Positions 1 to 64,000 of a stretch of 64,000 bases of DNA are shown piece after piece. Under the pieces are notes generated by a model. That model did no database searches. It had not been told where the DNA came from and saw only the letters and a list, made by a program, of their open reading frames with translations. The DNA is from an uncultured Ruminiclostridium sp. GTDB lineage: Bacteria > Bacillota > Clostridia > Oscillospirales > Ruminococcaceae. Location of the stretch: contig CALXBK010000007.1 in the NCBI GenBank assembly GCA_944386545.1, positions 1-64,000 of the forward strand. Direction: 5' to 3'. Within the stretch, counting starts at the first letter, position 1. Each line of letters opens with the position of its first letter. The translations under genes were made by a program, and so were the position numbers.

Positions 1-30
1 TTTGAAAGTCTCGGGATTCTTTGTACGCAT
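1..30 (-). CDS. Start of a regulator gene, probably TetR family (truncated by window edge)
   Basis: Only the first ten codons are inside the window, read from an ATG at 30 towards position 1 (MRTKNPETFK). A strong ribosome site (AAAGGAGG, 37-44 region) lies seven bases upstream and a consensus-like promoter precedes it. The N-terminus and the GAACA-N2-TGTTC dyad between promoter and gene resemble self-repressed TetR/AcrR regulators of Firmicutes. The family call rests on that context because the diagnostic helix-turn-helix lies outside the window. Confidence 0.5.
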   Translation of the reverse strand, partial: MRTKNPETFK

Positions 31-56
31 ATGCTTGCCTCCTTTGGGGCTATCTT

Positions 57-111
57 GAACAAATGTTCCATTTACAGTTTTTATTATACTCACGCCCCGT
101 TCACTGGTCAA
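57..111 (-). promoter_or_regulatory. Sigma-A promoter and dyad operator of the truncated leftmost gene
   Basis: Read on the minus strand, a TTGACC -35 (106-111) and a TATAAT -10 (83-88) are separated by 17 bases. Between the -10 and the ribosome site is the perfect dyad GAACAAATGTTC (57-68), the form bound by many TetR-type self-repressors. The placement suggests a repressor that blocks its own transcription. Confidence 0.65.
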
Positions 112-254
112 GGGGGTTTACGCAATTCGTGACGCTCCGAAGGAAAGATGAACGATTTTGTTACTCTTTGCCGAGGATACAATAATGACCACACTGTGCC
201 GACGGAAATTTTAGTATAATGCACTTTGTAATCACCACGGTTCATATTAGGGTC

Positions 255-283
255 TTGTATGTTTCATCGAGCAATGTTATAAT
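255..283 (+). promoter_or_regulatory. Strong sigma-A promoter pointing into the antisense strand of the XRE gene
   Basis: TTGTAT (255-260), a 17-base spacer and TATAAT (278-283) form a near-consensus promoter on the plus strand. No convincing plus-strand gene follows. Transcription would start at about 290 inside a 20-bp palindrome and run through 355-657, antisense to the minus-strand XRE repressor gene. The remaining spacer from 112 to 254 shows no gene that can be supported. Confidence 0.6.
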
Positions 284-303
284 ATGGTGATAGCTATCAC
301 CAT
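284..303. promoter_or_regulatory. Perfect 20-bp palindromic operator
   Basis: ATGGTGATAGCTATCACCAT is fully self-complementary and abuts the -10 box of the promoter at 255-283, so a bound protein would cover the start site. The same GGTGATA half-site recurs between the XRE and SLOG genes and at the WYL operon promoter. This makes the XRE protein at 355-657 the obvious candidate binder; that assignment is inference. Confidence 0.7.
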
Positions 304-320
304 TTCTTGCGCTATTGGGG

Positions 321-350
321 ATAAAAAAATAAGGGCCGAAGCCCTTATTC
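321..350 (-). terminator. Intrinsic terminator of the XRE gene
   Basis: On the minus strand a perfect 9-bp stem (arms 328-336 and 341-349, loop CGAA on the plus strand) is followed by a run of T residues. It lies five bases after the XRE stop codon. Confidence 0.75.
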
Positions 351-354
351 CTTG

Positions 355-657
355 TTATTCGTATGTCTTTATGATCTGCCAAAGTGCTGCTTTCTGCTCA
401 TCCGAGAGAGCAGTCCATCTATCGAAAAGTTCTCGCAGTTCGGGTGTTATCTCCACCATATCGCCCTCTGCGAAAAACTGCGCCATCGTAATGTTGAATG
501 CCTTGCACAGTGCCTCCAGCGTTACCATGCTGGGTGTATTGCCTCTGCGATAAATATTTGAAACCGTATTAGGTGAAAGTCCAGCTTCCTTGGCGATTTT
601 GTAATCAGTCCAGCCATAACGACGCTGCAGCTCCTGCAGCCGCTTTGTAATGTCCAC
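355..657 (-). CDS. Small XRE-family helix-turn-helix repressor
   Basis: This is a 100-residue DNA-binding protein. Residues about 3-60 form a Cro/C1-type helix-turn-helix (DYKIAKEAGLSPNTVSNIYR is the recognition unit), followed by a short helical tail ending QKAALWQIIKTYE. The start is a GTG at 657 with GAGGTGG just upstream. Such minimal XRE proteins commonly act as local repressors of mobile-element and defence modules. It is divergent from the SLOG gene, and the 125-bp gap between them carries three GGTGATA half-sites. A matching palindrome follows its terminator, and another near-match lies at the WYL operon promoter. A possible antisense transcript from 255-283 would oppose it. The family is secure; the regulon is inferred. 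Confidence 0.88.
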   Translation of the reverse strand: MDITKRLQELQRRYGWTDYKIAKEAGLSPNTVSNIYRRGNTPSMVTLEALCKAFNITMAQFFAEGDMVEITPELRELFDRWTALSDEQKAALWQIIKTYE

Positions 658-681
658 AAAACCACCTCATTCCTTTACTAT

Positions 682-752
682 ATTATATCCCCATTCTTGG
701 TGATACCGTTAGAGTAGAGAGGTGGAAGTCGTATCACAAGTTTTGGTGATAC
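682..752. promoter_or_regulatory. Divergent XRE/SLOG control region with GGTGATA half-sites
   Basis: A minus-strand -10 box (TATAAT, 682-687) serves the XRE gene. Half-sites GGTGATACC (699-707) and the inverted pair GTATCAC (731-737) and GTGATAC (746-752) flank and overlap the likely promoters of both genes. The layout fits autorepression plus repression of the SLOG gene. The SLOG promoter itself has no clear consensus. Confidence 0.6.
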
Positions 753-782
753 TTTATAGCCATTTCTTGAAGGGGTGATCCT

Positions 783-1271
783 ATGCCAACCGAATCTGAA
801 CTGCGCTTGCATCGCGCTTGCTTTACTGGCCATCGGCCTCATAAGCTCCACCAGCCCGAATCCGTCGTGATCGCGGCGCTGGAAGCGAAAATCCGCGAAG
901 CCATCGACGAAGGATTTGTCACATTCATCTCCGGCATGGCGTGGGGTGTTGATATCTGGGCTGCCGAAATCGTCCTACGCTTGAAAGCAGAGGGACACCC
1001 AATTCATCTTATTGCTGCTGTTCCTTATGAGGGATTTGAGCGCAGCTGGGATGATGACTGGAAGCAGTGCTACCACGATGCCTTGGCTGCTGCCGATCTT
1101 GTAAAGTATGTCTGCGAACACTACCACCGTGGCTGCTACCAAATCCGAAACGAATGGATGGTCGACCGCTCGGCGCGTCTGATCGCTGCCTACACAGGTG
1201 AGAAGGGCGGCACGAAAAACACCGTCGACTATGCTGCCCGCAAGGGTGTTCAAACTGTTTTTGTTCTATGA
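783..1271 (+). CDS. SLOG-superfamily protein, DUF1273/YpsA-like
   Basis: This 162-residue protein has a Rossmann-like SLOG fold. The signature GHRP is at residues 16-19, a glycine-rich SGMAWGVDIWAAE motif is at 50-62, and the C-terminal half carries RNEWMVDRSARLIAAY. SLOG domains are predicted to bind nucleotides or nucleotide-derived ligands and act as sensors or nucleoside hydrolases. DUF1273 members are often found in mobile and defence contexts. The ribosome site GAAGGGGTG precedes the ATG. It is transcribed away from the XRE repressor and converges on the DUF4268 gene. SLATT was named for association with SMODS and SLOG proteins, and all three occur within 3 kb here. The ligand and activity are unknown. 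Confidence 0.8.
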   Translation: MPTESELRLHRACFTGHRPHKLHQPESVVIAALEAKIREAIDEGFVTFISGMAWGVDIWAAEIVLRLKAEGHPIHLIAAVPYEGFERSWDDDWKQCYHDALAAADLVKYVCEHYHRGCYQIRNEWMVDRSARLIAAYTGEKGGTKNTVDYAARKGVQTVFVL

Positions 1272-1273
1272 TA

Positions 1274-1308
1274 AAAGCTCCGACAGCTGCTATGGCCGCC
1301 GGAGCTTT
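1274..1308. terminator. Bidirectional hairpin between SLOG and DUF4268 genes
   Basis: Nine-bp arms (AAAGCTCCG at 1274-1282 and CGGAGCTTT at 1300-1308) flank a loop in the short gap between two convergent stop codons. A-rich and T-rich ends let it serve both strands. Confidence 0.65.
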
Positions 1309-1313
1309 AACAA

Positions 1314-2240
1314 TTAGATGAACTTTTTAAATGCCTTCTTGAACTTGATACATGTATCGATGATCCAGTCGAACTGGCTGTGCCATTCATCATGATCATC
1401 CAGATTTACAGGCTTTTCAATGAGAATTCGGCTGGCCTTCTTATCGGGGAGTTCACGCCAATCCAGTGCAAAACCAATTTCTGCTTCGATTTCATCCTTA
1501 TGCTGGAACAGCTGCTGGAATATCGCCTTATCATCGCTGATGTAAAGTTCCACGGACACTGCGTTGCGGTTCTTCAGCGTCAGAATATCCAAGTGGTACG
1601 CCGACGATCCAAGACTCAATGTCATCCAGTGATCCGTACCCGGCTTACGCTTTTTGAAGTTCTTTGCAAACGCAGCCTTGGTGAAGGCGTACTCATTGAA
1701 AGCTGTCCAGTACTCCAGACGGAATTGCTGCGCGGGAGCATTGGTACTTTGCTTCTTCACTTCCTTCGTCCAGTCGTTGGGCTTTTCGATAATCTCAAAC
1801 TTGACAGCGGGGTCAGAATTGCCGATCTTGTACAGTTTGATTTCGATAAGGAAGAAACTGATGTTTTCATCCGTATGGTTGTTCAACCATTCGATGGCTG
1901 CACGGTGTTCCTCTCTGGCGCGTTTTACAATCCATATTACGATATCTGCACCTTTGCCGGATGCGTATGTAATCAGCTTGCCTAGGTGATCGTGGTTGGT
2001 ATCCTCCAACTGATTTTCGATAATAATTCTGCGCTCTGTACCAGTCTCGATTGCGTAAATATCAACATTGAAATCACCAACCTTGGATTCGGTTTCATCC
2101 ACGGTGATCTCCAAACCGACTGCATCTGCCAGCAGTGCCAGATTTTTTTCTTCTGCCAACCATGGAGTGAAATCCAGTGCTTCATGCGGCCATACTTCGC
2201 GGAGATCCTTTATTTCCTTTAGTTGCCCTAAACTAATCAT
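1314..2240 (-). CDS. DUF4268 protein with PD-(D/E)XK-like nuclease core
   Basis: The 308-residue protein begins with a region containing VGDFNVDIYAIE and then RRIIIENQLEDTNHDHLGKL (about residues 50-88). That pattern (acidic residue, then E-N-Q) is typical of the PD-(D/E)XK-related fold seen in DUF4268 proteins. The C-terminal half (about 170-300) matches the DUF4268 region, which is rich in aromatics and charged residues. A GGAGG site lies just upstream of its ATG, 21 bases after the CD-NTase stop, so it is the last gene of the long defence operon. It could be a nuclease effector or a DNA-end-binding protein. Members of this family sit near restriction systems, but no defined activity can be read here. 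Confidence 0.7.
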   Translation of the reverse strand: MISLGQLKEIKDLREVWPHEALDFTPWLAEEKNLALLADAVGLEITVDETESKVGDFNVDIYAIETGTERRIIIENQLEDTNHDHLGKLITYASGKGADIVIWIVKRAREEHRAAIEWLNNHTDENISFFLIEIKLYKIGNSDPAVKFEIIEKPNDWTKEVKKQSTNAPAQQFRLEYWTAFNEYAFTKAAFAKNFKKRKPGTDHWMTLSLGSSAYHLDILTLKNRNAVSVELYISDDKAIFQQLFQHKDEIEAEIGFALDWRELPDKKASRILIEKPVNLDDHDEWHSQFDWIIDTCIKFKKAFKKFI

Positions 2241-2261
2241 ATTGCGCCTCCATTATGCGAC

Positions 2262-3080
2262 TTATTTGGCCATGAATCGAAGCACTTTTTCAAGGCATTC
2301 TACACTGTTGGATGCATCTATTGTTTGATTGCTCCCCGGTGCCTGTATTGTTGCATAGTATTTTGAGGGGAAGATGGTATAGTATTTTTGCAGTAATGAT
2401 TCCTCATATGTTCCTAAAGCAGTGCTGGATGAATCGCCGTCCTGTGTCCATTGCCATCCGCTGATCGCATTGAATACAAAACTATCAATCACAATACCAG
2501 ATAGATGATAGCTGCTGAAGTAATTATCTCTGATAAATCTGATGTGCTTGCAGGTGTCAAAAAGCAGTCCGAAACTTGTGTTGTTTTTTAAGCGTAAAGC
2601 TTCCTGCTCAGCCTTTGGATTAGTCGATAGCCAACAACCACCGTTGTTCGTGTCTGGATACGTATATTCGTCCATAGTGCTTATATATGACGGCTTACGG
2701 AAAGCGGGCAGCACCTCCATTTTCATTCCGTCTGAAAACAGCACCTTTACAACCTGTCCATCAGCACGAATATCTGTTCTTGGATAAGAGGATAAAAGCG
2801 CATTTCTGACTGCCTGCAATAAACGTGACTGTCCGTTACCTTTTAGCGTGTCGTATCTACGATAATTTGACTCGGGTACTTCGACCAAGATATCAATATC
2901 ACTGGTATCAATCGCTGTTCCACGACCATAAGAACCAACGTAAAGGCTATGTGCGCTATTGCTTGATGAGTTCCAAAACTCTACATTTACGGCACGAGTG
3001 ACAGTTTGATATCGTGTGGATATCAGTGACCTCATGTTTGATGGAATTGTTTCACCGTGTTTTGTCACATAACTACTCAT
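2262..3080 (-). CDS. CD-NTase (SMODS-type cyclic oligonucleotide synthase)
   Basis: This is a 272-residue nucleotidyltransferase of the cGAS/DncV-like class. It has the GS motif in VGSYGRGTAIDTSDIDILVE (catalytic acids D61 and D63) and a third acidic residue in MEVLPAF (E122). The length and the C-terminal helical domain fit bacterial CD-NTases, which make cyclic di- or trinucleotide signals on phage infection. A very strong ribosome site (GGAGGGAG) precedes the ATG. The start overlaps the end of the upstream SLATT gene by eight bases, so the two are translationally coupled: SLATT is the likely effector that responds to the product. No E1/E2/JAB or HORMA/TRIP13 accessory genes are adjacent, which resembles a minimal type I CBASS. 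Product chemistry cannot be read from sequence. Confidence 0.88.
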   Translation of the reverse strand: MSSYVTKHGETIPSNMRSLISTRYQTVTRAVNVEFWNSSSNSAHSLYVGSYGRGTAIDTSDIDILVEVPESNYRRYDTLKGNGQSRLLQAVRNALLSSYPRTDIRADGQVVKVLFSDGMKMEVLPAFRKPSYISTMDEYTYPDTNNGGCWLSTNPKAEQEALRLKNNTSFGLLFDTCKHIRFIRDNYFSSYHLSGIVIDSFVFNAISGWQWTQDGDSSSTALGTYEESLLQKYYTIFPSKYYATIQAPGSNQTIDASNSVECLEKVLRFMAK

Positions 3081-3639
3081 CTTTCTCCCTCCGTTTCAAA
3101 GTGTCTGGTAGCATCATATCGATTTCTTTGTCAGTGAAGGTGTTGTCACCATTGATTTTCAGCGCTTCCTCGGCCATTTTCACTGCGGCATCTGTTGTTT
3201 TAGGTGCGTCGGAATAAACAACATGCACGCGCTTCTGCAGTGCCTCAAATTCATCTGTAAGAGAACACACAGGCTGCTCCCTCATCTTGATTTTAAGAAT
3301 GAGCGTTTGTAGTTCGTCGCGCAACTCAACTAGCTTTGTTGCTGTTGCCTTATTTGCCTTTGCCATGCTTTGCAGATCAAATGACTTGAGCAGGGCGCTG
3401 ATAAATATTGTTACAAACGAAACCACCGCTGATGTAATCTTTAACCACGTCTGGTCTGTGAATATCAAGGAAAATATCCCAGCAGAGGTGATTGACGCCG
3501 CAAAAATATTCACTGTAGCAAGAATACGATACCTTTTATCGTAAATCTCAGCCTGTTTTTCCTGTATTTTATGTGTCCATGCCACACTTGCGTAGCGCGT
3601 TCTAACGAGATCCTCTAACGCTACATATTCTGATTTCAT
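3073..3639 (-). CDS. SLATT-domain two-transmembrane effector
   Basis: The 188-residue protein carries two adjacent hydrophobic segments (about residues 40-60 and 65-85) after an amphipathic N-terminal helix containing WTHKIQEKQAEIYDKRYRIL. A cytosolic helical region follows. This is the SLATT layout, predicted to form membrane pores in CD-NTase systems. The ATG at 3639 is chosen because GAGAGGTGG lies eight bases upstream. A GTG at 3666 would add nine residues and overlap the previous gene but has a weak ribosome site. It overlaps the CD-NTase start. On activation it would be expected to damage the inner membrane and abort infection; this follows from the family and is not shown here. Confidence 0.82.
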   Translation of the reverse strand: MKSEYVALEDLVRTRYASVAWTHKIQEKQAEIYDKRYRILATVNIFAASITSAGIFSLIFTDQTWLKITSAVVSFVTIFISALLKSFDLQSMAKANKATATKLVELRDELQTLILKIKMREQPVCSLTDEFEALQKRVHVVYSDAPKTTDAAVKMAEEALKINGDNTFTDKEIDMMLPDTLKRREKDE

Positions 3640-3658
3640 TGATTGCACCACCTCTCTG

Positions 3659-4096
3659 TTATTCACCCATCATAGCCATAAGTATGTTGCCGTTGTCTTT
3701 CAGCCACCTATCCCATTTCCAGTAGTCTGGGAATACCCGAAGCACCTCGGAATAGAACATGGTCGGATCGCACATAAGCGGATTGAGGCGAGCCTGCCCC
3801 GCAATGCCGCTGCTATCCAGCGCAGTACCAAGGAATCCGCTGCCGTCTTTGAACTGTGCCAACTGCGTTCCTGCAGGAATGGTCACCTTATAATATCCGC
3901 TTACGGCCTGTCCCTTGCTAACGACCTGCTGAACAGCTGACGCCAGCGGCTGAAGACCAGTGCCTAATGCCGTAACGCGCGACAATGGAATCTTCGTACC
4001 TTTTTGAATGGCGATCTCATTGCTTACCGCAATCGGTGCCAGTTCGGTGGTTGTCATCACCTTAACTATTTCGTTTCTTCTTGCGATTTCATCCAT
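3659..4096 (-). CDS. Unrecognised 145-aa protein between hsdR and SLATT
   Basis: I do not recognise a domain. The N-terminal half is a Val/Ala/Thr/Gly-rich, probably beta-rich region (SGYYKVTIPAGTQLAQFKDG, about residues 86-105). The C-terminus is aromatic and helical (FPDYWKWDRWLKDNGN) and ends MAMMGE. No signal peptide or membrane segment is evident. AGAGGT precedes the ATG, and hsdR ends 11 bases upstream. The SLATT gene follows after 19 bases, or overlaps if its GTG is used. The tight packing implies co-expression with both modules. It could be a third component of the CD-NTase/SLATT system, a restriction accessory protein, or an inhibitor; none is demonstrated. Confidence 0.75.
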   Translation of the reverse strand: MDEIARRNEIVKVMTTTELAPIAVSNEIAIQKGTKIPLSRVTALGTGLQPLASAVQQVVSKGQAVSGYYKVTIPAGTQLAQFKDGSGFLGTALDSSGIAGQARLNPLMCDPTMFYSEVLRVFPDYWKWDRWLKDNGNILMAMMGE

Positions 4097-4107
4097 GTGG
4101 TTACCTC

Positions 4108-7100
4108 TTACTGCTGTTCGTAGTTATCTGTCCACATTTCGCACTGGCTGATAACGGTGTCGATGGCATCTTCGTACTGCTCGGGCGGGTACTTGTACTT
4201 CTTCAGAAGTCTCTTAACCATCTTACGCATAGTCGCTCTGGCGGTTTCTTTCTTCTGCCAGTCGATCGTGCGGTTTTTGCGGAGCATTTCAGTCAGTTCG
4301 CGGGTCATGGCCACGAGGGTTTCATTTTCATAGAAATCCTTGATTGCCTGCGGTCTGGTCAGTGCATCGTAGAACGCCAGTTCCTCCTGCGTCAGTCCCA
4401 GCGCATCACCAGCTTGGTGCGCCTTGGCGATCAGCTCTGCTGCTTCCAGCAACTCCTTGATAACCTCATCGTTGCTGATGTGACCGTTATAGTAAGCGTT
4501 CATGATGCGTGTGATCATTTCGGAAAACTTGGACGACTGCACCACATTGGTGCGCTTGTACAGCGACACCTGCTCGGCAAGCAGTTTCTTCAAAATCTCC
4601 ACCGCGATGTTCTTCTGCTTCATGTTGGAGATTTCCTCCAGCACCGCAGGATCGAACAGGGAGAAGTTTTCTCCGACCTTGCGACTATCGAACAAGCTGA
4701 TAACACCTTCGCTCTGGACGCTGGCCTTCAGCAGTTCGTTGATCTGTGCGTTGATCTCTGTCAGCGACATGGGCTTGCCACCGTTGCCGCCATAGGTCAG
4801 TTTGATAACCGTGGAGCGCACCGCTTCAAAATACGCTGCCTCGCGGCGCTCCTGCTCATTGGTCATACTGGAACACAGGGACATCGACTGCTTCGTCAGC
4901 ATGGCTTCCTTCAAAAACAGATCCTTGCGATCCTGCGACTTGGGATCCAGCACGAAGTTCGCGCCGTCTGCGATCAGCTTGGCCATAGTGAGGGGGCTGC
5001 CGCCGATGAATCCACTGTAATCGAATCCGTGGAACAGGTCACGGCACACCTGCAGTTTTTCTTTGAACTTCGGATATGCGGTCTTTGCGATATCCATGTC
5101 ACCGTATTTCGCACGGTCACGGGCAGTGTACTCATTCATTGCGGCCTTCAATGCACCAGCGATGCCGACATAGTCAACAACGAGACCGCCTTCCTTATCT
5201 TTGAAAACGCGGTTGACGCGGGCGATGGCCTGCATGAGGTTGTATCCATGCATGGGCTTGTACACATACATGGTGTGCATGGAGGGAACATCGAAGCCGG
5301 TGAGCCACATGTCGACGACGATGGCGATCTTCATGGGGTCATCGTTGTCTTTGAACTTACGAGCCAGTTCTTCTTTGTGGTGCTTGGTGCCGATGATCTC
5401 TTTCCAGTCTTCGGGGTCATTGTTGCCGCTGGTCATAACGACACCGACCTTTTCCTTCCAGCCGGGTCTGACCTCCATCAGCTTGCGGTAAATCTTCATG
5501 GCGATCGGGCGGGAATATGCCACGATCATCGCTTTACCTGTCAGCAGATTTGCGCGGTTGCTTTCGTAGTGGGTGACGATATCATCCACCAGTGATGTGA
5601 TCGTGGAGTCTGCGCCGAGGACGCTTTCCATCTGACCCATCATCTTTTTGCTCTTATCGATCGTCGCTGCGTCGGCCTGTTGCTCCAGTATGTCATAAGT
5701 GGAGTCGATCAGCGCCAGCGTATTTTCATCCAACTTGAGGTGGATGACGCGACTCTCATAGTAAACGGGACGCGTTGCGCCGTCTTCCACAGCCTGCGTC
5801 ATATCGTAAATGTCGATGTACTCACCGAACACCTCACGAGTGTTGCGGTCTTTGGAGGATACAGGCGTACCTGTAAATCCGATGAATGTTGCGTTGGGAA
5901 GGGCATCGCGGATGATACGAGCGTTACCGACCACGATTCTGGCTTCGGTTTCGCCCTGCTCATTTTCGCTCATGACCACGCGCTCATCCATGCCGTACTG
6001 GCCGCGATGAGCTTCGTCTGCCATTACCACGATGTTGCGTCGGGTGGACAGCGGTTCCTCGCGTTCCTCAAACTTAAACATGGTGGTGAAGATAATGCCA
6101 TTGGCGGTTCTGCCGTCTAACAGTTCCTTCAGATGCACCTTGCTTTCTGCCTGCACCGGTGTCTGGCGCAGGAATGCGGCGCACTTGGAGAACTGGGAGT
6201 ACAGCTGATCGTCGAGGTCAATTCTGTCCGTCATGACCACGATGGTGGGGCTATCCAGCGCCTCCTGCAGCAGGTGGGCATAGAAGACCATGGACAACGA
6301 TTTTCCGCTGCCCTGTGTATGCCAGAACACGCCGCCTTTACCATCGGTCTTGGTAGCGATCTTGGCTTTTTCTACTGCCTTGCGTACTGCGAAGTACTGG
6401 TGGTATCCAGCCAGTATCTTGAATGCCTTGGCCTGCTCCACGGAGAAGCAGATGAAGTTCTTGATAATGTCCAGCAAACGCGCTCTGTCGAACATGCCTT
6501 CATAGAAGGTGTCAAACTGTGCGTATGCGGTATTTTCGTAGCTGCCGTCTTTGGTTTTCCACTCCATGAATCGGTCGAGGCCAGAGGTGATGGTGCCTGC
6601 CTTGTTTGTGGTGAGGTCACTGATCACGCAGATGGCGTTGTAATTGAAAATGGAGGGAATGTCCTGCATGTAGTTGCGGATTTGGTTGTATGCATTCTCT
6701 GCGTTAACCTCATCCTTGGACGGGCTTTTCAGCTCCATAAGCACCAGCGGCAGACCGTTGATAAACAGGATAATATCGGGGCGGCGATTGTTCCCGTTTT
6801 CGATGTATGTAAACTGATTGACCACATAAAAGCTGTTATTGGCTACGGTCTTGTAGTCGATCAGATACACGATCGATGTGCGTTCTTCACCCTTCACGAA
6901 ATATCTGACCTGTATGCCGTTCTGCAGGTAGTCCATGAACTGCATGTTCTTCTGCAGCAGACTGCCTGTGTCAAAATTGCGAAGCTTATTTATTGCTTCT
7001 GTGATCGCATCCAGAGGCAATCCTTTATTCAGCTTCACGAGACTGTCCATGAGGAGAGAATCCAGCAGAGGGCTGGAATAATCACGCTCCATGTCTGGGG

Positions 7101-7176
7101 CGTAGATGTGGGTGTAACCCATATTTTCGAACAGCTCTATGACTGCCTGCTCGAACATATCCTCTGTGAAATGCAT
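4108..7176 (-). CDS. hsdR: Type I restriction enzyme, R (endonuclease/translocase) subunit
   Basis: At 1022 residues it has full length for the family. The N-terminal nuclease domain shows RPDIILFINGLPLVLMELK (D134, E148, K150), the PD-(D/E)XK core. The SF2 helicase motor follows: Walker A QGSGKS (288-293), DEAH box at 387-390, GFTGTP, and the motif VI region QAIARVNR. The C-terminal helical domain would bind the methylase core. The complex translocates DNA and cleaves unmethylated foreign DNA. GAAGGAGG lies upstream of the ATG, 75 bases after hsdS. All key residues appear intact, so the gene is probably functional. Confidence 0.96.
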   Translation of the reverse strand: MHFTEDMFEQAVIELFENMGYTHIYAPDMERDYSSPLLDSLLMDSLVKLNKGLPLDAITEAINKLRNFDTGSLLQKNMQFMDYLQNGIQVRYFVKGEERTSIVYLIDYKTVANNSFYVVNQFTYIENGNNRRPDIILFINGLPLVLMELKSPSKDEVNAENAYNQIRNYMQDIPSIFNYNAICVISDLTTNKAGTITSGLDRFMEWKTKDGSYENTAYAQFDTFYEGMFDRARLLDIIKNFICFSVEQAKAFKILAGYHQYFAVRKAVEKAKIATKTDGKGGVFWHTQGSGKSLSMVFYAHLLQEALDSPTIVVMTDRIDLDDQLYSQFSKCAAFLRQTPVQAESKVHLKELLDGRTANGIIFTTMFKFEEREEPLSTRRNIVVMADEAHRGQYGMDERVVMSENEQGETEARIVVGNARIIRDALPNATFIGFTGTPVSSKDRNTREVFGEYIDIYDMTQAVEDGATRPVYYESRVIHLKLDENTLALIDSTYDILEQQADAATIDKSKKMMGQMESVLGADSTITSLVDDIVTHYESNRANLLTGKAMIVAYSRPIAMKIYRKLMEVRPGWKEKVGVVMTSGNNDPEDWKEIIGTKHHKEELARKFKDNDDPMKIAIVVDMWLTGFDVPSMHTMYVYKPMHGYNLMQAIARVNRVFKDKEGGLVVDYVGIAGALKAAMNEYTARDRAKYGDMDIAKTAYPKFKEKLQVCRDLFHGFDYSGFIGGSPLTMAKLIADGANFVLDPKSQDRKDLFLKEAMLTKQSMSLCSSMTNEQERREAAYFEAVRSTVIKLTYGGNGGKPMSLTEINAQINELLKASVQSEGVISLFDSRKVGENFSLFDPAVLEEISNMKQKNIAVEILKKLLAEQVSLYKRTNVVQSSKFSEMITRIMNAYYNGHISNDEVIKELLEAAELIAKAHQAGDALGLTQEELAFYDALTRPQAIKDFYENETLVAMTRELTEMLRKNRTIDWQKKETARATMRKMVKRLLKKYKYPPEQYEDAIDTVISQCEMWTDNYEQQ

Positions 7177-7251
7177 AGTGATGCCTCCTTCGGCAGCTAT
7201 CCTGCCGGTGATTTTTGTTTGTGGTAATCGCGTAAACGATAATTTAGCGGC

Positions 7252-8436
7252 TTAAATGCCGATGTCTGCTACATCAATTTCGCCACTCATAAGACGCGGC
7301 AGAAGTGAATCACGCATTGCGGCCAGTTTCCTGTTTTCCTGTTCCAGTTTTTCTTGCATTTCAAAAACAGGACGACAAAAATCGTTGAATTTAGCGATGG
7401 TATTACCATCTGGAATCACAGCTTCCACGGATTTCATAACCGAGCCGGAGACCTCTTTGAATGTTGAGCCAGATGCCTTGCTTTCAATCAGCGGCAAATC
7501 GTGAATCAAAAAGTAGTAAACAAATGGAGTGCCAATTTCGGGATGCGGTACCACGGACTTAAAACCTTGGTTTGTGGTTACCTCGTTGCTGGCAATTGCG
7601 ATGTAACCGATCGGCGCTCTCGAACTGAAAAGAACGGTACCAACAGGCATCATAGTTGCGCTGCTGTTCCGATATCCCAATTCGGAAATGTCGTTTTCGC
7701 CGTGTGCGATAAACTTGGATTTGTCAATGGAAAGATCTTTGGGTGTAATCCATGCAATTCCATCGTCTGTGTAGTACTCTGGTTTCGCTTTGGAAGGTGT
7801 TCCACCACCTACAACCGTACCGAGATCGGCAATCTTGCCTACACGCCAAGAGGGATCGGCATTTTCGATGAACAGCTGCAAGAAATAGGCGTATGCCTGC
7901 TGCTGTAAATTATCGTTTATCTTATTGTTAAGTGCGATTTTCTGATCCATCATGGCAAGGATCGCACCAATTTTCTGTTGTTCCTTCAGAGGCGGAACAG
8001 TTAATTCAAGCTCATCCAACACGCCTTGCTGGACACGCTGCCGTCCAGATGATCCGACCATCGATTTAATGGCCACATTTCTGAATGCAGGGCTGGTAGC
8101 AAGGTAATAGACAAATTGCGGATCACTGATGCCTGCTCTTGCTCTCATAACGATGAATTCGGTTGAGCCGAACGCGACCTCACCATCAGCGAGGATATCT
8201 ACGAAAGCGGTCTTGCCGTTCTCGAGACAGGGGGTAATTCTTGCCATGATGGTGTCACCATTACAGAATTTTGATCCACCAGCAAATTCTGCCTGCTCTG
8301 TTGCTGGTATTTTCTTTGTGAATGGCTGCAGTTTATCCATGGCAACCTTTGTTGCCATTGCGCCCTTCTTGATGCTTAGTCTGGGGTTAAACTCAATAAA
8401 GTCTGCAGCACGAACGGTTGTCCATTCAGATGCCAT
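7252..8436 (-). CDS. hsdS: Type I restriction enzyme, S (specificity) subunit
   Basis: The 394-residue protein has two target-recognition domains. The first is about residues 1-145, ending VPPLKEQQKIGAILAMMDQK. The second is about 185-345 (containing GGGTPSKAKPEYY and ITPKDL). Each is followed by a conserved helical spacer; the last contains KLAAMRDSLLPRLMSGEI. These domains read the two halves of a bipartite methylation site. The ATG at 8436 (MASEW) is preferred; a longer in-frame start at 8469 lies deeper in hsdM. It overlaps hsdM by 11 bases. TRD sequence determines the site, which cannot be predicted here. Confidence 0.94.
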   Translation of the reverse strand: MASEWTTVRAADFIEFNPRLSIKKGAMATKVAMDKLQPFTKKIPATEQAEFAGGSKFCNGDTIMARITPCLENGKTAFVDILADGEVAFGSTEFIVMRARAGISDPQFVYYLATSPAFRNVAIKSMVGSSGRQRVQQGVLDELELTVPPLKEQQKIGAILAMMDQKIALNNKINDNLQQQAYAYFLQLFIENADPSWRVGKIADLGTVVGGGTPSKAKPEYYTDDGIAWITPKDLSIDKSKFIAHGENDISELGYRNSSATMMPVGTVLFSSRAPIGYIAIASNEVTTNQGFKSVVPHPEIGTPFVYYFLIHDLPLIESKASGSTFKEVSGSVMKSVEAVIPDGNTIAKFNDFCRPVFEMQEKLEQENRKLAAMRDSLLPRLMSGEIDVADIGI

Positions 8437-9928
8437 AACCGATTGCCTCCAGCTTCTGCCGGATTTCATCCTCCAGCGTATGAGACTGTGCGAACAGTTC
8501 GGAAAGTTCGCCGGTCAGTCTGGCCATCTTTTCTTCGAAGGGTTCACCATCGTCTTCCTGTTCCTCGATACCAACATAGCGGCCGGGGGTGAGGATGTAG
8601 TCCTGCTTTGCAATTTCATCGGTATCAACCACAGCGCAGAAGCCCTTCTGATCTTCCAGTGTACCGTCGCAGTATGCCTTGTATGCATCTGCAATCATGG
8701 CGATATCTGCATCTGTTAACTCACGCAGCTTTCTGGTGACCATGGTGCCGAGCTTGCGGGCATCAATGAACAGTGTCTTGCCGCGCTGCTTCTTGTTCTT
8801 GGAAAGGAACCACAGGGACACGGGAATCTGTGTGGTGTAGAAAAGCTGCGTCGGCATTGCAACAATGCATTCGACCAAGTCTGCGTTTACGATGTTCTGT
8901 CTGATTTCACCTTCACCGCCACTCTGGGAGGAAAGCGCGCCGTTTGCCAGCACCATGCCGATCTTACCGTTAGGTGCCAGATGGTAAATCATGTGCTGCA
9001 GCCATGCGAAGTTTGCGTTGCCTGCAGGGGGCATGCCATACTGCCAACGCACATCGTCCTTCAGCTTATCCGCGCCCCAGCCAGAAAGGTTGAAGGGCGG
9101 GTTGGCCATAATGAAATCCGCACGAAGCGTCGGATGGCAATCGTTGAAGAATGTGTCCGCGTTGTAGCTGCCGAGGTTGGCTTCGATGCCACGGATGGCA
9201 AGATTCATCTGTGCCATCTTCCATGTTGTTGGGTTGGAGTCCTGTCCGAACACAGAAATGTTGCTCAAATTGCCGCTATGGTTTTCGATGAACTTTGCGC
9301 TCTGCACGAACATGCCTCCAGATCCGCAGCAGGGGTCATACACGCGTCCATTGTAGGGCTGCAGCACTTCGACCAGTGTGCGTACCACGCAGGAGGGGGT
9401 ATAGAATTCGCCTGCCAGCTTGCCTTCCTGTTCGGCAAACTTGGAAAGGCAGTATTCATATGTTCTGCCGAGGATATCGCGGCTGCTGCCTGCGTCCACC
9501 ATCTTAATGTTGGTGAACAGGTCAACCACATCACCCAGACGGCGCTTATCCAATTCGGGACGAGCAAAGTTCTTGGGGAGGATATCCTTCAGTCTCTTGT
9601 TTTCTTTTTCAATCGCTCTCATGGCATCGTCGATTACGGTGCCGATTTCGGGAGTGTGCGCTTTGGAAGCAATGACGCTCCAGCGGGCAGTTTCGGGTAC
9701 GAAGAAAATGCCTTCGGAAATGTACTCGTCCACATCTTCCTCGAAGCCATCGCCTTCTTCTACCAGCTGCTGGTACTTCTCATCGAAGCGGTCGGAAATG
9801 TACTTAAGGAAAATCAATCCTAGAACGACGGATTTGTATTCGGATGCGTCGATGTTGCCGCGCAGCACACACGCTGCGTCCCATATTTGTTTTTCAAAGC
9901 CGATGCTGGCTGTATTATTATCTGCCAT
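8426..9928 (-). CDS. hsdM: Type I restriction enzyme, M (DNA adenine methyltransferase) subunit
   Basis: This is a 500-residue N6-adenine methylase. An N-terminal helical HsdM domain (about 10-150) precedes the SAM-binding motif DPCCGSGGMF (198-207). The catalytic NPPF motif is at 276-279, within ADFIMANPPFN. With HsdS it methylates host DNA and forms the core that recruits HsdR. GGAGG inside the end of the WYL gene provides its ribosome site. Only two bases separate the WYL stop from this ATG, so WYL and hsdM are co-transcribed and probably coupled. Confidence 0.96.
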   Translation of the reverse strand: MADNNTASIGFEKQIWDAACVLRGNIDASEYKSVVLGLIFLKYISDRFDEKYQQLVEEGDGFEEDVDEYISEGIFFVPETARWSVIASKAHTPEIGTVIDDAMRAIEKENKRLKDILPKNFARPELDKRRLGDVVDLFTNIKMVDAGSSRDILGRTYEYCLSKFAEQEGKLAGEFYTPSCVVRTLVEVLQPYNGRVYDPCCGSGGMFVQSAKFIENHSGNLSNISVFGQDSNPTTWKMAQMNLAIRGIEANLGSYNADTFFNDCHPTLRADFIMANPPFNLSGWGADKLKDDVRWQYGMPPAGNANFAWLQHMIYHLAPNGKIGMVLANGALSSQSGGEGEIRQNIVNADLVECIVAMPTQLFYTTQIPVSLWFLSKNKKQRGKTLFIDARKLGTMVTRKLRELTDADIAMIADAYKAYCDGTLEDQKGFCAVVDTDEIAKQDYILTPGRYVGIEEQEDDGEPFEEKMARLTGELSELFAQSHTLEDEIRQKLEAIGYGI

Positions 9929-9930
9929 GT

Positions 9931-10920
9931 TTATTCCTCCGTATCGGTCAGCTCGCGCAGCCGTTGTTTATATTCATTGATAACCCCTTCGGGGGAGAGT
10001 ACTGTCATCTGTTTGCCAAACTGGAACAGCCAGCCCCAAAATGTCGGGCTGATCTGCACCTTGACGCTGGCAACGCAGTTGTTTTCATTGATGCGTACCA
10101 TCTTGGTGTCTTCACCGAATTTGTCGTACACCACGCCTATCAGCTTATCGCTGAACTGGATTGTTATATCCACCGGCTGTCCACCGTACATTTTGAATGC
10201 CTGCTCCGTGAAGCAATCTATGCTGCTGCGTAGCTCAATGGCCTTTTCGCAGATATCTTCGTCGATTACTTCCACGGCATCCATACGGTCAATGCGGTAG
10301 TACGCGGTGTTGTCATGCCTTGCGCTGTAGCAAACCATATAATAGTTGTCTTCGTTGAACACAAGTGCAATCGGCTCCACGACATAGTGGTGATGACCGT
10401 TGCGGTAAACCTTTTCGCCGTTTTCGTTTAAATCGAAATAGTAGAAGATGACCTTCTTTTTCTGCTCGATGGCATCCTCTAAATAATTTACATTATAATA
10501 AATGGATTCGTTGCGGTGCTTCCTTGTATTAAAGCAGACCATATTGCTCTGCAGGATTTCCGCACTGTGGCTGCCGCCGAGATTGGCGATCTTTTCAATC
10601 AGCTCTGCCGTTTTTTTCTCCGTGACGAAACTGGCTGCCTGTACCGCATCAATCAGTATCTTTAATTCGGGAACGCTGAAGCTGCGATCCTCGACATAGT
10701 ATGCTTTTTCATGGCTGATCATCGTGGTCATGACTTCATAGCCATAGTCGTTCAGCGCTTGAATGTCTCTGGTCAGTGTTCTGCGATCGCAGGCAACTTC
10801 CATATCATTCAGTTTCTGGCACACGACCGTAGCCGCCATTGGATGCTGCTCATCCGTTTCTTGACGCAAAAGCTCCATGAGTTTCAGCAGTTTAATCTTC
10901 TGGCTGTTTTCTTTCGCCAT
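9931..10920 (-). CDS. WYL-domain transcriptional regulator (wHTH-WYL-WCX)
   Basis: The 329-residue protein has an N-terminal winged helix (about residues 5-65, with DRRTLTRDIQALNDYGYEV), a WYL domain at about 155-215 (FYYFDLNENGEK to YYRIDRMDAVEV) and a WCX C-terminal extension. The start at 10920 is chosen because GGAGGTG lies just upstream. WYL proteins sense nucleic-acid or nucleotide ligands; CapW and BrxR are WYL repressors of CBASS and BREX. As first gene of the operon it is placed to control the restriction genes and the downstream CD-NTase module together. An operator-like site resembling that of the XRE protein covers its start site, so control may be two-layered. Confidence 0.88.
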   Translation of the reverse strand: MAKENSQKIKLLKLMELLRQETDEQHPMAATVVCQKLNDMEVACDRRTLTRDIQALNDYGYEVMTTMISHEKAYYVEDRSFSVPELKILIDAVQAASFVTEKKTAELIEKIANLGGSHSAEILQSNMVCFNTRKHRNESIYYNVNYLEDAIEQKKKVIFYYFDLNENGEKVYRNGHHHYVVEPIALVFNEDNYYMVCYSARHDNTAYYRIDRMDAVEVIDEDICEKAIELRSSIDCFTEQAFKMYGGQPVDITIQFSDKLIGVVYDKFGEDTKMVRINENNCVASVKVQISPTFWGWLFQFGKQMTVLSPEGVINEYKQRLRELTDTEE

Positions 10921-10947
10921 TAGCCCACCTCCACTGGATTCCTGCAA

Positions 10948-10998
10948 ATGGTGATAGTTATACTCAATAATTATAGCACCAATCTGTGATTTTTTCAA
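10948..10998 (-). promoter_or_regulatory. Promoter and operator of the WYL-led defence operon
   Basis: On the minus strand TTGAAA (10993-10998) and TATAAT (10970-10975) are 17 bases apart. Just downstream, 10948-10967 matches 15 of 20 positions of the palindrome at 284-303, with one half (CTATCACCAT) perfect. It sits across the expected start site, a position suited to repression. Confidence 0.72.
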
Positions 10999-11246
10999 TA
11001 GGATTGACGCACAAAATCGTGCTTCTTTTAATTTCTTGCTGATTTTTGCGTTCAAATCTCCCAATGTCCACCTTTTGTTCGCCCTTTATCGAGGCAAACA
11101 ACGAACTTTAGTATGCTGCCCGAAACCAGTCCTGCGAGTGCAAAAAGAGCGCCGGTGCAGCCGTTTCGACCGCTCCGACGCCATTTTTAGTAGCTTTTTG
11201 CCTGTATTTGTGCCTATTATGGCGTTTTTACCCCCGAAAATGAAAA
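10999..11246. other. Spacer without a recognisable gene
   Basis: These 248 bases between the defence operon promoter and the tRNA terminator show no supported ORF, repeat or RNA. No copy of a tRNA 3' end was found here that would mark an attachment site. Confidence 0.5.
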
Positions 11247-11286
11247 AAGAACGAACTTTGTCTTGGTAGACAAAAGTTCGTTCTTT
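11247..11286 (-). terminator. Terminator of the tRNA operon
   Basis: A long stem (AAAGAACGAACTTT paired with AAAGTTCGTTCTTT, small loop in between) begins three bases after tRNA-Ser on the minus strand and ends in a T run. It also marks the boundary with the accessory region. Confidence 0.85.
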
Positions 11287-11288
11287 CG

Positions 11289-11378
11289 TGGCGCAGAAAG
11301 AGGGATTTGAACCCTCGCGCCGGTTTCCCGACCTACTCCCTTAGCAGGGGAGCCCCTTCACCACTTGGGTATTTCTGC
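11289..11378 (-). tRNA. tRNA-Ser (anticodon GCT)
   Basis: This 90-nt cloverleaf with a long variable arm has the acceptor stem GCAGAAA/TTTCTGC, discriminator G and an encoded CCA. The anticodon loop carries GCT (minus strand CTGCTAA). The long variable arm and G73 are serine identity features. It is co-transcribed behind tRNA-Leu. Confidence 0.96.
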
Positions 11379-11399
11379 GTGGCTGACTTAATATTAAGT

Positions 11400-11486
11400 T
11401 GGTGCCGCTGATCGGACTTGAACCGATACGGTATTGCTACCGAGGGATTTTAAGTCCCTTGTGTCTGCCTATTCCACCACAGCGGC
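11400..11486 (-). tRNA. tRNA-Leu (anticodon TAA)
   Basis: This 87-nt tRNA has the acceptor stem GCCGCTG/CAGCGGC, discriminator A, an encoded CCA and a long variable arm. The anticodon loop is CTTAAAA, giving TAA. It lies 21 bases upstream of tRNA-Ser in the same transcript. Confidence 0.96.
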
Positions 11487-11510
11487 GTGGTGTGCCGAAT
11501 TGACTTTTCA

Positions 11511-11539
11511 ATTATACACTATTTGCTCCGATTTGTCAA
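11511..11539 (-). promoter_or_regulatory. Consensus sigma-A promoter of the tRNA operon
   Basis: Minus strand TTGACA (11534-11539), a 17-base spacer and TATAAT (11511-11516) match the consensus exactly, as expected for a stable-RNA operon. Confidence 0.9.
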
Positions 11540-11583
11540 GAGCTATTTTGTAAAATAAAAATTTTTTTTAAATGCGATTTTAC

Positions 11584-11612
11584 TTGCTATTTTGTTATGA
11601 ATAGTGTAAAAT
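11584..11612 (+). promoter_or_regulatory. Promoter of the glycosyltransferase gene
   Basis: TTGCTA (11584-11589) and TAAAAT (11607-11612) lie 17 bases apart, about 60 bases upstream of the ATG. Confidence 0.55.
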
Positions 11613-11670
11613 ATTAGGTGTAAGTTTTATGGAGATTTCCTGTGTGATTTCTTAGAAAAGGGGATGCTGA

Positions 11671-12936
11671 ATGAGAATAGCACTTTTTACCGAAACATAT
11701 CTTCCCAGTATAAACGGAGTAGTCACCCATGTAAAAACTCTAAAGGACGGTCTTGAACAGTTAGGCCACACAGTTTTGGTAGTAACCGCAGATTCCAGAG
11801 TAAACAACCATGTTATGTCCGATGATGTTATGTACTGTCCTGCGGTAAAGCTCAAAAAGATATACAACTACGATGTCGCACCGCCGATAAGCATTGAAAG
11901 GCTTGATAAGATAAAGAGCTTTAATCCCGATATTATACATATTCACAATGAGTTCGGTATAGGTATTTCGGGTATACTTATCGCCAAAAACCTCAAGGTG
12001 CCGCTGGTATACACTTTGCATACCATGTACGATGATTACGTATATTATGTTGCAAAAACCAAGGCGTTCGGAAAGATAGTAACCTCTGCAAGCCATTTTT
12101 ATGCGAAAATGCTCGCTTCCACCGCTTCTGCGATAACAGGACCTTCTCTAAAAGTGTCTGAATATTTCAAAGCCTGCGGAGTTAAGAAGAAAATCCACGT
12201 CATTCCCAATTCCGTTGAGCTTGATGTCTTTACTCCCGAAAAGTCGGACAAGAATACCGCGTGGGAATTACGCCGAAAGTTCGGCTTTGAGGATGACGAT
12301 ACCGTGTTCTGCTTCTGCGGCAGGCTCGGAAAGGAAAAGAATGTTTCGCTTTTGCTCAAATACTGGTCGGAATATGTAAAGGACGAGGACAGGATAAAAC
12401 TGCTTATCCTCGGTGAAGGACCGCTGTACGAACAGCATTGCAAGGAAGCCGAGGAGCTCGGTATTTCTCATCAGGTTAAGTTTTCGGGCAGGGTAGAGCA
12501 TGAAGAGCTTGTTCCTTATTACGCCTGCTGTGACGCTTATATAACGGCTTCGCTTTCGGATACCTGCTCCATATCAATGCTTGAGGGTATGGCTATGCAC
12601 CTTCCCGTGCTAAGCTTAAAGGACGAGCTTAATGAGGGGCAGGTACGCGACGGTGTGAACGGCTACAGCTTTACCGATGCCGCCGAAATGTATGAGCTTC
12701 TCAAAATGATAAGAGATATGTCCGACGCTGAGCTTGAAGCGCTCGGAAACAGCACAAGACAGTCGGTTATGCAATCGGGCGCAGTTCGCCTTGCAAATGA
12801 TTTGCTCCTTGTTTATGAGGAAGCAAAGGAATGCTTCAAGAAAAAATCCGGCAAGAGGCCCAGGCTCAAAAACCGTTATAAAGCAATTAAAAGAAGATAC
12901 GCTCCGCGCACCAAGTATGTACGCAAAAACCAATAA
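11671..12936 (+). CDS. GT4-family glycosyltransferase, diacylglycerol glucosyltransferase-like
   Basis: This is a 421-residue GT-B enzyme. The N-terminal acceptor domain starts MRIALFTETYLPSINGVVTH and has the segment PDIIHIHNEFGIGISG. The C-terminal donor domain has FCGRLGKEKN, LILGEGP and the nucleotide-sugar motif around SCSISMLEGMAMHLPVLS-like residues (about 285-310). The basic C-terminal tail (KKKSGKRPRLKNRYKAIKRR) could hold it at the membrane. Closest known functions are 1,2-diacylglycerol 3-glucosyltransferases that make glycolipid anchors and membrane lipids; other lipid or polysaccharide acceptors are possible. It is a single gene with its own promoter and a terminator shared with spoVT. 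Confidence 0.85.
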   Translation: MRIALFTETYLPSINGVVTHVKTLKDGLEQLGHTVLVVTADSRVNNHVMSDDVMYCPAVKLKKIYNYDVAPPISIERLDKIKSFNPDIIHIHNEFGIGISGILIAKNLKVPLVYTLHTMYDDYVYYVAKTKAFGKIVTSASHFYAKMLASTASAITGPSLKVSEYFKACGVKKKIHVIPNSVELDVFTPEKSDKNTAWELRRKFGFEDDDTVFCFCGRLGKEKNVSLLLKYWSEYVKDEDRIKLLILGEGPLYEQHCKEAEELGISHQVKFSGRVEHEELVPYYACCDAYITASLSDTCSISMLEGMAMHLPVLSLKDELNEGQVRDGVNGYSFTDAAEMYELLKMIRDMSDAELEALGNSTRQSVMQSGAVRLANDLLLVYEEAKECFKKKSGKRPRLKNRYKAIKRRYAPRTKYVRKNQ

Positions 12937-12941
12937 AGGAA

Positions 12942-12976
12942 AATCGCTCCGAGAGCTTAAGGCTTTCAGAGCGATT
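12942..12976. terminator. Bidirectional terminator, glycosyltransferase / spoVT
   Basis: Arms AATCGCTC (12942-12949) and GAGCGATT (12969-12976) close a hairpin between two convergent genes, with an inner GAGCTTAAGGCTT stem. Confidence 0.75.
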
Positions 12977-12984
12977 ATTATTTA

Positions 12985-13527
12985 TCAGATTTGCTCCATC
13001 TGCTTGCCGAAATACATTGCGGCGGCTTCAACAAGAACCTTTTTCTTTTCATCCGAAACGGAGCTGTCGTTTTCGGAGAGCATTATCACAGCGCCGTTGA
13101 CATCACCGTCCGCAAGTATGGGAGCGCAGGCAACAGCAAAGCGGTTTACTCCCTCAATGGGGTTGAGCTTTGCGTCGTTTGCCGTGCGGAAAAGCCCCTT
13201 TCTTTGCTCAATCAGATCCTCAAGGGAGCTTGAAACCCGTCTTTCAAGCACCTCTTTTTTCTGTATTCCCGAAGCGGCGACCACATGGTCTCTGTCGCAT
13301 ATTACGGTCGGCATACCGCTGACCTTGTACAGCACATCGGCGTACTGGTCGGCATTGTAGGAGATTTCTCCGACGGGGGAATATTTTCTGAATATTACCT
13401 CTCCGTCAACGCTTGTGTAAATCTCAAGCGGCGTGCCCTCTCTTATTCTCATGGTGCGGCGTATCTCCTTAGGGATTACAACTCTGCCCAGATCGTCAAT
13501 GCGTCTGACTATTCCTGTTGCTTTCAT
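12985..13527 (-). CDS. spoVT: Stage V sporulation regulator SpoVT
   Basis: The 180-residue protein has an AbrB-type swapped-hairpin DNA-binding domain at residues 1-50 (MKATGIVRRIDDLGRVVIPK is the family signature). A GAF-like sensor domain follows (about 60-175). SpoVT is a forespore regulator that adjusts sigma-G genes and spore coat and germination properties. The length equals the family norm. Here it stands alone instead of beside spoVB and mazG, which lie about 38 kb away. No forespore promoter could be assigned with confidence. Confidence 0.93.
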   Translation of the reverse strand: MKATGIVRRIDDLGRVVIPKEIRRTMRIREGTPLEIYTSVDGEVIFRKYSPVGEISYNADQYADVLYKVSGMPTVICDRDHVVAASGIQKKEVLERRVSSSLEDLIEQRKGLFRTANDAKLNPIEGVNRFAVACAPILADGDVNGAVIMLSENDSSVSDEKKKVLVEAAAMYFGKQMEQI

Positions 13528-13682
13528 TTATATATTACCGTTCCTTTCAAGTGTGTTGTTTTTTATGTCACATCTGTATTATTTCTGTAAAATGCTCAAA
13601 TATACGGGTAATTTGCCGAAATATGCTGAAATAAAAAATAACGCAAAGAAAAAATTTTCTAATTATTTTCATGCTGTCACAC

Positions 13683-13711
13683 TTGTCAATAGGGAAAAAA
13701 TAATGTATAAT
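13683..13711 (+). promoter_or_regulatory. Promoter of tadA
   Basis: TTGTCA (13683-13688), 17 bases, TATAAT (13706-13711), about 40 bases before the ATG. The rest of the 225-bp gap after spoVT holds nothing else supported. Confidence 0.75.
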
Positions 13712-13752
13712 AGTACGGGAAATAAATCGACCGCCCTTAAGGAGAAATTATT

Positions 13753-14205
13753 ATGACCGCTGACGAGGAATACATGACTTATTGCATTGAGCTTGCAAAG
13801 AAAGCCGCTTCGCTCGGAGAATGTCCCGTCGGCGCAATAGTGGTTGACCGTGACGGAAACATAATAGGCGAGGGCTACAACCGCAGGGAGTCGGACCATT
13901 CTCCCACAGCCCACGCCGAAATTATTGCAATAGAAAAAGCCGCACAAAGTCTTAACTCCTGGCGGCTCAGCGACTGTACGCTTTATGTTACCTTAGAGCC
14001 TTGTCCTATGTGTGCGGGAGCGATTATAAATTCAAGGCTCAGGCGGCTTGTGTACGGTGCGTTTGATGAAAAAGGAGGCGCATGCGCCTCCCTTGTAAAC
14101 TTATTCGATTACCCGTTTAACCATAAGCCTATGGTGCGAAGCCGCATACTTATGGAAGAATGTTCGGCGCTGCTTGCCGATTTTTTTAAACAGCTTAGAA
14201 ATTAA
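13753..14205 (+). CDS. tadA: tRNA-specific adenosine deaminase
   Basis: This 150-residue zinc deaminase converts A34 to inosine in tRNA-Arg(ACG). It shows the HAE motif (HAEIIAIEKA) with the catalytic glutamate, and PCPMCAGAI with two zinc cysteines. The N-terminal helix contains ECPVGAIVV. AAGGAG lies upstream of the ATG. Its stop is two bases from the stop of a convergent 34-codon gene, so no terminator separates them. Confidence 0.95.
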   Translation: MTADEEYMTYCIELAKKAASLGECPVGAIVVDRDGNIIGEGYNRRESDHSPTAHAEIIAIEKAAQSLNSWRLSDCTLYVTLEPCPMCAGAIINSRLRRLVYGAFDEKGGACASLVNLFDYPFNHKPMVRSRILMEECSALLADFFKQLRN

Positions 14206-14207
14206 TG

Positions 14208-14312
14208 TCAGTGCATTTCCTTAATCACTTTTTTGTAGAGAATATCAACGGCTGTAAGAAATCCCGCTGTTGCCGCCGCGATTAATACAATTGCAAATAA
14301 AATCTTTTTCAT
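14208..14312 (-). CDS. 34-aa single-pass membrane peptide
   Basis: A short gene (MKKILFAIVLIAAATAGF at its start) encodes one hydrophobic helix, residues 4-24, with a basic tail ending KKVIKEMH. AGGAAAAAGG immediately precedes the ATG, a good ribosome site, and the upstream XRE gene ends 18 bases away, so the two are probably co-transcribed. The sequence resembles small membrane regulators or type I-like toxins in form only; no family is recognised. Confidence 0.6.
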   Translation of the reverse strand: MKKILFAIVLIAAATAGFLTAVDILYKKVIKEMH

Positions 14313-14329
14313 TATCCTTTTTCCTCGTT

Positions 14330-15001
14330 TCAGTCGTCCTTAAGGCGGCTTAACCGCTTTTCGGAATTTTTGATAAGGCTCAGTAAAGCCGTACCTTGCT
14401 TGTTATAAACCACTTCTATTGAGTTTGTGGTAATCTGCGGTGTTTCGTCGTCACAATCCTCGGCGGCTTCTATCGCCGAGCCGGTATCGAGAGTGATAGC
14501 CGAGTCAATGAGCGCGTCGGATTTTTTGCCGGAATATCCGAAAAGATTTGAATCGTTTTTTGCATTTGAAGAATAGATTATCCTGAACGCCTTGTATACC
14601 GACAGCATAAGCATTGACGCTATACTGCGGCTGAGCTTCTGAACCTTTATTTTTCCGAGCAGCGAGAAGATTACGTCAATGCTGTTGGTTATCAGCTTTT
14701 TGTTGAGCACAAGAATTAAATCCGGATTTCTTGAATCGTTTTTGTCGCTTGTAAGCTCCGGGATATCGCTTTCCGTTATTATTCCTCCGCTTGACACGGG
14801 AGAACGCCCTAAAAGGTAATCGGTAGACACATTGTAGTAATCCGCCGCTTTGACTATGAAATCAAGACCGCATTCACGCTTTCCTTTCTCATAATGCGAA
14901 AGCAGAGCCTGCGCCACTCCTAAATCCTCAGCGGCTTGCTTTTGTGTTATACCTCGTTCCTTTCTCAGCAGGGACAAAATACGAGGAAAATCGCTGTTCA
15001 T
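14330..15001 (-). CDS. XRE-family repressor with unknown C-terminal domain
   Basis: A 223-residue protein. Residues 1-65 are a Cro/C1 helix-turn-helix (GITQKQAAEDLGVAQALLSH) followed by a segment ending VSTDYLLGRSP. The remaining 150 residues are Ser/Asp-rich and helical, with no recognised domain. It has its own promoter at 15041-15069 and is divergent from the histidine-phosphatase gene. The following 34-aa membrane peptide may be its partner. Target genes are unknown. Confidence 0.82.
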   Translation of the reverse strand: MNSDFPRILSLLRKERGITQKQAAEDLGVAQALLSHYEKGKRECGLDFIVKAADYYNVSTDYLLGRSPVSSGGIITESDIPELTSDKNDSRNPDLILVLNKKLITNSIDVIFSLLGKIKVQKLSRSIASMLMLSVYKAFRIIYSSNAKNDSNLFGYSGKKSDALIDSAITLDTGSAIEAAEDCDDETPQITTNSIEVVYNKQGTALLSLIKNSEKRLSRLKDD

Positions 15002-15040
15002 TTACCAATCTCTCCAAATCCAACTTTTTTCAATAGGTAT

Positions 15041-15069
15041 ATTATATATGAATTATTCCATGTTGTAAA
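15041..15069 (-). promoter_or_regulatory. Promoter of the XRE/membrane-peptide unit
   Basis: Minus strand TTTACA (15064-15069), 17 bases, TATAAT (15041-15046). Confidence 0.7.
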
Positions 15070-15154
15070 GTGGGATTTTATACAAAAAATCGACAGCGTT
15101 TTTATATAATAAATCCACATATATACGTAAAAATATAAAAAGGAGCAATAATAA

Positions 15155-15763
15155 ATGAAAAATTACAGGCTTTATCTTATCCGACACGGTATTACATCGG
15201 GTAATCTTGAGGGCAAATACATCGGCACAACCGACCTGCCGCTGTGTGAGGAGGGCGAGAGCGCAATTTCCTCTCTTGCCGCGCTTGAAGTTTATCCGAG
15301 GGTGCAGAAGGTTTATTCAAGTCCGTTGAAGCGCTGCCTTCAGACCGCTGAGATTATTTACCCCGACAGGCTTTTAAAGCGTATCGACAATATTGCCGAA
15401 TGTGATTTCGGCGATTATGAGGGCAAAACCCGGCAGGAGCTTGCAAACGATAAAACCTACCTTGAATGGCTTAAGGGCGGATATGAAGCCGCACCGCCGA
15501 ACGGTGAGAGCTTCGGGAATTTTACCTTAAGATGTCTTGACGGATTAGAAGATATTTTTAAGGATATGATGGCAAATGAAGTGACCGAAGCGGCGGTAAT
15601 TACCCATTCGGGAGTTATCATGAATTTGCTGTCGGGCTACGGACTGCCGAAATTAAAGCCTGCCGAGTTTACCTGCAAGCAGGGCGAGGGCTTTGAGATA
15701 CAGCTCAGCACCTTCTTGTGGCATCACGGTCCTGTATTTGAAATAAAGGGAAGATTATTTTAA
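15155..15763 (+). CDS. Histidine phosphatase (phosphoglycerate-mutase-like)
   Basis: This 202-residue enzyme has the RHG motif near the N-terminus (LYLIRHGITSGNLEGKY), a second arginine in SSPLKRCLQTAEI and the second catalytic histidine in VITHSGVIMNLL. This is the two-histidine branch that includes alpha-ribazole phosphatase (CobC) and broad phosphatases. No cobalamin genes are nearby, so the substrate is open. AAGGAG precedes the ATG, and tex follows after 18 bases, probably in one operon. Confidence 0.85.
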   Translation: MKNYRLYLIRHGITSGNLEGKYIGTTDLPLCEEGESAISSLAALEVYPRVQKVYSSPLKRCLQTAEIIYPDRLLKRIDNIAECDFGDYEGKTRQELANDKTYLEWLKGGYEAAPPNGESFGNFTLRCLDGLEDIFKDMMANEVTEAAVITHSGVIMNLLSGYGLPKLKPAEFTCKQGEGFEIQLSTFLWHHGPVFEIKGRLF

Positions 15764-15781
15764 AACGAAAGGAATACTCAC

Positions 15782-17923
15782 ATGGATATAATCAGTCAGT
15801 TAGCGCAGGAGCTTAAAATAAGACAGTCACAGGCGGAAAGCGCAGTAAAGCTTATTGACGAGGGAAACACCATACCGTTTATCTCCAGATACAGAAAGGA
15901 AGCAACGGGAGGACTTGACGATGTTGTGCTTAGAGAGCTTAACGACAGGCTTGCATATCTGAGAAATCTTGAAAGCAGAAAAGCCGAGGTATATTCTCTT
16001 ATAGAGGCAACAGGCAATATGACCGAAGAAATCGCCGCCGCACTCGAAAAGGCGGTTACTCTTGCCGAAACAGAGGATATTTACCGCCCGTTCAAGCCCA
16101 AGAGAAAGACAAGGGCAAGCATAGCAAGGGAAAAGGGACTTGCGCCGCTTTCCGAGTTTATTATGGAGCAGACCTTAGCCTCTGTCAATATTGAAGCCGA
16201 GAAATACATAAACCCCGATAAGGGAGTCCAGACCGCACAGGAAGCAATAGACGGTGCGCTTGACATTATTGCGGAGCAGGTATCCGACGATGCGGCGCTG
16301 AGAAAAAAGCTGTATGCCGTGTATCTGGCACACGCCCTTATTGTGTCTAAGGCAACCGATGCGGGAAATGAAACGGTATATATAAACTACTACGATTATA
16401 ACGAGCTTGCCTGCAAAATCCCTCCTCACAGACTGCTTGCGCTTGACAGAGGAGAGCGTGAGGGTGCGCTTAAGGTGGATGTGTCGGTAGATGAAGAAAA
16501 ACAGCTCAGAATAATATACAAAATGTTCGTAAAGGCTGAAAACGACAACGGCAGACTTGTAAAGACCGCCTGCGAGGACAGCTTTAAGAGGCTTATTCAC
16601 CCCTCTCTCGAACGCAGACTCAGAAGCGAGCTTACCGAAAAGGCGTGCGAAAGCTCTATTCATACCTTTTCGGGCAACCTCCGTCAGCTTCTTATGCAGC
16701 CTCCCGTGAAGAATGCCGTTGCACTCGGCTTTGATCCCGGTTACAGGACAGGCTGTAAGGTTGCTGTTGTGGACGCAACGGGCAAGGTGCTTGATACGGC
16801 GGTAGTATATCCTACACCGCCCAAAAATGAAACAGAAAAGTCAAAGAAAATACTGAAGTCCCTTATCGAAAAGCACTCTGTCAGCGTTATAGCGGTAGGA
16901 AACGGAACGGCAAGCCACGAAAGCGAGGTATTTATAGCAGGACTTATTAAGGAAATTCCTCACAAGGTAAGCTATATGATGGTGTCCGAGGCGGGCGCAA
17001 GCGTGTATTCCGCAAGCAAGCTCGCCGCGGAGGAGTTCCCCGATTACGACGTATCTTTGAGAAGTGCGGTATCCATAGCAAGACGGCTTCAGGACCCGTT
17101 GGCAGAGCTTGTAAAGATTGATCCGAAGTCCATAGGCGTCGGACAGTATCAGCATGATATGCCGCCCGCAAGACTTTCGGAGGCCCTCGGCGGAGTTGTT
17201 GAGGACAGCGTAAATAACGTCGGAGTTGATTTAAACACGGCTTCCGTTTCACTTTTAAGCTATGTTGCGGGTATCAGCTCGGCAATAGCGAAAAACATAG
17301 TTCTTTACAGAGAGGAAAACGGAAAATTTACAAGCCGAAGCGAGCTTCTCAAGGTATCAAAGCTCGGTAAAAAAGCATTTGAACAATGCGCGGGCTTTAT
17401 GAGAATACACAACGGCAAAAATCCGCTTGACAATACCTCCGTTCACCCTGAAAGCTATGAAGCGGCAAAGGCTCTGCTTGCAAAGTGCGGCTTTGAATTA
17501 AGCGATGTCAGCGGCGGCGTTCCGAGGATAAAGGAGCAGACGGAGAAAATCGGTGTGAAAAAGCTCTCTGAGGAACTCGGTATCGGAGAGATGACGCTTT
17601 CCGACATTATTTCCGAGCTTGCAAAGCCGGGCAGAGATCCGAGAGATGAGCTTCCTCCTCCGCTTCTGCGTACCGATGTTGCGGATATAAATTCCTTAAA
17701 GCCGGGTATGGTGCTTGAGGGTACGGTCAGAAATGTTATCGACTTCGGCGTATTTGTGGATATAGGCGTTCATCAAGACGGACTTGTACATATTTCCCGT
17801 ATTTGCGACAGGTACATAAAGCACCCGCTTGAGGCTGTCAAGGTCGGGGATATTGTCAAGGTTAAGGTGCTTGATGTAGATACGGCAAAGAACAGAATTT
17901 CACTCACTATGAAAGGCATTTGA
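15782..17923 (+). CDS. tex: Tex/YhgF-family RNA-binding transcription accessory protein
   Basis: The 713-residue protein matches full-length Tex. It has an N-terminal helical region (residues 1-190), a YqgF/RNase-H-like domain (about 320-450, with FDPGYRTGCKVAVVDA), helix-hairpin-helix motifs (VGVDLNTASVSLLSYVAGI) and a C-terminal S1 RNA-binding domain (about 640-710, with GTVRNVIDFGVFVDIG). Tex aids transcription and translation-related processes and affects virulence and stress traits in several bacteria. It lies directly before the YcxB-like gene, one base apart, so the genes are co-transcribed. Confidence 0.95.
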   Translation: MDIISQLAQELKIRQSQAESAVKLIDEGNTIPFISRYRKEATGGLDDVVLRELNDRLAYLRNLESRKAEVYSLIEATGNMTEEIAAALEKAVTLAETEDIYRPFKPKRKTRASIAREKGLAPLSEFIMEQTLASVNIEAEKYINPDKGVQTAQEAIDGALDIIAEQVSDDAALRKKLYAVYLAHALIVSKATDAGNETVYINYYDYNELACKIPPHRLLALDRGEREGALKVDVSVDEEKQLRIIYKMFVKAENDNGRLVKTACEDSFKRLIHPSLERRLRSELTEKACESSIHTFSGNLRQLLMQPPVKNAVALGFDPGYRTGCKVAVVDATGKVLDTAVVYPTPPKNETEKSKKILKSLIEKHSVSVIAVGNGTASHESEVFIAGLIKEIPHKVSYMMVSEAGASVYSASKLAAEEFPDYDVSLRSAVSIARRLQDPLAELVKIDPKSIGVGQYQHDMPPARLSEALGGVVEDSVNNVGVDLNTASVSLLSYVAGISSAIAKNIVLYREENGKFTSRSELLKVSKLGKKAFEQCAGFMRIHNGKNPLDNTSVHPESYEAAKALLAKCGFELSDVSGGVPRIKEQTEKIGVKKLSEELGIGEMTLSDIISELAKPGRDPRDELPPPLLRTDVADINSLKPGMVLEGTVRNVIDFGVFVDIGVHQDGLVHISRICDRYIKHPLEAVKVGDIVKVKVLDVDTAKNRISLTMKGI

Positions 17924-17924
17924 A

Positions 17925-18437
17925 ATGATTAAAACAGCTTTGACATTAACAAGGGAAAATATCGAAAAATATGTAAAGTATCTGCTTTTGGGCAAAACAA
18001 AGCTCTCTAAAGCAATGGTTATAATTTATGTTACGGTTATGCTTGCACTTTCTGCGGCGGCAGTAGTCTTTTCTGTGATAACGGGTATGTTCTGGTTTAT
18101 CGCGGTTGCAGTATGCTGCCTTCTGCTTATAGCTGCGGCTTTCGCATTTGTTATGTATACGGCAAAAAAATATACCGATGAGCTTTATAATTCAAATACC
18201 GACAGAGGCTTTGACGGTATTGAAATAACCGCAAGCTGTATCGTACTTACAAAAGGAGAGAAAAATGTAGGTATAATCGAGTGGAGCAATGTTTCCTCGG
18301 TTGATATTGTAAAGCAGACCGCCTTTATTACGGCAGAAGGCTATCTGCTGTGCTTTGAGCAAAACAGTATAACAGAAGGCACGCTTGATGAGTTTATGCA
18401 GATTGTAAACGAAAAGCTGGTGAAACAGGGTGATTAA
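17925..18437 (+). CDS. YcxB-like two-TM membrane protein
   Basis: A 170-residue protein with two transmembrane segments (about residues 28-50 and 55-77) and a soluble C-terminal part. That part (GFDGIEITASCIVLTKGEKN ... IIEWSNVSSVDI) resembles the YcxB-like C-terminal domain found in many small Firmicutes membrane proteins. The function is unknown. Its ATG lies one base after the tex stop, and its end overlaps queH by eight bases. Confidence 0.7.
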   Translation: MIKTALTLTRENIEKYVKYLLLGKTKLSKAMVIIYVTVMLALSAAAVVFSVITGMFWFIAVAVCCLLLIAAAFAFVMYTAKKYTDELYNSNTDRGFDGIEITASCIVLTKGEKNVGIIEWSNVSSVDIVKQTAFITAEGYLLCFEQNSITEGTLDEFMQIVNEKLVKQGD

Positions 18438-19062
18438 CTACCAGCTAAAGACGGACGAAATCATAAAAAATCTCAAAAACACCCCGTCCCTGCTTCTTCA
18501 TGTGTGCTGTGCTCCTTGCAGCAGCTATGTGCTTGAATATCTGACGGAATACTTTGCTGTAACCGCATTTTTCTATAACCCGAATATCACGGAAAAAGAG
18601 GAATACGAAAAACGCAAGACAGAGCTTAAACGCTTTGTTTCTCAAAGAGAGTTCAGAAATCCCGTAAATATCATTGACGGCGATTATGAGCCGGAGCTGT
18701 TCTTTGAAATCGCAAAGGGCATGGAAAAGCTGTGCGAGGGCACAGAGCGCTGTTTTCGCTGTTATGAGCTGCGACTTAGAAAAACCGCCGGGCTTGCAAA
18801 GAAAATGGGCGTTGATTTCTTTTGCACAACGCTATCGGTAAGTCCTCACAAAAATGCACAGAAGCTAAACGAAATCGGCGAAAGACTGAGCAATGAATAC
18901 TCCGTGCCGTACCTTTTTTCTGATTTTAAGAAGAAAAACGGCTACAAGCGTTCCATTGAGCTTTCGGAGGAATACGGACTATACCGTCAGAATTACTGCG
19001 GCTGTATTTTCAGCAGGCAGAAAAATATTTTTAAAAATAGTCAAAAACAGTTGTCAAAATAA
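18430..19062 (+). CDS. queH: Epoxyqueuosine reductase QueH
   Basis: The 210-residue DUF208 protein performs the last step of queuosine synthesis in tRNA, reducing epoxyqueuosine without cobalamin. It shows the cysteine signature LLLHVCCAPCSSYVLEYL at the N-terminus, ERCFRCYELRL in the middle and NYCGCIFSRQK near the end; together these bind an Fe-S cluster and a metal. A GTG start at 18430 overlaps the preceding gene. A promoter for the corA leader lies inside its last codons. Confidence 0.93.
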   Translation: MINYQLKTDEIIKNLKNTPSLLLHVCCAPCSSYVLEYLTEYFAVTAFFYNPNITEKEEYEKRKTELKRFVSQREFRNPVNIIDGDYEPELFFEIAKGMEKLCEGTERCFRCYELRLRKTAGLAKKMGVDFFCTTLSVSPHKNAQKLNEIGERLSNEYSVPYLFSDFKKKNGYKRSIELSEEYGLYRQNYCGCIFSRQKNIFKNSQKQLSK

Positions 19063-19079
19063 GAAAAGTGTGCTAAAAT
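19051..19079 (+). promoter_or_regulatory. Promoter of the corA leader transcript
   Basis: TTGTCA (19051-19056), 17 bases, TAAAAT (19074-19079), overlapping the end of queH. Transcription would start at about 19086, leaving a leader of some 130 bases before corA. Confidence 0.7.
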
Positions 19080-19113
19080 AGAATGAAATATGTATTTTTT
19101 TAAGAAATGAGGT

Positions 19114-19200
19114 GAACGGCGATGACTGCGGACCCATGCGGGAGATACTTGACAATAACCGAAATAAAAGCTGAAATCGCCGTTCTAAGGCGTTTTTAGC
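19114..19200 (+). promoter_or_regulatory. Candidate attenuator in the corA leader
   Basis: Two structures cannot coexist. GAACGGCGAT (19114-19123) pairs perfectly with ATCGCCGTTC (19176-19185), an antiterminator-like pairing that covers the upstream ORF start codon. The alternative is a hairpin of 19170-19181 with 19189-19200 (11 of 12 pairs, including CGCC/GGCG), whose 3' arm contains TTTTT. The second arm is shared, so forming one excludes the other. This is the classic layout of translation-coupled attenuation. It does not match M-box, yybP-ykoY or fluoride riboswitch consensus that I know. Confidence 0.6.
19122..19199 (+). CDS. 25-codon upstream ORF in the corA leader
   Basis: An ATG at 19122 with GAGGTG seven bases upstream opens a frame ending TAG at 19197-19199. 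The peptide starts MTADPCGRYLTITEIK and ends VLRRF. The start codon lies in one arm of the antiterminator-like pairing and the stop codon lies in the terminator-like hairpin. Ribosome position would therefore decide which structure forms. The early Asp-Pro recalls leader peptides such as MgtL, whose translation falters at low magnesium, but the similarity is only in general form. Confidence 0.55.
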   Translation: MTADPCGRYLTITEIKAEIAVLRRF

Positions 19201-19217
19201 AGAAAACGAGGTACCTT

Positions 19218-20153
19218 ATGTTAAAATTTTACAAGACGGTAGGCAACGCCATAACAGAGCTTGACAGGCTCGAGCCCGGTTGCTGGGTATCGGCAATCGC
19301 GCCTACCGAAACAGAGATTTCCACTCTTGAGCAGGAGCTTGGAATAGACAGAGATTACATCCTTTCCGCTTTGGACGAGGAGGAAACCTCACGTATCGAA
19401 AGCGATGACGGACAGACGCTGATTGTCCTTGACTATCCCGTTGCGGAAAAGGTACATGACAAAGAGGATACCATAAGCTATTACACAACACCTATGGGTA
19501 TTATTTTTACAAACAGCAATGTTGTCACCGTATGCTTAAAGGAAAACGTCATCATTGACGAGTTTTCAAAGGGCGTTGTAAAGGGAATACAAACTCAGTT
19601 CAGAACAAGGTTTGTTTTCCATATTCTTTTAAGAATTGCGAGCAAATACCTGTTGTTCTTAAAGCAAATCGACAAGCTTTCCAATTATGTCGAGTCACAG
19701 CTCCACAAGTCCATGAAGAACAAGGAGCTTATTCAGCTTTTAGGACTTGAAAAGTCGCTGGTATATTTTTCGACCTCGCTTAAATCTACCGAAACCGTGC
19801 TTGAAAAGATATTGAGAGGCAGAGTAATAAAGCTTTACGAGGAGGATCAGGAGCTTCTTGAAGACGTTCTTATCGAGGTAAAGCAGGCAATTGAGATGAG
19901 CAATATCTATTCAAACATTCTTTCGGGTACTATGGACGCTTTTGCAAGCGTTATTTCAAACAACCTGAACATTGTCATGAAAGTGCTTACGGTTATCACG
20001 ATTGTAATGTCCGTCCCTACGATGGTGTTCAGCTTTTACGGCATGAATGTGGTGGACCTGCCGATGCCGTTCACATGGTTCCCGCTTGTGATTTCCGTTG
20101 TGCTTGCGGTAATCGTTGCAATTGTGATTACAAGAAATAAATTTTATAAATAG
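19218..20153 (+). CDS. corA: CorA-family magnesium/divalent-cation channel
   Basis: This 311-residue protein has the CorA layout: a large cytosolic N-terminal funnel (about 1-240, ending in long helices with YSNILSGTMDAFASVISNN), then two transmembrane helices (about 250-275 and 285-308). The selectivity signature YGMN is at the end of the first helix (FSFYGMNVVDLP). It assembles as a pentamer and imports Mg2+, sometimes Co2+ or Ni2+. The unusual leader with an upstream ORF suggests magnesium-linked control. ZapA follows after 14 bases. Confidence 0.95.
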   Translation: MLKFYKTVGNAITELDRLEPGCWVSAIAPTETEISTLEQELGIDRDYILSALDEEETSRIESDDGQTLIVLDYPVAEKVHDKEDTISYYTTPMGIIFTNSNVVTVCLKENVIIDEFSKGVVKGIQTQFRTRFVFHILLRIASKYLLFLKQIDKLSNYVESQLHKSMKNKELIQLLGLEKSLVYFSTSLKSTETVLEKILRGRVIKLYEEDQELLEDVLIEVKQAIEMSNIYSNILSGTMDAFASVISNNLNIVMKVLTVITIVMSVPTMVFSFYGMNVVDLPMPFTWFPLVISVVLAVIVAIVITRNKFYK

Positions 20154-20167
20154 CTTCGGAGGCTGTA

Positions 20168-20923
20168 ATGGAAAAGATAAAAATTACGGTAAGCGGTCAC
20201 TCGTTTTATCTTAAAACCGATGATCCGAAAAAGCTCAGCGAAATTTCCGAGATGCTTCAGAGAAAAATGGATAAGCTCAGCGATAAAGCGCCCTCAATGT
20301 CACTTACCGACGTTGCAATAATGGTTGCGCTTGATTTGGCGGACGAGAACTATTCAAGCTCTAAGAAGCTGAGTGAGGCGCAGAGCATGATAACCTACAC
20401 ACAAAAGCTTGAAGAACAGTCAAAACAGCTGTGCGAGCAGGCAAAGCAAAGGGTAGAGGAGCTTCAGGGCGAGCTTTCAAAAGCTGCTTCCGAGGTTTCT
20501 TCTCTGAAAATTAGCCTTTCAGAGTCTCAGACAGAGCTTTCCGCACTGAAATCCGAGCTTTCAAAGGTTGATTTTGAGGCTGAAACAAGGCTCAGCAATG
20601 AAAACCGCCGCCTTGTTGAAAAAATCAAGGAGCTTGAGCAGAAGAACGCAAGAATGGAGGACGCCTGGAACAAGCTGAAATCCAATCAGAACAGATCGGG
20701 TGAAAACAGCTTTTCCGAGGCAGAAAAGCGAGAGCTTCTCACCCGTATAGAACAGCTCAGCTCTACCGTATCCGCTTATGAAAAGACCTTTGACGAATAC
20801 GCAAATCAGCGCAACGCAGAGGTGGACGACCTTAACGAAAAGCTCAATACATTAAGAAAAAAATACTCGGATTTAAGCGACCGCATGAATGAAATCATCG
20901 GCGACGGTCAGATGACTTTATGA
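20168..20923 (+). CDS. zapA: ZapA-like cell-division protein with long coiled coil
   Basis: Residues 1-75 match ZapA (MEKIKITVSGHSFYLKTDDP, then SLTDVAIMVALDLADENY), a bundler of FtsZ filaments at mid-cell. The protein is 251 residues, well over twice the usual ZapA length. The rest is a continuous coiled coil (about 80-245) rich in Glu, Lys, Ser and Leu. The extension may reach a partner or span the Z-ring, which is inference. The stop overlaps the U32 peptidase start (ATGA), so the genes are coupled. Confidence 0.85.
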   Translation: MEKIKITVSGHSFYLKTDDPKKLSEISEMLQRKMDKLSDKAPSMSLTDVAIMVALDLADENYSSSKKLSEAQSMITYTQKLEEQSKQLCEQAKQRVEELQGELSKAASEVSSLKISLSESQTELSALKSELSKVDFEAETRLSNENRRLVEKIKELEQKNARMEDAWNKLKSNQNRSGENSFSEAEKRELLTRIEQLSSTVSAYEKTFDEYANQRNAEVDDLNEKLNTLRKKYSDLSDRMNEIIGDGQMTL

Positions 20924-22965
20924 GCGAAATACTTGCGCCCTGCAAGGGGCTTGAAAGCATTACTGCCGCAATAAATGCGGGGGCTGATGCCGTTTATCTC
21001 GGAGAAAAGAACTTTTCCGCAAGGAAAAACGCCGATAATTTTGACTACGCTGAGCTTTGCGAGGCTGTAAGGCTGTGTCATTACAGCTCTGTAAAGGTTT
21101 ATGTTACACTTAATACGCTCGTTTTCGACAAAGAAATTCCTTTGCTTTGCAAAGCCGTGGAGGAATGTGCCAAGGCGGGCGTTGACGCATTTATAGTGCA
21201 GGATTTGGGCGTGGCGGCACTCTGCCGTAAAATTGCGCCTGACTTGCCGCTTCATGCTTCAACCCAGATGACGGTTAATTCGCCTTTAGGTGCAATTGCG
21301 GCAAAAAAGTTCGGCTTTTCGAGGGTAGTGCTCGGCAGAGAGCTTTCAAAAGAGCAGATACAGAATATTATTGATTTTTGCGATATAGAAACCGAGGTTT
21401 TTGTTCACGGTGCGCTGTGCGTATGTGTAAGCGGTCAATGCTATATGAGCGCTATGCTCGGCGGCAGAAGCGGAAACAGGGGACTTTGCGCCCAGCCCTG
21501 CCGTCTTAACTTTACCTGCGGGGACAGGGAGAATGTTCTTTCACTCAAGGATTTATCCCTTATAGACAAGCTTTGCGAGCTTAAAGAAATGGGCGTTGCG
21601 TCCTTTAAAATAGAGGGCAGAATGAAGCGTCCCGAATATGTTGCGGCGGCGGTAAGCTGTTGCAGACAGTCGCTTGACGGCGAGCCTTACGATTTTGAAA
21701 TGCTCAGGAGCGCATTCTCAAGAAGCGGCTTTACAAGCGGCTATTTTGATGATGATTTTCATAATATGCAGGGAATACGCACAAAGGAGGATGTTACTGC
21801 GGCCTCCTCTCAATTCCTCGGCGTAATGCGGAGGCTTTACGATAAGCCTTTCAAGCGTTATAAAACAGATATATCCGCAAAAATCAAAAGAGGGAATGAT
21901 GTGCTTGTTACCGCCTGTGCCAACGGTGAAACGGTACAGGTAACAGCCGAGCCTCCCGAGGAAGCGGTAAAACGGCCGATTAGTGAAGAATGGGTTGTAT
22001 CGCAGCTTTCAAAGCTCGGCGGTACGGTGTATTTCCCGGGAAAAGTAACGGCAAGCGTTGATGATGGCTTGTCGTTGTCTGCGGCAGTACTTAATTCCTT
22101 GCGCAGAGATTGTGTAGAGGAGCTTTCCGAAAAAATTCTGCAAAAGAATACTCCCCGCTATAAAATAAACTCTTTTACGGAAGAAAAAATTAACTGCCGT
22201 ACAGCAGTCGCAAATAAGCTCAGATGTGAGGTTTCAAACGCTTCCCAGCTTGAGAAAGCGCTGGAGATAAACGAATTTTCGTATATCTATGCGCCTGCTT
22301 CACTGCTTTCGGAAAAAACTCCCGACAAATCAAGGATAATTGCCCTCCCGCCCGTTTTTCTATCGGACTGTGAGGAGCAGGCTGAGAGCCGTTTTCTCAC
22401 ATTAAAGCAACAAGGCTTTGAGCATATCGGCGTATATACGCTGTCGCATATTGAGCTTGCTTCAAGGCTGGGGCTTACTTTACACGGTATGTTCAGATTA
22501 AACGCCGCAAACCGTTATGCTTTGTCGGAATATAAAAAGCTCGGACTGTCCGATACGGTGCTGTCGATAGAGCTGTTGATGTCTGACGCGGTTGATTTGT
22601 GCAGACAAAGCGAAATTCCCTGCGGTATACTTAGTTACGGCAGAATACCGCTTATGATAACTCGCCGCTGTCCGATAAACGACGGCAAGCCCTGCGGAGA
22701 AGCAAAGAAAAAGAGCTGTCCTCACAGCATTACCGACCGCAAGGGAAACAGCTTTATCTGTATGTGCAATGACAATACGGCGGAAATATTCAATCCCGAT
22801 GTGCTTACACTTTCGGATAAGAAAAAGGATACCCAAAAATTTGATTTTTCACTTTTAAAATTTACCGACGAAACGGACATAAGGGCGGCGCTTAATTCGT
22901 ATCTTGACGGCGGAAAACCGTCAGGCAGAGTGACCGCGGGACTTTATTACAGAGGAGTGCTTTAA
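20920..22965 (+). CDS. Peptidase U32 family protein (RlhA/YegQ-like)
   Basis: This 681-residue protein has an N-terminal TIM-barrel U32 domain with the signature region FVHGALCVCVSGQCYMSAML and GLCAQPCRL (about residues 165-195), whose cysteines are family hallmarks. A C-terminal part with a cysteine cluster (SCPHSITDRKGNSFICMC) follows. U32 members include collagenase-type proteins and the 23S rRNA hydroxylation factor RlhA. The cysteine pattern suits the RNA-modifying group better than a secreted protease, and there is no signal peptide. It is coupled to zapA upstream and dut downstream. Confidence 0.9.
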   Translation: MSEILAPCKGLESITAAINAGADAVYLGEKNFSARKNADNFDYAELCEAVRLCHYSSVKVYVTLNTLVFDKEIPLLCKAVEECAKAGVDAFIVQDLGVAALCRKIAPDLPLHASTQMTVNSPLGAIAAKKFGFSRVVLGRELSKEQIQNIIDFCDIETEVFVHGALCVCVSGQCYMSAMLGGRSGNRGLCAQPCRLNFTCGDRENVLSLKDLSLIDKLCELKEMGVASFKIEGRMKRPEYVAAAVSCCRQSLDGEPYDFEMLRSAFSRSGFTSGYFDDDFHNMQGIRTKEDVTAASSQFLGVMRRLYDKPFKRYKTDISAKIKRGNDVLVTACANGETVQVTAEPPEEAVKRPISEEWVVSQLSKLGGTVYFPGKVTASVDDGLSLSAAVLNSLRRDCVEELSEKILQKNTPRYKINSFTEEKINCRTAVANKLRCEVSNASQLEKALEINEFSYIYAPASLLSEKTPDKSRIIALPPVFLSDCEEQAESRFLTLKQQGFEHIGVYTLSHIELASRLGLTLHGMFRLNAANRYALSEYKKLGLSDTVLSIELLMSDAVDLCRQSEIPCGILSYGRIPLMITRRCPINDGKPCGEAKKKSCPHSITDRKGNSFICMCNDNTAEIFNPDVLTLSDKKKDTQKFDFSLLKFTDETDIRAALNSYLDGGKPSGRVTAGLYYRGVL

Positions 22966-23402
22966 TGAACGTTAAAATTAAAAAGCTCAGCGAAAACGCA
23001 ACACTGCCGATGAGGGCAACGCCTTTGAGCGCGGGCGCTGATTTGTACGCCTGCACGGACAGTGATATAACTCTTAATCCCGGTGAGCGCATACTCGTAC
23101 CCACGGGCATAGCGGCGGCTATTCCGAATGGGTACGGCGGCTTTGTCTTTCCGAGAAGCGGAACAGCGTCAAAGTACGGCATTACTCTTTCAAACTGCGT
23201 CGGTGTTATTGACAGCGATTACAGGGGAGAAATAAAAATTCCCGTTGTAAACTTAGGACAGGAACAATTCGTTATAAAAAGCGGCGACAGAATAGCCCAG
23301 CTTGTAATTATGCCGATTGATCTGACGGAGTTTTCGGTATGCTCCGAGCTTGATGAAACGGACAGGGGAGAGGGCGGCTTCGGCTCTACGGGTAAGAGAT
23401 AA
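22965..23402 (+). CDS. dut: dUTP diphosphatase
   Basis: A trimeric dUTPase of 145 residues containing all five motifs: AGADLYA, PRSGTASKYG, GVIDSDYRGEI, GDRIAQLVI and the C-terminal GEGGFGSTG. It hydrolyses dUTP to dUMP, keeping uracil out of DNA and feeding thymidylate synthesis. Its ATG shares a base with the stop of the U32 gene. Confidence 0.97.
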   Translation: MNVKIKKLSENATLPMRATPLSAGADLYACTDSDITLNPGERILVPTGIAAAIPNGYGGFVFPRSGTASKYGITLSNCVGVIDSDYRGEIKIPVVNLGQEQFVIKSGDRIAQLVIMPIDLTEFSVCSELDETDRGEGGFGSTGKR

Positions 23403-23468
23403 TGCAAATTGCATAAATATTGCCTCAATTTCACTGATAATTTATTTATTTTTGAATTTAAATTTTTA

Positions 23469-23612
23469 TTGTATGGAAGCGCAAAAAGTGGTATAATATT
23501 AAACGTATCGTGAACAGTTGTGCAACGCTGTACGATTATGCACGGTGTTGCATTTATATTGATTACACTTTGCGGTATTCTTCCGCAATTGATATAAAGA
23601 AAGGGACGGTCA
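23469..23612 (+). promoter_or_regulatory. Promoter and structured leader of the mre operon
   Basis: TTGTAT (23469-23474) and TATAAT (23492-23497) lie 17 bases apart. The leader of about 110 bases can form two hairpins: one from GTTGTGCAACGCTGT to ACGGTGTTGCAT (about 23516-23552) and one TTGCGG...CCGCAA (about 23571-23591). No known riboswitch is recognised. A ribosome site AAAGGGA precedes mreB. Confidence 0.6.
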
Positions 23613-23616
23613 CAAA

Positions 23617-24642
23617 ATGTTTTCAAAGGATATAGGAATTGACTTAGGCACAGCGAACACTCTCGTTTACATGAGAGGAAAGGGAATAATTATCAGAGAG
23701 CCGAGCGTTGTTGCTGTTGATGTAAAGATGGACAGAGTGCGTTATGTCGGACAGGAGGCAAAGGACGTAATAGGCCGTACACCCGGTTCTATCGTTGCGG
23801 TAAGACCGCTTAAGGACGGCGTAATCGCAGACTTTGACATGACTACGAGCATGCTCCAGGAATTTATCAAAAAGGCGCTCAAGGGCAGAGCCTTTTCCCA
23901 TTCAAGAGTGCGTGTAATTATCTGTATTCCGTCAGGCGTAACAGCCGTTGAACGCAGAGCCGTAAAGGAAGCAACACAGAATGCGGGCGCAAAGCGCGTA
24001 TCCATTATTGAAGAACCTATGGCTGCGGCTATCGGCGCGGGACTTCCCGTTGCAGAGCCTACGGGCAGTATGATTGTCGATATAGGCGGCGGTACAAGCG
24101 AGGTTGCGGTTATTTCGCTTGGCGGTATCGTTACCTCCCGTTCAGTAAGAGTTGCAGGTGATGAATTTGATTCTTCAATCATCAACTATATCAAGAAGAA
24201 ATACAACCTTCTGATAGGTGAAAGAACGGCGGAAAACATCAAGATGGCAATCGGCTCGGCGTATCCTTACAGCGACAACGAGCCTTCCATGGATATAAAG
24301 GGCAGAAACCTGCTTAACGGACTTCCCGAAAACATTACCGTAACATCGGAAGAAATAAGAGAAGCTCTTTCAGAGCCCTTGAGCCACGTAATCGAGGCTA
24401 TAAAGGTTACCCTTGAAAAGACTCCCCCGGAGCTTGCGGCAGATATAATCGACCAGGGCATCATGCTTGCGGGCGGCGGTGCGTTGCTGAAGGGATTGGA
24501 TCTTCTCATTCACGCTGAAACAGGTATGCCTGTAAAGGTTGCGGAAAGACCGCTTGACTGCGTTGCAGACGGTACGGGTAAGGTGCTTGAAAACATTGAT
24601 AAGCTCGTTGACGTGCTTACAGACGACGACACGAGATATTAA
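23617..24642 (+). CDS. mreB: Rod-shape actin homologue MreB
   Basis: The 341-residue ATPase has the actin-fold phosphate loops [12 protein letters not shown] and [17 protein letters not shown], and the adenosine motif [10 protein letters not shown]. MreB filaments direct lateral wall synthesis. It heads the mreB-mreC-mreD-PBP2 cluster. This suggests a rod or ovoid cell with an elongasome; presence of a separate mbl or mreBH cannot be judged here. Confidence 0.97.
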
Positions 24643-24746
24643 TTGCCATAAACAGAAGATTTATGACTAACCGAAAATACGGTTAGTCATAATGTGTTAT
24701 TATAAGGACAATACATACTTGCGTTTTTTGATTGAAAGGTTATCTT

Positions 24747-25595
24747 ATGCGGGATTTTTTCAGCGGTTTTAAATTCAAGATAATAGTATGTGTTTTTGCC
24801 GTCGTGCTGGGCGTGGTTATCTATGCCGCAGTTTCGGGCGGCTTTGCCGCGTTTCCGCAGGCTCTGCTGAACACGATAGGAAAGCCCTTTGTTGCAGTTT
24901 CAAACGCTGTTTCGCAGTGGGTTGAGGATTCTATCGACAAGTTTGTCAACGCCGATAATTACAAAAACGAAAACGAGGAGCTGAAGAATAAGCTCAACGA
25001 GATGTATCAGCAGATAATAGACCTTGAAAGGGTTGAAGAAGAAAACCGACAACTTAAAGAAATGCTGAAAATCAAGGAGGAAAACGAGGATTTCGAGTTT
25101 TCTCCCCCTTGCAGTATAATAGCGCGTAATTCAAACGACGCTTACAGCGGCTTTACCATTGACAGAGGCTCGGACGACGGAATTTCGCTGTACGATCCCG
25201 TAATGAACGCAAACGGTCTTGTCGGCATGGTAACGGAGATAGCACCTACCTATTCAAAGGTCACGACCGTGCTTTCCGATGAAATAAATGTCGGCGTGAT
25301 CACCTTTGAAACAAAATCCGTTGGTATAATTGACAATGATGTACAGCACGCAAACGACGGACATTGCCTCATGAGCTATATAGACAAGGACAGCGAGATT
25401 AAAAACGGCGAGATAGTAAAATCCGCCGCCGGCGTTGTTTTCCCGGGAAATTTGCTTATAGGAACTGTCAAGGAGGTTTACAGCGACCAGAACGGGCTTT
25501 CCCTTCACGCTGTAATTGAGCCTGCCGTAGATGTAAGGACGATAACCGACTGCGTTGTTATTACAAGCTTTAAAGGGCAGGGTGTTGCGGACTGA
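24747..25595 (+). CDS. mreC: Cell-shape protein MreC
   Basis: This 282-residue protein has one N-terminal transmembrane helix (about 12-32), a periplasm-facing coiled coil (about 65-110, with ELKNKLNEMYQQIIDLERVE) and a double beta-barrel domain (FTIDRGSDDGISLYDPV, VVFPGNLLIGTVKEV). It links MreB to the outer synthetic enzymes. The ATG at 24747 is chosen over an upstream TTG because GAAAGG lies seven bases before it. It overlaps mreD by one base. Confidence 0.94.
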   Translation: MRDFFSGFKFKIIVCVFAVVLGVVIYAAVSGGFAAFPQALLNTIGKPFVAVSNAVSQWVEDSIDKFVNADNYKNENEELKNKLNEMYQQIIDLERVEEENRQLKEMLKIKEENEDFEFSPPCSIIARNSNDAYSGFTIDRGSDDGISLYDPVMNANGLVGMVTEIAPTYSKVTTVLSDEINVGVITFETKSVGIIDNDVQHANDGHCLMSYIDKDSEIKNGEIVKSAAGVVFPGNLLIGTVKEVYSDQNGLSLHAVIEPAVDVRTITDCVVITSFKGQGVAD

Positions 25596-26194
25596 TGAAA
25601 ATTAAAATTATCAACAGAAGTCTAACTCGGCGGGAAATGATACGAAGTGCGGTAAGATGGGCGTTGTATGCTCTCCTGCTGATGATTTTCTATTCAATTC
25701 AGTGTACGATGCCGTTTTTCAAATGGCAGCCGTTGCTCATAATTGATTTAGCGGTTTGCGTTGCTTTTTTTGAAGGAGAGCTGAGCGGTTGTATATTTGC
25801 GGCAATATGCGGAATGATGCATGACCTTTCGCTTGCGTCCTTATTCGGATTTACATCAATCTGGCTGGTTCCGTGCTGCCTTTTCGTTACGCTGTTTGTC
25901 ACTAACCTAATACACAAAAATATATTAAACTATATATGGATGAATGCGGTGACTATTATTATCATTGAACTGACGGAACTGCTGTTTAAGTATGTTATCT
26001 GGCGTAATCCCCATATAGGGATAATTGTACTTGAATATATGCTTCCCGCATCATTGTCAGCAGTAGCTTTATCCGTACCGATTTATCTGCTTGTTCGTTT
26101 TATTAAGCATAAGCTCGGAGATGAAACTGCCGATAGCGGAATATCAGCCGCAATGGAGCAGGAGGACGATAAGAAAGAGCAGATAAGATTTTAA
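25595..26194 (+). CDS. mreD: Cell-shape membrane protein MreD
   Basis: The 199-residue integral membrane protein has about five to six transmembrane helices and the MreD-type segment GEVSGCIFAAICGMMHDLSL-like region near residues 63-82. It connects MreC with the PBP2/RodA machinery. The family is divergent in sequence; position in the operon makes the call firm. Confidence 0.88.
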   Translation: MKIKIINRSLTRREMIRSAVRWALYALLLMIFYSIQCTMPFFKWQPLLIIDLAVCVAFFEGELSGCIFAAICGMMHDLSLASLFGFTSIWLVPCCLFVTLFVTNLIHKNILNYIWMNAVTIIIIELTELLFKYVIWRNPHIGIIVLEYMLPASLSAVALSVPIYLLVRFIKHKLGDETADSGISAAMEQEDDKKEQIRF

Positions 26195-26206
26195 CGGAGG
26201 TTTACC

Positions 26207-28297
26207 TTGTCAAAAATCAGCAGATTAATCAGAAGCTTTACATTTGTTATTATAGTTGTGCTTCTTTCCTTTGCCTGTACAATACAGCTTTTGCAGATAC
26301 AGATAGTAGACGGTGAATACTATGACGCACAGACAAAGGCGACGTATACATCGGACCAGACCATACAGGCGGCAAGAGGACAGATTTTCACCAAGGACGG
26401 CGTGCTGATAAACACAAACAAGCTTGTCTACAAGGTGATCATACAGAAGGAGTTTTTTAAGTCGGGTACGGAAAACGATGTTATTCAGAAAACAATCACC
26501 GTACTGCAAAAGAACAACGAAGAATGGATAGATACCTTGCCTATAAGCAAAACGGCTCCGTATGAATTTACCGGCACTTCCGATGAAGCCGATGAAGTAA
26601 GAGAACAGCTGGAGCTGGGCGTATATGCAACCGCAGACAACTGCATGAACGCTCTGTATGAAAAGTATGAAATCCCCGAAACATATGATGAGCAGATGCG
26701 CAGATACATTGCAGGCGTGCGCTATGAAATGCTGATAAGGGACTTTTCCTATCAGAACCGTTACACAATGGCAGAGGGCGTTTCGCTCCAGACGGTTATC
26801 GAGCTTAAAGAACAGAGCTTTATGCTCGGAGGAATTGATATTATCGAGGAGTCGATACGGGTTTATTCCGGCAAGGATTTTGCGCCTCAGGTAATCGGCA
26901 GGATAGGCGCTATTTCCGCCGAGGAATATGAGGAGCTTGCGGACAGCGGATACAGCCTTAACGATGTTACCGGCAAGTGGGGAATAGAAAGCGCAATGGA
27001 AAGCGTTTTGAGAGGTGAGAACGGCATACGCACCATCACGAGAAATTCCTACGGTCAGGTGATTTCCGATGAAATCACAAAGCAGGCACAGGCGGGTAAT
27101 TCCGTAAGGCTTACCATTGAGAGCGATTTTCAGAACGATGTACAGGCAATTCTTGAAAACCATATAAAATGGCTTCATTACAATAACGATCCCAAAAGAG
27201 GAAATAAGGTTGACGCAGGCGGTGTCGTAGTGCTGGACGCAAAAACCGGCGCCGTGCTTGCAATGGCTAACTATCCCAATTACGACATCAACGATTATAT
27301 TTCTCTTATCAACAATCCCGTAGAGCCTAATCCTACCTATAACAGATGTATTTACGGACTTTACCGTCCCGGCTCGGCGTTTAAGACGATAACTGCCACA
27401 GCGGCGCTGACATCGGGACTTGCAGACGAAGATACGACCGTATACTGCGGCGGTGTGTATACCTATTACAGCGACTATCAGCCGGGCTGTATAATGGGCT
27501 TTGTCGGAAATGTGAATGTAAAGACGGCTCTGCGCCATTCCTGCAATATTTATTTTTACGATATGGCAAGACAGATGGGCATAGAGTATCTTGCTGAGGT
27601 TGCGGGCTGGTTCGGTATAGGAAAGGACCTTGAGCTTGAAATCGGCGGCGCAACGGGAAGCATGAGCACACCCGAATACATTGAGGCGCTCGGCGGCACA
27701 TGGACGCCGGGTTCTACCATTCAGGCGGCGATAGGACAGCTTGAAACCAGTGTAACTCCGCTTCATCTTGCGACTGCTGCGCTTACCCTCGCAAACAATG
27801 GTACGAGATACAAGCCGTACCTCGTTGACAGCATTTTAAGCTACGACGGCACAGAGGTTATCTCAACAACCGAGCCTGTTGTAGCATACAAAATAGACGC
27901 CGACGAGCATATATTTGAAATTGTGCGGGAAGGCATGATAATGGTTGCCGACGATGTGCAATGGCCGATGGGCTCGGGAAATTACCAGCTCAAGGATCTG
28001 CCGTATGGCGTTGCGATAAAAACGGGTACTCCACAGGTAACCGAGGATACCTTCAACTCCACTATTTTAGGGTATTATCCCGCCGAGGATCCGCAGATAT
28101 GCTTTGGAATTGTCCTTGAAAAGGGCGAGTTTTCAAGACTTATGATACGTAATATTATAGAATCGTATTTCTATGATAATTACAAACCCGTTACAAACGA
28201 GAAGGGCGAAATTATTCTTCCGTGGGGCGGAAAGGAGACAAATACCGCAGGCCGTCCCGCAAGAGGAGAGCTGACCTCGCAGGAAAACGAAGATTAA
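26207..28297 (+). CDS. mrdA: Penicillin-binding protein 2, class B transpeptidase
   Basis: The 696-residue enzyme starts at a TTG preceded by CGGAGG. It has one N-terminal transmembrane helix (about 8-28), a pedestal dimerisation domain with RGQIFTKDGVLI, and a transpeptidase domain. The catalytic motifs are SAFK (S390, K393), SCN (445-447) and KTG (605-607). It cross-links peptidoglycan during elongation and is the elongasome PBP of the mre operon. An intrinsic terminator follows at once. Confidence 0.95.
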   Translation: MSKISRLIRSFTFVIIVVLLSFACTIQLLQIQIVDGEYYDAQTKATYTSDQTIQAARGQIFTKDGVLINTNKLVYKVIIQKEFFKSGTENDVIQKTITVLQKNNEEWIDTLPISKTAPYEFTGTSDEADEVREQLELGVYATADNCMNALYEKYEIPETYDEQMRRYIAGVRYEMLIRDFSYQNRYTMAEGVSLQTVIELKEQSFMLGGIDIIEESIRVYSGKDFAPQVIGRIGAISAEEYEELADSGYSLNDVTGKWGIESAMESVLRGENGIRTITRNSYGQVISDEITKQAQAGNSVRLTIESDFQNDVQAILENHIKWLHYNNDPKRGNKVDAGGVVVLDAKTGAVLAMANYPNYDINDYISLINNPVEPNPTYNRCIYGLYRPGSAFKTITATAALTSGLADEDTTVYCGGVYTYYSDYQPGCIMGFVGNVNVKTALRHSCNIYFYDMARQMGIEYLAEVAGWFGIGKDLELEIGGATGSMSTPEYIEALGGTWTPGSTIQAAIGQLETSVTPLHLATAALTLANNGTRYKPYLVDSILSYDGTEVISTTEPVVAYKIDADEHIFEIVREGMIMVADDVQWPMGSGNYQLKDLPYGVAIKTGTPQVTEDTFNSTILGYYPAEDPQICFGIVLEKGEFSRLMIRNIIESYFYDNYKPVTNEKGEIILPWGGKETNTAGRPARGELTSQENED

Positions 28298-28300
28298 TTT

Positions 28301-28334
28301 AAAGCAGGCGTACATTGAAGTGCGTCTGCTTTTG
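28301..28334 (+). terminator. Terminator of the mre operon
   Basis: AAGCAGGCGTAC pairs with GTGCGTCTGCTT through one small loop and ends in TTTT, directly after the PBP2 stop. Confidence 0.85.
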
Positions 28335-28506
28335 CACATTATCTTTGTAAAAAACGCACAAATAATTGAAAATTTTTCATGTTTTTTCAACAAAAATGAA
28401 ATTTTCTGAAGAAAACACTTTATTTGTCTGCGTTTTTATGATACAATAAGGATAGTAAAATACAATATGTATGATTATATCCTCATGTAGTAAGGAGAGT
28501 GAATTA

Positions 28507-29244
28507 ATGTCACAGATTATTGCAGTCACCGCAGGTAAAGGCGGCACAGGAAAATCAACAACATCTGCAAATGTAGCCCGTTCACTTGCAACCTTAGGCA
28601 AGAGAACACTGCTTGTAGAGCTTGACTTTGGTTTGCGTTGCCTTGACATTATGCTTGGAATAAAAGATAAGGTTAAGCACGATATAGGCGAATATCTTGA
28701 GGGCAAGATTGACATACTCACCGCAACCACAAAGGTTGAAACTATTGAAAATCTTTATCTTGTTTGCGCAACGAGAAACCCCTTTATTGACATCAACCCT
28801 GAAAAGATAATTGGCGTATGCGAAGAGATGCGTTCTCATTTCGACTACATCATTATAGATACCGCAGGTGTCGGAAGCTCCGTGTTCAGCGTAATTAAAG
28901 CCGCTGAGCTTATACTTATGGTAACCACTCCCGATACCGTATGCGTAAGAGACGGCGCTATTCTTTCAGACTTTTTGTATGTGAAAAACTGTACCAATCA
29001 GCGTCTTGTTATCAACAAGGTCAGTCAGGACTTTAAGGAGGAGGATATTCTTTACGACCTTGACGAGGTTATGGATTCCGTGGGTATTCCGCTTGTCGGT
29101 GTAGTTCCTGAGGATAACAACATAAAAATATGCGGCGCAAAGGGATTACCGCTTCCGCCGACTTGTCCAGGTGCAAAGGCTTACCTTGCAATAGCAAAGA
29201 GAATTTTAGGGGAAGAAGTTCCGCTCACAATTAATATCAATTAA
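28507..29244 (+). CDS. minD: Septum-site ATPase MinD-like
   Basis: This is a 245-residue deviant Walker-A ATPase (KGGTGKSTTSANVAR). Switch segments ELDFGLRCLDIMLG and IIDTAGVG are present, and it is typical of MinD in length. A short C-terminal amphipathic membrane-targeting helix (KAYLAIAKRILG) is plausible. No minC or minE is adjacent, so another ParA/MinD-type role is not excluded. The ATG at 28507 follows AAGGAGAG. It is probably co-transcribed with mgsA. Confidence 0.82.
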   Translation: MSQIIAVTAGKGGTGKSTTSANVARSLATLGKRTLLVELDFGLRCLDIMLGIKDKVKHDIGEYLEGKIDILTATTKVETIENLYLVCATRNPFIDINPEKIIGVCEEMRSHFDYIIIDTAGVGSSVFSVIKAAELILMVTTPDTVCVRDGAILSDFLYVKNCTNQRLVINKVSQDFKEEDILYDLDEVMDSVGIPLVGVVPEDNNIKICGAKGLPLPPTCPGAKAYLAIAKRILGEEVPLTININ

Positions 29245-29290
29245 TTTTTTTATCAATTGACGGACGGACAGAAAAGAGAAGAGGTTTAAA

Positions 29291-29689
29291 ATGAATATTG
29301 CACTTATTGCTCATGACTCCAAGAAAGAGTTGATGATTCAGTTCTGTATCGCATACTGCGGAGTCCTGAGCCGTCATTCACTGTGTGCGACCGGCACTAC
29401 GGGCAAGCTTGTGTCTGAGGCTACCGGATTGCATATTCAGCGTTATCTGAGCGGATCCCAGGGTGGAGATCAGCAGATATCGGCACGTATTTCCTGCAAC
29501 GAAATAGATGTACTTGTGTTTTTCAGAGATCCGCTTAACGCAAAACCCTATGAACCCAACGAGATGAATTTACTTCGCCTGTGCGATGTTCATAATATCC
29601 CGCTTGCAACTAATATAGCTACTGCGGAAGCGTTGATTCATGCGCTTGAGCGAGGCGATCTTGATTGGCGTGAGATTGTCAGAGGCTGA
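29291..29689 (+). CDS. mgsA: Methylglyoxal synthase
   Basis: The 132-residue enzyme converts dihydroxyacetone phosphate to methylglyoxal and phosphate, a bypass of lower glycolysis under phosphate limitation. It has [12 protein letters not shown], the phosphate site TGTTGKLV, and the catalytic aspartate region [10 protein letters not shown] with [10 protein letters not shown]. Length and motifs are complete. A terminator follows 45 bases later. Confidence 0.96.
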
Positions 29690-29733
29690 TTATCTACTCC
29701 GCTTGGTTGTCATGCTTAAATATGAGAAGTTTG

Positions 29734-29770
29734 ATTTGGCAAGTCTTTTTGGGCTTGCCAAATGATTTTT
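29734..29770 (+). terminator. Terminator after mgsA
   Basis: Perfect 10-bp arms ATTTGGCAAG (29734-29743) and CTTGCCAAAT (29754-29763), followed by GATTTTT. Confidence 0.85.
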
Positions 29771-29787
29771 GCTTATTTATATTTTAT

Positions 29788-29813
29788 AATGACGGGGCAA
29801 GCCCCTTATTGAA
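29788..29813. repeat. Fragment of the dispersed structured repeat
   Basis: This stretch, containing AATGACGGGGCAAGCCCC and TTATTGAA, is nearly identical to the distal ends of the two full repeats at 48370-48508 and 61987-62121. Its GGGGCAAGCCCC core is a short perfect palindrome. It lies just upstream of the hisS ribosome site. Confidence 0.65.
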
Positions 29814-29833
29814 AAAGAAAGGAATTTTTACTG

Positions 29834-31117
29834 ATGGAATTAGTTACAAAACGCCCCAGAGGTACTGAGGATAAGCTCCCGAAGGAGATATACAAATGGC
29901 ATACGGTTGAAAAAATTGCTGAGAATGTTGCGGAAAGCTACGGCTGTAAGGAAATCCGCACTCCTACCTTTGAGCATACCGAGCTGTTTTTAAGAGGTGT
30001 GGGCGGTACTACCGACGTTGTTCAGAAGGAAATGTACACCTTCAACGATAAAAAGGGCAGAAGCATAACGTTAAAGCCGGAGGGAACTTCGGGCGCTGTC
30101 CGTGCAACCATTGAAAACGGGCTTCTCAACGATGCGCTTCCCTTTAAGACCTATTATTTCACCCGCTGCTTCAGATATGAAGCTCCTCAGAGCGGCAGAC
30201 TGCGTGAATTTAATCAGGTTGGAATTGAATATCTCGGTACAGCTTCAGCCGCCGCAGACGCGGAGATTATTGCTCTTGCAAACGATATAATAACAAATCT
30301 CGGACTTAAAAACATTCGCCTTGAGCTTAACAGCATAGGCTGTCCTAAATGCAGAGAGCAGTATCACAAGGCTCTAAAGGAGTATTACACCCGGTACAAG
30401 GACGAGCTTTGCGGTACCTGTCTTGAAAGGCTTGAACGCAATCCCATGAGGCTTCTTGACTGTAAGAGTGAGATATGCTCCTCCTATAAGGACGGCGCAC
30501 CGATGATACTCGATTATCTGTGCGACGACTGCAAGGCGCATTTTGACAGTGTAAAGAAGCGTCTTGACGCCCTTGGAGTAAAGTATACCGTTAATCCCCG
30601 TATCGTCAGAGGTCTTGACTACTACACAAACACTGTATTTGAGTTTATCTCCAATGACATAGGCTCGCAGGGTACAATCTGCGGCGGTGGCAGATACAAC
30701 GGTCTTGTAGAGGAAATCGGCGGTGCGGCTACTCCGGGGCTTGGCTTTGCAATGGGACTTGAGCGCATTATAATGGTTATGGAAAATCAGCAGCTTGATT
30801 TTGAGCCTGAAAAGAAGTGCGACCTTTACATTGCGAGCTTTGACGAGGAAACAAACATTTACGCCATGGAGCTTGTAAAACAGCTTCGTGAATACGGCTT
30901 CTGGGCAGAATGTGATATTTCCGGCAGAAGCTTCAAGGCACAGATGAAATACGCAAACAAGATAAACGCCGTCTACTGCATGGTAATCGGCGAGGACGAG
31001 CTTAAAACAAAGAGTGCAAAATTAAAGCGTATGTCCGACGGAACGGAAACCCCCGTAACGCTTGACGACAAGTTTGCACAAAAGCTGAACACTCTTGTAA
31101 TGGATATTTGCTTGTAA
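29834..31117 (+). CDS. hisS: Histidyl-tRNA synthetase
   Basis: A 427-residue class II synthetase. Motif 2 is in RCFRYEAPQSGRLREFNQ, with KPEGTSGAVRA before it. The histidine-specific loop is RGLDYYTNTVFEF and motif 3 is GGGRYNGLVEEIGG. The C-terminal anticodon domain covers about residues 335-420. No T-box structure is evident in the leader. It precedes thrS, which has its own promoter. Confidence 0.97.
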   Translation: MELVTKRPRGTEDKLPKEIYKWHTVEKIAENVAESYGCKEIRTPTFEHTELFLRGVGGTTDVVQKEMYTFNDKKGRSITLKPEGTSGAVRATIENGLLNDALPFKTYYFTRCFRYEAPQSGRLREFNQVGIEYLGTASAAADAEIIALANDIITNLGLKNIRLELNSIGCPKCREQYHKALKEYYTRYKDELCGTCLERLERNPMRLLDCKSEICSSYKDGAPMILDYLCDDCKAHFDSVKKRLDALGVKYTVNPRIVRGLDYYTNTVFEFISNDIGSQGTICGGGRYNGLVEEIGGAATPGLGFAMGLERIIMVMENQQLDFEPEKKCDLYIASFDEETNIYAMELVKQLREYGFWAECDISGRSFKAQMKYANKINAVYCMVIGEDELKTKSAKLKRMSDGTETPVTLDDKFAQKLNTLVMDICL

Positions 31118-31166
31118 TGTTTTCATTTATATAAAATTATCAACGAATGCTCTTTGGCAATTATAT

Positions 31167-31195
31167 TTGACATTTAGGCGAAAGAGTGCTATAAT
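31167..31195 (+). promoter_or_regulatory. Consensus sigma-A promoter of thrS
   Basis: TTGACA (31167-31172), 17 bases, TATAAT (31190-31195), a perfect match. The leader to the ATG is only about 55 bases, too short for a T-box. Confidence 0.9.
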
Positions 31196-31257
31196 CAATC
31201 TGTGTTTATGCACATATCAAAGACCGCTCTCGTATGGCGGCTTAGGAGGAATTAAAA

Positions 31258-33177
31258 ATGATAAAAGTAACACTTAAGGACGGAAGCGTAAAGGAAATCG
31301 AAAGCCCTTTATCCGCCTTTGATGTAGCAAAGGAGATAAGCCCCCGTCTTGCAAAGGCTGCTTGTGTAGCCAGAATTAACGATGAAATCAAGGATTTACG
31401 TACCGTAATTGACAATGACTGCACCCTTGAAATCCTCACCTTTGACGATGAGGACGGAAAAAAGGCGTTCAGACACACTGCCTCCCATATCATGGCGCAG
31501 GCTGTAAAAAGACTTTACCCCGATGTAAAGCTCGCTATCGGTCCTGCTATTGATAACGGTTTTTACTATGACTTTGACAAGGACGTTCCTTTCTCTCCCG
31601 AGGATCTGACTGCAATCGAAGCGGAGATGAAAAAGATTGTCAAGGAAGATATAAAGCTTGAGCATTTTGAAATGTCTCCCGAAGCTGCTGTTCAGTATCT
31701 CAAGGAGCAAAACGAGCCTTATAAGGTTGAGCTTTGTGAGGAGCACGCAGGTAAGAATGAGCCTATTTCCTTCTATAAGCAGGATGATTTTACCGACCTT
31801 TGTGCAGGTCCTCATCTTATGTCAACAGGCTTTGTAAAGGCGTTCAAGCTCACAGGCTGTACAGGCGCGTACTGGAGAGGAAGCGAAAAGAACAAAATGC
31901 TTTCCCGTATCTATGCAACTGCATTCCCCAAGGCGTCGGAGCTTGAGGAGCATCTCGCAAGAATAGAAGAGGCTAAAAAGCGTGACCACAGAAAGCTCGG
32001 CAAGGAGCTTGAGCTGTTTGCTATCATGGATGAGGGCCCGGGCTTCCCGTTCTTCCTGCCTAAGGGTATGGTGCTTAAAAATACGCTTATTGACTACTGG
32101 CGTCAGATTCATACAAGAGACGGCTATGTTGAAATATCTACTCCCATTATGCTTAACAGACAGCTTTGGGAAACATCGGGCCACTGGGATCACTACAAGG
32201 GCAATATGTACACCACGGTTATTGATGAAAACGACTTTGCGGTAAAGCCGATGAACTGTCCCGGCGGCGTGCTTGTTTACAAGTCAAAGCCTCGCTCATA
32301 CAGAGAGCTTCCGATCAGAATGGGTGAGCTGGGTATTGTTCACCGTCACGAAAAATCAGGTACTCTTCACGGTCTTATGCGTGTAAGATGCTTTACACAG
32401 GACGATGCTCACATCTATATGACGCCCGAGCAGATTACATCTGAAATTAAGGGTGTTGTCAAGCTTATCGACGAGGTTTACACGCTTTTCGGCTTCAAAT
32501 ATCATGTTGAGCTTTCTACACAGCCCGAGGACAGCATGGGCAGTAAAGAAGACTGGGATACGGCTACCGACGGTCTTAAGAAAGCCCTTGAGGAGCTCGG
32601 TCTTGATTATGTTATCAATGAGGGCGACGGCGCATTCTACGGTCCTAAGATAGACTTCCATCTCGAAGACTCTTTAGGCAGAACATGGCAGTGCGGTACT
32701 ATCCAGCTCGACTTCCAGCTCCCGCTCCGCTTTGAGCTTGAATATACCGGCGCAGACGGTGAAAAGCACAGACCTATCATGATTCACCGTGTTGTATTCG
32801 GCTCTATCGAAAGATTTATCGGTATTCTTACCGAGCACTTTGCAGGTGCGTTCCCTATCTGGCTTTCTCCCGTACAGGTTGAGCTTATGCCTATCGCCGA
32901 CAGGCACAACGAGTTTACCGACAAGGTTGCCGCCGAGCTTAAAAAGAACGGCGTAAGAGTAGCGGTAGACACAAGAAGCGAGAAGATAGGCTTCAAAATC
33001 CGCGAGGCACAGCTTCAGAAAATTCCTTATATGCTCGTTATCGGCGATAAGGAGGTTGAAACAGGCGAGGTTTCCATCCGTTGCCGCAAGAGAGGCGACA
33101 TAGGCTCTATGTCCGTTTCGGATTTTGCCGCAATGGTTGTAAGGGAAATTGCCGAAAAGACCATTATTACAGAATAA
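31258..33177 (+). CDS. thrS: Threonyl-tRNA synthetase
   Basis: The 639-residue enzyme contains an N-terminal TGS domain (1-60), the editing domain with HTASHIMAQAVKRLYP, and the class II catalytic core with MNCPGGVLVYKSK and RMGELGIVHRHEKSG. The C-terminal anticodon domain ends near 637. It charges tRNA-Thr and hydrolyses Ser-tRNA-Thr. A terminator lies just after the stop. Confidence 0.97.
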   Translation: MIKVTLKDGSVKEIESPLSAFDVAKEISPRLAKAACVARINDEIKDLRTVIDNDCTLEILTFDDEDGKKAFRHTASHIMAQAVKRLYPDVKLAIGPAIDNGFYYDFDKDVPFSPEDLTAIEAEMKKIVKEDIKLEHFEMSPEAAVQYLKEQNEPYKVELCEEHAGKNEPISFYKQDDFTDLCAGPHLMSTGFVKAFKLTGCTGAYWRGSEKNKMLSRIYATAFPKASELEEHLARIEEAKKRDHRKLGKELELFAIMDEGPGFPFFLPKGMVLKNTLIDYWRQIHTRDGYVEISTPIMLNRQLWETSGHWDHYKGNMYTTVIDENDFAVKPMNCPGGVLVYKSKPRSYRELPIRMGELGIVHRHEKSGTLHGLMRVRCFTQDDAHIYMTPEQITSEIKGVVKLIDEVYTLFGFKYHVELSTQPEDSMGSKEDWDTATDGLKKALEELGLDYVINEGDGAFYGPKIDFHLEDSLGRTWQCGTIQLDFQLPLRFELEYTGADGEKHRPIMIHRVVFGSIERFIGILTEHFAGAFPIWLSPVQVELMPIADRHNEFTDKVAAELKKNGVRVAVDTRSEKIGFKIREAQLQKIPYMLVIGDKEVETGEVSIRCRKRGDIGSMSVSDFAAMVVREIAEKTIITE

Positions 33178-33183
33178 TCACAC

Positions 33184-33216
33184 GGCATGACGTACAAATG
33201 TGCGTCATGCCTTTGC
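33184..33216 (+). terminator. Terminator of thrS
   Basis: GGCATGACGTAC pairs with GTGCGTCATGCC across the loop AAAT, followed by TTTG and TTTT. Confidence 0.85.
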
Positions 33217-33251
33217 TTTTGAAAAAATCTCTGTTATTTTTACGGTTTTTG

Positions 33252-33280
33252 TAGACAAATTAACTCATTTGTGCTAAAAT
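33252..33280 (+). promoter_or_regulatory. Promoter of the PHP phosphoesterase gene
   Basis: TAGACA (33252-33257), 17 bases, TAAAAT (33275-33280), 65 bases before the chosen ATG. Confidence 0.65.
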
Positions 33281-33345
33281 ATAATGGTGTGGAAATTTGG
33301 GGCGGTAATACGGAAATAAAAATCCGCTTTGAGGAAGGAAACTAT

Positions 33346-34167
33346 ATGAAAAAATCACTCATACCGATGGACTGCCACAATCACTCCAATCTCTCTCCCG
33401 ACGGAATTAACAGTCCCGAAGAGATGGTTGTGAGGGCGTGCGAGCTTGGAATAGAGTATTATTCTCTTACAGATCACCTCGAAATCAATAAATTCTATGA
33501 TGAAGAATATTTGTACGAAGAACCTGTAAAAACAGCCTCAATTACAATGCCGGAGCTGATAAAAAAATACTCCGATAAGCTTAATATCGCCTACGGGGTG
33601 GAGCTGGGACAACCGCTTCAGGATATGGCTCTTACAAACCGTATGCTTTCGTCCTACAAGTATGATTTTATAATCGGCTCGCTTCATATGTGCGAGGGCT
33701 GGGACGATTTTTATCTGCTTGACTACAACGAGGTAAAGCCGGATAAGATACTGAAGCTGTATTTTGAGGAAATGCTCGAAATGGTAAAATGGGGCGGGTT
33801 TGACACCCTGGGACACCTTACATATCCTCTGCGCTACATGGTGGGCGAGTCGGGCTTGTATGTTGATATGAGCAAATTTTTGAATATCATCAGAGAGATT
33901 TATTCCGTGATGATAAAAAACGATATTGCACTTGAAATCAATTCAAGCGGACTTCGTCAGAAAATCGGGCTGACATTACCCGATGAATATTATATCCGCC
34001 TTTACAGAGAGCTTGGCGGCAGATTGCTTACAGTAGGCTCGGACGCACATTGCACCGAGGACCTCGGAAAGGGTATTGAGAAGGCTATACAGCTTGCAAG
34101 GGAGGTCGGCTTTAACGAACTTACATTCTTTAAAAACCGCAAACCCGTGTTAATCCCGATAGGGTAG
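33346..34167 (+). CDS. PHP-domain phosphoesterase, histidinol-phosphatase-like
   Basis: The 273-residue protein has PHP metal motifs: DCHNHSNLSPDG at the N-terminus, YSLTDHLEI, GSLHMCEGWDD, LGHLTYPLRY and VGSDAHC near the end. These match HisJ/HisK-type histidinol phosphatases, though no other his genes are near, so the substrate could be another phosphate ester. The ATG at 33346 has GAGGAAGG upstream; an earlier in-frame ATG overlaps the promoter region and is unlikely. Confidence 0.85.
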   Translation: MKKSLIPMDCHNHSNLSPDGINSPEEMVVRACELGIEYYSLTDHLEINKFYDEEYLYEEPVKTASITMPELIKKYSDKLNIAYGVELGQPLQDMALTNRMLSSYKYDFIIGSLHMCEGWDDFYLLDYNEVKPDKILKLYFEEMLEMVKWGGFDTLGHLTYPLRYMVGESGLYVDMSKFLNIIREIYSVMIKNDIALEINSSGLRQKIGLTLPDEYYIRLYRELGGRLLTVGSDAHCTEDLGKGIEKAIQLAREVGFNELTFFKNRKPVLIPIG

Positions 34168-34203
34168 ATTTTTTATACAAAACAGGAAGGAAGAGTATCA
34201 CCT

Positions 34204-34689
34204 ATGACCAAAAAGGAACAGCTTGTAGAGCTTTTAAGACAGGACGCGCGTTTGTCAAACGAAAAGCTTGCGGTAATGCTCGGCGTTACCGAGGCCGAGG
34301 TAGCTTCAATGATTGACGAGCTTGAAGCTGCCGGAATGATAATCGGATATACCGCCATAATAAATGAGGAGGAGTTTGACAAAAACTCCGTCAGCGCGTT
34401 TATCGAGGTGAGAGTTTCGCCCGAGGTTAAATGCGGATATGACGATGTGGCTGCTGTTATAGCTCAGTATAAGGAGGTTAACTCCGTATATCTCATGAGC
34501 GGCGGCTATGACCTTGCCGTAACGATCAAGGGTACTAATCTGCGTGACATCGCCTTCTTCGTTTCGGATAAGTTAGCGCCTTTAAGCGGCGTTTTAAGCA
34601 CAACAACGCATTTTATACTTCACAGATACAAGGAAAAGGATAAAATGTTTATCAAGGACTCCGATGAAAGGAGCTTGGTATCTCCGTGA
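34204..34689 (+). CDS. Lrp/AsnC-family transcriptional regulator
   Basis: This 161-residue protein has an N-terminal helix-turn-helix (LSNEKLAVMLGVTEAEVASM) and a C-terminal RAM effector domain (about 65-140). Lrp-type proteins sense amino acids. Its end overlaps the aminotransferase start by one to four bases, so it probably controls that enzyme's operon. The effector is unknown. Confidence 0.9.
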   Translation: MTKKEQLVELLRQDARLSNEKLAVMLGVTEAEVASMIDELEAAGMIIGYTAIINEEEFDKNSVSAFIEVRVSPEVKCGYDDVAAVIAQYKEVNSVYLMSGGYDLAVTIKGTNLRDIAFFVSDKLAPLSGVLSTTTHFILHRYKEKDKMFIKDSDERSLVSP

Positions 34690-35861
34690 TGGATTATGAA
34701 AATATATTGTCAAAAAAGGTTCAGAGCCTGCAATTTTCAGGCATAAGAAAATTTTTTGACATTGCGACAAGCTATGACGATGTTATTTCTCTGTCAGTCG
34801 GTGAGCCGGATTTTAAAACTCCCTGGGAAATAAGGAAAGAAGCTATAAGGGTGCTTGAAAAGGGTAAAACTACCTACACGGCAAATTCGGGACTTGCTGC
34901 ACTAAGAGAAGCGGTTTCGGATTATCTTAATTCGACTGTGGGTGTACGCTATGATCCGCTTCATGAGGTTATCGTGACTGTCGGCGGCTCGGAAGCGATT
35001 GACCTTGCTGTAAGGGCGGTTGTGGATAACGGTGACGAGGTGCTTATACCTCAGCCGAGCTTTGTATGCTATTCTCCCATTGTTTCTCTGGCAAGCGGAA
35101 CTCCCGTTATCATTGAAACAAAAGCAGAGGATAACTTCAAGCTCACACCTGAGGCTCTTAAAGCTCATATAACACCTAAAACCAAGGCTCTCGTGCTTCC
35201 TTATCCCAATAACCCCACGGGTGCCGTAATGAGAAAAGACGACCTCGAAAAGATAGCCCGGGTGCTTAAAGGCACTGACATTCTTGTCATCACCGATGAA
35301 ATTTACAGCGAGCTTACCTACGGTGACGCTCCGCATTGCTCAATAGCTTCTCTTGACGGTATGAGAGAGCGTACAATTCTTATCAACGGCTTTTCCAAGG
35401 CGTTTTCCATGACGGGCTGGAGGCTCGGTATAGTTGCTGCTCCCGCCCCCATAATCAGTCAGATGTTGAAAATTCACCAGTATGCGATAATGTGCTCTCC
35501 CACGGTAAGCCAGTACGCCGCAGTAACTGCGCTGACAAGCTGTAAAAAAGATGTTGAGTATATGCGTAACGAGTATAACATGAGAAGAAGGCTTATAGTA
35601 AACGGTTTTAATGAAATGGGGCTTGACTGCTTTGAGCCGCAAGGCGCATTTTACATATTCCCGTCAATTAAGAAAACCGGACTTTCTTCAAAGGAATTCT
35701 GCGAAAGGCTTATCGAGGCTCATAGAGTTGCGGTTGTTCCGGGTGATGCCTTCGGTGATTGCGGAGAAGGATACATAAGAGTATCCTATGCGTATTCATT
35801 AAGCCATATCAATACCGCACTTGAAAGAATTAAACTGTTTTTAAAAGAGCTGGGTGTATGA
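34686..35861 (+). CDS. Class I aminotransferase (PatA/AspC-like)
   Basis: A 391-residue fold-type I PLP enzyme. It has SVGEPDFKTP at the N-terminus, PYPNNPTGAVM before the cofactor site, ITDEIYSELTY and the PLP lysine in INGFSKAFSMTGWRLG. Substrate could be aspartate, an aromatic amino acid or N-acetyl-diaminopimelate; sequence alone does not decide. Starts GTG 34686 or ATG 34689 are both possible. It is coupled to the Lrp gene and overlaps ispE by four bases. Confidence 0.92.
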   Translation: MMDYENILSKKVQSLQFSGIRKFFDIATSYDDVISLSVGEPDFKTPWEIRKEAIRVLEKGKTTYTANSGLAALREAVSDYLNSTVGVRYDPLHEVIVTVGGSEAIDLAVRAVVDNGDEVLIPQPSFVCYSPIVSLASGTPVIIETKAEDNFKLTPEALKAHITPKTKALVLPYPNNPTGAVMRKDDLEKIARVLKGTDILVITDEIYSELTYGDAPHCSIASLDGMRERTILINGFSKAFSMTGWRLGIVAAPAPIISQMLKIHQYAIMCSPTVSQYAAVTALTSCKKDVEYMRNEYNMRRRLIVNGFNEMGLDCFEPQGAFYIFPSIKKTGLSSKEFCERLIEAHRVAVVPGDAFGDCGEGYIRVSYAYSLSHINTALERIKLFLKELGV

Positions 35862-36730
35862 CAGTAAGTGTAAGAGCTTATGCAAAGCTAAATTTATATC
35901 TTGATATTACGGGCAGGCTGGAAAACGGCTACCACTCCCTTAATACCGTAACGCAAAGCGTAGATGTGTACGACGATATAATAGTTTGCATAAAGCCGTC
36001 AGACGCATTTGGCTGTCATATCCGCTGTGATAATGCCGACATACCCTGTGACAGCCGCAACACGGCGTACAAGGCGGCAGAGCTTTTCTGCAAAACAGCG
36101 GGAGTAAAGGCGGATATTGAAATCTCCATATACAAGCGTGTTCCGCTTATGGGCGGCATGGGCGGCTCGTCGGTCGATGCGGCGGGTGTGCTGTATGCGA
36201 TGAATTTGCTCTTTTCACACTTTCGCTCGGATGTGAGACTTTATGAACTTGCGGCACAGATAGGTGCTGATGTCCCTATCTGCCTTGCGGGAGGAACTCT
36301 TGCAAGCGAAAAGGAGAGTAGGAATTTGCACAGGATAAATTGCAGCTCCGACTGCTTTTTTGTCTGTGTATATCCCGATTTTACGCTTAATACCCGCGAA
36401 GCCTTCAGGCTGTACGACGTATCTCCCACAAAATCCGACAACGGGTTTGAACGGTATATTTCTCAGCTTAAAGCAAAAGGTATATTGGGAAGCGGTGGTT
36501 TGATAAAAAATTCGTTCACAGAACTTCATAAAGATGAACGAATTTACCGTATAAAATCCGAGCTTAAAGCCTGCGGCGCAAGAGCAAGCGAGCTTACGGG
36601 AAGCGGAAGCGTTGTATACGGCATTTTCCGTGACGGTAATAACGCATTAAATGCAAAACAGCGGCTTTGCGAAAGGTTTCCCCGTGTATTTGTATGCAAA
36701 TCCGTCGATTGCGGTGTTAAATCGCTTTGA
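35858..36730 (+). CDS. ispE: 4-diphosphocytidyl-2-C-methyl-D-erythritol kinase
   Basis: The 290-residue GHMP kinase performs the fourth step of the MEP isoprenoid pathway. It has AYAKLNLYLDITGRLENGYH at the N-terminus, the ATP loop PLMGGMGGSSVDAAGVL and LTGSGSVVYGIF near the C-terminus. The ATG overlaps the aminotransferase stop (ATGA). Confidence 0.95.
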   Translation: MTVSVRAYAKLNLYLDITGRLENGYHSLNTVTQSVDVYDDIIVCIKPSDAFGCHIRCDNADIPCDSRNTAYKAAELFCKTAGVKADIEISIYKRVPLMGGMGGSSVDAAGVLYAMNLLFSHFRSDVRLYELAAQIGADVPICLAGGTLASEKESRNLHRINCSSDCFFVCVYPDFTLNTREAFRLYDVSPTKSDNGFERYISQLKAKGILGSGGLIKNSFTELHKDERIYRIKSELKACGARASELTGSGSVVYGIFRDGNNALNAKQRLCERFPRVFVCKSVDCGVKSL

Positions 36731-36746
36731 ATATGCTATCATATAC

Positions 36747-36775
36747 TTGAAATTATTTGCGATATATTGTATAAT
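36747..36775 (+). promoter_or_regulatory. Promoter of the Asp23-fakA-recG-rsmE genes
   Basis: TTGAAA (36747-36752), 17 bases, TATAAT (36770-36775). Confidence 0.75.
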
Positions 36776-36837
36776 AAACATAGAAAGCGCAGCTTTCGTT
36801 TTCGCTTATTCCCGAAACTATGCAAGGAGTGATACTG

Positions 36838-37215
36838 ATGATTGATGTTAAAAACCACTTAGGTACGATTAATTTTTCCAAGCAGTTTTTCTATACGCTT
36901 ATAGGCGGCACCGTATCAAATTGCTACGGCATTGTGGGAATGAATGCAGTTGATGCGAAGCAGTCCTTCTTAGAAAAGGTTCCCATCGGGTTTGTTAAAA
37001 AAATGGCTGAAAAAACTGTCTTTTCCGAAAAGGGAGTGACGGTAAAATACAAAAATAACAAGCTGTATATTGCACTTCATATTTCCGTTATGTACGGCGT
37101 AAACGTTTCTACAATCGTAAAGAGCATTATTCACAAGGTGAAATTTGCGGTTGAAGAAGAAACGGGTATCACGGTTGATAAGGTCAGCTTATTCGTTGAC
37201 GATGTAAAGGTATGA
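36838..37215 (+). CDS. Asp23/Gls24-family (YloU-like) protein
   Basis: A 125-residue DUF322 protein (GTINFSKQFFYTLIGGTVSN at the N-terminus, VKVSLFVDDVKV-like end). Asp23/YloU proteins attach near the membrane and respond to envelope stress. In Bacillus, yloU stands before yloV (fakA-like), the same order as here. The ATG at 36838 follows AAGGAG by eight bases and is preferred over an upstream one at 36820. Confidence 0.88.
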   Translation: MIDVKNHLGTINFSKQFFYTLIGGTVSNCYGIVGMNAVDAKQSFLEKVPIGFVKKMAEKTVFSEKGVTVKYKNNKLYIALHISVMYGVNVSTIVKSIIHKVKFAVEEETGITVDKVSLFVDDVKV

Positions 37216-37255
37216 TAAAATCAGGGCATTGCCCATTTAAGGAGAGTATTTGTTG

Positions 37256-38890
37256 ATGTTGAACGGTAAAATTCTCAAGGACGCGATTATTTCCGGCGCA
37301 AATAATATTTCCAATAACCGAGAAAAGGTGGACGAGCTTAACGTATTCCCCGTTCCGGATGGAGATACCGGTACCAATATGTCCATGACAATAAAGAACG
37401 CCCTTGTTGAGCTTGAAAGACTTAACGATTTCGCAACCGTGGAAACCGTAGCAAAAACGGCGGCTTCCGCAATGCTCAGAGGCGCAAGAGGAAACTCCGG
37501 GGTTATTCTTTCTCTGCTTTTCAGAGGACTTTCAAAGGGACTTGACGGAAAAACCGAAGCAAGCGTTGAGGATTATTGCAATGCGCTGAAATTAGGCGTT
37601 GAGGCGGCATACAAATCCGTTATGAAGCCTACTGAGGGTACAATTCTGACTGTTGCAAGAGAAGCGGCAGAGCAGGCGCAGGAAAAGAAGTGCAAGGATT
37701 TTGCCGAGCTTTTTGACAGTCTCACCGCATTTGCGGAATTATCTCTCCAGAAAACTCCCGAGCTTCTTCCCGTGCTTAAAAAGGCGGGCGTTGTTGACGC
37801 AGGCGGTATGGGTTATCTCGTTATCCTTAAAGGTATGGCTTCCGTTATTTCCAACGGAATAATGATTGAAGCGGCTTCATCTGACGTCAAGACCGAAAGC
37901 GTTGTCACAAATGCGGCAGGTACTTATGAAACCGATATTGAATTTACCTACTGTACCGAGTTTATCGTTGTAAAGAACGATGCCGCAAGGGACTCCATGA
38001 AGCTCAGAGCTTATCTTGAATCAATCGGCGACTGTGTCGTTGTGGTTGACGATGACAGCATAATCAAGGTTCACGTTCACACAGAGCATCCCGGTAAGGC
38101 TCTCGAAGAGGGTATTCTTTACGGCTCGCTCATTAATCTCAAGATTGAAAACATGAAAGAACAGCACAAGGGTGCGGCAGCAAAGGCTGAAATGCAGAAG
38201 AAGCAGCGACTTGCCCCCGTAAAGCCTGAAAAGGAATTCGGCTTTGTATCCGTTGCGTCGGGCGCGGGACTTGAAATGCTGTTCAAGGATTTAGGCGCAG
38301 ATGTCATTGTCAAGGGCGGTCAGACGATGAATCCCTCTACCGAGGATATTCTTGACGCAGTAAACGCTACCCCTGCGCACAATGTATTCGTACTTCCCAA
38401 CAATAAGAATATCATAATGGCGGCAGAACAGGCTGTAAAGCTCACCGACAGAAATGTCACCGTGCTTCAGACGCGCACTATCCCGCAGGGTATTACGGCG
38501 ATGATGGCGTTTGATGAAGCCGCAGACTTTAAAGCAAACGGTGTTGCAATGACTGCCGCAATTGATACCGTGACATCGGGCTCGATTACCTTTGCCGTTC
38601 GTGATTCTGATTTTGAAGGCAAGAACATCAAAAAGGGCGAAATTCTCGCTATGGAAAACGGCAAGCTGTCATTTGTCGAAAGAGATGTTACAAAGGCTCT
38701 TACAAAGCTTGTAAAGAAGATGATACGCTCCGATACGTCTTATGTTACCGTAATTTACGGAAGCGATGTCACCGATGAAACGGCGCAGGAGGCGTACGAG
38801 GCTCTGCGTGCAAAAATCAGCGACAATATCGAAATTGTGCTTGTAAACGGCGGACAGCCTGTTTATTACTACATTGTTTCGGCAGAGTGA
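37256..38890 (+). CDS. DAK2/DegV-like protein, FakA/YloV family
   Basis: This 544-residue protein has an N-terminal DAK2 domain (NVFPVPDGDTGTNMSMT at about 25-42; the aspartates bind Mg-ATP) and a central linker. The C-terminal domain resembles the DegV-like half of FakA (GFVSVASGAGLEMLF). FakA phosphorylates fatty acids bound to FakB for phospholipid synthesis. FakB is not in the window. The start is ambiguous between TTG codons at 37250/37253 and the ATG at 37256. RecG follows after one base. Confidence 0.88.
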   Translation: MLNGKILKDAIISGANNISNNREKVDELNVFPVPDGDTGTNMSMTIKNALVELERLNDFATVETVAKTAASAMLRGARGNSGVILSLLFRGLSKGLDGKTEASVEDYCNALKLGVEAAYKSVMKPTEGTILTVAREAAEQAQEKKCKDFAELFDSLTAFAELSLQKTPELLPVLKKAGVVDAGGMGYLVILKGMASVISNGIMIEAASSDVKTESVVTNAAGTYETDIEFTYCTEFIVVKNDAARDSMKLRAYLESIGDCVVVVDDDSIIKVHVHTEHPGKALEEGILYGSLINLKIENMKEQHKGAAAKAEMQKKQRLAPVKPEKEFGFVSVASGAGLEMLFKDLGADVIVKGGQTMNPSTEDILDAVNATPAHNVFVLPNNKNIIMAAEQAVKLTDRNVTVLQTRTIPQGITAMMAFDEAADFKANGVAMTAAIDTVTSGSITFAVRDSDFEGKNIKKGEILAMENGKLSFVERDVTKALTKLVKKMIRSDTSYVTVIYGSDVTDETAQEAYEALRAKISDNIEIVLVNGGQPVYYYIVSAE

Positions 38891-38891
38891 T

Positions 38892-40925
38892 ATGACGGCT
38901 AATAAAAAAACTGCCAATTTTCCCGTAACATATATTAAGGGAGTAGGCGAAAAGAGGGCAAAGCTGTTTGAAAAGCTCGGTGTATTCACCGCTTACGATT
39001 TGGTGACTCATTATCCGAGAGAATATATCGACTTTAATGCGCATACGCCGATAGCAAGCACGCCGGTAAACGGCGAAAGCTGTGTCGTAAGGGCAAGAGT
39101 TACAAAAAAGCTTATCCCCTATTACGGCAGAATTTCCGTATTCAAGGCAATCGTCAGCGATGAAACGGGCGATATGCTTATTGTCTTTTTCAACAGCGAT
39201 TATTCCTTTTCGCGGCTTAAGCTCGACCGCGAGTATTGCTTTTACGGCAGGCCCGAGGGAGATTTTCTCCGCAGGGAGCTTCATTCTCCGATTTTTATCG
39301 AAGCGGAGCAATCCAATATGCTCATGCCCAGATACCCCCTTACCCAAGGGTTGTCGCAGGGCATAATTTCCTCCTGCATTAAAAATGCAATAGATGAGGT
39401 AGAATTTGAAGATTATTTCAGCTCGGATTTTTGTGCGGAATACGGGCTTATTTCTTTTAAGGACGCAATTAGAAGAATTCATTTTCCGAAAACAGCCGCG
39501 GAATATGAGCTTGCAAAGCGCAGGCTCACCTTTGAAGAGCTGTTTTTGCTACAGTTAGGCCTTAATTTCTTTAAAAAAAGGTCACGCAGGCTGACGGGGT
39601 CGGTTATGAAGAATAAGCCGCTGGACGATTTTTACGCTCGGCTTCCGTTTGAGCCTACCGCAGCACAGATGAGAGCTATAAAAGAATGCTGTGACGACAT
39701 GACTAAGGCGTATCCCATGAAACGGCTTCTGCAGGGTGATGTCGGCTCTGGAAAAACTCTCGTTGCGGCGGCGGCGGCATACTTCGCATTTTTAAACGGC
39801 TGTCAGGCAACGCTTATGGCACCGACCGAAATTCTTGCACAGCAGCATTATGATACATTCTCAAAGCTGTTAGAGCCGCTGGGAGTGAATGTGCTTCTGC
39901 TCACGGGTTCCCGCACGGGTGCTGTGAAGAAGGCTCTCAGAGAGCATATAGAAAGCGGCTGTGCAGATGTTGTCATAGGCACTCAGGCGCTTATACAGAA
40001 AAGTACGGTTTTTAAAAATCTCGGACTTGTAATAACGGACGAACAGCATCGTTTCGGCGTAAATCAGCGTGCCGCACTAAGCTCAAAAGGCAACGAGCCT
40101 CATGTGCTGGTTATGTCCGCAACTCCCATACCCAGAACGCTCGGACTTATTATATACGGCGATCTTGATATATCTGTCCTTGACGAAATGCCGAAGGGCA
40201 GAGTGCCTATCAAAACTTACGCCGTTGACGACAGCTTTCATGAGCGATTATATAAATTTATACTGAAATATGTAAACGAGGGCTTTCAGGCGTATATCGT
40301 CTGTCCGCTGATTGATGAGGGAATATCCGAAAAAGCGGCGGCGGTAAAGTATATCGAAGGCTTGCGTAATACCTGTCTTTGCGATGTCCCGATAGGACTT
40401 TTGCACGGCAAGATGTCACAGAGCGAAAAGGATGCGGTTATGCGAGACTTTAAGGACAACAAGCTAAAGGTGCTGGTTACCACAACCGTTGTAGAGGTCG
40501 GAGTAGATGTGCCTAACGCCGTTGTCATGATAATAGAAAACGCCGAGCAGTTCGGACTTTCTCAGCTTCATCAGCTAAGAGGCCGCGTCGGCAGAGGAAC
40601 ACAGCAGTCGTATTGCGTGCTTGTAACCAACAATCAAAGCGATTTTACCAAACAGAGAATGGAAATAATGACAAGGACCTCAGACGGCTTTGAAATAGCA
40701 AATGAGGACTTGAAGCTAAGAGGTCCGGGCGACTTTTTCGGAAAGCGTCAGCACGGCTTGCCCCGGCTTAAAATCGCGGATTTGTACGCCGATATGGATA
40801 TACTTAAAATAACCTCTGACGCCGCCCGTAAAATTCTTGATGATGACAGCACTCTGAGCAAACCCGAAAATTCGGGACTGCTCAGAATGATAAACAAGCT
40901 ATTTGAAAACTCTCCCGAGGAGTAA
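38892..40925 (+). CDS. recG: ATP-dependent DNA helicase RecG
   Basis: The 677-residue helicase has an N-terminal wedge (OB) domain (about 45-160) and SF2 motor motifs: Walker A LLQGDVGSGKTLVA, DEQH (VITDEQHRFG), SATPIPRTL and motif VI QLHQLRGRVGRGTQQS. The C-terminal TRG motif region includes RGPGDFFGKRQHG. RecG remodels stalled forks and branch-migrates junctions. The ATG at 38892 begins MTANKK, one base after the fakA-like stop. Confidence 0.97.
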   Translation: MTANKKTANFPVTYIKGVGEKRAKLFEKLGVFTAYDLVTHYPREYIDFNAHTPIASTPVNGESCVVRARVTKKLIPYYGRISVFKAIVSDETGDMLIVFFNSDYSFSRLKLDREYCFYGRPEGDFLRRELHSPIFIEAEQSNMLMPRYPLTQGLSQGIISSCIKNAIDEVEFEDYFSSDFCAEYGLISFKDAIRRIHFPKTAAEYELAKRRLTFEELFLLQLGLNFFKKRSRRLTGSVMKNKPLDDFYARLPFEPTAAQMRAIKECCDDMTKAYPMKRLLQGDVGSGKTLVAAAAAYFAFLNGCQATLMAPTEILAQQHYDTFSKLLEPLGVNVLLLTGSRTGAVKKALREHIESGCADVVIGTQALIQKSTVFKNLGLVITDEQHRFGVNQRAALSSKGNEPHVLVMSATPIPRTLGLIIYGDLDISVLDEMPKGRVPIKTYAVDDSFHERLYKFILKYVNEGFQAYIVCPLIDEGISEKAAAVKYIEGLRNTCLCDVPIGLLHGKMSQSEKDAVMRDFKDNKLKVLVTTTVVEVGVDVPNAVVMIIENAEQFGLSQLHQLRGRVGRGTQQSYCVLVTNNQSDFTKQRMEIMTRTSDGFEIANEDLKLRGPGDFFGKRQHGLPRLKIADLYADMDILKITSDAARKILDDDSTLSKPENSGLLRMINKLFENSPEE

Positions 40926-40938
40926 AGGAAATTCAGAT

Positions 40939-41688
40939 ATGACGCAGGAAATGGAACGATGGCGCTATCCGAGATTTTTCTCGGAGTCAATAGATGTTGA
41001 CAACAGCGTAATTTTTGTGAATGAAGAGGATACAAAGCACATAAAAACAGTTCTTCGCATGAAAAAGAACGATAAGGCGATTATTTGCGACAAAAACGGA
41101 AATGACTATCTGTGTACGCTGAAATCAATTGAGGGCGTTGCGGTATTCGGCATTGAAAGCTTCCGCAAAAACAGTGCAGAGCCTGATGTTGAAATAACGC
41201 TGTATCAGGCGCTTCCCAAAAGCGATAAGCTGGAGTTCATCGTGCAAAAGGCAACGGAGCTCGGTGCAGTCAGAGTTGTTCCGTATGTATCAAAACGCTG
41301 TGTTTCACGTCCCGATAAAAAAAGCGCGGAAAAGAAGCTGGTCAGACTTCAAAGAATAGCCTATGAAGCGTCAAAGCAATGCGGCAGGGGAAAAATTCCC
41401 GAAATTGCGGATTTCACCGATTTCAAATCGGCGGTAAATTCTGTTGGTGATGATACTGCGGCGATTATATTTTACGAATGCGGCGGAGTAAAGACCTCCG
41501 AGCTTGATTTATCAAGGAAGAAAATCGCAGTTTTTATCGGAAGCGAGGGCGGATTTGAAAGGGAAGAGGTAGATTATGCGCTTTCCCGCGGCTTTACTGC
41601 GGCTTCTCTCGGAGAACGTATTTTACGGTGTGAAACTGCACCCATAGCCGCACTTTCTGTTTTGATGAATTTAACAGGAAACTTATAG
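40939..41688 (+). CDS. rsmE: 16S rRNA m3U1498 methyltransferase RsmE
   Basis: The 249-residue SPOUT methyltransferase has an N-terminal PUA-like domain and the knotted C-terminal domain with IGSEGGFEREEV and LGERILRCETA, which bind SAM. It methylates U1498 of 16S rRNA. AAAGGA precedes the ATG at 40939, and recG ends 13 bases earlier. Confidence 0.94.
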   Translation: MTQEMERWRYPRFFSESIDVDNSVIFVNEEDTKHIKTVLRMKKNDKAIICDKNGNDYLCTLKSIEGVAVFGIESFRKNSAEPDVEITLYQALPKSDKLEFIVQKATELGAVRVVPYVSKRCVSRPDKKSAEKKLVRLQRIAYEASKQCGRGKIPEIADFTDFKSAVNSVGDDTAAIIFYECGGVKTSELDLSRKKIAVFIGSEGGFEREEVDYALSRGFTAASLGERILRCETAPIAALSVLMNLTGNL

Positions 41689-41725
41689 GTTTTTTGTTAA
41701 TATTTCATAATATTTAAAAAATGTC

Positions 41726-41754
41726 TTGAAAATCATTAAGAAATAATGTATAAT
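41726..41754 (+). promoter_or_regulatory. Promoter of the small acidic membrane protein
   Basis: TTGAAA (41726-41731), 17 bases, TATAAT (41749-41754). It rules out the in-frame start at 41746, which lies just before the -10 box. Confidence 0.8.
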
Positions 41755-41796
41755 GATGTTAATTTAATAGGTGCAAGGCACCGGAAAGAGGTTAAA

Positions 41797-42045
41797 ATGA
41801 AAGCGTTTACAGGTTTTGCTATTGCTATTCTTGCAATATTGGGAGCAGTTGCGGCAGTTGGAATATATCTCAAAAAGAAGACCGAGAAAGAGGCTGAATT
41901 TGAAGAGTTTGACAATGTAATCGAGAGCGATGAGGATTTTGACGAGTTCTTCGATGAGGATGAGGATATCGAGGGCGACTCGGTAGTTGTTACCGATGAA
42001 GCCGCACAGGCTGAAGAAGCAACCGAAAAGGCAGACGCCGAATAA
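41797..42045 (+). CDS. Small membrane protein with acidic tail
   Basis: An 82-residue protein: one N-terminal hydrophobic helix (FAIAILAILGAVAAVGIYL, about 6-24), a KKK stop-transfer, then a tail of which about half the residues are Glu or Asp. No family is recognised. It has its own promoter and terminator. The tail could bind cations or basic proteins at the inner membrane face; this is conjecture. Confidence 0.8.
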   Translation: MKAFTGFAIAILAILGAVAAVGIYLKKKTEKEAEFEEFDNVIESDEDFDEFFDEDEDIEGDSVVVTDEAAQAEEATEKADAE

Positions 42046-42112
42046 TTTATTTAATGTCTGTAAGGGACATAGGTGTGCTTTGTTTTAATCGGCACATGAT
42101 GAAATGATAAGC

Positions 42113-42144
42113 AGAGAGGTCGGTATTGCGCCGATCTCTTTTTG
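42113..42144 (+). terminator. Terminator after the acidic membrane protein
   Basis: AGAGAGGTCGG pairs with CCGATCTCT across a short loop and runs into TTTTT. Confidence 0.8.
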
Positions 42145-42167
42145 TTTATGAAAAATACAAAAAGGTA

Positions 42168-42196
42168 GTGCAATTTTTAAGGTAATGTGTTATAAT
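42168..42196 (+). promoter_or_regulatory. Extended -10 promoter of the helicase-loader genes
   Basis: TATAAT (42191-42196) is preceded by TGT, an extended -10. The -35 (GTGCAA, 42168-42173) is weak. About 100 bases separate it from the DnaD-like start. Confidence 0.6.
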
Positions 42197-42298
42197 TATT
42201 TTGTGAACGAATGTGCAAATTCGTATTTCTTAATTCAGACAGGCGGTTACGGGAGTTTTCTTACTGCTGTCAAAAATAAATTTTTTTAGGTGTTTATG

Positions 42299-43297
42299 AT
42301 GAATTATAAAATTAATCTCGGCGGCTGGAACGGTGTTTTTGCAGTACCGTTTGAAGTTGTTGATAAATACATAAAGCTCGCAAGCTCAAGCAGTCTTAAA
42401 ATACTGCTTTACTTTCTGCGCCACAGCGGAGAATACCCCGATATATTAAAAATTGCCGCAGACCTATCGTTAAGTCCCGACGATGTTGCGGACGCAATGG
42501 ATTTCTGGCGGCAGGTAGGACTTCTGACCTTAGCTGAGGGAGAGCTTGTACCTGCAAGTGAAATTTCTCAGCCGGTAAATACACAAAGGACAGTACAGGT
42601 AAAAACAGAAGAAAAGAGCGTTGATGAGCAGATTGACTATGCTAAGCTTAAAACCGCCGCACTGAGAGCTCCCGAATTTTCCCCTGCGGAGATTGCTCAG
42701 ACGGTTACGGACGATGAAATAATCAACTTCCTTTTCAAGACCTGTGAAGCTCTTTACGGCAGACCTTTGAAGCACGCCGAGCAAAATGCGCTGATAACTA
42801 TAACGGAGCATATCGGACTTCCCGCAGAGGTAACGCTCACGCTTGTGGATTACTGCTTTTCGATAAACAAGTCCTCGCCCGCCTTTTTAAAGGAAGCGGC
42901 TATGGATTGGGCGGAAAACGGCATAAACAACCTTGCCGCCGCCGAGGAGCATATTTCTGCATTGCAAAAGCGTTACAGCTCTGAAAATAAGGTAAAGGCT
43001 ATTTTCGGAATTAACCGCGCGCTTACTCAAAAGGAAAAGGAATTTATATCCGTTTGGTTCAATGACTGGGGCTTTTCTGCCGAGATCGTGGAATACGCTT
43101 ATGAGCTTAATGTAAATTCAAAGGGAAAATTCTCTTTTCCCTATATAAACAAGGTGCTTGAAAGCTGGCACGACAAGGGTTATACCTCAAAGGAGCAGAT
43201 TGCCGCAAAGCGCAGGGAAAATGCCCGTAATAACGAAAATAATTCATCGCTTGACATCAAGGGCATAGATGAATCAATACTTGACGATTACACATAA
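42299..43297 (+). CDS. DnaD-domain primosome protein
   Basis: The 332-residue protein has an N-terminal winged-helix region (about 1-100; SSLKILLYFLRHSGEYPDI) and two DnaD-like (DnaB_2) domains (about 135-210 and 225-295), the second with YINKVLESWHDKGYTSKEQI. The YxxxIxxxW signature is in FPYINKVLESW. It acts with the adjacent DnaI-like loader in opening origins and loading the replicative helicase. The ATG at 42299 sits six bases after TAGGTG. The loader starts 11 bases downstream. Confidence 0.9.
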   Translation: MNYKINLGGWNGVFAVPFEVVDKYIKLASSSSLKILLYFLRHSGEYPDILKIAADLSLSPDDVADAMDFWRQVGLLTLAEGELVPASEISQPVNTQRTVQVKTEEKSVDEQIDYAKLKTAALRAPEFSPAEIAQTVTDDEIINFLFKTCEALYGRPLKHAEQNALITITEHIGLPAEVTLTLVDYCFSINKSSPAFLKEAAMDWAENGINNLAAAEEHISALQKRYSSENKVKAIFGINRALTQKEKEFISVWFNDWGFSAEIVEYAYELNVNSKGKFSFPYINKVLESWHDKGYTSKEQIAAKRRENARNNENNSSLDIKGIDESILDDYT

Positions 43298-43308
43298 CGG
43301 AGGTTTTT

Positions 43309-44307
43309 ATGTCATATCCGTCATCCTATTATACACAGGCACAAGGCGTTATAGACAGACGCCGCAACCATAATAATTCAATTTACATATCACGCTATAA
43401 CGAAATAAAGCAAAAATATCCCGAAATAACCGATATTATTGATAAGCTGTCGCAGACCACCGAAAAGCTCGCAAGGATTATTCTTGCAAAGCCCGATAAT
43501 ATAAAAGAGCAGATTGAACAGCTGAAGAATGAAAACCTTGCGCTTCAGCAGAGCCTTGCTGATACGCTTACAAAAAACGGCTATCCAAAGGACTATCTCG
43601 ACGAAATATACACCTGCAAAAAATGCGGTGATACCGGAAATAATGAGGACGGCAGGTGCGAATGCTTTATAAATGAGCTTCGCAGAATAGCGGCTGAAAA
43701 TCTCAGTCAAAGCCTTCCTATGGGGCTTACCTGCTTTGAAAGCTTTAATTTATCCTATTACAGCGATTCTCCGATGACAGAGCTTAAAGGGCTTTCGCCG
43801 CGTGCCATCATGGAGCGTAATTACAAAATCTGTCTGTCCTATGCCGATGATTTCAGAGTACCTTATGAAAGCCTTTTTATGACGGGCGGCACGGGACTTG
43901 GAAAAACGCACCTTTCCTTATCCATTGCAAAAAGAGTTGTTGAAAAGGAATATTCCGTCGTGTACGGCTCTGTTCCCGATTTGCTGAGAAAAATTGAAAA
44001 TGCACACTTTAATAAGAGCGAGGAGGATTGCGAGGTACTCGCTACCCTTAAAAGCTGTGATTTACTTGTGCTTGACGACCTCGGTGCGGAATTTGACTCG
44101 CAGTTTTATGTTTCCTGCCTGTATGAAATAATCAATACAAGAGTAAATTTCGGCAGACCTACCGTTGTCAGCACGAATATGACCTTGAACGAGCTTCAGA
44201 ACCGTTATACAGACAGAATAGTTTCGCGGCTTCTTTCCATGCGGCGGCTTGTGTTCTGCGGCGAGGATATAAGGATAAAGCTAAAGACAAAAAATAACAG
44301 CCATTGA
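43309..44307 (+). CDS. Helicase loader, DnaI/DnaC-like AAA+ ATPase
   Basis: This 332-residue protein has a coiled-coil N-terminus and a zinc-binding cysteine set (YTCKKCGDTGNNEDGRCEC, about 102-120). The AAA+ domain follows with Walker A GGTGLGKTHLS and Walker B LLVLDDLGAEF, and sensor-1 STNMTLNEL. It loads the replicative hexameric helicase. Pairing with a DnaD-like gene matches the Firmicutes primosome. Confidence 0.93.
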   Translation: MSYPSSYYTQAQGVIDRRRNHNNSIYISRYNEIKQKYPEITDIIDKLSQTTEKLARIILAKPDNIKEQIEQLKNENLALQQSLADTLTKNGYPKDYLDEIYTCKKCGDTGNNEDGRCECFINELRRIAAENLSQSLPMGLTCFESFNLSYYSDSPMTELKGLSPRAIMERNYKICLSYADDFRVPYESLFMTGGTGLGKTHLSLSIAKRVVEKEYSVVYGSVPDLLRKIENAHFNKSEEDCEVLATLKSCDLLVLDDLGAEFDSQFYVSCLYEIINTRVNFGRPTVVSTNMTLNELQNRYTDRIVSRLLSMRRLVFCGEDIRIKLKTKNNSH

Positions 44308-44359
44308 CCTTAATAAATCGGATAAAAGCTATTTGTACATTTTGAATTGGGGGGGTATT

Positions 44360-45634
44360 ATGAACAGGGTTACCGCAATCTATTTAATAATTGTTGTTTT
44401 TTCTTTGGTGCTTGCTTCTGTCGCACCGTCTCAAAGAAAAGGAAAAGTTGAATTTACCATTTCCTATCTGGGAAAAGCACAGCTTAGTCCTTCATCGGAT
44501 ACAGATACCGACCAGCCTCCTGCCCAGCTGCCGTTTGAATATAATTTCAGCTCATCTGAGCTTGAAGGGGATTTTGAGATTTCAGTTGAACCGAGCGTGA
44601 GCTCCGGGTATTACAGTTGTGCTCAGACGCTGTTTTTAAACTCTGATTTCAACTTGTGGTATACGCTTGACGGAAGTCTCCCCGAAGCAAATTCAACTTA
44701 TTCTTACCTTTATGATCCGTCACAGGGCATAGAGGTTGATGAAACCTGCTGTATCCTTATCAGAGCCGAACAAAACGGCAGCTACAGCGATGTTTATTAT
44801 CTATCCTATGTAATTCTAACTCCGCGCACAGACTATATTTATTCTTACGGCTACAATTCGTTGAATTCGGACGATAAAAGACTGTATGAATTTCTGTATG
44901 ATAATATCTCTGAATTTAAGGAAACAATATATCTTCCGATTGATAACGTTTCCTTCAAGCGCGTATATTCTATCATGAGATGTATAAATTACGATAACCC
45001 GCTTCTTTTCCATATTCCGCTTGCTTTCAGCAATTGGACGGGAAGCCACAGTGATGTGGATTCTGTCTGCTTCAACTATGATTTTGATGAGCAGGAATGT
45101 ATATCAAATACCGAACAGGTCATTAAAGCGGCGGATTATATTCTAAAGCAGGCAGACGGCGCAGAAAGCCTTTTCGATTATCTTCTCAGCATTCATGACT
45201 CTGTTTTGAAAAATTGCTCTTACGATTACTCTATGGAAGAATACGGCACTTATGAGGCTTTCGGAGTTTTAGTATACCAAACCGGCGTTTGTGAGTCATA
45301 TTCACGCGCTTTTCAGTACCTTTGCCAGAGGATAGGCGTAGAAAATCTCCTTGTGGTCGGCACGGACACCGAGGAGCCGCATATGTGGAATATGGTGATG
45401 CTTGACGGGGAATGGTATCATTCCGACCTTACATGGGACGACGGTGAGGGTACGGCGGTATGGTACGAGTACTTCCTGTTTAACGATGATTATTTGTCAT
45501 ATTTTTTGGAAAGGGAAATATCCCCCTTTGTTGATACATGGAATAATTACAACATCTCGGATATTTACAACAATTCTAACTATTATCCCATACCGCAGGC
45601 ATACGGATTTAAGTATTCCAATTATAATTATTGA
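44360..45634 (+). CDS. Secreted or anchored transglutaminase-like protein
   Basis: The 424-residue protein has an N-terminal hydrophobic segment (AIYLIIVVFSLVLASVA) and a Fn3-associated/chitobiase-like repeat around WYTLDGSLPEANSTYSYLYD (about 95-115). The transglutaminase-like domain (about 280-385) has the catalytic Cys in TGVCESYSRAFQYL, His in EPHMWNMVMLDGEWYH and Asp in DLTWDD. Such proteins act as extracellular proteases or crosslinkers on walls. The ATG at 44360 follows GGGGGGT. Its stop overlaps the region leading to the next gene, a large lipoprotein, which may be its partner. Confidence 0.85.
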   Translation: MNRVTAIYLIIVVFSLVLASVAPSQRKGKVEFTISYLGKAQLSPSSDTDTDQPPAQLPFEYNFSSSELEGDFEISVEPSVSSGYYSCAQTLFLNSDFNLWYTLDGSLPEANSTYSYLYDPSQGIEVDETCCILIRAEQNGSYSDVYYLSYVILTPRTDYIYSYGYNSLNSDDKRLYEFLYDNISEFKETIYLPIDNVSFKRVYSIMRCINYDNPLLFHIPLAFSNWTGSHSDVDSVCFNYDFDEQECISNTEQVIKAADYILKQADGAESLFDYLLSIHDSVLKNCSYDYSMEEYGTYEAFGVLVYQTGVCESYSRAFQYLCQRIGVENLLVVGTDTEEPHMWNMVMLDGEWYHSDLTWDDGEGTAVWYEYFLFNDDYLSYFLEREISPFVDTWNNYNISDIYNNSNYYPIPQAYGFKYSNYNY

Positions 45635-45714
45635 TATATCGGTTTAAAGCGACGCTTCTGATAATTCTGACGGTTTTGCAGGGTGTTTGTTTTAATACGA
45701 AAGGATGCGATAAC

Positions 45715-48324
45715 ATGAAAATCGGATTTAAAAAAGCTGTGAGCGTTACGGTAATTCTTTCGCTTGTGACGGGACTTTTCTGCTCCTGCGATTTCAACGG
45801 CAACGGCAATGACGGCAATATTCCCGTGTTTGCCGATGTCAAGGCGGACGGCGCGGTAGAGTATTCCTCAAACGGCGAATTTTCCGTAAATATAACAGCT
45901 GACGGTCTGACCTTCGATTCCGAAATATTCCCCGACGAAATTGAAATATTTTATCCCGTAATTTCCTATGATAAGCTGACGGACGTTGACGCAGTATCGG
46001 GAATAAAGCTTTCCGACGATGAATACACAACCGTGTATTCAAAGGTATCCGAAGTAACGGTGGCTTCTCCCTCTGCCGTACAAATCAGCTTTACAGACGA
46101 GCTGTTCGTCAAAAACTGTCCCGATTTTTATTTCATCGCTTTTGATGAGAACACCAACGAGAACAAAAAGAAGCTTATCGCGGCGATTGACGTTTCTTAT
46201 CCCGGTTATCTTCTGATTTCGGATACTCCACAGATTTCCTCCGACAGCAATATCAATACATTCAAGCTCACTCTTGACAAGAGCAGTTTTTCTTCGGATA
46301 TTTCCGCTGAGGATATAATCTTATCCGGCGCTTTCAAGGACTGTACCGTTCAGAGCTTTGTCCGCACGGGCGATACCACAGTTTCGGTTACCTTGGCGGG
46401 AGATATTAACGGTGGATATTCAAACGGCTCTATTTCCGTAAAAAGCACGGCTGTTCTTAATTCAGCCTTTGATGTTTCCGCAGTAATTCAGGTTATTTCA
46501 CCTGAAATACTATTTGTTTCCGATGATTTTGAAATATCAGACTCATACGCCCGCTTTTATTTTGTATTGAAGGATTGCCGTTTTGCCGATAACGTGACAA
46601 ACGAAATGTTTTCGGTAACGGGCGAAGAAATGAAAATAGACAGATTTGAGCGAACAAGCGCTTCTGAGGGTATGCTTTATGTTTCCTTTGAACAAAAGGA
46701 GTCCGTCGATGATGCCGTAGAAGCTCTTTGCGGCTGCACCTTCCGTGTTGACAGCTCTGCTCTTAATATAAGCGTTCCGCTGACATTCGGTATAAATGCC
46801 GATGAAACCGACGTTAATGCCGAAATACAAAACGTTGTTCAGTCAAAGACGGAAATCACCGTTACTGCGTCGCTCAGCGTTGTCAACGGCAGCTTTAATG
46901 TCATAAGCAAAAACAGCTTTGTTTTTGGAGGTGATTTTGCAAAGGCTTCGATTACTTCAATTTCGGCTCAGGATAAAAATGCTACAATAACATTATCTGT
47001 ACCCAAAGCATCATCTTCCGATAAGGTTACATTTTATGCTACCATCGGGCTTAAATCCGGCGCTTTATCGGGATTTTGGGGGCAACCTGTTGCGATAAGC
47101 GCCTTTCCGTTGTATTACAATGAGAATGAAACGGAACAAACGCCTACTTCGCCTGACATCGAACGTCTTTGTGCCGCAATAGAGCTGCTTGCGGAATACA
47201 CCTCAACGCATACGGCGTTTGACTTTGAGGATTTGAATGCTTTGCTTAATTCCGAGTTTGATGACGGTACGACCTTCGGCGAATTTTGCGACGAATTTTT
47301 TTCCTCTTACAGCACGCTTTACAGCTATTATGAAAATTCTGACAGCATAGTCAATGCGCTTAATCTTTCCTCAAGCGATCCTTTGGTGCAAAGCGACAGG
47401 CTGTGCGTCAATGATTACCTTTATGAAGCAAAGGCTTTATACAGCGCACAACGCAGTATAAGCGACAGCTTTGCCAGATTGCTCCGTACAATTCCGCAAA
47501 TCAAAGAATGTACGGACGCTCAGGAAATGGAAACTCTTTTAGGCGAATATAACCGCCTTACAAATGATGTTTTGTCGGTATATAAGATGAAGATAAAGGG
47601 TAAACCCTTTACCGAGACCCTCAATTCCTTATGCCTTGAATATACAGCACAAAGCGGTGTTGCAATGAGCTTTGACATTCTTTCTCAAAGTCAGCATAAC
47701 TGGTATCCGCAAATTGCACAGGATAAGCTCTATTTCACATATTATTCCAAAGGAATAGCGTTCAGCGGAGCTTTTATTTCTCTTTTCTCAATGGCTTTCG
47801 ATCCCGAAGGTGCAATGTCAGGCGGAGAATATGCTTCCGTTTCAAAGTCCCTTAGCCGCATTTCAGATTACAAGGGCTATGATTCAAGCGATATGTATGA
47901 TGAACAGGGCGTATATTCTACAACCTTAAAAAGATTGTTAAAGCTTCGCAAGCTTGATTTGAACAGCAAAAATCTTCCCGTTTGTGTGACATCTGCAGAG
48001 ATAGCTCAGCTTTCAATGCTCCTGTCCGATGAGGAAACGCTTATGAATGAGCTTGAAAGCGTGGGCTTTGTTATCGGAAACGGAAGATATATCGTTTGTA
48101 ACGATTTTGGTATATCAGCTTCGCTTAAGCTCGCAGATAATAAATCCAATACAGAAAGAATATACTCCTTTGTGCGAAAGGCAACCGTTTATGATTTGAT
48201 TTTATCAAAAAGCGGAAACGACTTTGTTTACCTTGACTGCTCGTTCAGAGTATATTCTGATGACGGTGAAATTAAAATACAGCCGTATATAAATAAAAAA
48301 TACGGAGTTATGATAATTGAATAA
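45715..48324 (+). CDS. Large lipoprotein of unknown function
   Basis: An 869-residue exported protein. The signal peptide (VSVTVILSLVTGLFCSC, about 9-25) ends in Cys residues that can act as a lipobox, though the motif is not canonical. Residues about 30-470 look like repeated beta-rich modules with short DxS/T segments, and about 480-700 is helical. The C-terminus ends NKKYGVMIIE. I recognise no enzymatic domain. The ATG at 45715 has AAAGGA upstream and lies 80 bases after the transglutaminase-like gene. Confidence 0.75.
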   Translation: MKIGFKKAVSVTVILSLVTGLFCSCDFNGNGNDGNIPVFADVKADGAVEYSSNGEFSVNITADGLTFDSEIFPDEIEIFYPVISYDKLTDVDAVSGIKLSDDEYTTVYSKVSEVTVASPSAVQISFTDELFVKNCPDFYFIAFDENTNENKKKLIAAIDVSYPGYLLISDTPQISSDSNINTFKLTLDKSSFSSDISAEDIILSGAFKDCTVQSFVRTGDTTVSVTLAGDINGGYSNGSISVKSTAVLNSAFDVSAVIQVISPEILFVSDDFEISDSYARFYFVLKDCRFADNVTNEMFSVTGEEMKIDRFERTSASEGMLYVSFEQKESVDDAVEALCGCTFRVDSSALNISVPLTFGINADETDVNAEIQNVVQSKTEITVTASLSVVNGSFNVISKNSFVFGGDFAKASITSISAQDKNATITLSVPKASSSDKVTFYATIGLKSGALSGFWGQPVAISAFPLYYNENETEQTPTSPDIERLCAAIELLAEYTSTHTAFDFEDLNALLNSEFDDGTTFGEFCDEFFSSYSTLYSYYENSDSIVNALNLSSSDPLVQSDRLCVNDYLYEAKALYSAQRSISDSFARLLRTIPQIKECTDAQEMETLLGEYNRLTNDVLSVYKMKIKGKPFTETLNSLCLEYTAQSGVAMSFDILSQSQHNWYPQIAQDKLYFTYYSKGIAFSGAFISLFSMAFDPEGAMSGGEYASVSKSLSRISDYKGYDSSDMYDEQGVYSTTLKRLLKLRKLDLNSKNLPVCVTSAEIAQLSMLLSDEETLMNELESVGFVIGNGRYIVCNDFGISASLKLADNKSNTERIYSFVRKATVYDLILSKSGNDFVYLDCSFRVYSDDGEIKIQPYINKKYGVMIIE

Positions 48325-48327
48325 TAT

Positions 48328-48363
48328 AAAAGCTCTGTTCGCACTTATGAACAGAGCTTTTGA
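48328..48363 (+). terminator. Terminator after the lipoprotein
   Basis: Perfect 13-bp arms AAAGCTCTGTTC and GAACAGAGCTTT surround an eight-base loop, followed by T residues. Confidence 0.85.
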
Positions 48364-48369
48364 TTTTAT

Positions 48370-48508
48370 AACTTAGGCAAGATGTCCCTCGCTTCTAAGG
48401 AGGCGGGTTCCATATTCAGTTTCAGTTGGGGATTGAACCCCAACTGAAACTGAATCGCAGCTTCGCTGCGCCTTGCCACGTTGAATGACGGGGCAAGCCC
48501 ATTATTGA
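48370..48508. repeat. Dispersed structured repeat, copy A
   Basis: About 140 bp. It begins AACTTAGGCAAGATGTCC, continues with a 17-bp perfect hairpin (TTCAGTTTCAGTTGGGG paired with its complement), then GCAGCTTCGCTGC and CTTGCC, and ends in TTGAATGACGGGGCAAGC. Copy B at 61987-62121 aligns throughout, and its hairpin arms differ in compensating ways. It abuts the 3' end of the DUF4364 gene and may end that transcript. No transposase is inside. Confidence 0.75.
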
Positions 48509-48512
48509 ATAA

Positions 48513-49097
48513 TTAATATCCGAGCGTGCCGTTAAGCTCCGCTTCCGAAACGGTGAGATAGCCTTGAATAAAGTAGTTTATTACACTGCGGTACGTGCCT
48601 TCGGGATTGTCGAATACCCGTCGTTCCATATCCTCAGCCGATTCATAGGTAGGGGCATATATTTTAAGCTCCATAAAGTCAGCGCCGCCCATTTCATTGA
48701 TAAAGCGTATATACAGCTGATAGCCGTTCTGAACTTCAATTATTTCAGTTTTTACCGCCTTTTCGAGCTTTGTGCGCGCGGTGATTTTCTTTGCGTAATA
48801 TACGGTATCCTCTCTTATGGACAGGGGGATGGTGTAGGCAAGCTCCGCCGCAAGATAGTTGCTTTTGTCGGTAGGGGAGCAGACAGGATCCTTATCCTCG
48901 CCCATGGTGATAAGCTCCTTGTCACGCATATCGTAAATTGCGCTCACAAAGTCAAAATACATGATAAAATCACGGTCAACGGTACTGCACATAAGCTCGT
49001 TTACCGTCATGTTTCCGACTCTGCTTAAAATATATGCCAATAAAATTTCAATATCCTTTTGTTCGTAAAGAGTAAACCTCGGAACAGGTACTGCCAT
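48513..49097 (-). CDS. DUF4364 family protein
   Basis: This 194-residue protein is restricted to Clostridia-like genomes as far as family knowledge goes. It starts VPVPRFTLYEQKDIEILLAY, has a winged-helix-like N-terminal part (about 10-70) and a mixed alpha/beta remainder containing NGYQLYIRFINEMGG. Some members are annotated as possible regulators. It follows aroC on the minus strand after 24 bases and is likely co-transcribed with aroA-aroC. Confidence 0.75.
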   Translation of the reverse strand: MAVPVPRFTLYEQKDIEILLAYILSRVGNMTVNELMCSTVDRDFIMYFDFVSAIYDMRDKELITMGEDKDPVCSPTDKSNYLAAELAYTIPLSIREDTVYYAKKITARTKLEKAVKTEIIEVQNGYQLYIRFINEMGGADFMELKIYAPTYESAEDMERRVFDNPEGTYRSVINYFIQGYLTVSEAELNGTLGY

Positions 49098-49121
49098 AAT
49101 ATCAATCCTTTCCTGCGTGTT

Positions 49122-50198
49122 TTACAGCAAGTAGGACAGCAACGCAAGATTTGCGGCTGACTCTATACAGGGCACGGCTCTCGGAACTATACAAGGGTCG
49201 TGCCTGCCCTTTATCTCAAGCGTTTGTTCTTCCGGAACGGTGTATTCAACGGTATTCTGCGCTCTTGCAATTGACGGAGTGGGCTTAATAGCCGCGCGGA
49301 ATATTATCGGCATACCGCTTGAAATACCGCCTAAAATACCGCCGTGGTTGTTTGTCCTCGTTTTGATATTTCCGTTTTCAAGGCAAAATTCATCATTGTT
49401 CTGACTGCCCTTCATGCGGGAAGCTTCAAAGCCTATGCCGAATTCGATACCCTTTACTGCGGGAACGCCGAAAACAAGCTGTGATATTCTGTTTTCAATT
49501 CCGTCGAACATAGGCGAGCCTATTCCGACAGGAAAGCCGATACAGCAGTATTCCGCAACGCCGCCTATGCTGTCAAGCTGATTTGCGGCGTTTTTTATTG
49601 CTTCTCGCATCGGTGCGTCCTTATCGGTATTGATAAGCGGCAGATAGCGTGCTTTTACCGCTTCAAGCTGTTGCTTGTTTACATTTATGGGATGAAAGCT
49701 GTCATCGCATATATCTCCGATGGAAAGTATATGTGCGGCAGAGCTTATACCCTTGCTCTTTAAAATCTGAGAAGCAACTGCGCCCGCAAAAACGAGAGGT
49801 GCGGTTATTCTGCCCGAAAAGTGTCCGCCGCCTCTTAAATCGTTCGCGCCGTTGTAGCGGATATATCCCGTATAATCTGCGTGTCCGGGCCTTGCAAGAT
49901 GGCTTACGCTTTTATAATCGGCAGAGTGCTGGTCGGTATTCTTAATAACAGCGCAAAGAGGAGTGCCTGTCAGCACGCCGTCAACCATTCCCGAAACAAT
50001 TTCGGGATAGTCGGCTTCGCTTCTGTTGGTGCTGGTGCCGTCCTTTTTCGGAGCGCGGCGCGCCATATATTCAAGAACCTCGTCAAAATTCAGCTTAAAG
50101 CCGCCCGGAAGTCCGTTTATTACTGCTCCGATAGCTTTTCCGTGAGATTCTCCGAATATCGAAACCGAAAAATCCCCGAATTTAAATTCAGATGACAT
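49122..50198 (-). CDS. aroC: Chorismate synthase
   Basis: The 358-residue FMN-dependent enzyme makes chorismate from EPSP, the last common aromatic step. Motifs are GESHGKAIGAVINGLP at the N-terminus, RPGHADYTG and DLRGGGHFSGR in the centre, and the C-terminal RHDPCIVPRAVP. All known conserved regions are present. The gene starts within the last bases of aroA (11-bp overlap), so the two are coupled. Confidence 0.97.
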   Translation of the reverse strand: MSSEFKFGDFSVSIFGESHGKAIGAVINGLPGGFKLNFDEVLEYMARRAPKKDGTSTNRSEADYPEIVSGMVDGVLTGTPLCAVIKNTDQHSADYKSVSHLARPGHADYTGYIRYNGANDLRGGGHFSGRITAPLVFAGAVASQILKSKGISSAAHILSIGDICDDSFHPINVNKQQLEAVKARYLPLINTDKDAPMREAIKNAANQLDSIGGVAEYCCIGFPVGIGSPMFDGIENRISQLVFGVPAVKGIEFGIGFEASRMKGSQNNDEFCLENGNIKTRTNNHGGILGGISSGMPIIFRAAIKPTPSIARAQNTVEYTVPEEQTLEIKGRHDPCIVPRAVPCIESAANLALLSYLL

Positions 50199-51399
50199 CT
50201 GCTATACCTCCGAGAGAAGTGTAATCATCAAAAAATTTCGGATATGATTTGTCTACGCATTGTGCGTCCTTTATTATTACCCGGTCTTTGCATTTTACAG
50301 CCGCTATCGCCGCCGCCATTGCAATTCTGTGGTCATTATGGCAGTTTACCGTACCGCCGCAAAGCGAGCTTACGGGACGAATTTCAAGGCTGTCCTTATG
50401 CTCTGTTATATTACCGCCCAGCCCGTTAATAAGCTCTGCGGTAGCTTTGAGCCTGTCACATTCCTTTACCCTGAGCCTGCCGCAGTCGGAAATTACCGAC
50501 GGTTTATTCCAGAATGACATCATAACCGCAATAATCGGCACAAGGTCGGGTATATCTGCGGCGTTAATCACCGATAAATCCCCGCAGTTTCTGAACTTCC
50601 CTGCAATATCGAGTATTGCTCTGTCGCCCTGGAGCGTGTCGGGGTTTATGTTGGTAATATTGATATTACAGCCGAGAACATTTGCCACAACAAAAAATGC
50701 GCTTTGTGACATATCCGCTTCGACCGTACAGCACTGAGGAATATAGCGCTGATTGCCCTTTACAAAATAGCCGTTTTCGGTTTGCGTAACAATAACACCA
50801 AAGCGCATCATACAGTTAATTGTAATATCTATGTACGGCTTTGACTGAAGCGGTGAGGTAACAATAATCTCGCTGTCGCCGTCAAGCCTTGAAAGCGCAA
50901 AAAGAAGCCCTGTAATAAACTGTGAGGAAACGCTTCCGTCGATATAATACTTTCCCGCAGAGAGCCTGCCGCCTATCTTATACGGCATTTTATCGGTACG
51001 GAAAACCGCTCCGTTGTCGCACATCGGCTTTATTATCGGGGTAATCGGTCTTTCAGGGAGCTTTCCGCGTCCCGTAAACTCCGCCTCACAGCCGTAAGCG
51101 GAAAAAATCGGCATCATAAACCTCAGCGTAGAGCCGCTTTCACGGCAATCAACAAACGCCTCTGATTTTGGAGCTTTTATGCCTTCTATTGTGTATTTCC
51201 CGTTTTCTCCCTGTATTTTTGCACCGAGCGCAGTCAGAGCGTCTATCGTTGCGTGAGAGTCCATACATTCAAGCAGATTGTCAATCTGTGAAGCTCCGTC
51301 AGCCATAGCGGCACATATCAGCAAACGGTGTGAAATGCTCTTTGACGGCGGAAGCCTCAGACTTCCGCGAAGCAAAGAGGGGGTGATTGATATATCCAA
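50188..51399 (-). CDS. aroA: EPSP synthase (3-phosphoshikimate 1-carboxyvinyltransferase)
   Basis: The 403-residue enzyme has PPSKSISHRLLICA at the N-terminus, SGSTLRFMMPIFSA, and VKECDRLKATAELI with HNDHRIAMAAAIA near the end. It joins PEP to shikimate-3-phosphate. A TTG start at 51399 is chosen because AAGGAAG lies six bases upstream; the ATG at 51417 lacks a ribosome site. The leader contains a MITE-like inverted repeat between promoter and gene. Confidence 0.95.
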   Translation of the reverse strand: MDISITPSLLRGSLRLPPSKSISHRLLICAAMADGASQIDNLLECMDSHATIDALTALGAKIQGENGKYTIEGIKAPKSEAFVDCRESGSTLRFMMPIFSAYGCEAEFTGRGKLPERPITPIIKPMCDNGAVFRTDKMPYKIGGRLSAGKYYIDGSVSSQFITGLLFALSRLDGDSEIIVTSPLQSKPYIDITINCMMRFGVIVTQTENGYFVKGNQRYIPQCCTVEADMSQSAFFVVANVLGCNINITNINPDTLQGDRAILDIAGKFRNCGDLSVINAADIPDLVPIIAVMMSFWNKPSVISDCGRLRVKECDRLKATAELINGLGGNITEHKDSLEIRPVSSLCGGTVNCHNDHRIAMAAAIAAVKCKDRVIIKDAQCVDKSYPKFFDDYTSLGGIADVI

Positions 51400-51454
51400 A
51401 TTATTACTTCCTTGCATAATTTATTTGTCGCTTAACGTACATATATCCTTTTAC

Positions 51455-51626
51455 GGCGACACCGCACAAAGACCGCCTTATGGCTTTGTACGTCATCTGC
51501 TTGCGCTTTTTCCGCCATATTTTACAAAAATGCTCGTGAAAACATCAAGTATTCATTCCGCTTTTTGTTTCATCTGACGAAAAAACCGACTGTGCATCTG
51601 ACGCACAATCTTTGTGCGGTGTCGCC
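51455..51626. mobile_element. MITE-like element with 18-bp perfect terminal inverted repeats
   Basis: GGCGACACCGCACAAAGA (51455-51472) is the exact complement of 51609-51626. The 172-bp element has no intact transposase, and a further CATCTGAC-containing partial repeat lies inside. It sits in the aroA leader between the promoter (51633-51661, minus) and the gene. No clear target-site duplication is visible (flanks CTTTTAC and TTATAAA). Confidence 0.75.
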
Positions 51627-51632
51627 TTATAA

Positions 51633-51661
51633 ATTTTACTATAAAACCGTAAAAAAGTCAA
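51633..51661 (-). promoter_or_regulatory. Promoter of aroA-aroC
   Basis: Minus strand TTGACT (51656-51661), 17 bases, TAAAAT (51633-51638). The transcript would then run through the MITE-like element before aroA. Confidence 0.65.
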
Positions 51662-51727
51662 GTTAAACGGCAGTCTTATTCTAAACCTGTCCTATTGCTA
51701 ATAAAATAAAGCGAAAGGACTGATTTT

Positions 51728-53422
51728 TTGAAAATAAACAGCTATGCAAAAAATACAATGATTCTCTTTATTTCGATGATAATCACAAAGGTAATAGGCG
51801 CGCTTTTTAAAATTCCTCTTACAAACATAATCGGGGGAATAGGCATGGGCTACTATTCGGGCGCATACAGCCTTTATATGCCCGTATTTGCGGTTACTGC
51901 CGCAGGAATACCCACCGTTATTATAAAATCCGTTGCACAGAATATTGCGGCAAGCAGATATAAAAACACAGAAAAGGTGCTTCGTACCGCACTTGTTATC
52001 TTCGGTACAATCGGACTGCTTGGAAGTGCGCTTATAGTATTGCTTGCCGTGCCGTTTTCCGAAATCGTTGCAGGCTCTCCTCAATGCCTGTGGGCAATTC
52101 TCTGTATATCGCCGTCGGTATTTCTGTGCTGTATTTCCTCCGTTATAAAGGGCTATTATGAGGGGTTAAAAAATATGACGCCGACAGCCGTTTCACAGAT
52201 ACTTGAAGCGGTAAGCAGAGCCGCTGTGGGACTTACTCTGTCATTCCTGGCGGTTAAGTACGGAATGGAGTGCTATCATTCGGGAATGGCTGTATACGGC
52301 AAAACGGTAAGCAGTGAAGCACAGGCGATGGACACAATCCTGCCGATAGCGGCGGCGTGTGCGGTTGCAGCGGTGACTGTAAGCGAGCTTTGCGCTGTTA
52401 TCTGCCTTGTTATAAGAAAAAAGCTTTTCAGAAACGAGCTTCGCTTATTAAAAGGTGATAACGGTACGCAGTCTTTTTTAAGTATCGCAAAGGAGCTTTT
52501 AAAAGAATGCTTTCCCGTATCTCTTGCCGCGGTTGCCGCAAATCTTCCGTCGTTTATAGACCTTGTGACAATTTCTCGCTGTCTTGATTTTTCCGTTGCT
52601 CAAAATTCCGCATACTTTGCCTCGGAGTTTTATTCGGTTATATCGCAGCAGGGAGGGGCGGTAAAGCTCGCAAACTTCATGTACGGAAGCTATTGCGGAA
52701 TTGCGGGAACGGTATTCGGGCTTATTCCTGCTTTTACGGGAATGTTCGGCAGAAGCGCGTTGCCCGATATTGCCGCCGTATGGTCAATAGGGCAAAAGGA
52801 GCTTTTCAAAAGAAAGCTGTCCGTTGTAATAAAATCAAACTTTATCATAGGCTTCCCTTTGTATCTCGGTATGGCGGCGATGTCGCCGTATATTCTTGAG
52901 CTTCTTTTCCCGTCTCGGGCAAATGAGGTTGCAGTGAGTGAAGCTTCATTGTTTATCCTTTGCATAGGCGGAGTGTTCCTTACGCTGTGTAGCACGTTTT
53001 TTTCCGTATTTCAGGTGATAGGGCGGTCCGACCTGCCTGTAAAGCTGATGTTGTTTTCTACGGCGGTTAAGCTGATTTTCAATGTGTTCCTCATAGCAAT
53101 ACCGCAGGTTAATATTAACGGCGCGGCAATATCGACGGTTATATCCCATGCGGCTGCGGCACTCGGCGGGTATCTTGCACTTGAAAATGTCACAGGCATT
53201 GATTTTCACATTGTAAGAAAGCTCATGCCACCGCTTGTTTCAGGGGCTATATGCGCTTTTACGGCATATTTAACAGCAAATTATGTTTTTTCCGATTATT
53301 CTGTATTGTTTACGACGGTTTCATCTGTTTTGTGCGGTGCAATTGTTTATATAATATTACTAATTTTAAGCGGTACACTGCATATCAAACAATTGCTAAA
53401 CTTACAAAAAAATAAAAAATAA
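51728..53422 (+). CDS. spoVB: Stage V sporulation protein B (MOP-superfamily flippase)
   Basis: A 564-residue protein with about 13-14 transmembrane helices. It starts at a TTG following AAAGGA (MKINSYAKNTMILFISMI). The MOP/MurJ-like fold and the neighbourhood (mazG, RqcP, yabP, yabQ, divIC) identify it as SpoVB, which acts in spore cortex peptidoglycan synthesis, probably lipid II transport. A MurJ-like housekeeping role is not excluded. Confidence 0.9.
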   Translation: MKINSYAKNTMILFISMIITKVIGALFKIPLTNIIGGIGMGYYSGAYSLYMPVFAVTAAGIPTVIIKSVAQNIAASRYKNTEKVLRTALVIFGTIGLLGSALIVLLAVPFSEIVAGSPQCLWAILCISPSVFLCCISSVIKGYYEGLKNMTPTAVSQILEAVSRAAVGLTLSFLAVKYGMECYHSGMAVYGKTVSSEAQAMDTILPIAAACAVAAVTVSELCAVICLVIRKKLFRNELRLLKGDNGTQSFLSIAKELLKECFPVSLAAVAANLPSFIDLVTISRCLDFSVAQNSAYFASEFYSVISQQGGAVKLANFMYGSYCGIAGTVFGLIPAFTGMFGRSALPDIAAVWSIGQKELFKRKLSVVIKSNFIIGFPLYLGMAAMSPYILELLFPSRANEVAVSEASLFILCIGGVFLTLCSTFFSVFQVIGRSDLPVKLMLFSTAVKLIFNVFLIAIPQVNINGAAISTVISHAAAALGGYLALENVTGIDFHIVRKLMPPLVSGAICAFTAYLTANYVFSDYSVLFTTVSSVLCGAIVYIILLILSGTLHIKQLLNLQKNKK

Positions 53423-53432
53423 TATTTTTTTC

Positions 53433-53461
53433 TTGCATATTTTAAATTTTTGGAGTATTAT
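53433..53461 (+). promoter_or_regulatory. Promoter of mazG
   Basis: TTGCAT (53433-53438), 17 bases, TATTAT (53456-53461). Confidence 0.6.
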
Positions 53462-53509
53462 TATATTATCGTTTTAAAATGAAGCTATTGGCGTATTGGA
53501 GTGTATAAT

Positions 53510-54313
53510 TTGGATTTTGAGTTTAAAGATAAATACGATATTGATGATTTGCTTGAGGTTACTCGTATTCTCAGAAGCGAGAACGGCTGTGTATGGGACA
53601 GGGAGCAGGATCACAAGTCAATCCGCATGAATGTACTTGAAGAAGCGTACGAGGTTATGGAGGCTATCGACAGCGACGATCCCGCAATGCTTAAGGAGGA
53701 ACTGGGAGATTTGCTTTTCCAGACGGTTTTCCATTGTCAGATAGAGGCTGAGAGAAATCGCTTTGAATTTACCGATATATGTGACGATGTGGCAAAAAAG
53801 ATGATTTACCGCCATCCTCATGTGTTTTCGGATGTAAAGGTAAACAACTCTGATGAGGTGCTGAAAAACTGGGATCAGCTCAAAAAGCAATCCAAGCACC
53901 AGCAGACGGTTGCCGATACTCTTGAAAGCGTACCTGATATTCTTCCTGCATTGATGAAGGCGCAGAAGGTTTACAAAAGAGCCGCCAACGCAGGCGCGGA
54001 ATTTAACGGTACGGCAGTTTTATTCAAGAGCTTCAGAGAAAAGCTTTCAGAGCTTGAATTATTGATTTCCGACAAAAAAGATGATGACGCAGAGAGCAAA
54101 ATTGGCGAAATTTTATTCCTCTGCTGTATTTTATCACAATTTGTTAAAAAAAATAGTGAAAAAGCCTTGACATTTGAGATAAATAAGGTTATAATGCGAT
54201 TTAGAGAGCTTGAGCGTAATGCTGAGTCAGCAGGCAAATCCATTGAAGATTATCTCGGCAAGGATGATGAGAAGCTTGCTTCTTTTATTACAAGGCCGGA
54301 TAACGGAAATTGA
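53510..54313 (+). CDS. mazG: Nucleoside triphosphate pyrophosphohydrolase MazG
   Basis: The 267-residue enzyme has an N-terminal MazG domain with the acidic helix LEEAYEVMEAID and KEELGDLLFQTVFH, whose glutamates and aspartate bind Mg2+, and a second weaker MazG-like domain. It hydrolyses noncanonical or (p)ppGpp-related nucleotides. The TTG at 53510 is preferred because TTGGAG lies seven bases upstream; a GTG at 53501 abuts that site too closely. A perfect sigma-A promoter for the HU gene sits inside its last third. Confidence 0.92.
   Translation: MDFEFKDKYDIDDLLEVTRILRSENGCVWDREQDHKSIRMNVLEEAYEVMEAIDSDDPAMLKEELGDLLFQTVFHCQIEAERNRFEFTDICDDVAKKMIYRHPHVFSDVKVNNSDEVLKNWDQLKKQSKHQQTVADTLESVPDILPALMKAQKVYKRAANAGAEFNGTAVLFKSFREKLSELELLISDKKDDDAESKIGEILFLCCILSQFVKKNSEKALTFEINKVIMRFRELERNAESAGKSIEDYLGKDDEKLASFITRPDNGN
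54167..54195 (+). promoter_or_regulatory. Consensus promoter inside mazG, probably for the HU gene
   Basis: TTGACA (54167-54172), 17 bases, TATAAT (54190-54195) is an exact consensus located within mazG. It lies about 200 bases before the HU start, so the nucleoid protein can be made at high level apart from mazG. Confidence 0.75.
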
Positions 54314-54391
54314 TTTTACTGCGTACGGCGTTATGTCTTAATTGCTTTTTAAAGCATTAAAATAATATTTAAATATTTTGGAGGTCAAAAA

Positions 54392-54667
54392 ATGACAAAA
54401 GCAGAATTAGTTGCAAAGGTTGCAGAGAAGGCAGACATCACCAAGAAGGATGCAGAGAAGGCTCTTAACGCAGTTGTAGACAGCATTACAGAAACTCTTG
54501 CAAAGGGCGAAAAGATTCAGCTCGTTGGTTTCGGTACATTTGAGGTTCGTGAGCGTGCAGCTCGTATGGGCGTTAACCCCCAGACCAAGAAGGAAATCAA
54601 GATTGCAGCTTCCAAGGTTCCCGCTTTCAAGGCAGGTACAGGCTTAAAGAACGCTGTTTCAAAGTAA
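54392..54667 (+). CDS. hup: HU-family nucleoid protein
   Basis: The 91-residue DNA-binding protein has the HU fold: N-terminal helices ([20 protein letters not shown]), the [23 protein letters not shown]-binding arm and a [11 protein letters not shown]-terminus. HU compacts and bends DNA. AGGTC-rich ribosome site and a strong terminator frame a monocistronic unit. Confidence 0.97.
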
Positions 54668-54684
54668 TTCGTTTTGATTTTTTG

Positions 54685-54720
54685 ACCGGGGACGGTGAGC
54701 CGTCTCCGGTTTAGTTTTTT
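54685..54720 (+). terminator. Terminator of the HU gene
   Basis: A hairpin of ACCGGGGACGG with CCGTCTCCGGT around TGAG, followed by TTTAGTTTTTT. Confidence 0.85.
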
Positions 54721-54733
54721 AAAGGGATTTTTT

Positions 54734-54973
54734 ATGAGACTTGATAAGTATTTAAAGGTTTCACGCCTTATAAAGCGCAGAACGGTTGCTAACGAGGCGT
54801 GTGACGCAGAGAAGATATTCGTCAACGGCAAAGCCGCAAGAGCCTCCTACGACGTTAAAATTAACGATATAATTGAAATCAACATGGGCAAAACTCCTCT
54901 TAAGGTAAGGGTGCTTAAAGTGGCTGAGGTTGTCGGCAAGGACGGAGCCTCGGATTTGTACGAGGTAGTTTAA
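54734..54973 (+). CDS. rqcP: S4-domain ribosome quality-control factor RqcP (YabO)
   Basis: A 79-residue S4/Hsp15-like RNA-binding protein (MRLDKYLKVSRLIKRRTVAN, then EKIFVNGKAARASYDVKINDII). RqcP assists RqcH in C-terminal alanine tailing on stalled 50S subunits. The ATG at 54734 is chosen because the upstream in-frame start lies in the HU terminator. yabP follows in the Bacillus order. Confidence 0.9.
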   Translation: MRLDKYLKVSRLIKRRTVANEACDAEKIFVNGKAARASYDVKINDIIEINMGKTPLKVRVLKVAEVVGKDGASDLYEVV

Positions 54974-55045
54974 AGGACAGGTTTTTGAATAAATCGGACT
55001 GCCCCTGAATATTATTTACCGTGACTATTTTTAAGGAGCGGTAAA

Positions 55046-55309
55046 ATGAGCAAAGTGCATATACTAAGCCTTGAAGGGCGAAATAAGCTGACTGTAAGCG
55101 GAGTAAACGAAATACTCAGCGCGACCGAGGAGCAGATATTGCTTTATACGGTTTGCGGCAATCTGAAAATAAAGGGAGACGGATTAACTCTCGTTTCCGC
55201 ATTTTCTGACGGCGACAGGCTGCAGATAGAAGGGCATTTTACCCTTTTTTCATACGACGATAACAAAGAAAAAGCGGTAGATAATTTTATTACTCGCATT
55301 TTCAGATAG
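55046..55309 (+). CDS. yabP: Sporulation protein YabP
   Basis: The 87-residue YabP/YqfC-type protein (HILSLEGRNKLTVSGVNEIL) is needed for spore cortex formation in Bacillus. It contains the short beta-domain and precedes yabQ as in other Firmicutes. AAGGAG lies before the ATG. Confidence 0.92.
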   Translation: MSKVHILSLEGRNKLTVSGVNEILSATEEQILLYTVCGNLKIKGDGLTLVSAFSDGDRLQIEGHFTLFSYDDNKEKAVDNFITRIFR

Positions 55310-55318
55310 GAGCGCCGT

Positions 55319-55864
55319 ATGGATTCTGTTTTTACACTTTCTCTTTGCTATTATTTCGTCTGCGGAGCTATTCTCGGCTTTGGCTATGAGCTTTTAAGGT
55401 TACTCAGAGTATGCATACGTCACAATAGCTTTGCCGTGGGCGTCGAGGATTTATTTTACCTTTCCCTTTGCGGCTTTGTGCTGTTCGGTCTTTCGGTACA
55501 GCTTGGCGGTATTTTCAGATTTATGTATCTCGTATCTGCCTTTTTGGGGGCGACCGCTTATTTTCTGACGGTCGGGCGGCTTGTAAAGGCTGTTTACTCC
55601 TCTTTCATAAAGGTTCTGAAGCGCATATTGCGATTTGCGTATAAAAAAATTGTGCTTCCGCTTTCAAAAACTTTTGTCGCAATTATACATAAATCTAAAT
55701 TGCCGTTTGTAAAAATTCACGAATTTATTATAGGCAAAATTAAAAATCGCAAAATTCGCTTGAATATTCATACCAAAATGGTGTATAATGAGAAAAATAC
55801 TATCGGAGGAAGTGACCACGGTGCGCGAAGCGTTGCAATTAAAGCAAAAGTCAAAAAAATTTAA
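55319..55864 (+). CDS. yabQ: Sporulation membrane protein YabQ
   Basis: This 181-residue protein has about three to four N-terminal transmembrane segments (1-95; LCYYFVCGAILGFGYELLR) and a basic cytosolic tail. YabQ localises to the forespore membrane and is needed for the cortex. Its 3' end overlaps divIC, whose promoter lies inside it. Confidence 0.88.
   Translation: MDSVFTLSLCYYFVCGAILGFGYELLRLLRVCIRHNSFAVGVEDLFYLSLCGFVLFGLSVQLGGIFRFMYLVSAFLGATAYFLTVGRLVKAVYSSFIKVLKRILRFAYKKIVLPLSKTFVAIIHKSKLPFVKIHEFIIGKIKNRKIRLNIHTKMVYNEKNTIGGSDHGARSVAIKAKVKKI
55760..55789 (+). promoter_or_regulatory. Promoter of divIC inside yabQ
   Basis: TTGAAT (55760-55765), 18 bases, TATAAT (55784-55789). It allows divIC expression apart from the sporulation genes. 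Confidence 0.6.
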
Positions 55865-56135
55865 TAAGCTTCTGCTTGTGCTTGTTCCTGCAATGCTTTT
55901 AGCGATAGGCGTGTGCTTTTACAGCTATATAACCGTGCAGGTCGAGATTTTTTCAAAGTCCTCGGAGCTTTCCGAAGTAACCGCACAGCTTGAAGCGGTA
56001 GAGGACAGCAACAGACAGTTAAACCGTTATCTTAAGGGCGAATACAGAATTGAATATATAGAATCCATCGCAAGAGACAAGCTCGGTTATGCGTTGCCCG
56101 AAGAACGTGTTTACTATATCGTTCCCTCGGATTAA
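55821..56135 (+). CDS. divIC: Septum formation initiator DivIC/FtsB-like
   Basis: A bitopic protein of about 104 residues: short cytosolic N-terminus, one transmembrane helix (LLLVLVPAMLLAIGVCFYSY) and an external leucine-zipper coiled coil with SELSEVTAQLEAVEDSNRQL. It is a division scaffold partner of DivIB and FtsL. The GTG at 55821 fits GGAGG (55805-55809); an upstream ATG at 55788 lies in the -10 box and a GTG at 55812 is too close to that site. Confidence 0.88.
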   Translation: MREALQLKQKSKKFNKLLLVLVPAMLLAIGVCFYSYITVQVEIFSKSSELSEVTAQLEAVEDSNRQLNRYLKGEYRIEYIESIARDKLGYALPEERVYYIVPSD

Positions 56136-56199
56136 TATGCAAAAAAACCGTCTTAATCAGGCAGGATTTTTTAATTAATGAAAAATGTTTTCATATCAC

Positions 56200-56228
56200 T
56201 TGAAAATTAAGGCAAAATGTTGTATAAT
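56200..56228 (+). promoter_or_regulatory. Promoter of ppa
   Basis: TTGAAA (56200-56205), 17 bases, TATAAT (56223-56228). Confidence 0.8.
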
Positions 56229-56281
56229 GTAAAGCAGGCTGAAAATTATTATAAGTTACTCACGAAAGAAAGGACGGAGTT

Positions 56282-56836
56282 ATGAATATCTGGCATGATA
56301 TTGACAGCGACAGAGTTACTCCCGTCGATTTTTTATCGGTTATAGAAATTTCAAAGGGAAGCAAATCAAAGTACGAGCTTGACAAAAAGACCGGAATGCT
56401 TATTCTGGACAGAATTTTATATACATCTACCCATTATCCCGCAAATTACGGGTTTATCCCGAAAACACTCGCTGATGACGGAGATCCGCTTGACGTGCTT
56501 GTATTGTGCAACGAGTCTCTTGTTCCGCTGGTGCTTGTCCAGTGCTATCCCATCGGTGTTATCAACATGATGGATAACGGCAAAATGGATCAGAAAATAA
56601 TAGCAATTCCCTTTGAAGATCCCAATTACAACTCTTACAGAAGCATTGAGGGACTGCCCTCGCATATATTTGATGAAATGCTTCACTTTTTCCGTGTTTA
56701 TAAACAGCTTGAAGGCAAGGAAACCGCAGTAAACGAGGTAATGGGACACAAGGCGGCGGTTGAAATTATCGAGGAGTGTATCGAAAACTATAAAAAGGCT
56801 TACGGGGACGAGCAAAATGCTGATTCTTGCAAGTAA
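56282..56836 (+). CDS. ppa: Inorganic pyrophosphatase (family I)
   Basis: The 184-residue soluble enzyme has the metal signature DGDPLDVLVL, YELDKKTGML and HYPANYGFIPKT. It hydrolyses pyrophosphate, driving biosynthetic reactions. AAAGGA precedes the ATG. The maf start lies within its last codons (20-base overlap). Confidence 0.96.
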   Translation: MNIWHDIDSDRVTPVDFLSVIEISKGSKSKYELDKKTGMLILDRILYTSTHYPANYGFIPKTLADDGDPLDVLVLCNESLVPLVLVQCYPIGVINMMDNGKMDQKIIAIPFEDPNYNSYRSIEGLPSHIFDEMLHFFRVYKQLEGKETAVNEVMGHKAAVEIIEECIENYKKAYGDEQNADSCK

Positions 56837-57389
56837 ATCTCCGAGGCGCATTGAGTTGATGAAAAATTACGGATATGATTTTTTATCAGTTCCTGCCGTT
56901 AAAGAGGAGCTGATACCCGAAAACTCCTCTGTGAAAGAAGCGGTAACGCTTTTGGCTGAGCAAAAGGCTAAAGAGGTCGCTGAGTCTTATCCCGATGCCG
57001 TTGTTATAGGAGCTGACACGGTTGTAGCTCTTGACGGCAGAATTATGGGCAAGCCAAAGGGCGAAACGGACGCTTTTAATATGTTAAAATCGCTTTCGGG
57101 CAGGGTTCACGAGGTACTGACGGGTGTTTGCATTCTTTCACCCGACAAGCGCCACACGTTCTGTGAGCGAACAGAGGTTGAATTTTACCCGCTCGGCGAT
57201 GATAAAATAAACGCATATATCCGCACGGGTGAGCCTATGGATAAAGCGGGCGCTTATGCCGTACAGGAGTACGGGGCGCTGTTTGTAAAGCGCATTAACG
57301 GTGATTTCTTCAATGTTGTCGGGCTTCCGATTTCACGCCTGGCACAGGAGCTTGAAGCCGTTGTAAATATTAAAAACAATTTGATGTGA
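56817..57389 (+). CDS. maf: Maf-family nucleoside triphosphate pyrophosphatase
   Basis: The 190-residue protein begins MLILASKSPRRIELMKN, the Maf nucleotide-binding loop, with GADTVVALDGRIMGKP and KAGAYAVQEYGALFVKRI later. Maf clears noncanonical pyrimidine nucleotides and slows septation when overproduced. The ATG at 56817 overlaps ppa, so the two are coupled. Confidence 0.94.
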   Translation: MLILASKSPRRIELMKNYGYDFLSVPAVKEELIPENSSVKEAVTLLAEQKAKEVAESYPDAVVIGADTVVALDGRIMGKPKGETDAFNMLKSLSGRVHEVLTGVCILSPDKRHTFCERTEVEFYPLGDDKINAYIRTGEPMDKAGAYAVQEYGALFVKRINGDFFNVVGLPISRLAQELEAVVNIKNNLM

Positions 57390-57404
57390 AAGGAAGCGAA
57401 TAGT

Positions 57405-57668
57405 ATGTTATTCTTAAACAACGCATTTTCCAAGGAGATTACCGAGTTTACGGGCGAGCTTCTCAAAGAAGTTAAGAACGTGGACGGCAAGATTTATCTT
57501 TCCAACGGTGCGGTTATCAAGGAAGGCGTTATAGGAAAGTATTTCGATGTTGCCACAAACGATAAATACGGTACGGTATTCGAGGCTGACGGTCCCGACG
57601 AAATCGGTCCTATCGTAGGATATGCGCCTGTTACCGGTTCCTCTGTTCCCGATTATTTTGCATTCTGA
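57405..57668 (+). CDS. Unrecognised 87-aa protein after maf
   Basis: An intact short gene with GAAAGGAAG upstream of its ATG, 15 bases after the maf stop. It contains FTGELLKEVKNVDGKIYLSN and IGPIVGYAPVTGSSVPDYFAF-like segments, mostly predicted beta strand with a helical N-terminus and a Phe end. There is no signal peptide or membrane segment. It has no family I know; transcription with ppa-maf is likely. Confidence 0.75.
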   Translation: MLFLNNAFSKEITEFTGELLKEVKNVDGKIYLSNGAVIKEGVIGKYFDVATNDKYGTVFEADGPDEIGPIVGYAPVTGSSVPDYFAF

Positions 57669-57690
57669 TTAAACACAAATGTACATATTA

Positions 57691-57715
57691 CCGCCGTTTT
57701 ATGAACGGCGGTTTT
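57691..57715 (+). terminator. Terminator of the ppa-maf unit
   Basis: CCGCCGTT (57691-57698) pairs with AACGGCGG (57704-57711), followed by TTTT. Confidence 0.8.
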
Positions 57716-57743
57716 GTTCTATTATTATAATATTTTCATAGAT

Positions 57744-57774
57744 AAAAAAGCGGCTCAGAAGAACCGCTTTTTGT
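57744..57774 (-). terminator. Terminator after rex
   Basis: AAAAAGCGG and CCGCTTTTT form a symmetrical hairpin just after the rex stop on the minus strand; it could also stop plus-strand transcription. Confidence 0.75.
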
Positions 57775-57779
57775 TTGTG

Positions 57780-58430
57780 TTATTTTTTCTCGGAGGTATT
57801 ACGATTATTTACACCGTATGATAACGTCAGAAGGCTGTCACCGAGGTGAACGTTCTCGACGGTTATATCCGAATGTTCGGTGCAAATATCGAAATGCGAG
57901 AAGTTCCAGAAGGAATGTATTCCGAGCTTCGTAAGTCTGTCAACGATAGCCTTTGCCGCAGATGTCGGTATGCACAGCACGGCAATTTCGGGTTTTTCGG
58001 CTTTACAGAAGGCTTCTAAGTTGTCAATATCAAGAATAGTGTGCTCGCCTAACGGACTGCCTATTATGGACTTGTTTGAATCGAATATTCCGATAAGCTT
58101 GCAGCCGCTTTTTTCAAAATTAATATGTACCGCAAGCGCCGTTCCGAGGTTGCCCGCACCGATAAGTATGGTTTTACGGTGCTTGTCAACGCCGAGAATA
58201 TGTCCGATTGCCGTTCTGAGCTCAGATACGTTATACCCGTAGCCCTGCTGACCGAAGCCGCCGAAGCAGTTTAAATCCTGCCTTATCTGCGATGCTGTAA
58301 GTCTCATTCTTTCGGAAAGCTCTCTTGAGGATATCTTTGAGATATTCTGCTTTTCAAGCTCTCCGAGAAAGCGGTAATAGCGGGGTAGTCTGCGAATTAC
58401 TGAATTTGAGATATTGATGCCTTTTGACAA
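57780..58430 (-). CDS. rex: Redox-sensing transcriptional repressor Rex
   Basis: A 216-residue NAD(H)-responsive repressor. It has a winged helix at the N-terminus (MRLTASQIRQDLNCFGGFGQ) and a Rossmann domain with GAGNLGTALAVHINF and GIFDSNKS. High NADH releases it from fermentative genes. It is the last gene behind acnA and icd, with 32 bases between icd and its ATG, so reduced state and TCA-arm synthesis may be coupled. No clear Rex operator was found in the window. Confidence 0.95.
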   Translation of the reverse strand: MSKGINISNSVIRRLPRYYRFLGELEKQNISKISSRELSERMRLTASQIRQDLNCFGGFGQQGYGYNVSELRTAIGHILGVDKHRKTILIGAGNLGTALAVHINFEKSGCKLIGIFDSNKSIIGSPLGEHTILDIDNLEAFCKAEKPEIAVLCIPTSAAKAIVDRLTKLGIHSFWNFSHFDICTEHSDITVENVHLGDSLLTLSYGVNNRNTSEKK

Positions 58431-58462
58431 AACAGTACCTCCTTGTAGAGTAAGTCTATTAA

Positions 58463-59674
58463 TTACATCATTTCCTTAAGTCTGTTATTGATTTCCAAAA
58501 GGAATTCTTCTGTGTTGACCTTCTTCTTGTTTTCAAGCTTTGAAAGGAGATAAAGGTCGCCTGTCATAACTCCGTCCTCAATCGTCTTGATTGTAGCCTT
58601 TTCAAGCTTATCCGCAAAGTCGGAAAGCGCCTTGTTGCCGTCGAGCTCGCCGCGCTTTCTGAGTGCGCCTGTCCATGCAAACAGGGTGGCAACGGAGTTT
58701 GTAGAGGTTTCCTCACCCTTAAGGTGCTTGTAGTAATGGCGGGTAACTGTTCCGTGTGCCGCCTCGTACTCGTAAACGCCGTCGGGAGAAACCAGCACGG
58801 AGGTCATCATTCCGAGGCTTCCGAAAGCGGTTGCAACCATGTCGGACATTACATCGCCGTCATAGTTCTTACAAGCCCAGATATAGCCGCCCTCAGAGCG
58901 TACCACTCTTGCTACTGCGTCGTCAATGAGGGTGTAGAAATACTCAATTCCTGCCGCCTCAAACTTTTCCTTGTACTCGTTTTCGTAAATCTCTGCGAAA
59001 ATATCCTTGAAGGTGTGGTCGTACTTCTTGGAGATGGTGTCCTTTGTTGCAAACCAGATATCCTGCTTTGTATCCAGCGCAAAATTGAAGCAGGACCTTG
59101 CAAAGCTTGCAATGCTTGAATCAATGTTGTGCTGTCCCTGGATTATGCCGTCGGAATCGGTAAACTGATGAATGAGCTGTCTTGTTTCGTTTCCGTCCTT
59201 GTCGGTAACGATAAGCTCAGCCTTGCTTCCGGCAGTAACCTTCATTTCGCTGTTCTTGTATACGTCGCCGTATGCGTGACGGGCGATTGTGATTGGCTTT
59301 TTCCAGGTGGGGATAAGGGGAGTAACACCCTTTACGATTATGGGAGCTCTGAAAACCGTACCGTCGAGGATTGCACGGATAGTACCGTTGGGAGATTTCC
59401 ACATCTCTTTCAGGTTGTATTCGGTCATTCTCTGTGCGTTGGGAGTGATTGTAGCGCACTTTACCGCAACGCCGTACTTTTTTGTTGCGATTGCGGAATC
59501 AACGGTAACCTGATCGTCGGTTTCGTTTCTGTGTACAAGTCCGAGGTCGTAATATTCCGTTTTAAGGCCAACATAAGGGCAAATGAGAATGTCCTTTATC
59601 ATTTGCCAGATTATTCTGGTCATTTCATCTCCGTCCATCTCAACGATGGGGGTAGTCATGGTGATTTTTTCCAT
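58463..59674 (-). CDS. icd: NADP-dependent isocitrate dehydrogenase
   Basis: The 403-residue type II (eukaryotic-like) isocitrate dehydrogenase has [59 protein letters not shown] and [17 protein letters not shown]. It converts isocitrate to 2-oxoglutarate, supplying glutamate. The ATG at 59674 begins MEKITM with GAAAGGAAA upstream. It lies between acnA and rex. Confidence 0.95.
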
Positions 59675-59729
59675 TGTATGGTTTCCTTTCTTTTTCTGAG
59701 GCACGAGGAGCTTCTAATTGCCGCAGGTA

Positions 59730-61676
59730 TTAGCCCTGCTTTGTGAAGTTAAGCAGACCGCCTGCAAGAATCATGCCCTTGCCGCGCTCGGACAGCTCGC
59801 AGGTTACTTCGTACTGAGCACCCTTTGTAATATTCTTAACGACTATCTTACCGTCGTTTTCTATTGTATTTCTGACGCCTTCAAGCTCAAGAACATCATC
59901 ACGGTCGATGCTGTCATAATCTGCCTCGTTTACAAAGCAGAGGGGGAGAATACCGTTGTTGATGAGGTTCTGTCTGTGGATACGTGCAAAGGACTTGCAG
60001 ATAATAGCCTTAACACCGAGGTACAAGGGTGCAAGTGCGGCATGCTCTCTTGACGAGCCCTGACCGTAGTTTGCGCCGCCGACGATAATGCTCTGACCAA
60101 GCTGTTTCGCCCTTTCGGGGAAGGTATCATCGCATACCGTGAAGCAATGCTGTGAAATAGCGGGGATATTGGAGCGCAGAGGTAATATTTTAGCTCCTGC
60201 GGGCATAATATGGTCTGTGGTAATATTGTCGCCGACCTTGAGAGAAACGGATGCCTTTATGCTTTGTGCAAGAGGAGTGTTTACAGGGAAGGGCTTGATG
60301 TTAGGACCTCTGAGTACCTCAACGGACGGTGCTTCTTCGGGAGAAGCGGGAGCAACGACCATGTTGTCATTAATGAGGAACTTTTCGGGCATTACATACG
60401 GGGGCATATCGCCTGCAGCTCTCGGGTCGGTGAATACGCCGGTAAGAGCTGAAATAGCCGCCGTTTCGGGAGAAACAAGGTAAATCTGACCGTCCTTTGT
60501 TCCGCTTCTGCCTTCAAAGTTTCTGTTGAAGGTACGAAGTGATACGCCCTTTGAGTTGGGAGACTGTCCCATGCCTATGCAAGGACCGCAAGCGCTTTCG
60601 AGTATTCTCGCGCCTGCGCTGATTAAAGTTGATAATGCGCCGCAGTCGGCAAGCATATTGAACACCTGCTTTGAACCGGGAGCAATCGAAAGGCTGACAT
60701 CGGGATGTACCGTTCTGCCCTTGAGAATGTGCGCTACCTTAAGCATATCCTGCAAGGAAGAATTGGTACATGAGCCTATGCAGACCTGATCAATTTTTAT
60801 AGCGCCTAGCTCCTTTACCGGCTTTACGTTGTCGGGGCTGTGAGGACAAGCCGCAAGAGGCTCAAGCGCTGAAAGGTCAATCGTGATTTCTTCATCGTAT
60901 ACAGCGTCTGCGTCTGCATGAAGCTCTACATAATCCTCTTCACGTCCCTGAGCCTTGAGGAATGCTCTGGTCGTTTCGTCGGAGGGGAATATTGAGGTGG
61001 TTGCGCCGAGCTCTGCGCCCATGTTGGTAATAGTCGCTCTTTCGGGAACGCTGAGTGTTGCAACGCCGTCGCCGCAGTATTCTATAACCTTGCCTACGCC
61101 GCCCTTAACCGACATTATCTGAAGCACCTTAAGAATTACATCCTTGGCAGAAACCCAGTCGCCGAGCTTTCCCGTAAGGTTTACCTTTACTACCTTGGGG
61201 CAGGTGATATAATATGCTCCGCCGCCCATTGCAACAGCAACGTCAAGACCGCCCGCACCCATTGCGAGCATACCGATACCGCCGCCTGTGGGGGTATGGC
61301 TGTCCGAGCCTATAAGCGTCTTTCCCGGCTTGCCGAAACGCTCAAGATGTACCTGGTGACAAATGCCGTTGCCGGGGCGTGAGAAATAAATTCCGTGTTT
61401 TTTAGCAACGCTGCCTATGTAGCGGTGGTCGTCGGCATTTTCAAAGCCGGATTGAAGCGTGTTATGGTCGATGTATGCAAGAGATTTCTCTGTCTTTACT
61501 CTGTCGATACCCATAGCCTCAAACTGAAGATATGCCATTGTACCTGTTGCGTCCTGTGTCAGCGTCTGATCGATTTTAAGACCTATCTCCGTACCCTTGA
61601 TCATCTCGCCGTCAACAATGTGTGCCTTGATAATCTTTTCGGTAAGGGTAAGTCCCTTTGTTTCATTGATTTCCAT
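59730..61676 (-). CDS. acnA: Aconitate hydratase (mitochondrial-type)
   Basis: The 648-residue Fe-S enzyme isomerises citrate to isocitrate. Cluster cysteines are in GSCTNSSLQDM and SACGPCIGMGQSPNS. The GSDSHTPTGGG and RSGTKDGQIYLVSPETAA regions and the C-terminal swivel (GSSREHAALAPLYLGVKA) are all present. The start at 61676 follows GAGGAGGAC. Its consensus promoter at 61711-61739 drives acnA-icd-rex, which provides 2-oxoglutarate by the oxidative arm. Confidence 0.94.
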   Translation of the reverse strand: MEINETKGLTLTEKIIKAHIVDGEMIKGTEIGLKIDQTLTQDATGTMAYLQFEAMGIDRVKTEKSLAYIDHNTLQSGFENADDHRYIGSVAKKHGIYFSRPGNGICHQVHLERFGKPGKTLIGSDSHTPTGGGIGMLAMGAGGLDVAVAMGGGAYYITCPKVVKVNLTGKLGDWVSAKDVILKVLQIMSVKGGVGKVIEYCGDGVATLSVPERATITNMGAELGATTSIFPSDETTRAFLKAQGREEDYVELHADADAVYDEEITIDLSALEPLAACPHSPDNVKPVKELGAIKIDQVCIGSCTNSSLQDMLKVAHILKGRTVHPDVSLSIAPGSKQVFNMLADCGALSTLISAGARILESACGPCIGMGQSPNSKGVSLRTFNRNFEGRSGTKDGQIYLVSPETAAISALTGVFTDPRAAGDMPPYVMPEKFLINDNMVVAPASPEEAPSVEVLRGPNIKPFPVNTPLAQSIKASVSLKVGDNITTDHIMPAGAKILPLRSNIPAISQHCFTVCDDTFPERAKQLGQSIIVGGANYGQGSSREHAALAPLYLGVKAIICKSFARIHRQNLINNGILPLCFVNEADYDSIDRDDVLELEGVRNTIENDGKIVVKNITKGAQYEVTCELSERGKGMILAGGLLNFTKQG

Positions 61677-61710
61677 TAGGTCGTCCTCCTCTTGTACTGA
61701 TATACGATAC

Positions 61711-61739
61711 ATTATACAATAATACGGCTGAAATGTCAA
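61711..61739 (-). promoter_or_regulatory. Consensus promoter of acnA-icd-rex
   Basis: Minus strand TTGACA (61734-61739), 17 bases, TATAAT (61711-61716), an exact match. Confidence 0.88.
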
Positions 61740-61986
61740 GAAATTATCAATTTCGGTTCAACGCTCTCAAATGCGGTAAAAAGACGCTTTTGAAAGGATT
61801 TTTAAATGCGTTTTTATTTGTGTAATTTGCACAATTATGAAAATTAAATTTCACATATTGATAGAATTTTATATTTATTAAAGTAAAAGGTGAGAAAAAA
61901 AATATATTTTTCATGACTTCATACTTGAGTAGTTATCTGATAATGATAAAATTTTCTCGTGTATATTGCGGGAAATCCGCTTATAT
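61740..61986. other. AT-rich spacer with a possible plus-strand promoter
   Basis: About 250 bases without a gene. TTGAGT (61925-61930), 16 bases, TAAAAT (61947-61952) may be the promoter of the GHL10 lipoprotein. Nothing else is supported. Confidence 0.45.
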
Positions 61987-62121
61987 AACTCAGGCAAAAT
62001 GTCCACTGCCTTTATGGCGGCGGGTTGTATATTCGGTTTCGGTTGTGATTAAACCACCAACCGAAGCTTTAACGCGGCTTCGCTGCGGCTTGCCGGGTTG
62101 AATGACGGGGCAAACCCTTTA
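61987..62121. repeat. Dispersed structured repeat, copy B
   Basis: Aligns with copy A at 48370-48508 from AACTCAGGCAAAATGTCC through the hairpin TTCGGTTTCGGTTG/CAACCGAA, GCGGCTTCGCTGC, GGCTTGCC and TTGAATGACGGGGCAAAC. The arms of its main hairpin differ from copy A but still pair. It lies in the leader of the GHL10 gene, so it is transcribed if the promoter at 61925 is used. Confidence 0.75.
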
Positions 62122-62159
62122 TCAAACGGCAAAATCCCTTAAATTCGGAAGGAAAAGAT

Positions 62160-63755
62160 ATGCAATTCAAGACAGTAATTAAGTTTGCTGCTTTATTTTT
62201 ATCGGCAACGCTGTTTATCGGCGGCTGCTCGGCTCCCGTGGTATTTGTCAACGGAAGCTCAGAAACAACCGCAACCTACCTTAACGGAGCGTATATATCC
62301 GGTGTACCCGTGACAGGCACGGAAAAGCCGGTAGAGAGTATTCCCACTCAGACGACAACAGGCGGAAAAAATACAGATGAAACCTCAGATACGTCACCGA
62401 AGCCCCAAACGCCTGCAAATTCCCGCTCACAGGAGCAAAGCGTTCCCGAAACACCTAAGCAGACAATGAAATCTGAGGTAAATTCTGATATTCCCACGGT
62501 TGACGATGGATATGACGTTCCGAAAACCTCTGTCACCGTAACCGAAACGACAACAACGACGCAGACAGTAACAAAACCACCGCAAACGGATACTCCTACG
62601 AAAGAGGATGTTACCGATTATCCGTCCGAGCTTCCTCAGAACAGCTATACAGCGTTAAATCACAAAACCGTACACGGCGTGTGGATATGGTACTCCGAGC
62701 TTTACCCGATACTTACGGGTAAAACAAAATCCCAGTTTGAAGTGGGCATAGGTGAATATTACGATAACTGCCTTTCGCTTGGGATAAATACGGTGTTTGT
62801 TCATGTAAGACCGTTCGGCGACGCATTATACAAGTCTGACTATTACCCCTGGTCGGAATACTGCACAGGCTATATCGGCGTTGCTCCCGATTATGATCCG
62901 CTTGAAGTGATGATAGAGCAGGCGCACAAGAGGAATATTTCCTTTCATGCGTGGGTAAATCCTCTGCGTTGCTATTATTATGACGACATTACGCAGGTAA
63001 GCGGTAATTACCTCACAAGAAAGTGGTATAATGAGAAAAACGGCGATTATATCGTTAATGTCAATAATCATTGGTGGCTCAATCCCGCCTATGATGAAGT
63101 AAGAGAGCTTGTTGCGCTCGGTGCGGCGGAGATAGTTTCAAAATACGATGTGGACGGAGTACATATAGACGATTACTTCTATCCCACTACCGATTTGAGC
63201 TTCGATAGCATAGCTTTTTCTGCATCGGGGTATTCGAGCCTTGAGCAGTTCAGACTTGATAATTGCACAAAAATGGTAGATGAGATGTACAAAGCCGTAA
63301 AGGCGCACAATCCGACGGCACTTTTCGGTGTCAGCGCACAGGGTAACGTTACAAACAACCGCGAACAGCTTTATGCCGACGTTGAAAAGTGGTCAAGTGA
63401 AAGAGGCTATGTTGATTATATGGCGCCTCAGATATATTACGGTTTTGAAAATTCCGGTCAGCCCTTTGCAGATGTGGTCGAGCAATGGGATGAAATGCTT
63501 GCGGGGACGGGAAAAGAGCTTATTCCCGGTCTTGCCGTCTATAAGATAGGCACGGAGGATACCTGGGCAGGCAGCGGAAAATACGAATGGATAAACGATA
63601 CCGAAATACTTAAACGTCAGATAGAAAAATCACGCACCGCAAATGCCTATGCAGGAGTAATACTGTACAGCTATCAGTTTATTTTTACTCCCGACAGCAG
63701 TGTTTCGTCGGCGGTGCAGAAGGAAATTGCGGCAATAAAGCCGCTGCTTGTATAG
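62160..63755 (+). CDS. GHL10 (DUF187)-type glycosidase-like lipoprotein
   Basis: The 531-residue exported protein has a lipobox (FIGGC at about 19-23), a Thr/Pro/Ser-rich linker (about 40-150) and a family GHL10 TIM-barrel-like domain. Motifs are HGVWIWYSELYPIL, VHVRPFGDALYKSDYYPWS, NISFHAWVNPLR and the acidic segment YDVDGVHIDDYFYP. GHL10 proteins are predicted glycoside hydrolases of unknown substrate, often near wall genes. AAGGAAAAG lies before the ATG. A second secreted-protein gene follows after 27 bases, probably in the same operon. Confidence 0.85.
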   Translation: MQFKTVIKFAALFLSATLFIGGCSAPVVFVNGSSETTATYLNGAYISGVPVTGTEKPVESIPTQTTTGGKNTDETSDTSPKPQTPANSRSQEQSVPETPKQTMKSEVNSDIPTVDDGYDVPKTSVTVTETTTTTQTVTKPPQTDTPTKEDVTDYPSELPQNSYTALNHKTVHGVWIWYSELYPILTGKTKSQFEVGIGEYYDNCLSLGINTVFVHVRPFGDALYKSDYYPWSEYCTGYIGVAPDYDPLEVMIEQAHKRNISFHAWVNPLRCYYYDDITQVSGNYLTRKWYNEKNGDYIVNVNNHWWLNPAYDEVRELVALGAAEIVSKYDVDGVHIDDYFYPTTDLSFDSIAFSASGYSSLEQFRLDNCTKMVDEMYKAVKAHNPTALFGVSAQGNVTNNREQLYADVEKWSSERGYVDYMAPQIYYGFENSGQPFADVVEQWDEMLAGTGKELIPGLAVYKIGTEDTWAGSGKYEWINDTEILKRQIEKSRTANAYAGVILYSYQFIFTPDSSVSSAVQKEIAAIKPLLV

Positions 63756-63782
63756 GTTTATACATTAGCAGAAAGGTGTAGC

Positions 63783-64000
63783 ATGAAAAAACTATTTAGA
63801 GCTTGTGTAAGCGCGCTTATCACATCATCTGTGCTGTTATCTCCGATGTACGGAGTGTTTGCTTCGGAAAACGAAACAGAAGCTCCCACAGAGCAGCAGT
63901 CGCCTGAAGCGCCCGCACCGATTACCGAAAAAAATTTAAACCTTTCGGAAAATCTCAGGGCGGCAACTGTAAATCTTGAGGATTTCAGTGCAGATAATTT
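63783..64000 (+). CDS. Secreted protein, truncated by window end
   Basis: The first 72 codons are visible. The signal peptide (LFRACVSALITSSVLLSPMY, with likely cleavage after VFA at about 27) is followed by an acidic Glu/Pro/Thr-rich region (ENETEAPTEQQSPEAPAP). The rest lies past the window edge. GAAAGGTG precedes the ATG. Function cannot be assigned. Confidence 0.7.
   Translation, partial: MKKLFRACVSALITSSVLLSPMYGVFASENETEAPTEQQSPEAPAPITEKNLNLSENLRAATVNLEDFSADN

Follow-up and report, generated by a model that had tools for sequence, protein, structure and literature searches.

A probable ribosome-read translational attenuator with an Asp-Pro leader peptide upstream of corA in Clostridia

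We analysed a 64,000-nucleotide stretch of DNA from an uncultured Ruminiclostridium sp. (the window) and found that the leader of its corA gene is probably a translational attenuator read by the ribosome, for which low cytoplasmic Mg2+ would be the likely signal. Four lines of computational evidence support this reading: a short upstream ORF (uORF) whose coding region is conserved, a set of mutually exclusive helices, the lack of a terminator in close relatives and the place of the element before corA.

The features of the locus are collected in Table 1. A preliminary description had given the uORF as 25 codons with a good ribosome site and with Asp-Pro at codons 4-5, all of which can be read directly from the sequence: the peptide opens MTADPCGRYL, with Asp4-Pro5 at 19131-19136 and Gly7, a GGG codon, at 19140-19142. 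The transcript would start at about 19086 and, judged by eye, many uORFs of relatives have TTGTCA/TTGCAA ... TGTGxTAAAAT at equal spacing upstream. The corA Shine-Dalgarno sequence, GAGG, lies at 19208-19211, the YGMN signature of CorA is near-invariant across 12 relatives, and the gene downstream of corA encodes a ZapA domain. Directly upstream of the leader is queH, for epoxyqueuosine reductase (18430-19062); an apparent queH end also lies upstream of corA at locus L061, probably as plain synteny. Compared with its dinucleotide shuffles the leader gives a better fold, with a z score of -2.45 and just 4 of 200 shuffles doing as well, and no known RNA family was matched in it at the gathering threshold or at E values up to 5. 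The sole RNA-family matches of the window are two tRNA genes (Rfam RF00005) on the minus strand, at 11292-11378 and 11403-11486. No second copy of the leader was found in the same genome, where the other matches were chance matches of 14-33 bases.

Table 1. Features of the corA leader (positions in the window)
Feature	Positions	Strand	Remarks
Probable promoter	19051..19079	+	TTGTCA - 17 nt - TAAAAT, TG before the -10
AUGAGGU	19107..19113	+	Predicted minimum free energy fold pairs it with ACCUUAU 19213-19219, across the start of corA
uORF ribosome site GAGGTG	19109..19114	+	7 nt to the uORF ATG; conserved in alignment A2
Arm 1, uORF spacer and start codon	19114..19123	+	Pairs with arm 2 (helix P1, proposed OFF state); covariation
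uORF	19122..19199	+	25 codons, MTADPCGRYLTITEIKAEIAVLRRF stop; ATG 19122, TAG 19197-19199
Arm 2	19170..19185	+	19176-19185 with arm 1 (P1); 19170-19181 with arm 3 (P2, proposed ON state); covariation
Arm 3	19189..19200	+	Pairs with arm 2 (P2); 19191-19197 also with arm 4 (P3, proposed OFF state); holds the uORF stop
Arm 4	19202..19211	+	Pairs with arm 3 through 19202-19208; continues into GAGG, the corA Shine-Dalgarno sequence
corA, regulated gene in the proposed model	19218..20153	+	311 aa, ATG 19218; PF01544, E 2e-55

How widely is this uORF kept in front of corA? Regions upstream of corA were taken from 62 genomes of the genus and order, from 80 named loci (among them Ruminiclostridium and Oscillospiraceae MAGs, Anaerotruncus colihominis, Marasmitruncus massiliensis and Merdimmobilis hominis), from approximately 90 class-level loci and from 29 phylum-level loci; these sets overlap in part, the same assemblies appearing under G and L names, and our statistics treat related sequences as independent. 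Every complete corA locus examined from the same genus has a uORF of the form M-[TSKNA]-[AGPST]-D-[P, rarely G/E]-x-G, the sole exception, L061, being a split gene, and a uORF is likewise present before corA in 40 of 45 further named loci of Oscillospirales type. Requiring a ribosome site, and without collapsing identical sequences, we found that [DE]P occupies codons 4-5 in 39/54 upstream regions of the genus-and-order set, 39/45 of the named set and 14/63 of the class set, against maxima of 1, 2 and 1 in dinucleotide shuffles and against 0-2 for [DE]P at other codon positions of the same regions. In the phylum set an MD(x)DP-like uORF precedes corA in 12 of 25 leaders, compared with a shuffle mean of 0.03. 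The opening residues vary around this theme: MNPDPGS (the form in Anaerotruncus colihominis), MSPDPYG, MGADPCSRKRK and one MSPEPRSR in the order, MDADPG, MDSDPGGS and MDCDPGGS in other families of the class, and MDGDPS, MDDP, MEADP and MD[AS]GP across the phylum. A strict DNA pattern for the uORF gave 7 matches across 295 genomes of the order, of which the two with a ribosome site both lie before corA and the remaining five, which have none, look like chance. Almost all relatives thus have, upstream of corA, a short ORF that opens M-x-[A/P]-D-P-x-[G/S]; the ORF described in the window is kept in relatives and, as set out below, its pairing covaries.

Our choice of sequences used the motif itself, and thus the presence of Asp4 in 87 of 87 uORFs, in a set chosen for Asp, is a circular figure; that circularity does not touch the shuffle controls or the free third base of the proline codon. 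Codon 5 is free at its third base (1.66 bits) but fixed at bases 1 and 2 (0.27 and 0.31), from which it follows that Pro5 is selected as an amino acid. One sub-clade replaces Pro5 by Gly or Glu (MSADGNGR, MSADEYGR). In three of its loci (L016, L017 and L019) the loop from arm 3 to the corA ribosome site contains approximately 60-75 nt of extra structured sequence.

The codons behind Asp-Pro are unusual. In the ORFs of the window AGT makes up 6% of Ser codons, CGA makes up 4% of those for Arg and GGG 6% of those for Gly, but at uORF codons 5-9, with identical sequences collapsed, Ser is AGT in 52/64 cases versus 18/121 after codon 10 (Fisher p ~4e-19), Arg is CGA in 46/64 versus 13/145 (p ~7e-20), both p values being descriptive as they ignore kinship, and Gly is GGG in 50/89 versus 36/115 later. 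We read this block as a slow stretch that would lengthen the time for which a ribosome whose nascent chain contains Asp-Pro occupies arm 1; alternatively, the preference may reflect a motif at the RNA level. The strings CGAAGT, AGTCGA, GGGCGA and GGAAGT recur at these codons of corA uORFs and also in uORFs before mgtE. A CCC...GGG mini-hairpin over codons 5-7 was considered as the cause of the conservation and rejected, as it is absent in the DGNG, DEYG and DPGS forms.

That the rarest Ser, Arg and Gly codons are so strongly favoured immediately behind Asp-Pro is also what might be expected of classical stalling, in which a small molecule or a shortage of an amino acid or charged tRNA (e.g., in decoding Arg-CGA or Ser-AGT), and not Mg2+-dependent instability, would hold the ribosome, and leaders of the ermC type share the arm logic of the corA leader. 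We nevertheless regard classical stalling as quite improbable: the residues at codons 6-9 vary widely, unlike those of amino-acid attenuators, which rules out a leader of that kind, and the regulated genes are Mg2+ importers.

The RNA provides the second line of evidence for an attenuator. The preliminary description had placed the uORF start codon in one arm of a perfect 10-bp pairing, and the pairing is exact, 19114-19123 (GAACGGCGAT) being the reverse complement of 19176-19185 (ATCGCCGTTC); it had also placed the uORF stop in a competing hairpin, which we delimit as 19170-19181 with 19189-19200, the stop lying in the 3' arm. To these a third helix can be added, and the evidence supports three mutually exclusive helices that join the uORF start to arm 2 (P1), arm 2 to arm 3 (P2) and arm 3 to the region of the corA Shine-Dalgarno sequence (P3); they exclude each other because P1 and P2 share arm 2 while P2 and P3 share arm 3. 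In the window P3 is short and A-U rich and touches just the first base of the corA Shine-Dalgarno sequence; it covers more in relatives. The pairing of AUGAGGU listed in Table 1 is possibly specific to the window, being absent from the predicted structure of L010.

Pair counts were based on the 12 leaders nearest to the window (alignment A2), with a more distant sub-clade left out on account of gaps in the MAFFT alignment that included it (A3). In A2, P1 pairs in 97% of cells. P1 and P3 together have 6 pairs changed on both sides, with a covariation of 0.223 compared with 0.148 in shuffled and at most 0.157 in slid controls; for P2 there are 5 such pairs and a covariation of 0.358 compared with 0.265 and at most 0.233. 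When arms were assigned by a fixed rule in 84 leaders from all sets, identical sequences again collapsed, the sum of P1, P2 and P3 beat shuffles at p<=0.05 in 48%, and the single helices did so in 45% (P2), 40% (P1) and 20% (P3). Since P3 on its own is weakly better than shuffles, it is the least secure of the three.

Conserved RNA structure would also be expected if the leader RNA itself bound Mg2+ as a riboswitch, with the uORF playing a secondary part or simply following from the conservation of RNA sequence, and the mgtA and corA leaders of E. coli have been discussed in such terms (PMC11552253). For the leaders described here we consider a Mg2+-binding RNA very unlikely: the helices that covary are all of the arm type, there is no large conserved unpaired core, no Rfam Mg2+ family is matched, and Pro5 is kept as an amino acid and not as bases.

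At which step, then, would the helices act on corA? The preliminary description had proposed a terminator/antiterminator switch in which translation of the uORF decides the fate of an intrinsic terminator at 19170-19200, where a hairpin is followed by T's and competes with the 10-bp pairing. Its uORF and its alternative pairings stand, the former conserved and the latter covarying, but the terminator does not: neither a terminator scan nor a scan for hairpins followed by T's finds one there, and terminator-like hairpins are present in 0 of 54 corA leaders of genus and order relatives. The T's in question (19192-19196) pair inside the stem, and their run is not conserved, aligning in relatives (which read CUUUCUG) with a CUUUC/CUCUUUC anti-Shine-Dalgarno sequence. 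Terminator-like hairpins do occur in 6 of 45 further order-level leaders and in 9 of 39 mgtE leaders, the latter count being provisional, like all our counts for mgtE leaders, as mgtE start sites were chosen by rule; some mgtE leaders of related genomes have strong terminators, and uORFs of the same kind may be coupled to termination elsewhere. For the corA leader a terminator/antiterminator attenuator is very improbable and, as the third helix involves the region of the corA Shine-Dalgarno sequence, control is most likely exerted at the initiation of corA translation.

Control at that level could also arise by plain translational coupling, with a ribosome that finishes the uORF unwinding P3 or re-initiating at corA and with no sensing at codons 4-8. 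The short distance between the uORF stop and corA would suit coupling (18 nt in the window, 3 nt in L013, overlap in L021 and L022). Among leaders, however, the position of the stop is unconserved, ranging from overlap with corA to 123 nt upstream of it, while codons 3-8 are conserved, and coupling has no need of Asp-Pro, of rare codons or of a helix between arms 1 and 2; we therefore think it unlikely.

The translational attenuator that we propose would work as follows. With no ribosome on the uORF, arm 1 would pair with arm 2, leaving arm 3 free to pair in the region of the corA Shine-Dalgarno sequence, and corA would be off. A ribosome held on, or repeatedly aborting in, the first ~8 codons, where Asp-Pro is followed by rare GGG, AGT or CGA codons, would cover arm 1, upon which arms 2 and 3 would pair and the corA ribosome site would be freed. 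A ribosome that reads to the uORF stop would cover or pass arm 2, and corA would be off again. Low cytoplasmic Mg2+ would act by weakening ribosomes whose nascent chain has acidic/proline residues early on, as is the case for MgtL and MgtQ, and CorA would thereby be made when Mg2+ is short. We infer that the uORF is translated, that ribosomes abort or pause at Asp-Pro and the rare codons, that Mg2+ is the signal and that the response has this sign. The sign had been left open in the preliminary description; the arms predict ON for a ribosome on the first codons and OFF for none or for a completed uORF. A ribosome standing at the uORF stop extends to arm 2 or beyond it in 37 of 42 well-structured leaders, which fits completed translation being the OFF state. 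When the first codons were masked in silico, equilibrium folding exposed the corA Shine-Dalgarno sequence in just 20 of 47 leaders and hid it in 5, which we take as mixed support; equilibrium folding alone does not show a switch, and a co-transcriptional order must be assumed. Folding during transcription would favour the switch, with arms 2 and 3 meeting before arm 4 exists.

The closest published systems are enterobacterial, and the corA leader would work like mgtQ with an MgtL-like peptide. Salmonella mgtQ keeps the mgtB ribosome site hidden through stems 1:2 and 3:4 and exposes it through 2:3, with a requirement for the acidic codons at positions 2 and 5 (PMC8092293). The corA leader resembles mgtQ in its short, early-acidic uORF before a Mg2+ transporter gene, in the alternation of 1:2/3:4 with 2:3 arms, and in the proposed translation-level control by a transporter ribosome site hidden in 3:4, although the corresponding part of the corA leader (P3) is its weakest helix; a further likeness is that the base sequence of the proline codon forms part of stem 1. 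The differences are that mgtQ has 8 codons with Asp2 and Glu5 in the intergenic region of an enterobacterial operon, whereas the corA uORFs have 13-44 codons, Asp4-Pro5 and a rare-codon block, and lie in the corA 5' leader in Clostridia and beyond. Given such short peptides, and a gene and phylum that both differ, the likeness is more simply read as convergence; the peptides are unlikely to tell of descent from mgtQ or MgtL.

The likeness to MgtL noted in the preliminary description is borne out. MgtL, encoded before mgtA in E. coli and Salmonella (PMC11282234, PMC11552253), makes ribosomes stall or fall off at its EPDP when Mg2+ runs low (PMC11282234); it shares with the corA leader a Mg2+ importer gene downstream and, by our reading, ribosome destabilisation. 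Acidic and proline residues fall within the first codons in both, Asp4 and Pro5 being conserved before corA, and E. coli MgtL (MEPDPTPLPRRR) has Asp-Pro at the same codons 4-5, followed by Arg codons (CGA CGG AGA). However, MgtL acts via Rho-dependent termination, whereas the corA leader would act via an anti-Shine-Dalgarno helix; nothing in its sequence demands Rho. MgtL has two acidic residues and four Pro, while a single acidic residue and a single Pro precede codon 9 in the window peptide, which would make a weaker destabilising motif than EPDP; the MDxDP forms of other families are closer to MgtL, and MDADP and MEADP, also of other families, have two acidic residues. The gammaproteobacterial corA motif with corL (PMC11552253; PMC6429828) shares a uORF in the corA 5' leader and alternative RNA structures; the motif is a Rho-dependent three-way junction leader with a corL uORF, and corL has been described as having a single Pro. 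Stav et al. reported the corA motif in Gammaproteobacteria only (PMC6429828); that for mgtE described by Narunsky et al. does not extend beyond Thioalkalivibrio (PMC11109978). Within a literature coverage that leaves out most subscription journals and preprints, we found nothing on corA or mgtE uORFs in Firmicutes and no occurrence in this context of peptide strings such as MTADPCG.

The case for Mg2+ as the signal is circumstantial, resting on the GMN signature of CorA and on the absence of the M-box. In other Clostridia that riboswitch (RF00380) governs these transporter genes, and in several families it lies before corA; it is an aptamer sensor, whereas in the corA leader the sensor would be the ribosome. 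We found no M-box in the leader or genome of the window, nor in any of the 60 genus and order genomes sampled, the positive controls being found. Across the class M-boxes are present in 75 of 292 genomes, many directly before corA by coordinates (e.g., in G137, G163, G187, G251 and G307), and at four loci the order is M-box, acidic-proline uORF, corA (G178:C1:386245-386408, G261:C1:37015-37180, G331:C62:329930-330098 and G215:C1:2602460-2602630), an arrangement that putatively sets two Mg2+ sensors in tandem. The earlier suggestion of a new magnesium or translation sensor before clostridial corA gains computational support, with Mg2+ as the probable signal.

The other importer gene, mgtE, is absent from the window's genome. 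Most sampled corA carriers of the genus have no mgtE, G009 and G011 having both, and mgtE is present in most of the genus genomes without a close corA (G003, G010, G017, G019, G020 and G022). In the order, mgtE leaders often have a uORF of the form M-[DE]-x-G-S using the rare AGT (provisionally 20 of 39, versus 2.2 in mononucleotide shuffles), and other uORFs of mgtE leaders read LAEDPLPPRSR, LEDPIPPRSS, FDDPLPPRSRR and CEPDPLPSPDPKK. Short ORFs with early acidic residues (e.g., ATG GAC GCN GGN AGT...) are seen before mgtE at L233, L234, L238, L240, L241 and L244 and at the further loci L246, L251, L257, L261, L266 and L272; at L238, L240 and L244 a strong terminator-like hairpin follows.

To our knowledge, leader peptides that destabilise the ribosome are known as Mg2+ sensors from enterobacteria only. 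We tentatively suggest, as a reading we find plausible but would not yet favour, that acidic-proline leader peptides together with a rare-codon pause form a phylum-wide, ribosome-based Mg2+ sensor in Firmicutes, which would act on corA through concealment of the ribosome site and, in some genomes, on mgtE through termination, and which would replace the M-box where it is lacking and act in tandem with it elsewhere, MgtL and MgtQ being one case of a wider and repeatedly evolved principle. If this is true, nascent-chain-dependent ribosome stability would be a general bacterial gauge of Mg2+, with Asp-Pro and a three-arm logic serving across Clostridia that lack the usual riboswitch, and the hundreds of natural variants of the leader, including their codon-level signature, would be available for testing early ribosome release.
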